A DNA stretch of 38,044 nt from Elusimicrobiota bacterium (GTDB taxonomy: Bacteria > CAYTYR01 > UBA6262), in assembly GCA_003153935.1 (NCBI GenBank), contig PMCA01000029.1, positions 1 to 38,044 of the forward strand, read 5' to 3'. A program made the translations under genes and the position numbers. The notes beneath the pieces were generated by a model that was given only the letters and a program-made list of their open reading frames with translations, ran no database searches and had not been told where the DNA came from. This document shows positions 1 through 38,044 of the stretch, piece after piece. Numbering within the stretch: the stretch's first letter is position 1; each line of letters opens with the position of its first letter.

Positions 1-141
1 GCGGTGTACGGCGGGAAGTTCTAGCCCGCAGGTTCCGCGAATTGATATTGCTCAAGACGTGGCCGCGCTCGCGAGGGCGCAGCCGCTCTTATACTTGTGG
101 CTGGCATTTATCGGGCGGCCCGATAGCTTGATTGCTGGTTT
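1..141. other. GC-rich leader upstream of ribBA, no recognised gene
   Basis: No product is recognised in any frame here. One forward frame is open from base 2 to a TGA at 143-145, overlapping the ribBA start, but its translation is rich in Leu, Ala and Arg and matches no family I know, including riboflavin synthase, which often lies here. The stretch is rich in short inverted repeats: 11-15 with 25-29, and a perfect 7-bp stem with a 3-nt loop at 109-125. It is either the tail of an unrecognised gene or a structured mRNA leader. Confidence 0.3.
109..125 (+). promoter_or_regulatory. Perfect hairpin 16 nt before the ribBA start codon
   Basis: Bases TATCGGG (109-115) pair with CCCGATA (119-125) around a CGG triloop. 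No T-run follows, so it is not an intrinsic terminator. It ends 16 nt before the ATG, and no good Shine-Dalgarno sequence lies between, so it could affect ribosome access to ribBA. The regulatory role is inference only. Confidence 0.3.
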
Positions 142-1350
142 ATGACGCAACGGTTCAATTCCATCGAATCCGTGGTTGCCGATCTGCAGCGGGGCAGAAT
201 GGTGATCGTGGTGGACGATGCCGACCGGGAGAACGAAGGCGACCTGATCATGGCCGCTGATAAAGTAACGCCGCAGGCCATTAATTTCATGGCCAAATAC
301 GGCCGCGGACTGATCTGCCTGCCGATCGTCAGCAAAAGGCTGGAAGAGTTGGAGATCGCGCAGATGGTGCCGGAACCGGGTGATAGCCTGAAAACGGCTT
401 TCACCATATCCGTTGACGGGAAGAAGGGCGTGACCACAGGCATATCCGCGCAGGACCGCGCCAATACGATTAAAACCATTCTCGATCCCAAAAGCAAACC
501 GGAGGACCTGGTGAGGCCGGGACATATTTTCCCGCTCCGTTATAAAGAAGGCGGAGTGCTGGTACGCGCCGGGCATACCGAGGCTTCGGTGGACCTGGCC
601 AAAATGGCCGGCTGCTATCCGGCGGGGATCATCTGCGAGATAATGCATGAAGACGGCACCATGGCCAGAGTGCCGGAGTTGAGAAGGTTTTGTCTAAAGC
701 ATCATTTGAAATTCATAACCATCGCGGACCTGATCAAGTACCGGTTGGATACCGAGAAGCTGGTGAATCGCGTTGTTACCACCGACCTGCCTACCCAGTT
801 CGGATGTTTCCGCACCATAGCCTATGAAACATCACCAAATAAAGATTATCATCTGGCTCTGGTTATGGGAGATGTAGCGGGGCGCAAGAACGTCCTGGTG
901 CGCGTGCATTCGTCCTGCCTGACCGGGGATGTTTTCCATTCGCGCCGCTGTGACTGCGGCGAGCAGCTGCTCAAGGCAATGGAATTAATTGCCAAAAAAG
1001 GTCGAGGTGTGCTATTATACATGAACCAGGAAGGGAGGGGAATAGGACTAATCAATAAGTTGCGCGCCTATGAACTACAGGACCAGGGTTTGGATACGGT
1101 GGAGGCCAATGTGGCTTTAGGATTCAAACCAGATCTCAGGGATTACGGTATCGGCGCGCAGATCTTAGCGGACTTAGGCTTAACCTCGATTGAACTTCTA
1201 ACCAATAACCCTCGCAAGATAGTTGGAATCGCAGGATACGGTTTAAAAGTTGTCAAACGGGTTCCCCTGGAAGTAAAACCAAGCCCATGCAACATCAAAT
1301 ATCTTAAGACCAAGCGCCAGAAAATGGGTCATATACTCGAGATGGTATAA
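142..1350 (+). CDS. ribBA: Bifunctional DHBP synthase / GTP cyclohydrolase II (RibBA)
   Basis: Catalyses two entry steps of riboflavin synthesis: ribulose-5-phosphate to 3,4-dihydroxy-2-butanone 4-phosphate, and GTP ring opening. The N-terminal half (about 1-200) carries the RibB signature [10 protein letters not shown] at 25-34 and [14 protein letters not shown] near 144-157. The C-terminal half is GTP cyclohydrolase II, with zinc cysteines C259, C270 and C272 in [18 protein letters not shown], then NQEGRGIGL and the YGIGAQIL and LLTNNPRK motifs. The 402 aa length is normal for the fusion and both active sites look intact. The ATG at 142 leaves the usual short N-terminus before the RibB motif, although its ribosome-binding site is poor. 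ribH follows 11 nt downstream, so the two are probably co-transcribed. Confidence 0.97.
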
Positions 1351-1361
1351 AGGAGGAGAAA

Positions 1362-1829
1362 ATGAGTAAAACATATGCAGGCAAGTTACTAGCTAAAGGA
1401 TTAAAGTTCGCCATAGTGGTATCACGGTTCAACGAATTCATCAGCGCCAAGCTGCTGGACGGCGCCCTGGACGCGCTGACGCGCCATGACGCTTCAGAGG
1501 ACAATATTGAGATAGTCTGGGTCCCGGGTGCTTTTGAGATCCCATACGCTGCCAGCAAATTGGCCCAAAGCGACAAATATGACGCGGTGATCTGCCTGGG
1601 CGCGCTGATCCGCGGCGATACACCGCATTTTGATTACATCGCCTCTGAAGTGACCAAGGGCATCGCCCAAACTGGGATGAAGACCGGAGTTCCCACTATC
1701 TACGGCGTGATCACCACCGATACGCTGGAGCAGGCTATCGAACGCGCGGGCAGCAAAGCGGGCAATAAGGGAGCCGACGCCGCCAATTCGGCTATCGAAA
1801 TGGCAAATTTGTTTAAACAAATAAAGTAA
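1362..1829 (+). CDS. ribH: 6,7-dimethyl-8-ribityllumazine synthase (RibH)
   Basis: Condenses 5-amino-6-ribitylamino-uracil with the RibB product to form lumazine, the penultimate step of riboflavin synthesis. The 155 aa protein has the full family pattern: [16 protein letters not shown] near the N-terminus, WVPGAFEIP around 53-61, [17 protein letters not shown] with the conserved His89, and the C-terminal PTIYGVIT and GNKGADAA segments. An AAGGAGG Shine-Dalgarno sequence sits just before the ATG. It follows ribBA in the standard order; the riboflavin synthase and RibD genes are not in the window. Confidence 0.97.
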
Positions 1830-1830
1830 T

Positions 1831-1914
1831 GTTACGAGTTTCGCGTTTCGAGTTATGAGTTTTGGTATTATTATTACCTTAACTCGTTAACCCGGAACCC
1901 GTTAACTCGCCAAC
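1831..1914. repeat. GAGTT/AACTC nested inverted repeat between ribH and nusB
   Basis: The gap is built from variants of one short word. The left side has GTTACGAGTTT (1831-1841) and GTTATGAGTTTT (1852-1863); the right side has AACTCGTTAAC (1881-1891) and GTTAACTCG (1901-1909). An imperfect hairpin forms between 1852-1867 and 1875-1891, closed by GGTA/TACC around the loop TTATTAT, with the outer copies able to pair around it. No T-run follows, so it is not a classic terminator. It resembles a small dispersed intergenic repeat, but no second copy is evident in this window. Confidence 0.55.
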
Positions 1915-1930
1915 TATTTTAGGAGCCTAC

Positions 1931-4369
<2,439 letters not shown>

Positions 4370-4370
<1 letters not shown>

Positions 4371-5926
4371 TGGAAAAGACCCGGCAAGTATTTTTATCCG
4401 GCGATGAGGCCCTGGCCCAGGGCGCCTATGAAGCGGGCCTGAAGGTGGCCTGCTCTTATCCGGGAACTCCTGCCACCGAAATATTGGAATACCTGGCACA
4501 ATTCCCGGAGGTCGACACGCAGTGGTCGGTTAACGAGAAGGTGGCTTTTGAGGTGGCGCTGGCCAGCGCTATAGCCGGCCTGAGATCGCTTTATTCCTCC
4601 AAGCACGTTGGTTTGAACGTAGCCATGGACCCGCTAATGACCTCCGCTTATACCGGAGTGAATGCAGGTTTCGTAGCCGTTACCGCGGACGATCCCGGAC
4701 TACATTCATCCCAGAACGAGCAGGATAATCGTCTTCTGGCCAAAATAGCCAAGGTGCCTTTATTGGAGCCGGCCAGTCCCCGCGAAGCCTACGAATATAT
4801 CAAGATCGCTTTCCAAATAAGCGAGGATTTCGACATTCCGGTACTAGTGCGTCTTACCACACGCGTGGCCCATACTAAGGAAAATGTGACTCTGGGAACC
4901 AGGACGGAGGTTGACCAAAAGAGTTTCAAGGTCGATATCCAGAAATATGTCATGGTGCCCGGGAACGCGTATAAAAAACACGTAGCGCTGGAGAAGAAAC
5001 TCATACAGCTCCAAGAGTTGTCGGAGCGTTCACCTTTAAACCGCATGGAATTAAATGATCCCGCGCTGGGCATAATCTGCGATAGCGTCGCTTATTTATA
5101 CGCCAAGGAGAATTTCCCGAATGCGTCATACCTGAAATTGGGCTTCACTTATCCTTTCCCGGAAAATAAGATCAGGGAGTTCGCCGGGAAAGTAAGAGAA
5201 CTGGTCGTGATCGAAGAACTCGAACCTTTCATTGAAGAGGAAGTGGCCCGGCTGGGTCTCAAGGCCAAAGCCAAACATCCTTCTTTCCGGGTCGGGGAAT
5301 TAAGGCCCGAATATATACCGGATCTGATAGCACAGAAAGAGAAAACAGACCAGCCCGCGGTAACCAGGCAGCCGGTATTGTGCCCTGGCTGTTCGCACCA
5401 GCCGGTATTCTCCGTGCTTAAAAAGCTGGGCCTGACCGTTACAGGCGACATCGGCTGCTATACCCTGGGAGCGCTGGCGCCTTTATCCAGCCTGCATACC
5501 TGTTTGTGCATGGGCAGCGGGATAACTTTCTTCGAAGGATTCAAAAAAGCTTTAAGCCAGAACGTAGTGGGAGTGATCGGCGACTCAACCTTTGTGCACA
5601 CAGGCATACCGGGATTGATCAACCTGGCTTATAACCGGACCAAAGGCGTGATTATCATACTGGATAATGGAACCACCGCTATGACCGGCAGCCAGAATCA
5701 CCCGGCCACCGGTTTAACTGTTAAGAAAGAACCCACCAGGAAGCTCAGCCTGGAAAGTATTTGCGCCAGCTGCGGCGCCGATAATGTTGACGTGATCAGC
5801 TCTTATAAGGTAAAAGAACTGGAAGAACTGGTAGCCAAAAGACTGGCCGAAGACGCTCTGACGGTAATCATCACGCGAGCCACCTGCCAGATAGTATTGA
5901 AAAGGGAAAAGAGGACCAATGGCTGA
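4370..5926 (+). CDS. iorA: Indolepyruvate:ferredoxin oxidoreductase alpha subunit, ferredoxin domain absent
   Basis: Thiamine-diphosphate subunit of the enzyme that oxidatively decarboxylates arylpyruvates to aryl-acetyl-CoA while reducing ferredoxin. The N-terminus has GDEALAQGAYEAG and CSYPGTPATEI. The TPP domain has LCPGCSH (337-343), GDIGCYTLG (359-367) and the cofactor motif from GDSTF (404) to DNGTT (432). At 518 aa it is shorter than the usual 600-650 aa: it stops after the ITRATC segment, where family members normally continue into a C-terminal 2x[4Fe-4S] ferredoxin domain. No cysteine-rich ferredoxin sequence follows before iorB, which starts 8 nt inside this gene. The substrate (indole-, phenyl- or hydroxyphenylpyruvate) cannot be told from sequence. 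Confidence 0.9.
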
Positions 5927-6410
5927 CCAAGAGACCATAAATATATTATTCTGCGGCACGGGTGGACAGGGCATATTAACCGCCGCGGAGATCTGCGGCT
6001 GGGCGGCCATGCTGGACGGCTATCACGTAAAGAAATCGGAGGTCCACGGTATGGCGCAAAGAGGCGGATCAGTGGAATCACACCTGCGTTTCGGGACCGC
6101 CGTATATTCTCCATTGATCCCCAAGGGAGAAGTTGATTACCTTGTAGCTTTTGAGACCGGGGAGAACTCCCGACTGAAAAATTTCTTAAAACCCGGCGGC
6201 CAGGAGATGTTTAACGAGCTGGAAAAAGCGGTAAACAAAATTGAAGATAAGCGCTATATTAATACTTATATTATTGGCTTGCTCTCCGCTAAATTAAAGA
6301 TAAATGAAGCCAGCTGGTTGCAGGCGATCGAGCTGGTGTTCCATAATAAACACGCCGAGGAAAATAAAAAAATATTCTTATTTGCAAGGAAACAGGGGGG
6401 AGAACTATGA
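5919..6410 (+). CDS. iorB: Indolepyruvate oxidoreductase beta (gamma-domain) subunit
   Basis: Partner subunit of IorA, a pyruvate/ketoisovalerate oxidoreductase gamma domain that helps bind CoA and complete the active enzyme. The glycine-rich start CGTGGQGIL (12-20) and the block SEVHGMAQRGGSVESH (about 40-55) are diagnostic. At 163 aa it is somewhat shorter than the usual 180-200 aa; the reduction is in the C-terminal half. It overlaps iorA by 8 nt and the next ligase gene by 4 nt (ATGA), so the three are probably translated together. Confidence 0.9.
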   Translation: MADQETINILFCGTGGQGILTAAEICGWAAMLDGYHVKKSEVHGMAQRGGSVESHLRFGTAVYSPLIPKGEVDYLVAFETGENSRLKNFLKPGGQEMFNELEKAVNKIEDKRYINTYIIGLLSAKLKINEASWLQAIELVFHNKHAEENKKIFLFARKQGGEL

Positions 6411-7708
6411 TTTGGAACGAGAAGATGGAATGCATGCAGCCGCAGGACCTGAAGAATATCCAGTCGGAACGACTGGGAGAAAGAGTGCGCTACATCTATA
6501 AGAACAGCCCTGTCTATAAAGAGAAGCTATCCAAAGCCGGAGTGGACCCGGACAGCGTTAAATCCATTGAAGACCTGAAAAAATTGCCGTTTACCATCAA
6601 GGAAGACCTGCGGGACAATTATCCTTTCGGACTGTTTTCACAGCCGTTAAATAAAATTTCCGAGATCCATGTTTCCAGCGGTACCACCGGCAATCCTACC
6701 GTAGTCGGTTATTCAGCCGACGACTTGAAACTTTGGGGAGAAGTAATGGCGCGGGTGCTGGCCTGCGCGGGCGCGGAACCAGGAGATATTCTGCAGAATG
6801 CCTACGGCTACGGATTGTTCACCGGCGGCCTGGGTTTTCATTATGGGGCCCTGACCATGGGGTTGACCGTTATCCCCACCTCCAGCGGACAGACTAAAAG
6901 ACAATTAAAGATCATGAACGATTTCAAACCCCGGATACTGGGGTGTACTCCCAGCTATGCGCTCTATATGGCAGAAGAGGCCAGGGAGATGGGCCTGAAT
7001 CCACGGGATTCCAGCTGGAAGATCGGCATTTTCGGCGCCGAACCATGGAGCGAAGCCATGCGCAAGGAAATAGAAGGGACCTGGAACATGTCCGCTACCG
7101 ATGTTTACGGGCTATCAGAAATTATCGGGCCGGGCGTAGCCCAGGAGTGCCCGCACAAGAATGGCCTGCACATCTTCTCGGATGTGTTCTATCCCGAGAT
7201 CATCGATACGCAGACCGGGCAGGCAGCGAAGCCTGGCCAGCCGGGAGAACTGGTCATTACCACTCTGACCAAGCAGGGAATCCCATTACTGCGCTACAAG
7301 ACCAGGGATATTGTCAGCATTAACTACGAGCGGTGTTGCTGCGGACGCACCTCCCCCCGGATCAGCAAGATCCAGGGGCGGACGGACGATATGATCATCG
7401 TGCGCGGCATCAATGTGTTCCCGTCTCAGATCGAGCACGTGTTATTGGGCATCGAGGGAACCCAGCCGCATTACCAGTTGATCGTGGACCGCAAGATCGG
7501 CGAACTGGACGAACTGGAAGTCATGGTGGAAGTGGAAGAGAAGTTCTTCTCCGACGAGATCAAGCAACTGCACGCTTTTGAAGAGAAGATCAGGAGAGAA
7601 ATAGAATCCACGCTGGGCGTGTCGGCTCGCGTCAAACTGGTGGAACCGAAAACTATCCAGCGCAGTGAAGGCAAGGCCAAGAGAGTTATCGATAAAAGGA
7701 CTATTTAA
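6407..7708 (+). CDS. paaK: Phenylacetate-CoA ligase family protein (copy 1)
   Basis: AMP-forming ligase joining an aryl acid, typically phenylacetate, to CoA. The 433 aa length is normal. The adenylate-forming signature SSGTTGNPT is at 90-98. Family blocks YGYGLFTGGLGFHYGA, GAEPWSE, DVYGLSEIIGPG and the C-terminal GRTDDMIIVRG and EGKAKRV follow. It overlaps iorB by 4 nt, linking the ligase to arylpyruvate metabolism: it could activate arylacetates for reductive carboxylation by IorAB, or release arylacetate from the CoA ester. It resembles the second copy at 8152-9462 throughout, consistent with duplication. Exact substrate unknown. Confidence 0.92.
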   Translation: MIWNEKMECMQPQDLKNIQSERLGERVRYIYKNSPVYKEKLSKAGVDPDSVKSIEDLKKLPFTIKEDLRDNYPFGLFSQPLNKISEIHVSSGTTGNPTVVGYSADDLKLWGEVMARVLACAGAEPGDILQNAYGYGLFTGGLGFHYGALTMGLTVIPTSSGQTKRQLKIMNDFKPRILGCTPSYALYMAEEAREMGLNPRDSSWKIGIFGAEPWSEAMRKEIEGTWNMSATDVYGLSEIIGPGVAQECPHKNGLHIFSDVFYPEIIDTQTGQAAKPGQPGELVITTLTKQGIPLLRYKTRDIVSINYERCCCGRTSPRISKIQGRTDDMIIVRGINVFPSQIEHVLLGIEGTQPHYQLIVDRKIGELDELEVMVEVEEKFFSDEIKQLHAFEEKIRREIESTLGVSARVKLVEPKTIQRSEGKAKRVIDKRTI

Positions 7709-7719
7709 AGGGGGGTACC

Positions 7720-8151
7720 ATGAAGATAAGCCAGATCTCCATATTTTTAGAGAACAGAAAAGGACGCTTGTACGAAGTATGCTCGGTCCTGGGGGCCAAT
7801 AAGATCAACATCCGCGCCTTAACCATCGCCGAGACGGAAGAGTTCGGCATTTTAAGGATCGTAGTGGACAAAGCGCAGGAAGCGGTCAAAGTACTTAAAG
7901 ACAACGGGTTCATTGCTCATCTAACTGATATCGTCGCCGTGGAAGTAAGCGATGAACCAGGTGGGTTGGCCAAGCTCCTGAAAACATTGAATGATAATGA
8001 TATCAATGTAGAGTATATGTACGGTTTTGTCGAGAAGGCCACCGATAAGGCGTTAATGGTTTTTCGTTTTGACGACCCTGATAAAGCCATCGCTACTCTC
8101 AGCCAGAATGGCATCAGAATAATCAGCGTTAAAGATATAGAAGGGTTATAA
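7720..8151 (+). CDS. Tandem ACT-domain protein (copy 1)
   Basis: Small (143 aa) protein made almost entirely of two ACT domains, folds that bind amino acids for regulation. The first spans about 1-66 (ISIFLENRKGRLYEVCSVL, then INIRALTIAE) and the second about 70-140 (VEVSDEPGGLAKLLKTL, then INVEYMYGF). No catalytic domain is attached. It sits 11 nt after one paaK-like gene and directly abuts the next, with GGGGGG-type Shine-Dalgarno upstream. The natural inference is that it senses an aromatic amino acid and modulates the adjacent ligase; this is not shown by sequence. Confidence 0.88.
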   Translation: MKISQISIFLENRKGRLYEVCSVLGANKINIRALTIAETEEFGILRIVVDKAQEAVKVLKDNGFIAHLTDIVAVEVSDEPGGLAKLLKTLNDNDINVEYMYGFVEKATDKALMVFRFDDPDKAIATLSQNGIRIISVKDIEGL

Positions 8152-9462
8152 ATGGAAGTCCGTTTTTGGAATAAGGAGATAGAAACCCTGGACCGTCCTG
8201 CGCTGGAGCAACTGCAATTAAAACGCCTGCGGGAAACGGTGGGTTATGCCCTGCAAACCCATTTCTACAAGAATCGCCTGGCCAAGACCGGTATCACCTC
8301 GCCTGAAGACATAAAAACACTGGCCGACCTGAAAAAGATCCCATATACCACCAAAGACGATATGAGGGAGAGCTATCCCCGCGGACTGCTGGCGGTCAGC
8401 AGCGATGAAGTGGTGCGCATCCACACCTCCAGCGGGACCACCGGATTGCCCACGGTCATATATTACACCAGGGAAGACCTGGATAACTGGACCGAGAACC
8501 TGGCCAGGTGTATCATCGCCACCGGCGCGGGGCGGGCGGATGTATTCCAGAACATGATGTCCTACGGTATGTTCACCGGCGGACTGGGACTGCATTACGG
8601 CGCGGAAAAGGTGGGTATGACCGTGATCCCGATCGGCGGCGGCAACACCAAGCGCCAGATACAGTTAATGAAAGATTTCGGCACCACTGTCCTGCATATT
8701 ACCCCCAGTTATCTTCTGCATATTCATGACAAACTGGCCGAAGTGGAAGTTAAACTCAGCGACCTGGCGCTAAAGAGGGCTTTTATCGGCGCCGAACCGC
8801 ACTCGGAAAATACGCGTAAGAAGATAGAAGACCTGTTCCATATAGATGCCTACAATTCTTATGGTTTAAGCGAGATGAACGGTCCCGGGGTGGCTTTTGA
8901 ATGCGAATATAAGAACGGCATGCATACCTGGGAAGACGGTTATATTATGGAGATCATCGATCCTAAAACCGGCGCTGTTCTTTCCGAAGAAATGGAAGGT
9001 GAGATAGTTTTCACTAATTTAATAAGGCGCGCCACGCCGCTGCTGCGCTACCGAACCCGGGACCTGGGTTATATTATTAAAGGCGCTTGCCCATGCGGGC
9101 GGACCCACCGGCGTCTTTCCCGCATCACCGGGCGTACCGACGATATGCTGATCGTTAACGGGGTCAACGTCTTTCCTTCCCAGATCGAGGAAGTGATCAT
9201 GCGCATCCCACAGGTCGGGACCAACTACCAGATTCACCTGGAAAAAGACGGTGCCCTCGACAAATTGATCATTAAAGTGGAAATATATTCCAAGCTGTTC
9301 CATGGCGAAATGTCGGAACTGGATAACCTTAAACGGAAGATCAAAGAGGACCTGCGGGCGTCTATAATCATCAATCCCCAGGTGGAATTGCACGAACCGG
9401 GCAGCTTGCCGGTTTTCGAGGGCAAAGCCAAGCGGGTAGTGGATAACCGTCCCAAATTTTAG
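8152..9462 (+). CDS. paaK: Phenylacetate-CoA ligase family protein (copy 2)
   Basis: Second AMP-forming aryl-CoA ligase, 436 aa. The signature SSGTTGLPT is at 93-101, with YGMFTGGLGLHYGAEK, GAEPHSE, SYGLSEMNGPG and GRTDDMLIVNGVNVFPSQ downstream. Blocks line up with copy 1 along the whole length with many substitutions, so this looks like an old duplication with likely different substrate preference. Its ATG follows the stop of the preceding ACT gene without a gap, which implies translational coupling. Confidence 0.92.
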   Translation: MEVRFWNKEIETLDRPALEQLQLKRLRETVGYALQTHFYKNRLAKTGITSPEDIKTLADLKKIPYTTKDDMRESYPRGLLAVSSDEVVRIHTSSGTTGLPTVIYYTREDLDNWTENLARCIIATGAGRADVFQNMMSYGMFTGGLGLHYGAEKVGMTVIPIGGGNTKRQIQLMKDFGTTVLHITPSYLLHIHDKLAEVEVKLSDLALKRAFIGAEPHSENTRKKIEDLFHIDAYNSYGLSEMNGPGVAFECEYKNGMHTWEDGYIMEIIDPKTGAVLSEEMEGEIVFTNLIRRATPLLRYRTRDLGYIIKGACPCGRTHRRLSRITGRTDDMLIVNGVNVFPSQIEEVIMRIPQVGTNYQIHLEKDGALDKLIIKVEIYSKLFHGEMSELDNLKRKIKEDLRASIIINPQVELHEPGSLPVFEGKAKRVVDNRPKF

Positions 9463-9484
9463 TGGCAGAAAAAAGGAGCTGTAT

Positions 9485-9910
9485 ATGCCCAAAGAACTGA
9501 GCGTCTTCCTCGAGAATAAACCCGGCCGGCTTGGATCGGTAGCCGGAATATTGGCGGAAAGCGAGATCAATGTCAGGACTATGACCCTACAGGACCGCGG
9601 CGAGTTCGGTTTGATGAAATTGATCGTGGATAAACCGGAAATAGCCGACCTGGCCCTGAAGGATAATGGCTTTGCTTCGGCGCTCAAGGATATCCTGGCG
9701 ATACTGCTGGTGGATAAACCCGGGAGCTTTAACAAGCTGGCGGCGGCCTGCGATAAGCATAATATAAACATCATCGACGCTTACGGATTTGTGATCGAAT
9801 CCAACAAACAGGCGGTCTTCTGTGTGGAAGTCAGCGAGCCGGACCGGATCAAGAAACTGCTGCAGCAGGAAGGATTTACCCTGCTGGAAGAGGAATTATA
9901 TGAGTTTTAG
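9485..9910 (+). CDS. Tandem ACT-domain protein (copy 2)
   Basis: A 141 aa protein of two ACT domains, parallel to copy 1: LSVFLENKPGRLGSVAGIL with INVRTMTLQD, then LLVDKPGSFNKLAAAC with INIIDAYGFV. It carries no enzyme domain. AAAGGAG lies upstream of the ATG. Its position after the second ligase repeats the ligase-ACT order seen just upstream, so a ligase-ACT pair probably duplicated as a unit. Ligand unknown; an aromatic amino acid is the contextual guess. Confidence 0.88.
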   Translation: MPKELSVFLENKPGRLGSVAGILAESEINVRTMTLQDRGEFGLMKLIVDKPEIADLALKDNGFASALKDILAILLVDKPGSFNKLAAACDKHNINIIDAYGFVIESNKQAVFCVEVSEPDRIKKLLQQEGFTLLEEELYEF

Positions 9911-9919
9911 GAGGACAAA

Positions 9920-10162
9920 ATGTTTGATGAAACTCCCCAGGTCAAATGGTACTGGAAAACTTATACGCTGATCGTAGCTGTACTGTCGGTAGGCCCGCTG
10001 GCCTTACCTTTACTCTGGTTTAATCCCCGTTTTTCCCTGAAGAACAAGTGGATATGGACAGGTATAGTGCTCGTTGTTTCCTACGTGGCCATTAAAATTG
10101 CCGCCACCACCCTAAAACCGCTACTGCAAACTTACCAGGATTTGATGAAAGAACTTAATTAA
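9920..10162 (+). CDS. Small two-helix membrane protein
   Basis: I do not recognise this 80 aa protein. It has two hydrophobic segments, about 16-34 and 45-63, separated by a short charged loop (NPRFSLKNK), and a polar C-terminus. AGGAGG precedes the ATG and the gene starts 9 nt after the ACT gene, so it is likely the last gene of the iorAB-paaK operon. An intrinsic terminator follows about 80 nt downstream. A membrane partner or helper role is only a guess. Confidence 0.65.
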   Translation: MFDETPQVKWYWKTYTLIVAVLSVGPLALPLLWFNPRFSLKNKWIWTGIVLVVSYVAIKIAATTLKPLLQTYQDLMKELN

Positions 10163-10167
10163 ATTAC

Positions 10168-10196
10168 TTGCTTTCCCGGCGTTTTTGTAGTATAAG
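10168..10196 (+). promoter_or_regulatory. Possible sigma70-type promoter
   Basis: TTGCTT (10168-10173) and TATAAG (10191-10196) are separated by 17 nt, a fair match to -35/-10 elements. A transcript from here would meet the terminator at 10243-10272 before reaching the HEAT-repeat gene. It may be chance, or a promoter whose output is limited by that terminator. Confidence 0.3.
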
Positions 10197-10242
10197 TACT
10201 TAACTGAATATTGTATTTTACCCTGATTGTGATTGGATAACC

Positions 10243-10272
10243 AAAGCAGTGGAATGTCACTGCTTTTTTTTA
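10243..10272 (+). terminator. Intrinsic terminator
   Basis: AAAGCAGTG (10243-10251) pairs perfectly with CACTGCTTT (10258-10266) around a 6-nt loop, and the right arm runs into a T-tract (eight consecutive Ts at 10264-10271). It is a strong rho-independent terminator for the operon ending at 10162. It also lies only 24 nt before the start codon of the next gene. Confidence 0.88.
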
Positions 10273-10295
10273 TTTTAGGAAGGAGCTTAAGTGTT

Positions 10296-10913
10296 ATGCT
10301 GAAATCGGGACGAAAAAGATTCGCGATCCTGTTATTAATACTGGCGTTTCTGCCAACGTTAAGACTTAACGCACCTGCTGAAGATACGGCGAAGGCCGAG
10401 GTCAACATGGATGAAGCCATCGCTAATTTGCGCAGCGAAGACTATTACCAGCAACTGGAAGCTGAACACAACCTGGTCAAGATCGGCGAAAAAGCGTTAC
10501 CGCCCTTAATAGAACTGCTGGATGATCAGGATCCCCGGGTAAAGACACTGGCCGCTGAGACTCTGGGCAAGATCGGCGATGTCAAAGCTTTAAGGCCGCT
10601 CGTATCCTACCTGGATGATCAAGACGTGACTATGCGGGTTTACGTGGTGAACGCCCTGGGCTGTATTAAATCAGCCAGCGCGGTAAAACCACTGATAAAA
10701 TGTTTGCAGGATGAAAATTGGGAAGTTCGTAAAAGCGCCGCCGAGGTTTTGGGCGGTATCGGGGACAGCCAAGCTATCAAGCCGCTGATAGCGGCCCTGG
10801 AGGATGAGAATGCGGGGGTAAGAGAAAACGCGGCAGTGGCCTTGCGCTTCATAACCAGCCAGGATTTCGGCCAGGATCATATTAAATGGCAACAATGGTC
10901 TTACGGCAAATGA
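10296..10913 (+). CDS. Exported HEAT-repeat (PBS-lyase-like) protein
   Basis: The 205 aa protein has a basic start and hydrophobic signal-like segment (FAILLLILAFLP), then about four tandem 31-residue HEAT-like repeats with patterns such as LIELLDDQDPRVKTLAAETL, LVSYLDDQD and PLIAALEDEN. Such repeats form alpha-solenoids for protein binding; no enzyme function is implied. I chose ATG 10296 because AGGAAGGAG lies 11 nt upstream, while the longer in-frame start at 10233 would put the terminator hairpin inside the coding region. The last 32 nt overlap the convergent LysE-type gene. Confidence 0.8.
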   Translation: MLKSGRKRFAILLLILAFLPTLRLNAPAEDTAKAEVNMDEAIANLRSEDYYQQLEAEHNLVKIGEKALPPLIELLDDQDPRVKTLAAETLGKIGDVKALRPLVSYLDDQDVTMRVYVVNALGCIKSASAVKPLIKCLQDENWEVRKSAAEVLGGIGDSQAIKPLIAALEDENAGVRENAAVALRFITSQDFGQDHIKWQQWSYGK

Positions 10914-11514
10914 CGAACCAAATGGCAAACCCGATGAGAACAACAGCGCAAATCAATACTACCACCCGGTAAATCCTGTCTGAAAGATATCTTTTCCCCT
11001 TACTGATCATCAAAGAAACCATACTGTACCATCCCAAATCAGCCAGGATATGCCCGCAGAAGAAAATAATCACTGCCGCCAAACCCAGTTTCCGAGCAGC
11101 CAGGACCAGACCCAACCCGATACTTAACCACCAGATGGTCCAATAGGGATTGGCCAAGCTGGCCGATACGCCCAACCAGACCAGGTTACCGGGATGACCC
11201 GGGTGTCCTTCCAGGGATAAGGCCAGGTTCGGCAGGGAACGCAGCATATTCACGCCGAAATAGATCAATATCCCCGCTCCGGCGAAAGTGATGATATTTA
11301 AAACAATTATATTATTGACCCAGCGCGAAAAACCTAGTATGATAAAAGTTACCATTAGAACTTCTAACATGGCATGACCCAGGACGAACAGGGGTCCGGT
11401 CTTAAAGCCGTGCCTGGTGCTTTCATAGATCACCGCTGCCAGTAACGGGCCGGGCATTAGCGCACCGCTCAAAGCGACAGTAAAGGAAATCAGGAATATC
11501 GAAAAGTAGCTCAT
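10882..11514 (-). CDS. LysE/RhtB-family exporter
   Basis: A 210 aa inner-membrane protein with about six hydrophobic helices. The N-terminal pattern ALSGALMPGPLLAAVIYES, with the conserved MPGP motif followed by a glycine-rich segment (GFKTG), and the central NPYWTIWW are typical of LysE/RhtB amino-acid exporters. Substrate is unknown. It is the only convincing minus-strand gene in the window; it overlaps the HEAT gene tail to tail by 32 nt and is divergent from the exported protein gene at 11550 with a gap of only 35 nt. No clear Shine-Dalgarno sequence is seen. Confidence 0.82.
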   Translation of the reverse strand: MSYFSIFLISFTVALSGALMPGPLLAAVIYESTRHGFKTGPLFVLGHAMLEVLMVTFIILGFSRWVNNIIVLNIITFAGAGILIYFGVNMLRSLPNLALSLEGHPGHPGNLVWLGVSASLANPYWTIWWLSIGLGLVLAARKLGLAAVIIFFCGHILADLGWYSMVSLMISKGKRYLSDRIYRVVVLICAVVLIGFAIWFVICRKTIVAI

Positions 11515-11549
11515 GAGATGATTCTACCAAATCTAAACAGGAGGGTACA

Positions 11550-12131
11550 ATGAAAAAATCAGGGCTTTTGTTACTGCTCAGCGGTTTCATGCTGATGATC
11601 ATGAGCGCGGCCGGACTGGCCAGCCAGGAATTCTCGGCCGATATGGTGTCCACTACCAAGCAAGGAACGGTAACCGGCAAGATCTATGTGTCCAAGGACA
11701 AAACCAGAACGGAAATGGGCTCCTCTATCAGTATATCCCGAATGGACAAGAAAGTAGTTTGGGTATTAATACCGGATAAAAAAATGTATATGGAAAACGA
11801 GCTGAAGCCGGAACAACTGCCGGCGATGCCTGAAAAGATGCCCGGCGAAGTGGAAAGAACCCTGATCGGTCCGGAAAAGCTAGACGGCCGTAATGTAGTG
11901 AAATATAAGGTCACCTATACTGAGAACAAGAAGAAAGTAGTGATCTGGCAGTGGATCCTGCCCGACACCAGCTTCCCGGTTAAGACTGCCAACGAAGACG
12001 GCAGCGTGACAACGGAGTTTAAAAATCTAAAGAGAAGCAAACAGCCGGATAGTTTATTCGAGATACCCGCAGGTTACCAGAAGATGTCGATGGGCGGCAT
12101 GGGTAACATGCTCAAGAATATGTTTAAATAG
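11550..12131 (+). CDS. Exported DUF4412-like protein
   Basis: A 193 aa protein with a clear signal peptide (KKSGLLLLLSGFMLMIMSAA, cleavage likely near Ala-Ser at about 24). The mature part has alternating beta-strand patterns (GTVTGKIYVSKDKTRTEM, WVLIPDKKMYME, VVIWQWILPDT, SLFEIPAGYQKM). This is reminiscent of DUF4412 and LolA/LolB-like periplasmic proteins that bind hydrophobic ligands; the assignment is by pattern only. AGGAGGG lies before the ATG. The C-terminus is methionine- and glycine-rich (MSMGGMGNMLKNMFK). Confidence 0.7.
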   Translation: MKKSGLLLLLSGFMLMIMSAAGLASQEFSADMVSTTKQGTVTGKIYVSKDKTRTEMGSSISISRMDKKVVWVLIPDKKMYMENELKPEQLPAMPEKMPGEVERTLIGPEKLDGRNVVKYKVTYTENKKKVVIWQWILPDTSFPVKTANEDGSVTTEFKNLKRSKQPDSLFEIPAGYQKMSMGGMGNMLKNMFK

Positions 12132-12159
12132 AAGGTGGCCGTAATTGCTTATTTTTTTG

Positions 12160-12188
12160 TTGGCTTTTTTTTTGTATTCTGCTATAAT
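12160..12188 (+). promoter_or_regulatory. Sigma70-type promoter of the prepilin cluster
   Basis: TTGGCT (12160-12165) and a consensus TATAAT (12183-12188) are separated by a T-rich 17-nt spacer. Transcription would start near 12195, giving a leader of roughly 28 nt before the first prepilin gene. It is the best-matching promoter in the window. Confidence 0.7.
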
Positions 12189-12222
12189 GAAAAAAGTTAG
12201 ATAAATAAAACCAAAGGCCGAC

Positions 12223-13170
12223 ATGACCAAATACCTGACCACTAAAAAAAACCAGCGTGGTTTTACTTTAATTGAAGTGGCAATTTCCACGGTTATATTA
12301 TTAATAACGGTAGCCGGCATCACCAGGTTTTTTTCCACGCTCTTCCGGGAGATAGACTCCAACCGCGAGAGGCTGGTAATGTCAGCAGCGGCCTTGAGCC
12401 GTCTGGAAGAGTGGCGGTCCCATCCCTATAAGGATCTTGTACCTAACATGTCTTTCCGCTATTTCCGCCGGACCGTTGACCGCAGCGCCAATCAGATAGT
12501 TTTCAATACCGCTACGCGCACCATAGACTCTTTTCCCAAGATCAATCTAACCATCGATACCCGGACAGTTGAATCCGGGTACAATTATAGTGTTTTGTTA
12601 CCGTCTGGACTGAACATGTCAGGCGGTGAAGACTTCGGTAATGACGTCTGGTACGATGGCCCAGATAATACCCCGGGTAATCACACGCCCGGCAGCATCA
12701 AATTCCAACTGACCTGCCCCAAGGGCGTCAGCGGTATCCTCACTATCGTGGTATTTGATTACAATGACAAAAAGCGGGAAGAGAAGATATTAGTAAACGG
12801 TTTAGTGATAAAAAAGTTCGCTGCCAGTTCGTTTGACACAGGAGTTTCACTGGCTAACCGTACTGTTTCCACAACTCTGACCCAGGAAAATACCAAGACC
12901 GGGGTAGTCAATATAGAGATCCGGCAAACCAACGATAGCAACCCACCCACATTCGGCAACCCCAAAAATCCTAACGCTGTAGTTTCCCAGATCAAATTTG
13001 ACATACTGGGTGGATTCACCGAACACGACTCTTTTGACCCCTATATTATACAATCAGAAATAATCCCCACCTATGATACTCCGGCATTAGTACCGGGCTG
13101 GCAGATCATGGTAACCGTCAACAAGGAAGGCTTTAAACCGATATTTTTGGCCACTACTATAGCTCAATAA
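12223..13170 (+). CDS. Prepilin-type protein, PilV-like
   Basis: A 315 aa type IV pilin-like protein. After a short basic leader it has the prepilin peptidase motif RGFTLIEVAIST: cleavage before Phe, with the conserved Glu at +5, followed by a hydrophobic helix (about 18-38). The rest is a beta-rich exported domain with no known motif. It begins downstream of a strong promoter but has only a weak AAAGG ribosome-binding site. Its stop shares one base with the start of the next prepilin gene. Probably a minor pilin or pseudopilin. Confidence 0.85.
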   Translation: MTKYLTTKKNQRGFTLIEVAISTVILLITVAGITRFFSTLFREIDSNRERLVMSAAALSRLEEWRSHPYKDLVPNMSFRYFRRTVDRSANQIVFNTATRTIDSFPKINLTIDTRTVESGYNYSVLLPSGLNMSGGEDFGNDVWYDGPDNTPGNHTPGSIKFQLTCPKGVSGILTIVVFDYNDKKREEKILVNGLVIKKFAASSFDTGVSLANRTVSTTLTQENTKTGVVNIEIRQTNDSNPPTFGNPKNPNAVVSQIKFDILGGFTEHDSFDPYIIQSEIIPTYDTPALVPGWQIMVTVNKEGFKPIFLATTIAQ

Positions 13171-13895
13171 TGAAAAGGACGACTGAAGTGAAAAAGCTAA
13201 ACGCCAAAGGGTACACCCTGGTTGAAGTTGCCATAACCATGGCCATTTTTACGATCATATTCGGCCTGTTCATCAAAGCTTTCTCCGATCTTAACCGCAA
13301 CATCAGTAAAACCCAGCAATTCTCTGAACTGCAACGGTTAGCCCAGCAAAGCCTTTCAGAAATATCCAGCCAGATCAGGCAGGCAGTTGATGTCAGAACC
13401 ACGCAACCAGGAGATATATCTGATGGAGCACACTTCGTGTTGCAGAAGGGCGGCGGGAATCAGTTATGCATTTATGTTCCGAAATTATCCTTACCCGGAG
13501 ACGACGCTTTAGCGGACAAAATAATTTACACACTCAACAATTATCAAGGTCGTCCCAACAGGCTGATGCAACAATTAACCACTTATAAAAGAAATCTGGC
13601 CGGGAATGTCGTGACCGACGTAGTTTATCCCGCCATACCCATTTTGACCAATATGGAAGCGTACCGTGGTAATCCTGCCGGAGTCTATGAATCTCCCCTG
13701 ACCTATATTTATAATAATCCCCAGTATCAGTTTGAAAACGTGACTTTCTATTGGGACCATGATCCTGATCCATCCCATCCTCGCGGAGTGATGGCCATCG
13801 GGATGACCATGTCTGCCCATGCCGGAGGCAATGTCAGCAGATTTTTTACTAATACCGTTATAACCGCCAGGACCATATCAGGAGTGCCGCGATGA
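13170..13895 (+). CDS. Prepilin-type protein, PulJ/PilW-like
   Basis: A 241 aa protein with the prepilin motif KGYTLVEVAITMAIFT, conserved Glu at +5 and an N-terminal hydrophobic helix followed by an amphipathic stretch (SELQRLAQQSLSEISSQIRQ), as in PulJ/PilW-type minor pilins. The remaining domain is beta-rich with no enzyme motif. It overlaps the preceding gene by 1 nt and the following gene by 4 nt (ATGA), so all three are likely made together as components of one tip or minor-pilin complex. Confidence 0.85.
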   Translation: MKRTTEVKKLNAKGYTLVEVAITMAIFTIIFGLFIKAFSDLNRNISKTQQFSELQRLAQQSLSEISSQIRQAVDVRTTQPGDISDGAHFVLQKGGGNQLCIYVPKLSLPGDDALADKIIYTLNNYQGRPNRLMQQLTTYKRNLAGNVVTDVVYPAIPILTNMEAYRGNPAGVYESPLTYIYNNPQYQFENVTFYWDHDPDPSHPRGVMAIGMTMSAHAGGNVSRFFTNTVITARTISGVPR

Positions 13896-16069
13896 GACTA
13901 AAAGACAAAGCCGGGCAAGTGTTGATCATTATCAGCATTATCATCTCAGTGGTCTTTGCCAGTTTTTCCATGATATTATACTTCATGTCCCGGATAAATT
14001 CCAAAGTTACCTGGCACGATCGCCTGGCCTCGCGTGCTATTGAAGTTTGCGATGTTGGCATCAGCCAGCTGATCAGCGATATTCACCGCCATAACATAAA
14101 CCTGGCTGTACTGCCTTATACCACTTATTATTCTATCGTCAAATACCCGGAAAACGGCGACACAGAAAGTGTTAAGGCGACTCTGTCAGAGGTTCCTGAT
14201 ATCAACGATGTAGATGGCGATGGCAACACCGCGGAACCAGAAACCGACCTGGAAGGGAACAATATTTACCAGATCGACTCAGTTTCCTGGGCCTCTGCCA
14301 CCAGCGGTGAGAAGATCGTACGGCGGCACGTAGCGGCCAGGATCTCCATAGTTAATCTGGCTAAATTCAATTTATTCATGGTGCAAAATGACGTTTGGGC
14401 CAATAATTCTACTTTAAACAGCCAAACACCGATAATGCTGGATGGACCTTATCACACTAATGGCGACCTGGACCTGGGCGGCGTGATCTATTTTAATAAT
14501 AAATTTCTGCCGGCCAATTCCCCCGTAAATAATATGCCAGGCGGAGTCATGAATCCGGCTTATAATACCAGTTATACTGTTATGTGCGCCCAGCAGATAT
14601 TGCAGCGTGGCGGTTATCCAGCTAATGTCACTTACACCCAAAATAACCAATTAGGATTATTGAGCCCGAATATCGGGTTCAGCGTCGTTCCTAACGCCCA
14701 ACAACCACGCGGTACCTGGTTTGACGGAGCCCACGGCGGTTACCAGATACATTTGGAGAGCCTGGATTTCAATAAATATATGTCTATGGCCCAGGTAATT
14801 ATCGACCAGGATAACCTGCCTGCCTTTACCGTTAATGGGGCAAACTACAGCAGCAATAACTTATTGATCGATGACGGCAATGGCACCCAAATAATCGATA
14901 TTGACTTATCTTATTTTGGCAGTTATACCGGCTCCGGCACGGACAAGGATGTTTGCGGGGGACTCAATAATTACCGCAACGCGCTAAACAGCCAGTATGG
15001 CTTGATAATATTCGCCAAAGGGCCCGTCGCTGTGCATGGGAAGTTGCCCAATTGCGCCGGGGCCAATAATAACAAAAAAGTCACCATTATAACTACCGGC
15101 ACTTTTGACATTATCGGCGATGTCCTGAACTCCGGTGATCCCTATTTGCAGATACTTGATTCTTTCAGCGATGATCCTGATATAAACGCCTGGACCGTTA
15201 ATGCCAATAATGCCAATGCCAATTTAGTCAGGGACGTAACTCCGGCCAACCCGCCTTTTAAGAGCGTCGACCCATCAGGACCCGTCGGTTCTTGCATGAA
15301 AGTTACCATGGTCAAGACCGGCGGCGTGCCCCAGGTCACGCTGAAAAGGCATTTTACGGTTGTTCCGCCTCCGGCCGGTATCAATAATAATAAATTCTTT
15401 GTTAACATAAAGGCCGCGGCTAACGGACCCGTGCAGGCCAGGCTGATCATGAGAGATTCCTTTAATAATATTATCGCCCAGAGTGGCCTGGTAAATTTAA
15501 ATAACACCAACTGGAATCGCGTAGTGCTGGTCAATGGCGGCGGTTCAACCGTAAACCTGAGCGATATTAACACTTTCAACGCGAACGCTAATGAAAACCT
15601 GGAAATAGTTTTCACCGGCTTGGACTTCACCAGCAGGAATTTTTACATCGATGAGCTGGGTTTCGCTTTCGGCAAAAGTTATCCCGTGGACCCGGCCACC
15701 GCCAATCCTACCAATGACGGTATCGCCCTGATCTCCCAAGACAACATATTTGAGAACGCCCATTATACCTCTACCACTGACAGTTTTAAATACTTTGCCG
15801 TCAATGGCGAAGGGAGTTATCCTTTCCTGGACCTGCGCATCGACGGGTTCGAATATACCGCTCTTGATAACACCATGTTTACCGTACATACCAATGAATG
15901 GCTTGATATGTTTACCTGCTACGGGGCTATGGTTACCCATCTAGGGGGAACGGTAAGAGCCAATTCATTTAATAATACCTTTGATCCCAATATGGCCAAC
16001 AATGTTTCCAAAGCCATTCCGGTAGGCACGGTTATCCATTCCTACCAGCAACTGCGAGATGTACAGTAA
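13892..16069 (+). CDS. Large PilX-like membrane-anchored surface protein
   Basis: A 725 aa protein with an N-terminal hydrophobic helix (VLIIISIIISVVFASF) after KAGQ, as in PilX-type proteins that lack the strict prepilin motif. The region around 150-230 (VQNDVWANNSTL, IMLDGPYHTNGDL) resembles DUF4900-like domains found beside PilX N-termini. Residues about 415-590, starting LDSFSDDPDINAW and ending FYIDELGFAFG, read like a carbohydrate-binding jelly-roll module; this is inferred from pattern. Asparagine is abundant, with a short repeated NAN stretch near 440. Likely an extracellular component assembled with the two preceding prepilins. Confidence 0.75.
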   Translation: MRLKDKAGQVLIIISIIISVVFASFSMILYFMSRINSKVTWHDRLASRAIEVCDVGISQLISDIHRHNINLAVLPYTTYYSIVKYPENGDTESVKATLSEVPDINDVDGDGNTAEPETDLEGNNIYQIDSVSWASATSGEKIVRRHVAARISIVNLAKFNLFMVQNDVWANNSTLNSQTPIMLDGPYHTNGDLDLGGVIYFNNKFLPANSPVNNMPGGVMNPAYNTSYTVMCAQQILQRGGYPANVTYTQNNQLGLLSPNIGFSVVPNAQQPRGTWFDGAHGGYQIHLESLDFNKYMSMAQVIIDQDNLPAFTVNGANYSSNNLLIDDGNGTQIIDIDLSYFGSYTGSGTDKDVCGGLNNYRNALNSQYGLIIFAKGPVAVHGKLPNCAGANNNKKVTIITTGTFDIIGDVLNSGDPYLQILDSFSDDPDINAWTVNANNANANLVRDVTPANPPFKSVDPSGPVGSCMKVTMVKTGGVPQVTLKRHFTVVPPPAGINNNKFFVNIKAAANGPVQARLIMRDSFNNIIAQSGLVNLNNTNWNRVVLVNGGGSTVNLSDINTFNANANENLEIVFTGLDFTSRNFYIDELGFAFGKSYPVDPATANPTNDGIALISQDNIFENAHYTSTTDSFKYFAVNGEGSYPFLDLRIDGFEYTALDNTMFTVHTNEWLDMFTCYGAMVTHLGGTVRANSFNNTFDPNMANNVSKAIPVGTVIHSYQQLRDVQ

Positions 16070-16094
16070 TTCAATAAACCAAGAGGTGCCAGTA

Positions 16095-16694
16095 ATGAGC
16101 AAACCAATTGACAAACGTAAAAAATACCTATTAAGGAAAGGTTTCCAGATCAAATACGTGATCCTGGGGATCATGCTGTTCCTGATCACCATCGCCATCG
16201 TCCAGGCTAATCTATACTACCAGATAATGAAAATGGCTATGCAGGATCCGGGACTGACCGGTTTTTCAGTGCTGATAAGCAAAATAAATATCGTCTTTAT
16301 CGGCTGGTTCCTGGTCGGAGTTATTTTGATCGTGGTCGGCGGTATGTTCATCTCCCATCGTATCGTCGGACCGCTAAAAAGGCTGGAGCACCAGCTGCTG
16401 ACCGTCGGCGAGGGACATATTTACACGGAGATGAAGACCAGAAAAAGGGATGAGTTTAAAGAGATCAACCTGGCCTATAACCAGATGATCCTGGGCCTGA
16501 GAACGCTTTTACTCGACGAAAAAAGGGCGGTCAGGGATGTGCACGATAACCTGCAGCAATTGCTGATCATGAGCCGGCAGGAATTAACTTCACCGGAAAA
16601 GCGGACCGAGTTTGAGAAGCAGTTCGGCCAGGTAATAAAGAAAGAAGAGAGATTGCTGAATTCCCTTAAGGTGGAGAACGAGCATTGGAGGTAA
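16095..16694 (+). CDS. HAMP-domain membrane protein without output domain
   Basis: A 199 aa protein with two transmembrane helices (about 20-40 and 65-87), a short external loop between them, and a HAMP domain (about 84-140) recognisable from HRIVGPLKRLEHQL and the EFKEIN segment. A charged coiled-coil tail follows, and no kinase, cyclase or chemoreceptor domain. ATG 16095 is preferred because GAGGTG lies just upstream; the in-frame start at 16059 overlaps the previous gene and adds only 12 residues. It may transmit a signal by protein contact or be a structural membrane partner of the prepilin proteins. Confidence 0.78.
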   Translation: MSKPIDKRKKYLLRKGFQIKYVILGIMLFLITIAIVQANLYYQIMKMAMQDPGLTGFSVLISKINIVFIGWFLVGVILIVVGGMFISHRIVGPLKRLEHQLLTVGEGHIYTEMKTRKRDEFKEINLAYNQMILGLRTLLLDEKRAVRDVHDNLQQLLIMSRQELTSPEKRTEFEKQFGQVIKKEERLLNSLKVENEHWR

Positions 16695-16697
16695 CCA

Positions 16698-16865
16698 GTG
16701 AGCGCTAACGATAAATACCGCTGTATTCCCTACGGTTGGATATATGACCCGGTAGTTGGCGATCCTGATAACGGCATAGCGCCCGGAACTTCTTTCGCGG
16801 ACATCCCGGAGGACTGGGTTTGCCCTCTGTGCGGAGCCGGCAAGGATATGTTCGAGAAAGCTTAG
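16698..16865 (+). CDS. Rubredoxin with one iron-ligand Cys replaced by Tyr
   Basis: A 55 aa GTG-start gene. The GGAGGT ribosome-binding site overlaps the stop codon of the preceding gene. The sequence follows rubredoxin almost exactly: [43 protein letters not shown]. Rubredoxins bind one iron with four cysteines in two CxxC pairs. Here the second pair is intact (C42, C45) but the first reads C9-I-P-Y12, with tyrosine in place of the second cysteine. The codon is TAC, one transition from TGC. Either it is a natural variant with altered iron site, or a base error in the assembly. Neighbours are thiol-redox genes, supporting an electron-transfer role. Confidence 0.85.
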
Positions 16866-16877
16866 GAGGTCATCATC

Positions 16878-17129
16878 ATGGTTCATAAAATAAAGATTTA
16901 CGCCTTAAGCACCTGCATCTGGTGCAAAAAAACCATAGAATATTTCACTAAGAAAGAGGTGGAATTTGAGCATATTTATGTTGACCTGCTGGATGATAAA
17001 GAGCGGGCCAGGATCGATAAAGAACTGGAAGCCCTGAATACCGGCGGCAATTTCCCGACGGTGGTCATCAACGGTAAGGTGATAGTGGGTTACCAGGTTA
17101 AGGATTTTGACAGGGAGCTGGGCAAATGA
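16878..17129 (+). CDS. Glutaredoxin-like redoxin
   Basis: An 83 aa thioredoxin-fold protein with the redox motif CIWC (14-17) after the first beta strand, a cis-proline segment NFPTVVINGK and the C-terminal VGYQ, all typical of glutaredoxin/NrdH-like redoxins. AGGAGG lies upstream. It overlaps by 4 nt the gene for a ferredoxin:disulfide-reductase-like protein, its likely electron donor, and follows a rubredoxin gene by 12 nt. It could pass electrons to ribonucleotide reductase or other thiol enzymes. Confidence 0.9.
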   Translation: MVHKIKIYALSTCIWCKKTIEYFTKKEVEFEHIYVDLLDDKERARIDKELEALNTGGNFPTVVINGKVIVGYQVKDFDRELGK

Positions 17130-17635
17130 AACCGGTGTCCGCCGTCACCGATGAGGAAGTGGCCAAATACCGGCAGGAGATACAGAAAATCCTGAACGGT
17201 CACGGTTATTATTTTAACCCGGATAACAGTTTTACCAATGATCTTTTGCGAGGCTTACTGGTCAATCGCCGGAGGTACGGGTACGAGTGCTGTCCCTGCC
17301 GGCTGGCATCTAAGGACAAAAACAAGGACCTGGACATTATTTGTCCCTGCAATTACCGGGACGATGATGTTTCTGAGTTCGGCACTTGTTACTGCGCCCT
17401 TTACGTGGCTAAAAAAGTTTATCTTAATAAAACCGAGGTTGCCGGCATACCGGAGAGAAGGGTAAAGCCCCAGCCGCAGCCCAGGAGAATAAAGATGGAA
17501 GAATTGGCTCTCAAGCATAAAGTCTGGCGCTGCAACGTCTGCGGCTATCTCTGCTCACGCGATACCGCCCCGGATACTTGCCCGATCTGCGGTGTCCCCA
17601 AGGAAAGATTTGAAGTTGTCGTCGAGGTAAAATAA
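17126..17635 (+). CDS. Ferredoxin:thioredoxin reductase beta / rubredoxin fusion (FDR-like)
   Basis: A 169 aa two-domain protein. Residues about 5-105 are the catalytic beta subunit of ferredoxin-thioredoxin reductase, with the cysteine pattern CPC (56-58), CPC (74-76) and CYC (89-91). These hold a [4Fe-4S] cluster next to a redox disulfide. Residues about 130-169 are a rubredoxin-like domain, WRCNVCGY then CPICGVPKERFE. Similar FTR-rubredoxin proteins are known from methanogens as ferredoxin:disulfide reductases. No plant-type FTR alpha subunit is present. It shares 4 nt with the glutaredoxin gene, strongly suggesting the two are redox partners. Confidence 0.9.
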   Translation: MKPVSAVTDEEVAKYRQEIQKILNGHGYYFNPDNSFTNDLLRGLLVNRRRYGYECCPCRLASKDKNKDLDIICPCNYRDDDVSEFGTCYCALYVAKKVYLNKTEVAGIPERRVKPQPQPRRIKMEELALKHKVWRCNVCGYLCSRDTAPDTCPICGVPKERFEVVVEVK

Positions 17636-19534
17636 TTGCGCCAACCTAAAATAATTATCACGACCAGCCTGGTCCTCTTGTTATTCTACGCCATTGCCGG
17701 TGCTATCGGCATTGGCCTGCCCAATGCGATAAAGAAGAAAACCACGGAACTGGATAACAAGATAAAAGATCAGAAGGCTTCTGCCGCCTCAACCACGCCG
17801 GCAGTAAATCCGCCCCCGGTCACGCCTACAACAATTGATGAGAAAGTTGACGCGTTAATGGCGCAAATGACCCTGGATGAAAAAATAGGGCAGATGGCTC
17901 TGGTAGACAGCATGGCTCTATATCTACGCGAAGACGATACCAAAAACTATTTCCTGGGCGGAGTGCTTAGCGGCGGTGAATCAGACCCCAGCAACAACGA
18001 ACCGGTTACCTGGGCTAACTTGTATGACCTGTTCCAGACCTACGCCCTGCAAACCCGTCTGGCCATCCCTATAATATACGGAATAGATGCGGTCCATGGG
18101 AATAGCAATATTGTCGGAGCTGTTATCTTCCCGCATAACATCGGCTTGGGTTGTACGGGGGACAAAGCCCTGGTTCAGCAGGCAGCCGAAGTGACAGCGG
18201 AGGAAGTTACCGGCACCGGGATTAATTGGGCCTACGCTCCGTGCATTGCCGTAGCCAAAGATATTCGCTGGGGCCGGACCTACGAAAGCTTCAGTGAGGA
18301 CACTGACCTGGTAGCCAAGCTCGGTGTGGCAGCGATCAATGGGTTGCAGGGCACGGACCTTTCCAAAAGACCGAATGTTATAGCCTGCGCCAAGCACTTT
18401 GTAGGAGACGGCGGAACTACGGGAGGCGATGACCAGGGGGATACGGTCATGTCCGAGACCGCTCTCAGGAATATACATATGAAGGGGTATGTGGACGCGA
18501 TCGCGGCGGGTGTGAAGACCATCATGGTCTCTTATTCCAGTTTTAACGGCACTAAAATGAGCGCCAACGAGCACCTGCTAACGGAAGTATTAAAGAACGA
18601 GCTGGGCTTTAAAGGGATCCTGGTCTCAGATTGGGATGCCATTAACCAGTTGTCCGGCCCACCTAGCCAACAGATCAAGACCGCTATCAACGCCGGCCTG
18701 GATATGGTCATGATGAGCACTAATTATATAAGTTTTCTCACCAACCTGAAAACTCTGGTCCAGAACGGGGATATTGCCCAATCCCGGATCGATGACGCAG
18801 TGAGAAGGATATTAAAAGTGAAATATGAAGCCGGGTTATTCGACCAAGCTCTGGCCGACCGGACTTTTACCTTGACCGTGGGCTCATCCGAGCACAGGGA
18901 GATCGCCCGGACCTGCGTGCAGGAATCGCTGGTTCTTTTAAGGAATTCTCCCAGTCTCAGCAGCACCTTACCGCTCAATGTAAGTCTGCCCAAGATATTT
19001 GTAGCCGGTAAGAACGCCGACGACATAGGCAACCAGTGCGGCGGCTGGACCATCAGCTGGCAGGGGAGCAGCGGCGCCACGACTACCGGGACCACTATCC
19101 TGCAGGCCATAAAAGACGCAGTTGATCCCAGCACTATTGTTACCTATAATAAAACCGGAACAGGAGCAACCGGCTATAACATAGGTATTGTGGTGATAGG
19201 AGAAACGCCGTATGCCGAAGGCGCTGGTGATAAAGCCGACTTAACGATCGATAATGACGATATAACTGCTATCGATAATGTCAAAAATGCGGGTGTACCT
19301 ACGGTCGTGATAGTGGTATCGGGTCGGCCGCTGGTAATACCCACGGCGACGCTGAGCCATTGCGACTCCCTGATCGCCGCCTGGCTGCCGGGCACCGAAG
19401 GTGAAGGCGTGGCTGATTTATTATTTGGCGTCGATAATACTAAGTTCAGCGGCAAGCTTTCTTTCACCTGGCCCGCCGACAATAATCTTACGCCCCTCAA
19501 TCCTTTTATTCTTGGGTATGGCTTAACCGACTAA
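17636..19534 (+). CDS. Exported glycoside hydrolase family 3 (beta-glucosidase-like)
   Basis: A 632 aa hydrolase beginning at a TTG codon directly after the preceding stop. It has a hydrophobic N-terminal signal or anchor (about 6-26), a Ser/Pro/Thr-rich linker, then the GH3 barrel domain from about 68. KHFVGDGGT lines the active site and SDW gives the probable nucleophile D332. The second GH3 domain contains GETPYAEGAGD, where E528 is the likely acid/base by comparison with plant exo-beta-glucanases, and ends near GKLSFTWP. It probably trims beta-linked glucans or oligosaccharides outside the cytoplasm. It has no obvious functional tie to the redox genes before it. Confidence 0.9.
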   Translation: MRQPKIIITTSLVLLLFYAIAGAIGIGLPNAIKKKTTELDNKIKDQKASAASTTPAVNPPPVTPTTIDEKVDALMAQMTLDEKIGQMALVDSMALYLREDDTKNYFLGGVLSGGESDPSNNEPVTWANLYDLFQTYALQTRLAIPIIYGIDAVHGNSNIVGAVIFPHNIGLGCTGDKALVQQAAEVTAEEVTGTGINWAYAPCIAVAKDIRWGRTYESFSEDTDLVAKLGVAAINGLQGTDLSKRPNVIACAKHFVGDGGTTGGDDQGDTVMSETALRNIHMKGYVDAIAAGVKTIMVSYSSFNGTKMSANEHLLTEVLKNELGFKGILVSDWDAINQLSGPPSQQIKTAINAGLDMVMMSTNYISFLTNLKTLVQNGDIAQSRIDDAVRRILKVKYEAGLFDQALADRTFTLTVGSSEHREIARTCVQESLVLLRNSPSLSSTLPLNVSLPKIFVAGKNADDIGNQCGGWTISWQGSSGATTTGTTILQAIKDAVDPSTIVTYNKTGTGATGYNIGIVVIGETPYAEGAGDKADLTIDNDDITAIDNVKNAGVPTVVIVVSGRPLVIPTATLSHCDSLIAAWLPGTEGEGVADLLFGVDNTKFSGKLSFTWPADNNLTPLNPFILGYGLTD

Positions 19535-19560
19535 ATATCATTAGGGAGAGGTTGTTCTCA

Positions 19561-20199
19561 ATGAAACGCAACGATCACAGATTACCGATCATGTTAACTG
19601 TCATATGTTTGTGGTGGGCCGCCCTTTCAGGGTGCGCCAAAGAAGCCCCCGAGAAAATGATCGAAGTTATCCCCGGCAAGAGTATTGCCGGAGTGGAAAT
19701 AGGCATGAGCAAAGAACGGGTTATGTCTATTATGGGCAGTCCCCGTCTCTCCATGTCGGCCCGGGAACTGGCTAAGATAGGAAAAGAATTCTCATCTTTC
19801 CTGAACATCCCGGAGGAAGACCTGGGTACGACCAAAGTCTTCGTTTTTTCCTCTCCCCCGTTGTACGTCGCCATTAATAAGCAAAACAAGGTTATCCAGT
19901 TAAATCTGAGCCGCTGCGCCAACGTAGCGATCCAGGGATATCCTTTTGTCCGTTTTGATTATATTACCTTGGATGATCTGAACCGGCTGGGCAGCCCCAG
20001 GACCATCCTACGTAACGAGGATTTTGCCAACGCTATATTAACGACCTTGCCGAAGGGCGCCAACATCGACTATTTTGATTTTACTTACGATCGCCCCATG
20101 ATCGCGTTGGGACTTATCTTCGACAAACACCGGCAGAAAGACAACCCGCGGTACATAAAACCGAACTGTATAAAAATAATCTACAAAAAATTGGCTTAG
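19561..20199 (+). CDS. Lipoprotein with BamE/SmpA-like segment
   Basis: A 212 aa protein with a lipoprotein signal: basic start, hydrophobic stretch and lipobox ALSGC with Cys25 as the lipidation site. After it comes IAGVEIGMSKERVMSIMGSP, a pattern like the BamE/SmpA family and related small lipoproteins. The rest (about 80-212) is unrecognised, with PLYVAINKQNKVIQL and a similar beta-rich fold. I chose ATG 19561 because AGGGAGAGG lies about 9 nt upstream; an in-frame TTG at 19552 is too close to it. Function unknown. Confidence 0.75.
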   Translation: MKRNDHRLPIMLTVICLWWAALSGCAKEAPEKMIEVIPGKSIAGVEIGMSKERVMSIMGSPRLSMSARELAKIGKEFSSFLNIPEEDLGTTKVFVFSSPPLYVAINKQNKVIQLNLSRCANVAIQGYPFVRFDYITLDDLNRLGSPRTILRNEDFANAILTTLPKGANIDYFDFTYDRPMIALGLIFDKHRQKDNPRYIKPNCIKIIYKKLA

Positions 20200-20227
20200 C
20201 ACAATACCAGAAGAGGGGGAAATGATC

Positions 20228-20404
20228 ATGACCGTTTTAGGGATCGATGACGCGGGCGTGTGGTTGGCTTATCTTTTGTGTATCTTAAGCACTGTCTACA
20301 GCATCTGGTACGGGATCGCCAACTGGAATAAGGGAGATGAGGAAGTCCTGCCCGAAGATAAAAAATGGGTCGAGGATGAGAAAAAGGCGGAGGAGGGACT
20401 ATGA
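20228..20404 (+). CDS. Small symporter accessory protein
   Basis: A 58 aa protein with one transmembrane helix (about 11-31: VWLAYLLCILSTVYSIWYG) and a strongly acidic and basic C-terminal tail. Such small proteins are routinely encoded just before Na+/solute symporters, and this one overlaps the symporter gene by 4 nt (ATGA). ATG 20228 is spaced 8 nt from the GAGGGGG ribosome-binding site; the in-frame ATG at 20222 would be too close. It probably stabilises or assists the transporter. Confidence 0.8.
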   Translation: MTVLGIDDAGVWLAYLLCILSTVYSIWYGIANWNKGDEEVLPEDKKWVEDEKKAEEGL

Positions 20405-21996
20405 ACAATCTAATGATGCTGACCGTTATAGTCGTCCTTTACCTCTTCGTTATCGCCTGGTTGGGGTGGTATGGTTATAAAAAGACCAAGAATACCCTGG
20501 ATTACCTGGTGGCCGGGCGGGATACACACCCGTTCATCATGTCCTTGTCCTACGGGGCCACTTTTATCAGCACCTCGGCGATAGTCGGTTTCGGCGGAGC
20601 AGCCGCCTTGTTCGGTATGGGCCTGTTGTGGCTCACTTTCCTGAATATATTCGTGGGCATAATAATCGCCTTTATTGTTTTCGGCAAGCGGACCCGCAAG
20701 ATGGGTCATAACCTCGATGCCCATACTTTTCCTGAATTGCTGGGACTGAGGTTCCAATCCCGGTTCATCCAGTGGTTCGCCGGCCTGATAATTTTCCTCT
20801 TCATGCCTTTATATTCGGCCGCAGTGTTGATCGGCGCCGCCCGCTTCATAGAAACTACATTTGCGCCGCAGGTTAATTTCAATGTGGCCCTTTTAATCTA
20901 TACACTGATCATTTGCGCTTACGTTCTAGCCGGAGGTTTAAAGGGTGTCATGTACACGGATGCCCTGCAAGGCGCCATCATGTTCGTCGGTATGATCATA
21001 TTATTGGCCTTTACCTATATCAAACTGGGTGGTATTACCGCCGCGCACCAGGCTCTGGCCAATATTTCCAACCTGGTACCGGCTAAACTGGTTGAGCAGG
21101 GACACCAGGGCTGGACGCACATGCCGGCCTTAGGATCGCCTTTATGGTGGTCCCTGATTTCCACCATAGTTATGGGAGTTGGTATCGGGGTACTGACCCA
21201 GCCGCAACTGGCGGTGCGCTTTATGACGGTTAAGAGTTCCAAGGAGATCAACCGCGCCGTGTCTATCGGCGGAATCTTTATCCTGTGCATGACCGGCGTC
21301 GCTTTCATAGTCGGCGCTCTCTCCAACGTCTACTTTGTAAATACTCTCGGTAAGATCTCTCTGGCGGTAGCCAAGGGCAATGTGGACGCCGTCATTCCCG
21401 CCTATATCAACGCCGCACTGCCTACCTGGTTCGTTTATCTGTTCATGTTGACGCTGTTAAGCGCCGCCATGAGCACTTCCAGCTCCCAGTTCCATGCTAT
21501 GGGAACGGCGATCGGCCGCGATTTCTTTGAGAAGGGCATCTGGGAAGGCAAGAATACCAAATACACCGTATTATTGACTCGCCTGGGAATCGTATTCGGG
21601 GTGATCGTGACCGTGATACTGGGATTTAAGTTACCCGATAATATTATCGCCTTGGCGACTGCTATCTTCTTTGGCCTATGCGCCAGTACTTTTTTGCCCA
21701 CTTATATAGGAGCATTATTCATCAAGGAAATGACCAAGGCCGGAGTGATAGCCAGCATGATGACCGGATTCTTCGGCACGGCCTTCTGGCTGCTATTCAT
21801 TCACCAGAAGGAATCAGCCGCGCTAGGTCTCTGTAAATTCATTTTCGACCAGCCGACCCTGGCTTCCTATCCCTGGACCGTAGTTGACCCGATAGTGGTC
21901 ATATTGCCGATTTCCTTGATCATAGCCGTTATCGTGAGTTTATTTACTTCCAAGCTAACCAAAGAGCATGTCAATGCCTGCTTCAAGCATTTTTAG
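20401..21996 (+). CDS. Sodium:solute symporter (SSS) family protein
   Basis: A 531 aa inner-membrane transporter with about 13 hydrophobic helices. The start VVLYLFVIAWLGWYGYKKTKNTLDY and the AGRDTHPF segment are typical of SSS members, as are SYGATFISTSAIVGFGG and AGGLKGVMYTDALQG. The AAMSTSSSQFHA segment in the later helices fits the region contributing the sodium site. The substrate cannot be read from sequence; organic acids, amino acids or sugars are all possible. It is paired with the small accessory protein encoded just upstream. Confidence 0.9.
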   Translation: MNNLMMLTVIVVLYLFVIAWLGWYGYKKTKNTLDYLVAGRDTHPFIMSLSYGATFISTSAIVGFGGAAALFGMGLLWLTFLNIFVGIIIAFIVFGKRTRKMGHNLDAHTFPELLGLRFQSRFIQWFAGLIIFLFMPLYSAAVLIGAARFIETTFAPQVNFNVALLIYTLIICAYVLAGGLKGVMYTDALQGAIMFVGMIILLAFTYIKLGGITAAHQALANISNLVPAKLVEQGHQGWTHMPALGSPLWWSLISTIVMGVGIGVLTQPQLAVRFMTVKSSKEINRAVSIGGIFILCMTGVAFIVGALSNVYFVNTLGKISLAVAKGNVDAVIPAYINAALPTWFVYLFMLTLLSAAMSTSSSQFHAMGTAIGRDFFEKGIWEGKNTKYTVLLTRLGIVFGVIVTVILGFKLPDNIIALATAIFFGLCASTFLPTYIGALFIKEMTKAGVIASMMTGFFGTAFWLLFIHQKESAALGLCKFIFDQPTLASYPWTVVDPIVVILPISLIIAVIVSLFTSKLTKEHVNACFKHF

Positions 21997-22014
21997 CGCC
22001 AACGGGGAGAGAGA

Positions 22015-22584
22015 ATGAAAAAACTACTGATCGTCGCGTTCATATTTTGTATTATGGGAGGTCTCAGTTTGTCTGAAGCCAAGGAAAAGAGCAAGCTCAC
22101 GGCGGTAATAGAAACTGAATACGGCAAGATCGAGGCTGAGTTGCTGAGCGATGCCGCGCCGTTAACCGTAGCTAATTTTATTAAGCAGGCCCGGATGGGT
22201 GCTTTTGACGGAACCACCTTCCACCGGTTAGTGCCCGGTTTCGTTATCCAGGGCGGAGATCCTCTCTCCAAGGATGACGACCCTACTAATGACGGCTTCG
22301 GCGGCGGGCAGATGCCGGCGGAACCGAGAAAACTTTCCAACGCCCGCGGGACATTAGCCATGGCTTCATCTTCAAGGGCTAAACCCATAGATTCCCAGTC
22401 TGACTCCCAGTTCTTTATCAACCAGGGGAATAACGCTGCTTTGGACGCGTACGGCTTCATTCCCTTTGCCAAAGTGGTTAAGGGGATGGAAATAGTGGAT
22501 AAGATCATCCAGCAGCCCCGGGACGGCGCCGACCGGCCCCTGAAAAACATAACCATGAAAGTGAAAGTGGTAATTAGCAAATAA
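22015..22584 (+). CDS. Exported peptidyl-prolyl cis-trans isomerase (cyclophilin)
   Basis: A 189 aa cyclophilin-type protein-folding catalyst with a signal peptide (about 1-22, KKLLIVAFIFCIMGGLSLSEA), so it acts outside the cytoplasm. The core has TEYGKIEAEL, the catalytic-arginine motif FHRLVPGFVIQGGDP, the FGGGQMPAEP loop, SQFFIN and FAKVVKGMEIVD. The gene follows the symporter by 18 nt with a GGGGAGAG ribosome-binding site. Confidence 0.95.
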   Translation: MKKLLIVAFIFCIMGGLSLSEAKEKSKLTAVIETEYGKIEAELLSDAAPLTVANFIKQARMGAFDGTTFHRLVPGFVIQGGDPLSKDDDPTNDGFGGGQMPAEPRKLSNARGTLAMASSSRAKPIDSQSDSQFFINQGNNAALDAYGFIPFAKVVKGMEIVDKIIQQPRDGADRPLKNITMKVKVVISK

Positions 22585-22611
22585 ATATTGCCGTCCTTAA
22601 GGAGCATAACT

Positions 22612-24996
22612 TTGGCCCCAGAAGATATCGGAAACCACGAAAATATCTGCAGCATGCTGATCGAATTCACCCAGGATATTATAGCGGTCGTCGACCGGAG
22701 CGGTCAGTTCCATTATGTCAACAAGTATGCCGCCGACCAGCTGAATAAAACCATGCAGGATATTATCGGCAAACATTTCTCCGATCTGTTCCCTGCTGCG
22801 GTAGCCCAGCGTATGCTGGCCAACGTGGAAAAAGTGTTTGCTTCCGGAGAACTCTCTTATACCGAGAACCCTCTGGTTTTGAATGACCAGGAGGTTTGGC
22901 AGGGCACCAAGATAATCCCGCTTCGCGATAAAGGCGCCAATTCTGGTTTTGATAGGATCCTGATCGTCTCCAGGGATATTACTACCAATAAACAGATCGA
23001 ACAGTCATTAAAAGAAAATGAAGAGCAGTTCCGGCAGATCATACAGCAGATGCCTTTACCTATAGAGGTAGCCGACCCCTCCGGCACCGCCATTATGGTC
23101 AACAAAGCTTTCCTGGAACTTTTCCAACTCCCCTCCGCTAAATCCATTGTCGGTATTTTTAATTCCTTAAATGAACCGCTTATAAGGGAATTGGGCTTGC
23201 TGGATATAATTAAGGATGTCCGTAACGGGCATTCGGTTTTTATTCCCGAGGTGGCCTTACCCCTGGAAAAAATATCAGACCGTTATGCCGTCAAACGGAT
23301 GGGCACTATTTATCTTGAGATAACCATATTCCCGGTGTTCATGTGTGCGAACGAATTATGGCGCGTGGTTTCAGTCTGGAAGGATATAACCGAACGCAAA
23401 AAAATGGAAGAGTCCCTGCGGCTATCGGAAGAGAAGTACCGTACCTTGCTGCAGGAAGCGACTGAGGTCATCATTTTAGCCGATCCCCTCGGCAACCTGC
23501 TGGAACTTAATAAGAAAGCCGAAATGCTTTTAGGTTATAACCGCGAAGAGATCGTCAGGATGAACTTCTGCAATATTCACCCCCCCAGTGAACATCTAAG
23601 GATAATTGAAACTTTCAAGGAAATAATCCTAAAAGGGTCGGCGCGTATTTACGATACGAGCGTCCTGACCAAGGACGGCAGGATAATTCCCATCGATATT
23701 TCCGGCAGCGTGGTGGAGTACGGCGGCAAAGAGGTGTGCCAGGGGATCTTCCGCGATATGACCGAAAGAAAAGCGGCGGAGTTGAAACTGTCTAAGGTTA
23801 ATGAAGAGCTCAATGCCAGCAATAAGAAGCTAAAACAGATGGCGGTAAAAGATCCCCATACCGGGCTGTTTAACCATAAGTATTTGACTGATATTCTGGA
23901 ACGGGAATTTGTCCGGGCCAAAAAGTACAACCATCCCTTATCATTGATCCTGGTAGATATAGATTATTTTAAGGCGATCAACGATACCTATGGCCACCAC
24001 ACCGGTGACCAGGTACTGAAGCAACTGGCTCACGTAATAAAACGATTGTCCAAAAAGGAACAGTCGGTCATCCGTTATGCCGGCGAAGAATTCCTGATCC
24101 TGGCCCCGGATACTAATAAGGAAGATGCTATAAACCAGGCGCAAAAGCTTTTAGATGAGATAAATATATTCAAGTTCGGCGACCGCAAACGGCCGCTGCG
24201 TTTGAGAGTCAGCATGGCGGTCTGCTCATATCCGGAAGACAAAGTTCTGCAAGGCATGGAACTCCTGGAAAAAGCTGACCTGCTAATCAGTAAGGCTAAA
24301 GAATGGGGCGGTAACCGCGTCTTATCATCCCTGGACCTGCATTTAAAGAAGATCATACCGCTGGTAAAGAATTCCCGTAAACTTAATGTCAAAGAACTCA
24401 AAAAGACTATGGCCAGGCTGAACAAGCGCTCCAACCAGAACGCCGTAGAAGCCATATTCGCCTTCGGCAAGGCCATTGAGCTAAAGGACCATTATACCGG
24501 CGACCACGTGGATAAAACGGTGCATTACGCTACGGAAATAGCCAAAGCCCTGAAATTATCCAGTGAAGATATTATGTTGATCAAACAAGCTTCCATGCTG
24601 CATGACTTGGGTAAGATCGGTATCAGTGACAATGTATTGCTTAAGCCCGCCAAGCTTACCAGCAAGGAATACATGGAGATCAAGAAACACCCGACCATCG
24701 GGGCGGATATTATCCGGCCCATCCACCTGCTGCATGGCATTATCCCGCATATACTGTATCATCATGAAAGATGGGACGGAAAGGGGTATCCCGCTAAATT
24801 GAAAGGGGAAAAGATCCCTCTGGGGGCGCGCATCATCGCCTTAGCCGATGTCTATCAGGCGCTAACCTCTAACCGTCCATACCGCAAAGCTTATGCCAAG
24901 GCGGCAGCGTTGAAGATAATAAAGAGAGAATCCGGTTCTCATTTCGATCCGCGCATCGTTAATGCTTTCCTGCAGGTGCTTAAAAAAATTAAATAA
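22612..24996 (+). CDS. PAS-PAS-PAS-GGDEF-HD-GYP cyclic-di-GMP signalling protein
   Basis: A 794 aa sensor that may both make and degrade cyclic-di-GMP. Three PAS domains lie at about 10-125, 135-265 and 275-400, two ending in the DITxxK and DITERKK-type linkers. A GGDEF domain (about 430-575) follows with DPHTGLFNHKYL, VDIDYFKAIND and a signature loop reading AGEEF in place of GGDEF. A linker and then the HD-GYP domain (about 620-790) has LHDLGKIG, H-H-E-R and GKGYP, with metal-binding residues intact. No transmembrane segment is seen, so it is cytoplasmic. TTG 22612 is chosen because AAGGAG lies 7 nt upstream; a TTG at 22588 would put that site inside the gene. Confidence 0.9.
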   Translation: MAPEDIGNHENICSMLIEFTQDIIAVVDRSGQFHYVNKYAADQLNKTMQDIIGKHFSDLFPAAVAQRMLANVEKVFASGELSYTENPLVLNDQEVWQGTKIIPLRDKGANSGFDRILIVSRDITTNKQIEQSLKENEEQFRQIIQQMPLPIEVADPSGTAIMVNKAFLELFQLPSAKSIVGIFNSLNEPLIRELGLLDIIKDVRNGHSVFIPEVALPLEKISDRYAVKRMGTIYLEITIFPVFMCANELWRVVSVWKDITERKKMEESLRLSEEKYRTLLQEATEVIILADPLGNLLELNKKAEMLLGYNREEIVRMNFCNIHPPSEHLRIIETFKEIILKGSARIYDTSVLTKDGRIIPIDISGSVVEYGGKEVCQGIFRDMTERKAAELKLSKVNEELNASNKKLKQMAVKDPHTGLFNHKYLTDILEREFVRAKKYNHPLSLILVDIDYFKAINDTYGHHTGDQVLKQLAHVIKRLSKKEQSVIRYAGEEFLILAPDTNKEDAINQAQKLLDEINIFKFGDRKRPLRLRVSMAVCSYPEDKVLQGMELLEKADLLISKAKEWGGNRVLSSLDLHLKKIIPLVKNSRKLNVKELKKTMARLNKRSNQNAVEAIFAFGKAIELKDHYTGDHVDKTVHYATEIAKALKLSSEDIMLIKQASMLHDLGKIGISDNVLLKPAKLTSKEYMEIKKHPTIGADIIRPIHLLHGIIPHILYHHERWDGKGYPAKLKGEKIPLGARIIALADVYQALTSNRPYRKAYAKAAALKIIKRESGSHFDPRIVNAFLQVLKKIK

Positions 24997-25010
24997 CCGG
25001 GAGCATTCCT

Positions 25011-26060
25011 ATGAGCCAGGTATTTTTTCTCCCCATAAAAGAAACCAAAAAGCTGGCCGAGTTGGCGCTTACCGCCGGTTTGGCTAAGATCCTGCGTCCC
25101 GATGACTTTGTTGCCGTTAAATTACACTTCGGTGAAGCAGGCAACATTGGTTTTATCAAACCGCCTCTGGTCAAGCCGGTGGTGGAACTGATCAAGAAGC
25201 AAAAAGCCGTCCCGTTCCTTACTGACGCTTCGACTATTTATAAAGGCCAGCGCTCCGACGCCGTTAATCATTCTCTGATCGCTGCGGAACACGGTTTCAA
25301 CCTGGAGAATTGCGGCGCACCGGTCGTGATCGCCGACGGGTTACGCGGCAACAGTTTTATTCCCGTAGAAATAAAACAAAAACACTTCCAGGAAGTCAAG
25401 ATCGCCCATGACATCCATTACGCGGACAGTATAGTCTGCCTTTCCCACTTCAAGGGGCACGAATTAAGCGGCTTTGGCGGCGCCCTGAAGAACCTGGGTA
25501 TGGGCTGCGGAGCCAAGTCCGGTAAATATGAGATGCATAATAATGTACTGCCAGTCGTGGACCAGGATAAGTGCGAGGGCTGCGCGGCCTGTACCCGCTG
25601 GTGTCCGGCCGAAGCCATCGACCTGGCCAGCGGCAAGGCGGTGATCAACCCGGAGATCTGTATCGGCTGCGCCGATTGCATATTATCCTGTCCCTATCAC
25701 GCCGTCAGCATTAAATGGAACGAATCTTTCACGAATGTGCAGGAGAAAATAGTAGAATATGCCGCCGGCGTCCTGACGAGCAAGAAAAACAAAAGCTTTT
25801 ATCTGAATTACATTAATTTCATCACTCCGCAATGCGATTGTTATCCCACCGGCAACGCTAAACCCCTGATCAAGGATATAGGCATCACCGCTTCCCTGGA
25901 CCCGGTCAGTATCGACCAGGCCAGTGTCGACCTGGTCAATAAAGAAGCGGGGCGGGACCTGTTCCGGGAAGTCTACCCGAATATTAACTGGGCCGATCAG
26001 CTTGGTTACGCCGAGAAACTTGGCCTGGGAGAAAGAAAATACGAACTGGTAAAAATGTAA
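25011..26060 (+). CDS. DUF362 protein with two [4Fe-4S] ferredoxin motifs
   Basis: A 349 aa protein of the DUF362 family, recognisable from VAVKLHFGEAGNIGFI, FLTDASTIYKGQR, FKGHELSGFGGALKNLGMG. After it, at about 185-235, are two [4Fe-4S] motifs: CEGCAACTRWCP and CIGCADCILSCP. It lacks a signal peptide. DUF362 proteins are proposed iron-sulfur electron carriers or reductases of unclear substrate. GGGAG precedes the ATG and the next gene, a radical-SAM enzyme, starts 1 nt after its stop, so it may reduce that enzyme. This pairing is contextual inference. Confidence 0.88.
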   Translation: MSQVFFLPIKETKKLAELALTAGLAKILRPDDFVAVKLHFGEAGNIGFIKPPLVKPVVELIKKQKAVPFLTDASTIYKGQRSDAVNHSLIAAEHGFNLENCGAPVVIADGLRGNSFIPVEIKQKHFQEVKIAHDIHYADSIVCLSHFKGHELSGFGGALKNLGMGCGAKSGKYEMHNNVLPVVDQDKCEGCAACTRWCPAEAIDLASGKAVINPEICIGCADCILSCPYHAVSIKWNESFTNVQEKIVEYAAGVLTSKKNKSFYLNYINFITPQCDCYPTGNAKPLIKDIGITASLDPVSIDQASVDLVNKEAGRDLFREVYPNINWADQLGYAEKLGLGERKYELVKM

Positions 26061-26061
26061 T

Positions 26062-27132
26062 ATGAAACCCCGTCATATATTGTTGATCATAATATTGGCC
26101 ATAGCCGGCTTGGCCGCAGCTCCTAAAGAGGCCATGTTCTACGAGAAACTGGACGGCCAGATGGTTCAATGCCACATCTGCCCCAGGAACTGCACCATTC
26201 CCGGCGGCGCATTGGGATTCTGCCGCGCCCGCCAGAATACCCATGGTACGCTGTACGCCTTAGGCTATGGAGCTCCTTGCGCCGTGCATATCGATCCCGT
26301 AGAGAAAAAACCTTTTTTTAATTTTTATCCCGGCAGTGAAGCTTTTTCCCTGGCCAGCGCCGGATGCAACCTGCGCTGCAAATTCTGCCAGAATTGGGAG
26401 ATATCCCAGGTCTCCCCGCTGGACACTGAAAACTTCTCTTTATCACCACTGGATGTGGTCAATCAGGCGCTGAAGGAAAAATGCCCAATCATCGCCTACA
26501 CCTATTCCGAACCGACCAATTTCTATGAGTACATGCTGGACATCTGCAAGTTGGCCAGGAAAAGGGGGTTAAAGAACGTTTACCACTCCAACGGCTATAT
26601 TAACCCGGAGCCCCTGCAAAACCTCTGCCCATATCTGGATGCCGCCAACATTGACCTGAAAGGTTTCAGCGACAACTACTACCAGAAGATCTGCGGCGCG
26701 CATTTGCAGCCGGTCCTTGATACCCTGGTGATGCTCCATAAGAACGGGGTGTGGCTGGAGATCACCAACATGGTCCTGCCCGGTGAAAACGATAGCCCTG
26801 AAGAGATCAAGCAAATGTGCCAGTGGATAAAAAATAACCTGGGACCGGATGTGCCTTTGCACTTTTCCCGGTTCTATCCTACTTACCAGTTGAAAAACCT
26901 GCCGCCCACACCGATAGAGACGCTGGAAAAGGCCCGGGAAACCGCCTTGGCTGAAGGCTTGCACTATGTTTATATCGGCAACGTAGTGGGGCATCCCGCT
27001 GAGAATACCTATTGCCCTAATTGCCATAATGCCGTGGTAAAACGAACCGGCTATAACGTACTGGAAGTGCATATAACCAAAGGCCTCTGCGATTATTGCC
27101 ATCACCCGATCGCCGGCCGGTGGAACAAATGA
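26062..27132 (+). CDS. amrS: AmmeMemoRadiSam-system radical SAM enzyme with N-terminal hydrophobic segment
   Basis: A 356 aa radical-SAM enzyme of the AmmeMemoRadiSam type. The cysteine set CHICPRNC plus FCRARQN (C37, C40, C44, C53) precedes the cluster motif GCNLRCKFCQNWE (C102, C106, C109). A C-terminal CPNCHN and CDYCHHP pair looks zinc-binding. The family is usually encoded with Memo and AMMECR1 domains but its reaction is unknown. Here residues about 6-20 (ILLIIILAIAGLAAA) form a signal or anchor helix, odd for an oxygen-sensitive iron-sulfur enzyme. A later ATG (codon 25) would remove it, but that lacks a good ribosome site, and the gene start abuts the preceding stop. It overlaps the next gene by 4 nt. 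Confidence 0.88.
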   Translation: MKPRHILLIIILAIAGLAAAPKEAMFYEKLDGQMVQCHICPRNCTIPGGALGFCRARQNTHGTLYALGYGAPCAVHIDPVEKKPFFNFYPGSEAFSLASAGCNLRCKFCQNWEISQVSPLDTENFSLSPLDVVNQALKEKCPIIAYTYSEPTNFYEYMLDICKLARKRGLKNVYHSNGYINPEPLQNLCPYLDAANIDLKGFSDNYYQKICGAHLQPVLDTLVMLHKNGVWLEITNMVLPGENDSPEEIKQMCQWIKNNLGPDVPLHFSRFYPTYQLKNLPPTPIETLEKARETALAEGLHYVYIGNVVGHPAENTYCPNCHNAVVKRTGYNVLEVHITKGLCDYCHHPIAGRWNK

Positions 27133-28598
27133 AACAAAAATATCTTCTTATTTTGGCAACGGCCATTACATTTTTGGCCTGTTATACGAACTATCTACCT
27201 GCTGAAACCCGTCCGCCCCAGGTAGCTGGGGCTTTTTATCCGGCCAGCCAGGCTGAACTTAGCCAAATGATAGACGGGTTCCTGGAACAGGTTCCTGAGC
27301 AAAAGATCGCCGGTAAACTTATCGCTTTGATAGTTCCGCACGCGGGCTACCAGTACAGCGGACAGGTAGCGGCTTATGCCTACAAACTGCTGCAGGGAAG
27401 GCGTTTTGACACGGTCATACTGATCGGTCCCAGTCATCACGCTTACATTAATGTGGCCAGCGTCTGGTGCGATGGAGACTGGGAAACGCCTCTTGGTAAG
27501 GTCCCGGTGGATACCGCCATGGCCAAGGCCATAGCCGGAGAAAATGAATTGTTTTCCTGCTCCGTAGAAGCCCATTGGCCGGAACACTCCCTGGAAGTGC
27601 AACTGCCGTTTTTACAAAAAACATTGAAAAGTTTCAAGATAGTACCCATTTTAGTAAGCGAGCCGACCCTCAAGAACTGCCGCTCCCTGGCCGGGGCGAT
27701 AGTCCGGCAGATGAATTCGGGGAAAAGGGTCCTGCTGGTCATTTCCACCGATATGAGCCATTATTTCCCTTATGCCAAAGCCAGTGAAATGGATCATACG
27801 GCTCTGGCAGTACTGGCCAAACAGGATGCTAAAACTCTGGACGCGCTGATGGCCAAGGGCGCCTGCGAATTTTGCGGCAGCGGCGCCGTACTGACCGCGC
27901 TGGCCGTCGCTGACCTGCTGGCCCCGGTTAAGATCTCTGTGCTGAAATACGCCAACAGCGGGGACGTTACGGGTGACCGGGACCGGGTGGTCGGTTACTC
28001 GGCTACCGCGATTTACCAGGAAGAACCAACAACAAAAAAGGGGCAGAATATGTTATCCAAAACGCAGCAAAAGGAACTGTTAAAGATCGCACGCCAGACC
28101 GTCGAATCCTACGTACAGACAGGGACGGTTCCTGAATTCAAGGTCACCGATAAGGGCCTGCTGGAAAAAAGGGGAGTCTTCGTTACTTTGCACGAAAATG
28201 GGGAATTAAGAGGCTGTATCGGTTATATTATGCCGATAGAAGCCCTTTACCTGGCAGTCAGTAAAATGGCCGTGGAAGCCGCCACCGGTGACCCGCGTTT
28301 CAGCCCGGTAAAACCAGCCGAACTGCCACAGCTGGAAATTGAGATATCTGTCCTGAGCGTGCCGGTAAGTATCAATAACCCGGAAGAAATTGTCATGGGA
28401 ACGCATGGCGTGATCGTCAGGAAAGGCGGGCGGGGCGGGGTATTCCTGCCTCAGGTAGCCACTGAAACCGGCTGGACCAGGGAGCAGTTCCTGGATGAAC
28501 TCTGTTCGCAGAAAGCCGGTCTGCCGGCCGACGCCTGGAAAAATAAGGACTGTGAACTTTATACTTTCAGCGCCCAGGTATTCGGCGAAAAAGAATAA
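27129..28598 (+). CDS. Exported Memo-AMMECR1 fusion (AmmeMemoRadiSam proteins B and A)
   Basis: A 489 aa fusion. After a signal-peptide-like start (about 4-26, LLILATAITFLACYTNYLPA) comes a Memo domain (about 28-295) with VPHAGYQYSGQVAAYAY (His71), GPSHH (103-104), DMSHY and FCGSG (C249), the residues that line the Memo pocket. From about 308 an AMMECR1 domain follows with LRGCIGYI, ATGDPRFSPV and the C-terminal SQKAGLPADAW. ATG 27129 is chosen because it makes an ATGA overlap with the preceding stop and starts at the basic n-region. Domain functions are unsettled. The export signal is notable since Memo and AMMECR1 are generally cytoplasmic. Confidence 0.88.
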   Translation: MKQKYLLILATAITFLACYTNYLPAETRPPQVAGAFYPASQAELSQMIDGFLEQVPEQKIAGKLIALIVPHAGYQYSGQVAAYAYKLLQGRRFDTVILIGPSHHAYINVASVWCDGDWETPLGKVPVDTAMAKAIAGENELFSCSVEAHWPEHSLEVQLPFLQKTLKSFKIVPILVSEPTLKNCRSLAGAIVRQMNSGKRVLLVISTDMSHYFPYAKASEMDHTALAVLAKQDAKTLDALMAKGACEFCGSGAVLTALAVADLLAPVKISVLKYANSGDVTGDRDRVVGYSATAIYQEEPTTKKGQNMLSKTQQKELLKIARQTVESYVQTGTVPEFKVTDKGLLEKRGVFVTLHENGELRGCIGYIMPIEALYLAVSKMAVEAATGDPRFSPVKPAELPQLEIEISVLSVPVSINNPEEIVMGTHGVIVRKGGRGGVFLPQVATETGWTREQFLDELCSQKAGLPADAWKNKDCELYTFSAQVFGEKE

Positions 28599-29257
28599 TG
28601 ACACCCCTGGCGCAGGAATCATTAAGAATATTGGCCACAGGGTTTACAGTGGGATTCGGTCCCTGCCTGGCCTTCTGCGCGCCGATAGTTCTGCCCATTA
28701 TCGCCACCACGGCCGACAACCATCGTCAAGGATTAACAGCAGCCCTGGTCTTTTCACTGGGTAGGGCTCTATCTTATATTTTCCTGGGATTACTGGCCGG
28801 CTGGTCCATCCGGTTATTAGACCCGGTCTTGAATGAACCCGGATGGAAACTTTTCTTCTCCCTGGCCAGTGGCAGCTTACTACTCCTGTTCGGCGGGTTG
28901 ATCCTGCTGGGTAAAGACACTTCTCTCCGGTATTGCCGGAATTTTCATAAATATTTTGTTGACAAAAGACAACCAAGTATGTTTATCTTAGGTATATTGA
29001 TCGGCTTTACTCCCTGCCTGCCGTTGTTGGGGATCTTGACGTACATTGCCAACCGGGCCGCCAACGCCTGGCAAGGAGCGGTTATGGGAGCTAGTTTCGG
29101 TTTGGGAACTTTGGTCTCTCCTTTGCTGCTGGCGGGAATGCTGGCGGGAGCGGTACCCGGCAAGCTGGACCGGCTGGCCAGAATACAAAAACTGTTCAAC
29201 CAATTATGCGCTTTGCTGTTGATCCTTTGGGGAATCCTTTTATTACTAAGAAGATAA
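28598..29257 (+). CDS. CcdA/DsbD-like (TauE/SafE-type) membrane protein
   Basis: A 219 aa protein of about six transmembrane helices arranged as two similar halves. Each half begins with a Cys-Pro type motif: FGPCLAFCAPIVLPII (C23, C27) and IGFTPCLPLLGIL (C140). This matches CcdA and the DsbD membrane domain, which carry reducing electrons across the membrane through a pair of intramembrane cysteines. The protein overlaps the Memo-AMMECR1 gene by 1 nt. It could supply thiol reduction to the exported proteins upstream; this is inference. Confidence 0.85.
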   Translation: MTPLAQESLRILATGFTVGFGPCLAFCAPIVLPIIATTADNHRQGLTAALVFSLGRALSYIFLGLLAGWSIRLLDPVLNEPGWKLFFSLASGSLLLLFGGLILLGKDTSLRYCRNFHKYFVDKRQPSMFILGILIGFTPCLPLLGILTYIANRAANAWQGAVMGASFGLGTLVSPLLLAGMLAGAVPGKLDRLARIQKLFNQLCALLLILWGILLLLRR

Positions 29258-29279
29258 CAAACTGGAGGGAAAGGGAATC

Positions 29280-30527
29280 ATGAGTGACAGGATAATCCTG
29301 AATGTGTGGTTTATTTCGAGCAACAACAGCTATATGAACGATGTTGTCACTTTGTTCGTTGACTTGTTCGAGAAGGACCACCCCCAGATAAAGATCAACC
29401 TGGAGCTGAAGAACTGGAACACCGTCTGGGAGGAATTGCTCGGGGTTAAGAGCAGTACCCACGCCCCGGACGTGGTGCAGATAGGTTCCACCTGGGTCGG
29501 GTACTTAGCGCAGCAGGGGTACCTCCTGGGCCTGAACGACAAGATCGCGGATGTAGGAGGCGCGGAAGCTTTCGACAATTCGATCCTCAAAACCTGTATC
29601 TCTCCCGAAAGCGGAGTGATCAGCGCCCTGCCCTGGTTTATCGACGCCCGCGGTATGTACTACCGGGAAGATATATTGCAGAAATGCAATTTATCCGTCA
29701 AGGATATCGCCACCTGGGATTCTTTCCTGCAGTCCAGCAAGATAATAAATAATGTGGAAGTTGGCGGCAAAAAAGTACCGGCCCTGGGCATGGGGGCGGG
29801 ACTGAAAACGGGTGAACTTGTACACAACGTCATGCCTTTTGTCTGGGCCGCCGGCGGCGACATCTATCACGAGGCGACCAAGGAAGTGGTCATTAACAGC
29901 GAGGAATCGCTCAAGGGCCTGGAATTTTATTTCAGCCTTTTTAGCCAGGGATTGATCCCAGTGCATTGTGTCGGCCTGGACCCGGCCCAGCTCAGCGTGG
30001 AATATTTCCAAGGGGCCTACAGTATTTGCGTCAGTAACGTGATCGACGTCTTCAGCATGGCTTACACCGAATCATTCTACAATATCGATATCGCCAAGCA
30101 CTGCCTGGCTACCAGATTCCCGGCGGGGCCCAAAGGCAGTTTTTCCTTTGCCGGGGGCAGCGCCTTAGGCATCATGCGCAACTCTATCTACCAGCGCGAA
30201 GCCTGGGAATTTCTGAAGTTCTTGAGCGGCGTGGAAGCGCAAATTTATTACGCCAAATCCTGCGGCACCATACCGGCGGTCAAGAAAGCTTTCCATACCC
30301 AGTATTTCCTGACCAATCCCCGGTTCGTGGCCTTTACCGAGATATTGAAAACGGTCCGGTATTACCCGGTGCTGAGCCAGTGGGGACGCATCGAAGAGAC
30401 CCTGGTCAACCGCCTGTTTGAGATCTACATGGACATCGGCCAGAATGAGGGCAAGTGCGACCTTAACCTCCTGCGCAAACAGATGAACCGCGCTGCTGTG
30501 GAGATAAAAGAAATCCTATCGACCTGA
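29280..30527 (+). CDS. Solute-binding-fold protein (ABC family 1 type) without signal peptide
   Basis: A 415 aa protein resembling sugar-type extracellular solute-binding proteins: VWFISSNNSYMNDV, FEKDHPQIKINLEL, WEELLGVKSSTHAPDVVQIGSTW, GYLLGLND, PWFIDARGMYYREDIL, and the C-terminal-lobe FSFAGGSALGIM. It has no signal peptide or lipobox: the fold starts within a few residues of the ATG at 29280, which has a strong GGAGGG site. Upstream, a stop codon closes the frame near 29247. No permease or ATPase gene is adjacent. It is either a cytosolic derivative or a fragment of a larger arrangement. It follows the membrane gene by 22 nt. Confidence 0.8.
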   Translation: MSDRIILNVWFISSNNSYMNDVVTLFVDLFEKDHPQIKINLELKNWNTVWEELLGVKSSTHAPDVVQIGSTWVGYLAQQGYLLGLNDKIADVGGAEAFDNSILKTCISPESGVISALPWFIDARGMYYREDILQKCNLSVKDIATWDSFLQSSKIINNVEVGGKKVPALGMGAGLKTGELVHNVMPFVWAAGGDIYHEATKEVVINSEESLKGLEFYFSLFSQGLIPVHCVGLDPAQLSVEYFQGAYSICVSNVIDVFSMAYTESFYNIDIAKHCLATRFPAGPKGSFSFAGGSALGIMRNSIYQREAWEFLKFLSGVEAQIYYAKSCGTIPAVKKAFHTQYFLTNPRFVAFTEILKTVRYYPVLSQWGRIEETLVNRLFEIYMDIGQNEGKCDLNLLRKQMNRAAVEIKEILST

Positions 30528-31240
30528 TGAAAAACAAGAGCCTGGTAAAATTCATCCTGGGGTTATTGCTGATACCCGCAGTATTAGCCTGCTTCCATTC
30601 TTTTCTCGCGCAATTGGGCGCTTTCACCATGAACAGTGGCAGCGTCCAATATTGTTTTTTCGGCGGTTTCCTGACCTACCTGGCTTTTCAGCTGGCTTTT
30701 TTCAAACCTATCCGCACTTATGTTTTCGGCCACGAATTGACTCATGCTCTCTGGGCCATGATGTTCGGCGGCCGAGTCAAGGATTTCACCGTGCGCGCCG
30801 CCAGCGGCCGCGTCGTCCTGACCAAGACAAATTTCCTGATCAACCTGGCCCCGTATTTCTTCCCTTTATACACTTTTCTGGTGGTACTGGTTTACTTTCT
30901 TCTTAAGGCTTTCGACCGGGCCGACCAGTTCTTTTTGTACATAATTTTTGCCATCGGTTTTACTTTTTCCTTCCACCTGGCGCTGCTCATTTACGCCTTC
31001 AGCCTGGGCCAATCGGACATCAAGAAAACAGGGCGTCTTTTTTCCTTGACTTTGATCATCCTTTTTAATATTATAGTTGCTACTTTGATACTTAAACTGA
31101 TGGTACCGGAGATCATAGACCTGCGGTTATTTCTGCAGTCCAGCCTGGCCACCTGCGGGGCCATCTGGCTCTGGCTCTGGCAGATGACGATCGAATTCAA
31201 AGACCTCATTTTTAAAGACGTCCACCTATGGAAAATCTGA
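30527..31240 (+). CDS. M50-like membrane zinc metalloprotease
   Basis: A 237 aa protein with about six hydrophobic helices. The third contains GHELTHALW, giving the HExxH zinc motif at 69-73 (H69, E70, H73), and a later segment INLAPYFFPLYTF matches the second metal-side region of M50-type proteases. The pattern is of a site-2-protease-like enzyme cleaving within membranes, without PDZ domain. It overlaps the solute-binding gene by 1 nt and recX by 13 nt, so it is in the same transcript. Substrate unknown. Confidence 0.7.
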   Translation: MKNKSLVKFILGLLLIPAVLACFHSFLAQLGAFTMNSGSVQYCFFGGFLTYLAFQLAFFKPIRTYVFGHELTHALWAMMFGGRVKDFTVRAASGRVVLTKTNFLINLAPYFFPLYTFLVVLVYFLLKAFDRADQFFLYIIFAIGFTFSFHLALLIYAFSLGQSDIKKTGRLFSLTLIILFNIIVATLILKLMVPEIIDLRLFLQSSLATCGAIWLWLWQMTIEFKDLIFKDVHLWKI

Positions 31241-31710
31241 ATAAAAAGGCCCTGAACTACTGCCTGTACCTGCTGAGCCGCCAAAGCTATTCCCGGAAGC
31301 AGCTGCGGGATAAGCTGGCCCTGAAGAAATACCCGGCCGGCCTGATCTCTGAAACCCTGGATAAACTGGGCCAATGGCATTACCTTGACGACGAGGCGTT
31401 CGCGGCTGCGTTCGCCGGTCAAAGACTGCGCTTCAAACCCCGCGGACAGAGATTGATCGAGCAGGAACTGCGGCTTAAGGGGATAGGGCACGAGCTGGCC
31501 CGTCAGGTAACTACCGGAGTCATGGCTAAGCTGGGACTGGATGAAGAAGCGCTGGCCCGGGCGGCCCTGGAGAAGAAATTGCGTACTTACCGGAAAGACA
31601 GCACGGAAAAGAGCATGGCCAAGACCAAAAACTACCTTGTAAGACAGGGCTTTTCCTACGAAATAGCGAATAAATTGATAAGAGAATATTGGGGCCAAAA
31701 AGACCTTTAA
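31228..31710 (+). CDS. recX: Regulatory protein RecX
   Basis: A 160 aa helical RecA modulator. The repeated three-helix pattern is clear: ALNYCLYLLSRQSYSRKQLRDKL, then IETLDKL-like segments, and FRGQRLIEQEL with later TKNYLVRQGFSYEIANKLI. RecX binds RecA filaments and limits recombination. The gene overlaps the M50-like gene by 13 nt; recA is not in this window, so recX is unlinked here. A low-GC AAAAAGA/TCTTTTT complementarity just after the gene could act as a weak terminator. Confidence 0.82.
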   Translation: MENLNKKALNYCLYLLSRQSYSRKQLRDKLALKKYPAGLISETLDKLGQWHYLDDEAFAAAFAGQRLRFKPRGQRLIEQELRLKGIGHELARQVTTGVMAKLGLDEEALARAALEKKLRTYRKDSTEKSMAKTKNYLVRQGFSYEIANKLIREYWGQKDL

Positions 31711-31728
31711 AAATACTCTTTTTTTTCC

Positions 31729-31756
31729 TTGACAATACTAGATATTGTGTGATAAA
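31729..31756 (+). promoter_or_regulatory. Sigma70-type promoter of nrdR
   Basis: A consensus TTGACA (31729-31734) is followed after 16 nt by GATAAA (31751-31756), with TGT preceding it as an extended -10. Transcription would begin near 31763, upstream of inverted repeats in the nrdR leader. It probably drives nrdR and the ribonucleotide-reductase genes behind it. Confidence 0.6.
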
Positions 31757-31761
31757 AGTAG

Positions 31762-31810
31762 AACACTCCTTTATATAGTGTTTTTCGGTTCTATACAGTA
31801 TAGTTTGTGG
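31762..31810 (+). promoter_or_regulatory. Candidate NrdR boxes in the nrdR leader
   Basis: A perfect inverted repeat AACACT...AGTGTT lies at 31762-31782 with a 9-nt spacer. Compared with the NrdR box consensus ACACWATATATWGTGT, the 16-mers ending at 31781 and 31810 each match at 12 of 16 positions by eye. Their spacing is 29 nt start to start, near the roughly three helical turns typical of paired NrdR boxes. They sit just downstream of the promoter and upstream of nrdR, fitting autoregulation. Confidence 0.45.
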
Positions 31811-31831
31811 AGCAGGAAAGAAGGATTCCCC

Positions 31832-32335
31832 TTGAAGTGCCCATTTTGCGGTTCACTTGAAGACAAGGTAATTGATTCCCGCCCGCTAGAAGAAGCTTCA
31901 ATCATCCGAAGAAGACGCGAGTGCCTCTCTTGCCAGAAGCGCTTCACTACCTATGAGCGCCTGGAAGAAGTGCCTTTAATGGTCATTAAAAGCGATAACC
32001 GCCGGGAACCCTTCAGCCGCGAGAAATTACGCGGGGGACTGTTAAGAGCCTGCGAAAAAAGACCCATCAGCATCGACCGGATCGAGAAGATCATCAGCGA
32101 AATTGAATATGAACTGCATAATTATTACATCATGGAAGTGCCCTCGACATCCATCGGGCAAAAGATACTGAAGCGGCTCAAGGAAGTAGACGAGGTCGCC
32201 TATATCCGTTTCGCCAGCGTTTACCGCAACTTTAACGATATCAACACTTTCCTGCAGGAATTGAAAAAACTTAAAAAGGAAAAAGATAACCAGGAAGAGA
32301 ATAAGGAGGAAAATAAAGAAAGTGATCAAAATTAA
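31832..32335 (+). CDS. nrdR: Transcriptional regulator NrdR
   Basis: ATP/dATP-sensing repressor of ribonucleotide-reductase genes. Starting at TTG 31832 gives the exact family N-terminus: zinc ribbon [17 protein letters not shown] then [13 protein letters not shown], with zinc cysteines C3, C6, C31 and C34, followed by the ATP-cone (about 47-137) and a charged Lys/Glu/Asn tail. AAGAAGGA lies 7 nt before the TTG; a longer in-frame start at 31745 would add a hydrophobic stretch foreign to the family. nrdG and nrdD follow in the same direction, a natural target operon. Confidence 0.93.
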
Positions 32336-32591
32336 GATCTTTGGTAAAACCACTTGCGACGCCTGCAAAGCGACAAAAGACAAATTCAACTTCTTCTTAA
32401 ATCACTGGGGCCTGAGCAGTAAGGCGGAGATCCAGTATTTCGACCTGGATACCGTCGACGGCCTCAGCCAGGGAGCCTATTTGGACGCCCTGGAATTCCC
32501 AACCACCATATTGGAAAAGGACGGACAGGAGCTGGCCCGCTGGAAAAAAACCGTACCCACCAGCCAGGAATTCCGGCAATTCTTCGAATAA
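32322..32591 (+). CDS. Thioredoxin-fold redoxin, NrdH-like
   Basis: An 89 aa thioredoxin-like protein starting at GTG. The motif [13 protein letters not shown] gives C12 and C15; a cis-proline follows at [11 protein letters not shown], then the acidic C-terminus. AAGGAGG lies about 11 nt upstream. It starts inside the end of nrdR by 14 nt and precedes nrdG. Its place inside a ribonucleotide-reductase operon suggests it is an electron donor for the reductase, as NrdH-like redoxins are elsewhere; sequence does not show this directly. Confidence 0.82.
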
Positions 32592-32603
32592 GAGTAGAGA
32601 CCC

Positions 32604-33341
32604 GTGGAAAAACTAACCGCTATTAAAACCAATACCGCCAGTCAATTAAAGATCAAGGGCTTCCTGGAGAACTCCCTGATCGACTGGGATGGCAAGATCA
32701 GCGCCGTCATCTTTATTTCCGGCTGCAATTTCGCCTGCCCGTTCTGCCATAATGGTGTTCTGGTAAAACAAAATAATGACATAGCGGAGATCTCCCAGGA
32801 GAAGATCCTCGCCCTGCTTAAGGCTAAACGCGCCTGGCTGGACGGGGTCGTGATCTCCGGGGGCGAACCCTGCATGTACCTGGAACTATTCGAGTTAATG
32901 AAAGAGATCAAAAAAATGGGTTTCCCGATCAAGATAGACACCAATGGGTCCCATCCCAAGCCGTTGGAGACCCTGATCAAATACGGATTGGTGGACTATG
33001 TCGCCATGGACATTAAAGCCCCGTTAAACGCTAACTACAAGAAATTAAGCGGCTCAAATATCAATATCGACCGGATCAAGCGCAGCATCGCGGTCTTGCG
33101 CGGGTCAGAAATAGAATATGAATTCCGCACTACTTTCGTACCGACCATGCTGGAGAAGAATGACCTGGTGGAGATCGCTTCTTTCCTGAAGGGTAGCAAA
33201 CGTTTCTTCATCCAGCAGTTTAAACCGAAAGAAGCCATGGCGCCGGAGCTGCGTGAGCTGGCGCCGTATTCATCCAAGTACCTATTGGAGACCCTGCAGG
33301 AATGTCGTAAGTTCATTCCTAATTCGCGCCTGCGGGATTAA
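32604..33341 (+). CDS. nrdG: Anaerobic ribonucleotide reductase activase (NrdG, radical SAM)
   Basis: Radical-SAM protein that generates the glycyl radical of NrdD. GTG start. The 245 aa length and sequence (LIDWDGKISAVIFISG) match the longer NrdG2-type activases; the cluster motif is CNFACPFCHN (CxxxCxxC), followed by VVISGGEPCMY and KIDTNGS in the barrel. It sits between a redoxin gene and nrdD, as expected for a dedicated activase. Confidence 0.9.
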   Translation: MEKLTAIKTNTASQLKIKGFLENSLIDWDGKISAVIFISGCNFACPFCHNGVLVKQNNDIAEISQEKILALLKAKRAWLDGVVISGGEPCMYLELFELMKEIKKMGFPIKIDTNGSHPKPLETLIKYGLVDYVAMDIKAPLNANYKKLSGSNINIDRIKRSIAVLRGSEIEYEFRTTFVPTMLEKNDLVEIASFLKGSKRFFIQQFKPKEAMAPELRELAPYSSKYLLETLQECRKFIPNSRLRD

Positions 33342-33380
33342 TTAAAAAACAAAATACTGGGGAAGGGGGCAAGACGCTAA

Positions 33381-35885
33381 ATGAAGAAGAAAAAAGGGGT
33401 TGTAGTCACTTTTAAAGTTCGCAAGCGTGAGCGGGTCACGGAAGCCTTCAGCAAGGAGAATATCGTCAACGGTATCTTCAAGGCGGCTAAGGAAGTAGGC
33501 GGCAAGAACAGGCGCATTTCCGATGTCCTGGCCGATGAAGTAATTGTTTACCTGCGGAAGAAATACCGCAACGAGAAGCTGCTCACCACCAAAATGATCG
33601 GCGACGCCGTCGAGAAGATCCTGATCGAAGAGGGACACGCCGCTACCGCCAAGGCCTTCATCCTGTACCGGCACAAACGCGCCCGCATGAGAAAGGTGTT
33701 AAAAGTACGTAAAGAAGTGGCCGCTAAGACCAACGCCACCGACCTGGCGCTCATGGTCACAACCCCGGCCCATGAGGAAATACTGCCCTGGAACAAGAGC
33801 GCCATCTGCGCCGCCCTGGTAAAAGAAGCCAACATTGACAAGAAACTGGCCGGTAAAATTGCCGACGCCGTGGAACAGAAGATACTGGCCAGCGGTTCCC
33901 GCCAGGTAACTACCTCCTTTATCCGTGAAATGGTAGATAACGAATTGTTCAACCTCGGTTACCGAAACGGCAAATTGAAACGGCAGAGAGCGCTAGGCAT
34001 ACCAATTTACGACCTGGAAGAACTGATCTTTTCCAAATCCAGCGAAAATTCCAATATTGCCGCCAATAGCCCGGAAGCCATTAACCTGGCTATTGCCGAG
34101 AATACTTTGAAACAATACGCGCTGGAAAAAATATTTTCCGAAGAGGTTTCCAACGCCCATTTAAAGGGCGCGCTCCATTTGCACGATCTTGGTTATCCGA
34201 CCCGGGTTTATTGCAGCAGCCATTCACTGGAATACATCAAGAAGTACGGCTTGCACCTGGAGAACCTGAATATCCGCTCGGTCCCGGCCAAACACGCCCG
34301 CACCCTGACCGGCCACCTGAACACCTTCCTGGCCAGCATGCAGGCTTATTACGCCGGCGCCCTGGGAGTGGCTTTCACCAATGTGTTATACGCGCCTTAC
34401 CTGGTCGGCATGAGCGAGAAGGAAATGAAGCAGGAAGCCCAGTATCTGCTGTTCTCCTGCGCCCAGAACGCGTTCAGCCGCGGCGGGCAGACCTTATTCA
34501 TCGACTTTAATATTCACCTGACCGTGCCCTCGTACCTGAAGAACATCGAAGCCATTGGGCCCGGAGGCAAGTACACCGGCAAGAAATATTCGGAATATGA
34601 AAAAGAGGTACAATCCTTTGCCAAAGCCATGATGGATGTCTGGCGGGCCGGCGACGCTCACGGGCATATGTTCGAGTTCCCGAAGATGGACCTGCATATC
34701 AACCAGTCGGCTTTTGACGATCCGGCCCAGTTCGAGCTGTTGAAACATGCTTGCCTGATCGCCAGCGAGAACGGTTCACCGTATTTCGTCTTTGACCGCG
34801 ATGAAGTTACGCTATCGCAATGCTGCCGTTTGAAGACCACGCTGGACCTGAGCAAACCGGAAGACGCTTATATGATCAACCATCCGGAGAGCCTGCGTTT
34901 CTGCGGTTTTCAGAACGTGACCGTCAACCTGCCGCAATTGGCTTATAAATCCGGCAAGGGGAATATTGAAGGCACCCTGAACGAATTATCCAAGGTCCTG
35001 GACCTGTGCGTGGAAGCGCACCTGCAAAAACGCTCTTTCATTTCCAAGCTGATGAACCGGCGGGGCCTGCCGCTTTGGCAGGTCGGTAAACCGGCGGAAG
35101 ACGGAAAACCGTATATAAACCTGGACAAGGCCAGCTATATAATCGGCATGAACGGCTTGAACGAATGCGTGCAGTACCTGACCGGCAAGCAGCTCCATGA
35201 AGACGAGGAAGTATATAAGCTGGGATTGAAGATCATTTCCCATATGTTCCTGCGGGTCAAGGAATACGAGAAGAAACACGGCATGAAATTCGTACTGGAA
35301 GAATCCCCGGCGGAATCAGCGGCCAGGCGTTTTGCCAAGATCGATATGAGGGAATACCCCGAATCCCGCTCGGTGATCAAGGGCAGCATCGAACAGGACC
35401 AGTATTATTACACCAACAGTATCCATCTGGCGGCTAACGCCCCGGTCAGCATGATCGACCGCATCATCAAGCAGAGCAAGTTCCACAGTATCATCGAGGC
35501 CGGCGCCATCAACCATGCTTTTATCGGCGAGCACAAACCCGATCCTGGCGCGGTCCTGAGCCTGGTGACCAAGTCCTGGTATAATACGTCGGCGGCCCAG
35601 ATCACTATCTCGCCAGAGTTCACCATCTGCAACGCCTGCCAGAAGATGACCAGGGGCCTGAACGAAGTATGCCCCAGCTGCGATTCCAAGGATGTGTACG
35701 GTATTACCAGGATCGTCGGCTATTACAGCCGCACGGACAACTGGAACATGTCCAAGATCGGGGAGCTGCACGACCGGCACAAGCATATGCATAATTACGC
35801 TGACTTCAGCGTTAAGTCCGGAGAAGTAAAAGCCAAAGAACCGGAGAAGAGCGACCCGGCAGAAGTGGTGCAGGTCGGAGCATGA
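33381..35885 (+). CDS. nrdD: Anaerobic (class III) ribonucleoside-triphosphate reductase NrdD
   Basis: Reduces ribonucleotides to deoxyribonucleotides without oxygen. The 834 aa protein starts with an ATP-cone (about 5-105) and a second ATP-cone-like segment (about 130-195), followed by the glycyl-radical-family barrel. A Cys-Cys-Arg at 481-483 and a Cys at 508 lie in the likely catalytic loop. Near the end C750, C753, C764 and C767 form a zinc site, followed by the radical region RIVGYYSRTDNWN with G780 as the radical glycine. A charged tail lies beyond. Its partners nrdG and a redoxin are upstream, and dut overlaps the end by 4 nt. No aerobic reductase is in the window. Confidence 0.95.
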   Translation: MKKKKGVVVTFKVRKRERVTEAFSKENIVNGIFKAAKEVGGKNRRISDVLADEVIVYLRKKYRNEKLLTTKMIGDAVEKILIEEGHAATAKAFILYRHKRARMRKVLKVRKEVAAKTNATDLALMVTTPAHEEILPWNKSAICAALVKEANIDKKLAGKIADAVEQKILASGSRQVTTSFIREMVDNELFNLGYRNGKLKRQRALGIPIYDLEELIFSKSSENSNIAANSPEAINLAIAENTLKQYALEKIFSEEVSNAHLKGALHLHDLGYPTRVYCSSHSLEYIKKYGLHLENLNIRSVPAKHARTLTGHLNTFLASMQAYYAGALGVAFTNVLYAPYLVGMSEKEMKQEAQYLLFSCAQNAFSRGGQTLFIDFNIHLTVPSYLKNIEAIGPGGKYTGKKYSEYEKEVQSFAKAMMDVWRAGDAHGHMFEFPKMDLHINQSAFDDPAQFELLKHACLIASENGSPYFVFDRDEVTLSQCCRLKTTLDLSKPEDAYMINHPESLRFCGFQNVTVNLPQLAYKSGKGNIEGTLNELSKVLDLCVEAHLQKRSFISKLMNRRGLPLWQVGKPAEDGKPYINLDKASYIIGMNGLNECVQYLTGKQLHEDEEVYKLGLKIISHMFLRVKEYEKKHGMKFVLEESPAESAARRFAKIDMREYPESRSVIKGSIEQDQYYYTNSIHLAANAPVSMIDRIIKQSKFHSIIEAGAINHAFIGEHKPDPGAVLSLVTKSWYNTSAAQITISPEFTICNACQKMTRGLNEVCPSCDSKDVYGITRIVGYYSRTDNWNMSKIGELHDRHKHMHNYADFSVKSGEVKAKEPEKSDPAEVVQVGA

Positions 35886-36322
35886 TCAAGATCAAGGTAA
35901 AGAAACTCCGGCCGGATGTCCTGATGCCCCAGTACAGCCACCCCGGTGACGCCGGTATGGACATGTATAATATGGGCGACGATATAATGTTAAAACCCCT
36001 GACCAGGGCACTGCTGCCCACCGGTTTGAAAGTGGCCGTTCCTCTTGGCTATGAACTGCAGGTCCGGCCGCGCAGCGGTATGGCCTTGAAAAAGGGACTG
36101 ACCGTACTAAATACGCCGGGGACCATCGATTCAGGTTACCGGGGTGAAGTGGGGATAATTATTTATAACTCTTCCGGCACCGAAGACGCGCTGATCAAAA
36201 AAGGGGACCGGATAGCGCAGATAGTCTTAAAAAAAGTGGAAGAAATAGAATGGCAGGAAGTGGAAGATCTGGACGATACCAGCCGCAGTGAAGGCGGTTT
36301 TGGCTCGACGGGACACCGCTAA
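35882..36322 (+). CDS. dut: dUTP diphosphatase (Dut)
   Basis: Hydrolyses dUTP to dUMP, keeping uracil out of DNA and feeding dTMP synthesis. The 146 aa protein has the trimeric dUTPase motifs in order: PGDAGMDMYN, RPRSGMALKKG, GTIDSGYRGEVG, GDRIAQIVL, and the C-terminal SEGGFGSTG. The gene overlaps nrdD by 4 nt (ATGA), coupling deoxynucleotide production with its sanitation. Confidence 0.96.
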   Translation: MIKIKVKKLRPDVLMPQYSHPGDAGMDMYNMGDDIMLKPLTRALLPTGLKVAVPLGYELQVRPRSGMALKKGLTVLNTPGTIDSGYRGEVGIIIYNSSGTEDALIKKGDRIAQIVLKKVEEIEWQEVEDLDDTSRSEGGFGSTGHR

Positions 36323-36357
36323 ACAAAAAAAATACAAAACATGGAGGAGAAAAGGAA

Positions 36358-37518
36358 ATGTCATTTTTTATCGGCAGGGACAGGGAAGCAAGAAAAGCCT
36401 ATGGCTTCGATGATGTGGCCTTAGTGCCCGGATTACTTACAATTAATCCCAATGAAGTCGATGTCAGCTGGAAAATACGGGACCTGAAATTCAGCATCCC
36501 CATCATCGCCAGCGCGATGGACGGGGTAGTCGACGTCAAGTTCGCTATCGAGATGGGCCGTTTGGGCGGCCTGGCGGTGCTGAATCTGGAAGGTATACAG
36601 ACCCGTTATGAAAACCCGGACGAAATAGTAGAACAGATAGTTGGGGCGGCGCCCGGAGACGCGACCAAGATCATCCAGAGCATATACAAGGAACCGATCA
36701 AGGAAGAGTTGATCGCCAAGAGGATCAAAGAGATCAAGAAAGCCAAAGTTCCCTGCGCCGTATCGGCCATTCCCAAACGGGCGGAGCGCTTCGGCAAGAT
36801 CGCCCAGGAAGCGGGCGCTGATCTTTTCGTGGTCCAGGCCACCGTGACCACGGTACACCATGTTTCCAGCGAATACCAGGAAGTCAATTTTGCCAAGATG
36901 TGCAAAGAGATGAAACTACCGGTGTTAATCGGTAATTGCGTAACCTACGATGTGGCCCTGGAACTGATGGAAACCGGCATCGAGGGCTTGCTGGTCGGCA
37001 TCGGGCCGGGAGCGGCCTGCACTACCAGAGGCGTATTAGGCATCGGCGTTCCGCAGATAACTGCCACCGTTGATTGCGCGGCTGCGCGTGATTTCTTCTA
37101 TAAAAAGACGGGTAAGTATGTTGCTATCATCACTGACGGCGGAATGAGCTACAGCGGCGATATCTGCAAGGCCTTTGCCGCCGGTACTGACGCAGTCATG
37201 ATCGGCTCTTCACTGGCCAGGTCGATCGAAGCCCCGGGCAAAGGGTTCCATTGGGGCATGGCCACGCCGGACAGGTATTTACCGCGCGGCACCAGGATCC
37301 AGGTAGATACCTCAGGCACCCTACAGGAAATATTGCTGGGACCGGCCAAGATCGACAATGGCAGCCAAAACCTGGTCGGAGCTTTGCGCACCAGCATGGC
37401 TTCATTGGGCGCCAAGAATATTAAAGAAATGCAGCTGGTAGAGATAATCATCGCTCCTGATTTCAAACATGAAGGCAAGCAATTCCAAAAAGCCCAGAAA
37501 ATAGGCATGGGCAAATAG
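36358..37518 (+). CDS. guaB3: GuaB3-type IMP dehydrogenase-family protein
   Basis: A 386 aa protein of the IMP dehydrogenase/GMP reductase superfamily without the CBS domain pair of classical GuaB. FDDVALVPG starts the barrel, SAMDGVVD follows, and the catalytic loop GIGPGAACTTRG gives C221; DGGMSYSGDICKAFAAGTDAVMIGS binds nucleotide phosphate. The length and loop match the GuaB3 group found in cyanobacteria and actinobacteria. guaA begins 14 nt downstream, favouring an IMP dehydrogenase role in GMP synthesis over GMP reduction. TGGAGGAG precedes the ATG. Confidence 0.85.
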   Translation: MSFFIGRDREARKAYGFDDVALVPGLLTINPNEVDVSWKIRDLKFSIPIIASAMDGVVDVKFAIEMGRLGGLAVLNLEGIQTRYENPDEIVEQIVGAAPGDATKIIQSIYKEPIKEELIAKRIKEIKKAKVPCAVSAIPKRAERFGKIAQEAGADLFVVQATVTTVHHVSSEYQEVNFAKMCKEMKLPVLIGNCVTYDVALELMETGIEGLLVGIGPGAACTTRGVLGIGVPQITATVDCAAARDFFYKKTGKYVAIITDGGMSYSGDICKAFAAGTDAVMIGSSLARSIEAPGKGFHWGMATPDRYLPRGTRIQVDTSGTLQEILLGPAKIDNGSQNLVGALRTSMASLGAKNIKEMQLVEIIIAPDFKHEGKQFQKAQKIGMGK

Positions 37519-37532
37519 GGGAATAAAGGAAC

Positions 37533-38044
37533 ATGATAATCATACTGGATTTCGGGTCGCAGTACACGCAACTGATCGCCCGGCGCGTCAGGGAGCAGAA
37601 TGTCTATTGCGAGATCCTGCCTTTTAACACTCCCCTGATCGAGTTACGGGCTAAAGATCCCAAGGGTTTCATATTAAGCGGCGGCCCATCCAGCGTGTAC
37701 GCCAAGGGCGCGCCTATTCCTGACAAACGGATCTTTGAGCTGGGTGTGCCGGTATTAGGTATCTGTTACGGCATGCAGCTTATCGCGCACCTCCTTGGTG
37801 GCAAAGTGGATAAATCCGCCCATCGTGAATACGGAGCGGCCCAGCTGTTCATCGACCGGCAGACTGACCTTTTTTACGGATTGGATAAGACCCAGAAGGT
37901 ATGGATGAGCCACGGCGACCGGCTGGTGAAACTGCCTCCCAATTACATAGAGATAGCCCACACTGCCAACTCGCCAACGGCTACGGTTTACGACCCGCTT
38001 AACCGGATATTCGGAGTACAGTTCCATCCCGAAGTGGTGCATAC
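37533..38044 (+). CDS. guaA: GMP synthase (GuaA), N-terminal glutaminase part, cut by window end
   Basis: Last enzyme of GMP synthesis, converting XMP to GMP with glutamine nitrogen. The 170 visible codons are the class I glutamine amidotransferase domain: LDFGSQYTQLIARRVRE at the N-terminus, ILSGGPSSVY, the nucleophile cysteine in GICYGMQLIAH, and the FHPEV catalytic histidine and glutamate near the end. The gene continues past 38044, so the ATP-binding and dimerisation domains are not visible. It directly follows the IMP dehydrogenase-like gene. Confidence 0.94.
   Translation, partial: MIIILDFGSQYTQLIARRVREQNVYCEILPFNTPLIELRAKDPKGFILSGGPSSVYAKGAPIPDKRIFELGVPVLGICYGMQLIAHLLGGKVDKSAHREYGAAQLFIDRQTDLFYGLDKTQKVWMSHGDRLVKLPPNYIEIAHTANSPTATVYDPLNRIFGVQFHPEVVH

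Follow-up and report, generated by a model that had tools for sequence, protein, structure and literature searches.

Gene organization of the cluster

The window analysed here is a 38,044-nucleotide stretch of an Elusimicrobiota contig (PMCA01000029.1). Four tightly packed genes on its plus strand encode, in order, a DUF362 protein, a radical-SAM enzyme, a Memo-AMMECR1 fusion, and a CcdA/DsbD-like membrane protein (Table 1). The DUF362 and radical-SAM genes are separated by a 1-nt gap, the radical-SAM and Memo-AMMECR1 genes overlap by 4 nt (ATGA), and the Memo-AMMECR1 and DsbD-like genes overlap by 1 nt (TAATG). A first-pass annotation had described the same four genes, with two [4Fe-4S] motifs in the DUF362 protein; coordinates and spacing were confirmed from the sequence, and the family matches lie far over their cut-offs. 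The four genes are probably part of a longer unit. The PAS-GGDEF-HD gene precedes the cluster in the relatives G002 and G004 as well, and it possibly shares one transcription unit with the cluster, which implies no role for it. The solute-binding-protein-like neighbour is conserved within the window's phylum only.

Table 1 Features of the four-gene cluster and its immediate neighbours in the window.
Feature	Position	Strand	Basis
PAS-GGDEF-HD protein, ends 14 nt upstream of the DUF362 gene	22588..24996	+	sequence, family matches
DUF362 protein, two [4Fe-4S] ferredoxin motifs	25011..26060	+	PF04015 159 bits, Fer4 families; motifs in sequence
First [4Fe-4S] motif of DUF362 protein, CEGCAACTRWCP	25572..25607	+	sequence
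Second [4Fe-4S] motif of DUF362 protein, CIGCADCILSCP	25659..25694	+	sequence
AmmeMemoRadiSam radical-SAM enzyme (amrS-type), predicted exported/anchored form	26062..27132	+	TIGR04337 395 bits; fold
Radical-SAM N-terminal hydrophobic segment, residues 5-21	26074..26124	+	charge bias; outside folded domain in model
CX3CX2C radical-SAM cluster motif, C102, C106, C109	26365..26388	+	invariant in 49 homologues
Memo-AMMECR1 fusion (amrB-amrA), signal/lipoprotein-like N-terminus	27129..28598	+	TIGR04336 + TIGR04335; PF01875 + PF01871
Memo-AMMECR1 signal sequence, marginal lipobox FLAC (C18) at end	27129..27182	+	sequence, relatives
Memo domain	27216..28004	+	H71, H103, C249, plus D208, H211
AMMECR1 domain with LRGCIG motif	28080..28583	+	PF01871 194 bits
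CcdA/DsbD-like membrane protein	28598..29257	+	PF13386 90 bits, PF02683 50 bits
Solute-binding-protein-like gene, starts 22 nt downstream of the cluster	29280..30527	+	sequence, family matches

Domain content and active sites

The three families of the AmmeMemoRadiSam set (TIGR04335/04336/04337; amrA, amrB, amrS), already recognized in the first-pass annotation as a known trio, are all present in this one cluster. The radical-SAM protein scores 395 bits with TIGR04337 (cut-off 220), and the fusion reaches 286 bits with TIGR04336 (cut-off 26) and 185 bits with TIGR04335 (cut-off 99) in a single protein. As known so far, the set consists of co-occurring genes of unknown function; here, its CX3CX2C motif and Memo metal-site residues are intact, its signals and anchors are predicted to place it outside the cytosol, and it is accompanied by DUF362 and CcdA-like genes.

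The CX3CX2C motif is invariant among 49 aligned homologues and present in every exported member of a second, HMM-based set, and the enzyme carries about a dozen conserved cysteines. Its closest solved fold is pyruvate formate-lyase activating enzyme (3cb8, 3c8f; E 7e-14, TM 0.82 on the target), with which it shares 16% identity and from which it differs by the membrane anchor and by extra cysteine-rich N- and C-terminal elements. The glycyl-radical activase profile PFLA (TIGR02493) gave 59 bits against a cut-off of 231.75, which places the enzyme outside that family. By analogy, the activase fold suggests that the substrate may be a protein or peptide.

Human MEMO1 binds iron or copper via H49, H81, and C244 (PMC11081632). 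The window Memo domain aligns with human MEMO1 (3bcz, 7kq8, 7l5c) over residues 30-222 (E 4e-20) and conserves the His-His-Cys site as H71, H103, and C249, the cysteine being equated with C244 by motif and position since the PDB alignment stops at residue 222. These metal-site residues are kept in 40/40 exported Memo domains where aligned; active-site residues of both Memo and the radical-SAM enzyme are retained in the exported forms. Unlike the human protein, the window Memo is predicted to be exported, is fused to AMMECR1, and is probably lipid-anchored. Its lipobox (FLAC) is marginal; the relatives carry LFASC (G002), LSASC (G003), and LIASC (G004), the last of which matches the consensus.

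The DUF362 family belongs to Pfam clan CL0471 together with DUF2088/LarA (PMC11770544). The window copy matches PF04015 (159 bits) and adds a two-cluster ferredoxin insertion recognized by Fer4 domains. It has no signal peptide and is predicted from its sequence to sit on the cytosolic face. The DsbD-like protein matches DsbD_2 (PF13386, 90 bits against a cut-off of 24.9) and DsbD_TM (PF02683, 50 bits), and its two cysteines, C23 (GPCxxxC) and C140 (PCxP), lie one in each three-helix repeat and are conserved in the partner set. It is thus of the same type as the CcdA/DsbD thiol electron transporters; what sets it apart is its apparent partner, an exported radical-SAM enzyme. No thioredoxin-like receiving domain was found in the window cluster, and a PDB sequence search with the CcdA-like protein returned no match.

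The N-terminal extension and the paralogues

By a rule-based calculation, the N-terminus of the radical-SAM protein has a hydropathy of 3.1 and a charge of +3 / -1 around the segment, and it is predicted to form a Sec-type anchor in N-in/C-out orientation. The AlphaFold model of the protein is of high confidence (pLDDT 94.8; 97-98 from about residue 21 on), and residues 1-20 form an appendage modelled with low confidence (block values 51 and 59). The genome of the window (1.75 Mb, 95% complete) encodes a second TIGR04337 enzyme (L008), a cytosolic form that starts at the domain without an extension. It also encodes a second Memo (L003), which is solo, signal-less, and cytosolic, and its only AMMECR1 copy is the one in the window. 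A hydrophobic extension is found on the radical-SAM enzyme in 5/5 genomes of the phylum, with diverged sequences. The hydrophobic N-terminus is a real addition to the protein, because it forms an appendage in the model, the paralogue begins at the domain, and all five phylum genomes carry it. Each of these genomes pairs an extended radical-SAM enzyme with a plain one, and the version that looks exported is therefore a separate form that has been maintained; the Memo-AMMECR1 set is present in 4/5 of them. The hydrophobic starts that the first-pass annotation had remarked on in the enzyme and the fusion are borne out. A Tat substrate was ruled out for the window enzyme, which has no RR motif, and TatC is encoded in 0/5 phylum genomes.

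The same observations bear on whether this could be an ordinary cytosolic AmmeMemoRadiSam set whose hydrophobic starts reflect miscalled start codons or chance. Cytosolic family members are indeed common, and one is encoded in the genome of the window. A start-codon miscall was nevertheless ruled out by the model appendage and by the extensions in all five phylum genomes, whose frames remain open through the extensions from ATG starts. Together with a Tat motif well over background among homologues and Memo partners that bear their own signals (see below), this makes a cytosolic set highly improbable.

Predicted exported and cytosolic relatives

Two samples of relatives were compared, with N-terminal signals assigned by rule and then checked by eye. 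The first comprised 80 loci from a scan of genome contigs, which covered many bacterial phyla and some archaea and was biased toward the query. The second covered 290 genomes of the wider neighbourhood, 201 of them with the family, from which 90 loci among the better-scoring matches were read. Tat signals of the SRREFLK kind were identified on 44/80 radical-SAM proteins of the first set. A strict Tat motif followed by a hydrophobic stretch occurs in 31/84 radical-SAM ORFs vs 3/572 other ORFs of the same loci; two of these three matches are DUF362 partner genes. Among the Sec-type N-termini, 25/28 are N-in/C-out by charge bias, with three ties and none reversed. The cytosolic members begin straight at the domain and fall mostly in separate tree groups.

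The signals of the two enzymes go together. Where an exported radical-SAM enzyme has a linked Memo, the Memo is exported in 40 cases and signal-less in none, and where the radical-SAM enzyme is signal-less, the Memo is exported in 8 cases and signal-less in 7 (Fisher p 3e-5 between the classes). In 5/8 of the latter exceptions, the anchor is encoded by a separate small upstream ORF. In many phyla, the radical-SAM homologues bear a Tat- or Sec-type signal and their Memo-AMMECR1 partners a signal as well. The placement in the envelope instead of the cytosol, as first proposed, is supported in that exported signals are widespread, and fails as a general rule in that some relatives are cytosolic, two of them in the same genome. 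For the exported form, an envelope redox or modification pathway may be suggested from these sequences.

In five loci, a CXXCH motif follows the Tat signal and precedes the domain. Covalent attachment of heme c takes place solely outside the cytosol. The motif could be heme-c-like, or it could bind zinc instead.

Signal type, TatC, and redox partners

The Tat route carries proteins that are already folded and loaded with cofactor, and the Sec route carries unfolded ones. TatC was found in 57/62 Tat-type vs 7/32 Sec-type genomes of both sets (p 7e-12), and in 17/18 vs 1/12 in the second set alone (p 2.5e-6); Sec-type enzymes group together on the tree (about five changes on the best one, with just one of them forced by well-supported branches), and therefore these raw p-values overstate independence. 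CcdA presence is likewise clustered, and tree-aware tests of the Sec/TatC and Sec/CcdA links did not reach significance, with too few independent changes. In four loci, a TatC gene lies beside the Tat-type radical-SAM gene. Of the Tat calls made in genomes lacking TatC, one (L179) has no proper RR motif. Most simply, the pattern may be read as selection that holds the enzyme outside, with an export route that shifts with the machinery of the cell.

A CcdA-like gene adjoins 18/29 Sec-type vs 0/62 Tat-type loci and is found next to Sec-type enzymes across a number of phyla; several Sec-type loci whose flanks are long enough (L046, L157, L177, L182, L186) have no such gene adjacent. CcdA and the radical-SAM domain share a single reading frame in L075, and a CcdA-FMN-binding-NapH-like (ferredoxin) fusion is encoded directly upstream of the radical-SAM gene in L050, with homologous neighbours that match CcdA in L051, L059, L062, and L088. 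A DUF362 gene adjoins 12 Tat-type loci, with a different sequence and in several copies with its own Tat signal, as well as the loci of the window's family. Neither of the two findings that would have spoken against the first-pass proposal, a consistent lack of hydrophobic N-termini among homologues or an absence of synteny with DUF362 and CcdA-like genes, was observed. The membrane redox channel that the first-pass annotation had added to the system stands for the Sec-type form, but not for the exported system generally.

These neighbourhoods also bear on how far the DUF362 and CcdA-like genes might be bystanders of an extracytoplasmic trio in a long mixed operon. On either side the unit does extend into genes with no relation to the trio (PAS-GGDEF-HD, solute-binding protein, M50-like protein), and the clustering of CcdA on the tree fits such an arrangement. 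With CcdA-like genes recurring next to Sec-type enzymes across phyla, fused to FMN/NapH-like domains and even to the radical-SAM domain, and with DUF362 recurring at Tat-type loci in a different sequence, we consider it quite unlikely that both are bystanders. A thiol carrier that accompanies the Sec-type and not the Tat-type enzymes would fit a role in protecting cysteines and cluster better than one as a general electron donor in catalysis.

Split genes and the side of the catalytic domain

A clade with CcdA-type partners has the radical-SAM gene divided in two, always at the same site; ten loci show the split. An upstream ORF of 70-90 aa contains a transmembrane segment and has at its end an EAxYY segment, which the model shows as a core strand of the radical-SAM domain. 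The core ORF carries no signal and begins with the first CxxC. A programmed frameshift is unlikely here, as the two ORFs stand in differing relative frames (0, 1, 2) from locus to locus and in several cases overlap by ATGA. The joining of anchor and core would be easiest with a cytosolic core. Furthermore, some Bacteroidales (the cultured Segatella hominis and the loci L080 and L086) combine an exported Memo-AMMECR1 with a radical-SAM enzyme that has no signal.

These cases raise the alternative that the system is split between the two sides of the membrane, with the radical-SAM enzyme tethered, its catalytic domain in the cytosol, where SAM and ferredoxin are, and Memo-AMMECR1 alone outside, acting on a membrane-crossing or lipid-linked product. 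We know of no SAM outside the cytosol, which agrees with this arrangement, as do the signal-less cores beside exported Memo proteins and the signal-less DUF362 protein of the window. Against it stand the Tat signals on 44 homologues with their link to TatC, the lack of any Sec-type N-terminus with an N-out/C-in charge bias, and the CXXCH motifs. In addition, the C-terminal fusion to CcdA in L075 would lie outside according to the homologous six-helix DsbD/CcdA topology. On balance, a two-sided system appears unlikely.

A model of the proposed extracytoplasmic form

We therefore favour, as the probable explanation, that the four genes encode an extracytoplasmic form of AmmeMemoRadiSam in which the CcdA-like protein keeps the cysteines, the cluster, and the metal reduced where Tat is absent. 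The gene identities, signals, charge bias, active-site residues, and the patterns of signal type with TatC and CcdA are read from sequence, and from them we infer the actual location, the electron route, the cluster assembly outside, and the joint action of the components. The radical-SAM enzyme would be held by its N-terminal Sec-type anchor at the outer face of the cytoplasmic membrane, and the Memo-AMMECR1 fusion, with its His-His-Cys metal site intact, would be secreted as a lipoprotein-like partner. The two may act in sequence on one common substrate outside the cytosol. In lineages with Tat, the radical-SAM enzyme may be exported folded with its cluster already loaded; the lineage of the window has no Tat, so the enzyme would cross the membrane unfolded. 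A Sec-exported [4Fe-4S] enzyme must acquire or keep its cluster outside, where its dozen or so conserved cysteines would face oxidation; as a point against the model, no dedicated factor for cluster assembly outside the cytosol was found. By carrying thiol reducing power across the membrane, the CcdA-like protein would keep cysteines and cluster in the reduced state, and probably the Memo metal site as well. More tentatively, the two ferredoxin clusters of the DUF362 protein might feed electrons from the cytosolic side.

To our knowledge, radical-SAM enzymes are regarded as cytosolic, because the cytosol is where SAM, low-potential reductant, and the assembly of [4Fe-4S] clusters are found. 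No paper on an exported radical-SAM enzyme was found in the limited literature collection searched. The trio is known, and, judged by that search, its large, predicted extracytoplasmic branch is new. The AmmeMemoRadiSam set, which is related to human MEMO1 and AMMECR1, has so far been regarded as belonging to the cell interior. If the widespread exported branch is true, how SAM and electrons reach the enzyme becomes a pressing question, and the AmmeMemoRadiSam/MEMO1/AMMECR1 substrate is narrowed in these organisms to something reachable at the membrane surface. The Sec/Tat/CcdA pattern yields specific predictions.

In its broadest form, the proposal is that many bacterial phyla and some archaea possess a complete radical-SAM pathway outside the cytosol, with a dedicated trans-membrane electron supply (CcdA-like, CcdA-FMN-NapH, heme-c-like motifs) and possibly with SAM handling by a polytopic spermidine-synthase-like protein whose gene neighbours roughly half of them in the exported class; we judge the chances of this to be evenly balanced. 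This membrane protein of about 720 aa, with its spermidine-synthase-like domain, adjoins 44/91 exported vs 4/75 signal-less loci, counts for which the flanks were short in part of the second set. This partner may not be a true aminopropyltransferase, as the usual DSxDP-like motif seems by eye to be replaced in L070. In all five phylum genomes, a copy of the membrane protein is encoded elsewhere.

Architecture of the radical-SAM gene

The radical-SAM gene is split at one common point in ten of the loci carrying TIGR04337 (L061, L098, L152, L155, L158, L160, L161, L163, L165, and L167). The upstream piece encodes a membrane-anchor peptide whose last segment is EAxYY, and the downstream piece encodes the core, which begins at the first CxxC. 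The relative frames of the anchor and core reading frames differ among the loci, with an ATGA overlap in several of them.

In the Tat-type proteins of L048, L072, L094, L114, and L188, a CXXCH (heme-c-like) motif is placed after the Tat signal and before the radical-SAM domain; the first four are members of one supported clade.

Neighboring genes of the predicted exported and cytosolic sets

The gene for a spermidine-synthase-like membrane protein is frequently positioned between the Memo-AMMECR1 and Tat-type radical-SAM genes. A TatC gene adjoins the Tat-type gene in L042, L069, L079, and L175, and some contigs with this arrangement are assigned to two archaeal lineages. Near the Tat-type set of three Desulfobacterales loci (L074, L081, and L083), an aldehyde ferredoxin oxidoreductase-like gene was recognized by eye. 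On a plasmid of Ideonella dechloratans (L217), the neighbors of a cytosolic-type amrB-amrS pair are a gene for a TauE/SafE transporter and a cluster for arsenic resistance.

Coordinates of neighboring and fused genes (L, related loci; G000, the window's own genome; G001, another genome of its phylum)
Feature	Location	Remark
Large membrane protein with spermidine-synthase-like domain	L070:3682-5832	Also at 34 other first-set loci
Spermidine-synthase-like membrane protein, unlinked copy	G000:C12:121247-123358	
M50-like membrane protein, near exported set	window 30527-31240	HELTHALW
M50-like membrane protein, directly adjoining cytosolic radical-SAM gene in G001	L023:3685-4368	HELSHALW
Mut7-C-like small protein, adjoining or near exported radical-SAM gene	L020:2162-2647, L019:2453-2914, L049:2-463	Identified by eye
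Radical-SAM, Memo, and AMMECR1 in a single reading frame	L132:1369-4038	890 residues; apparently cytosolic
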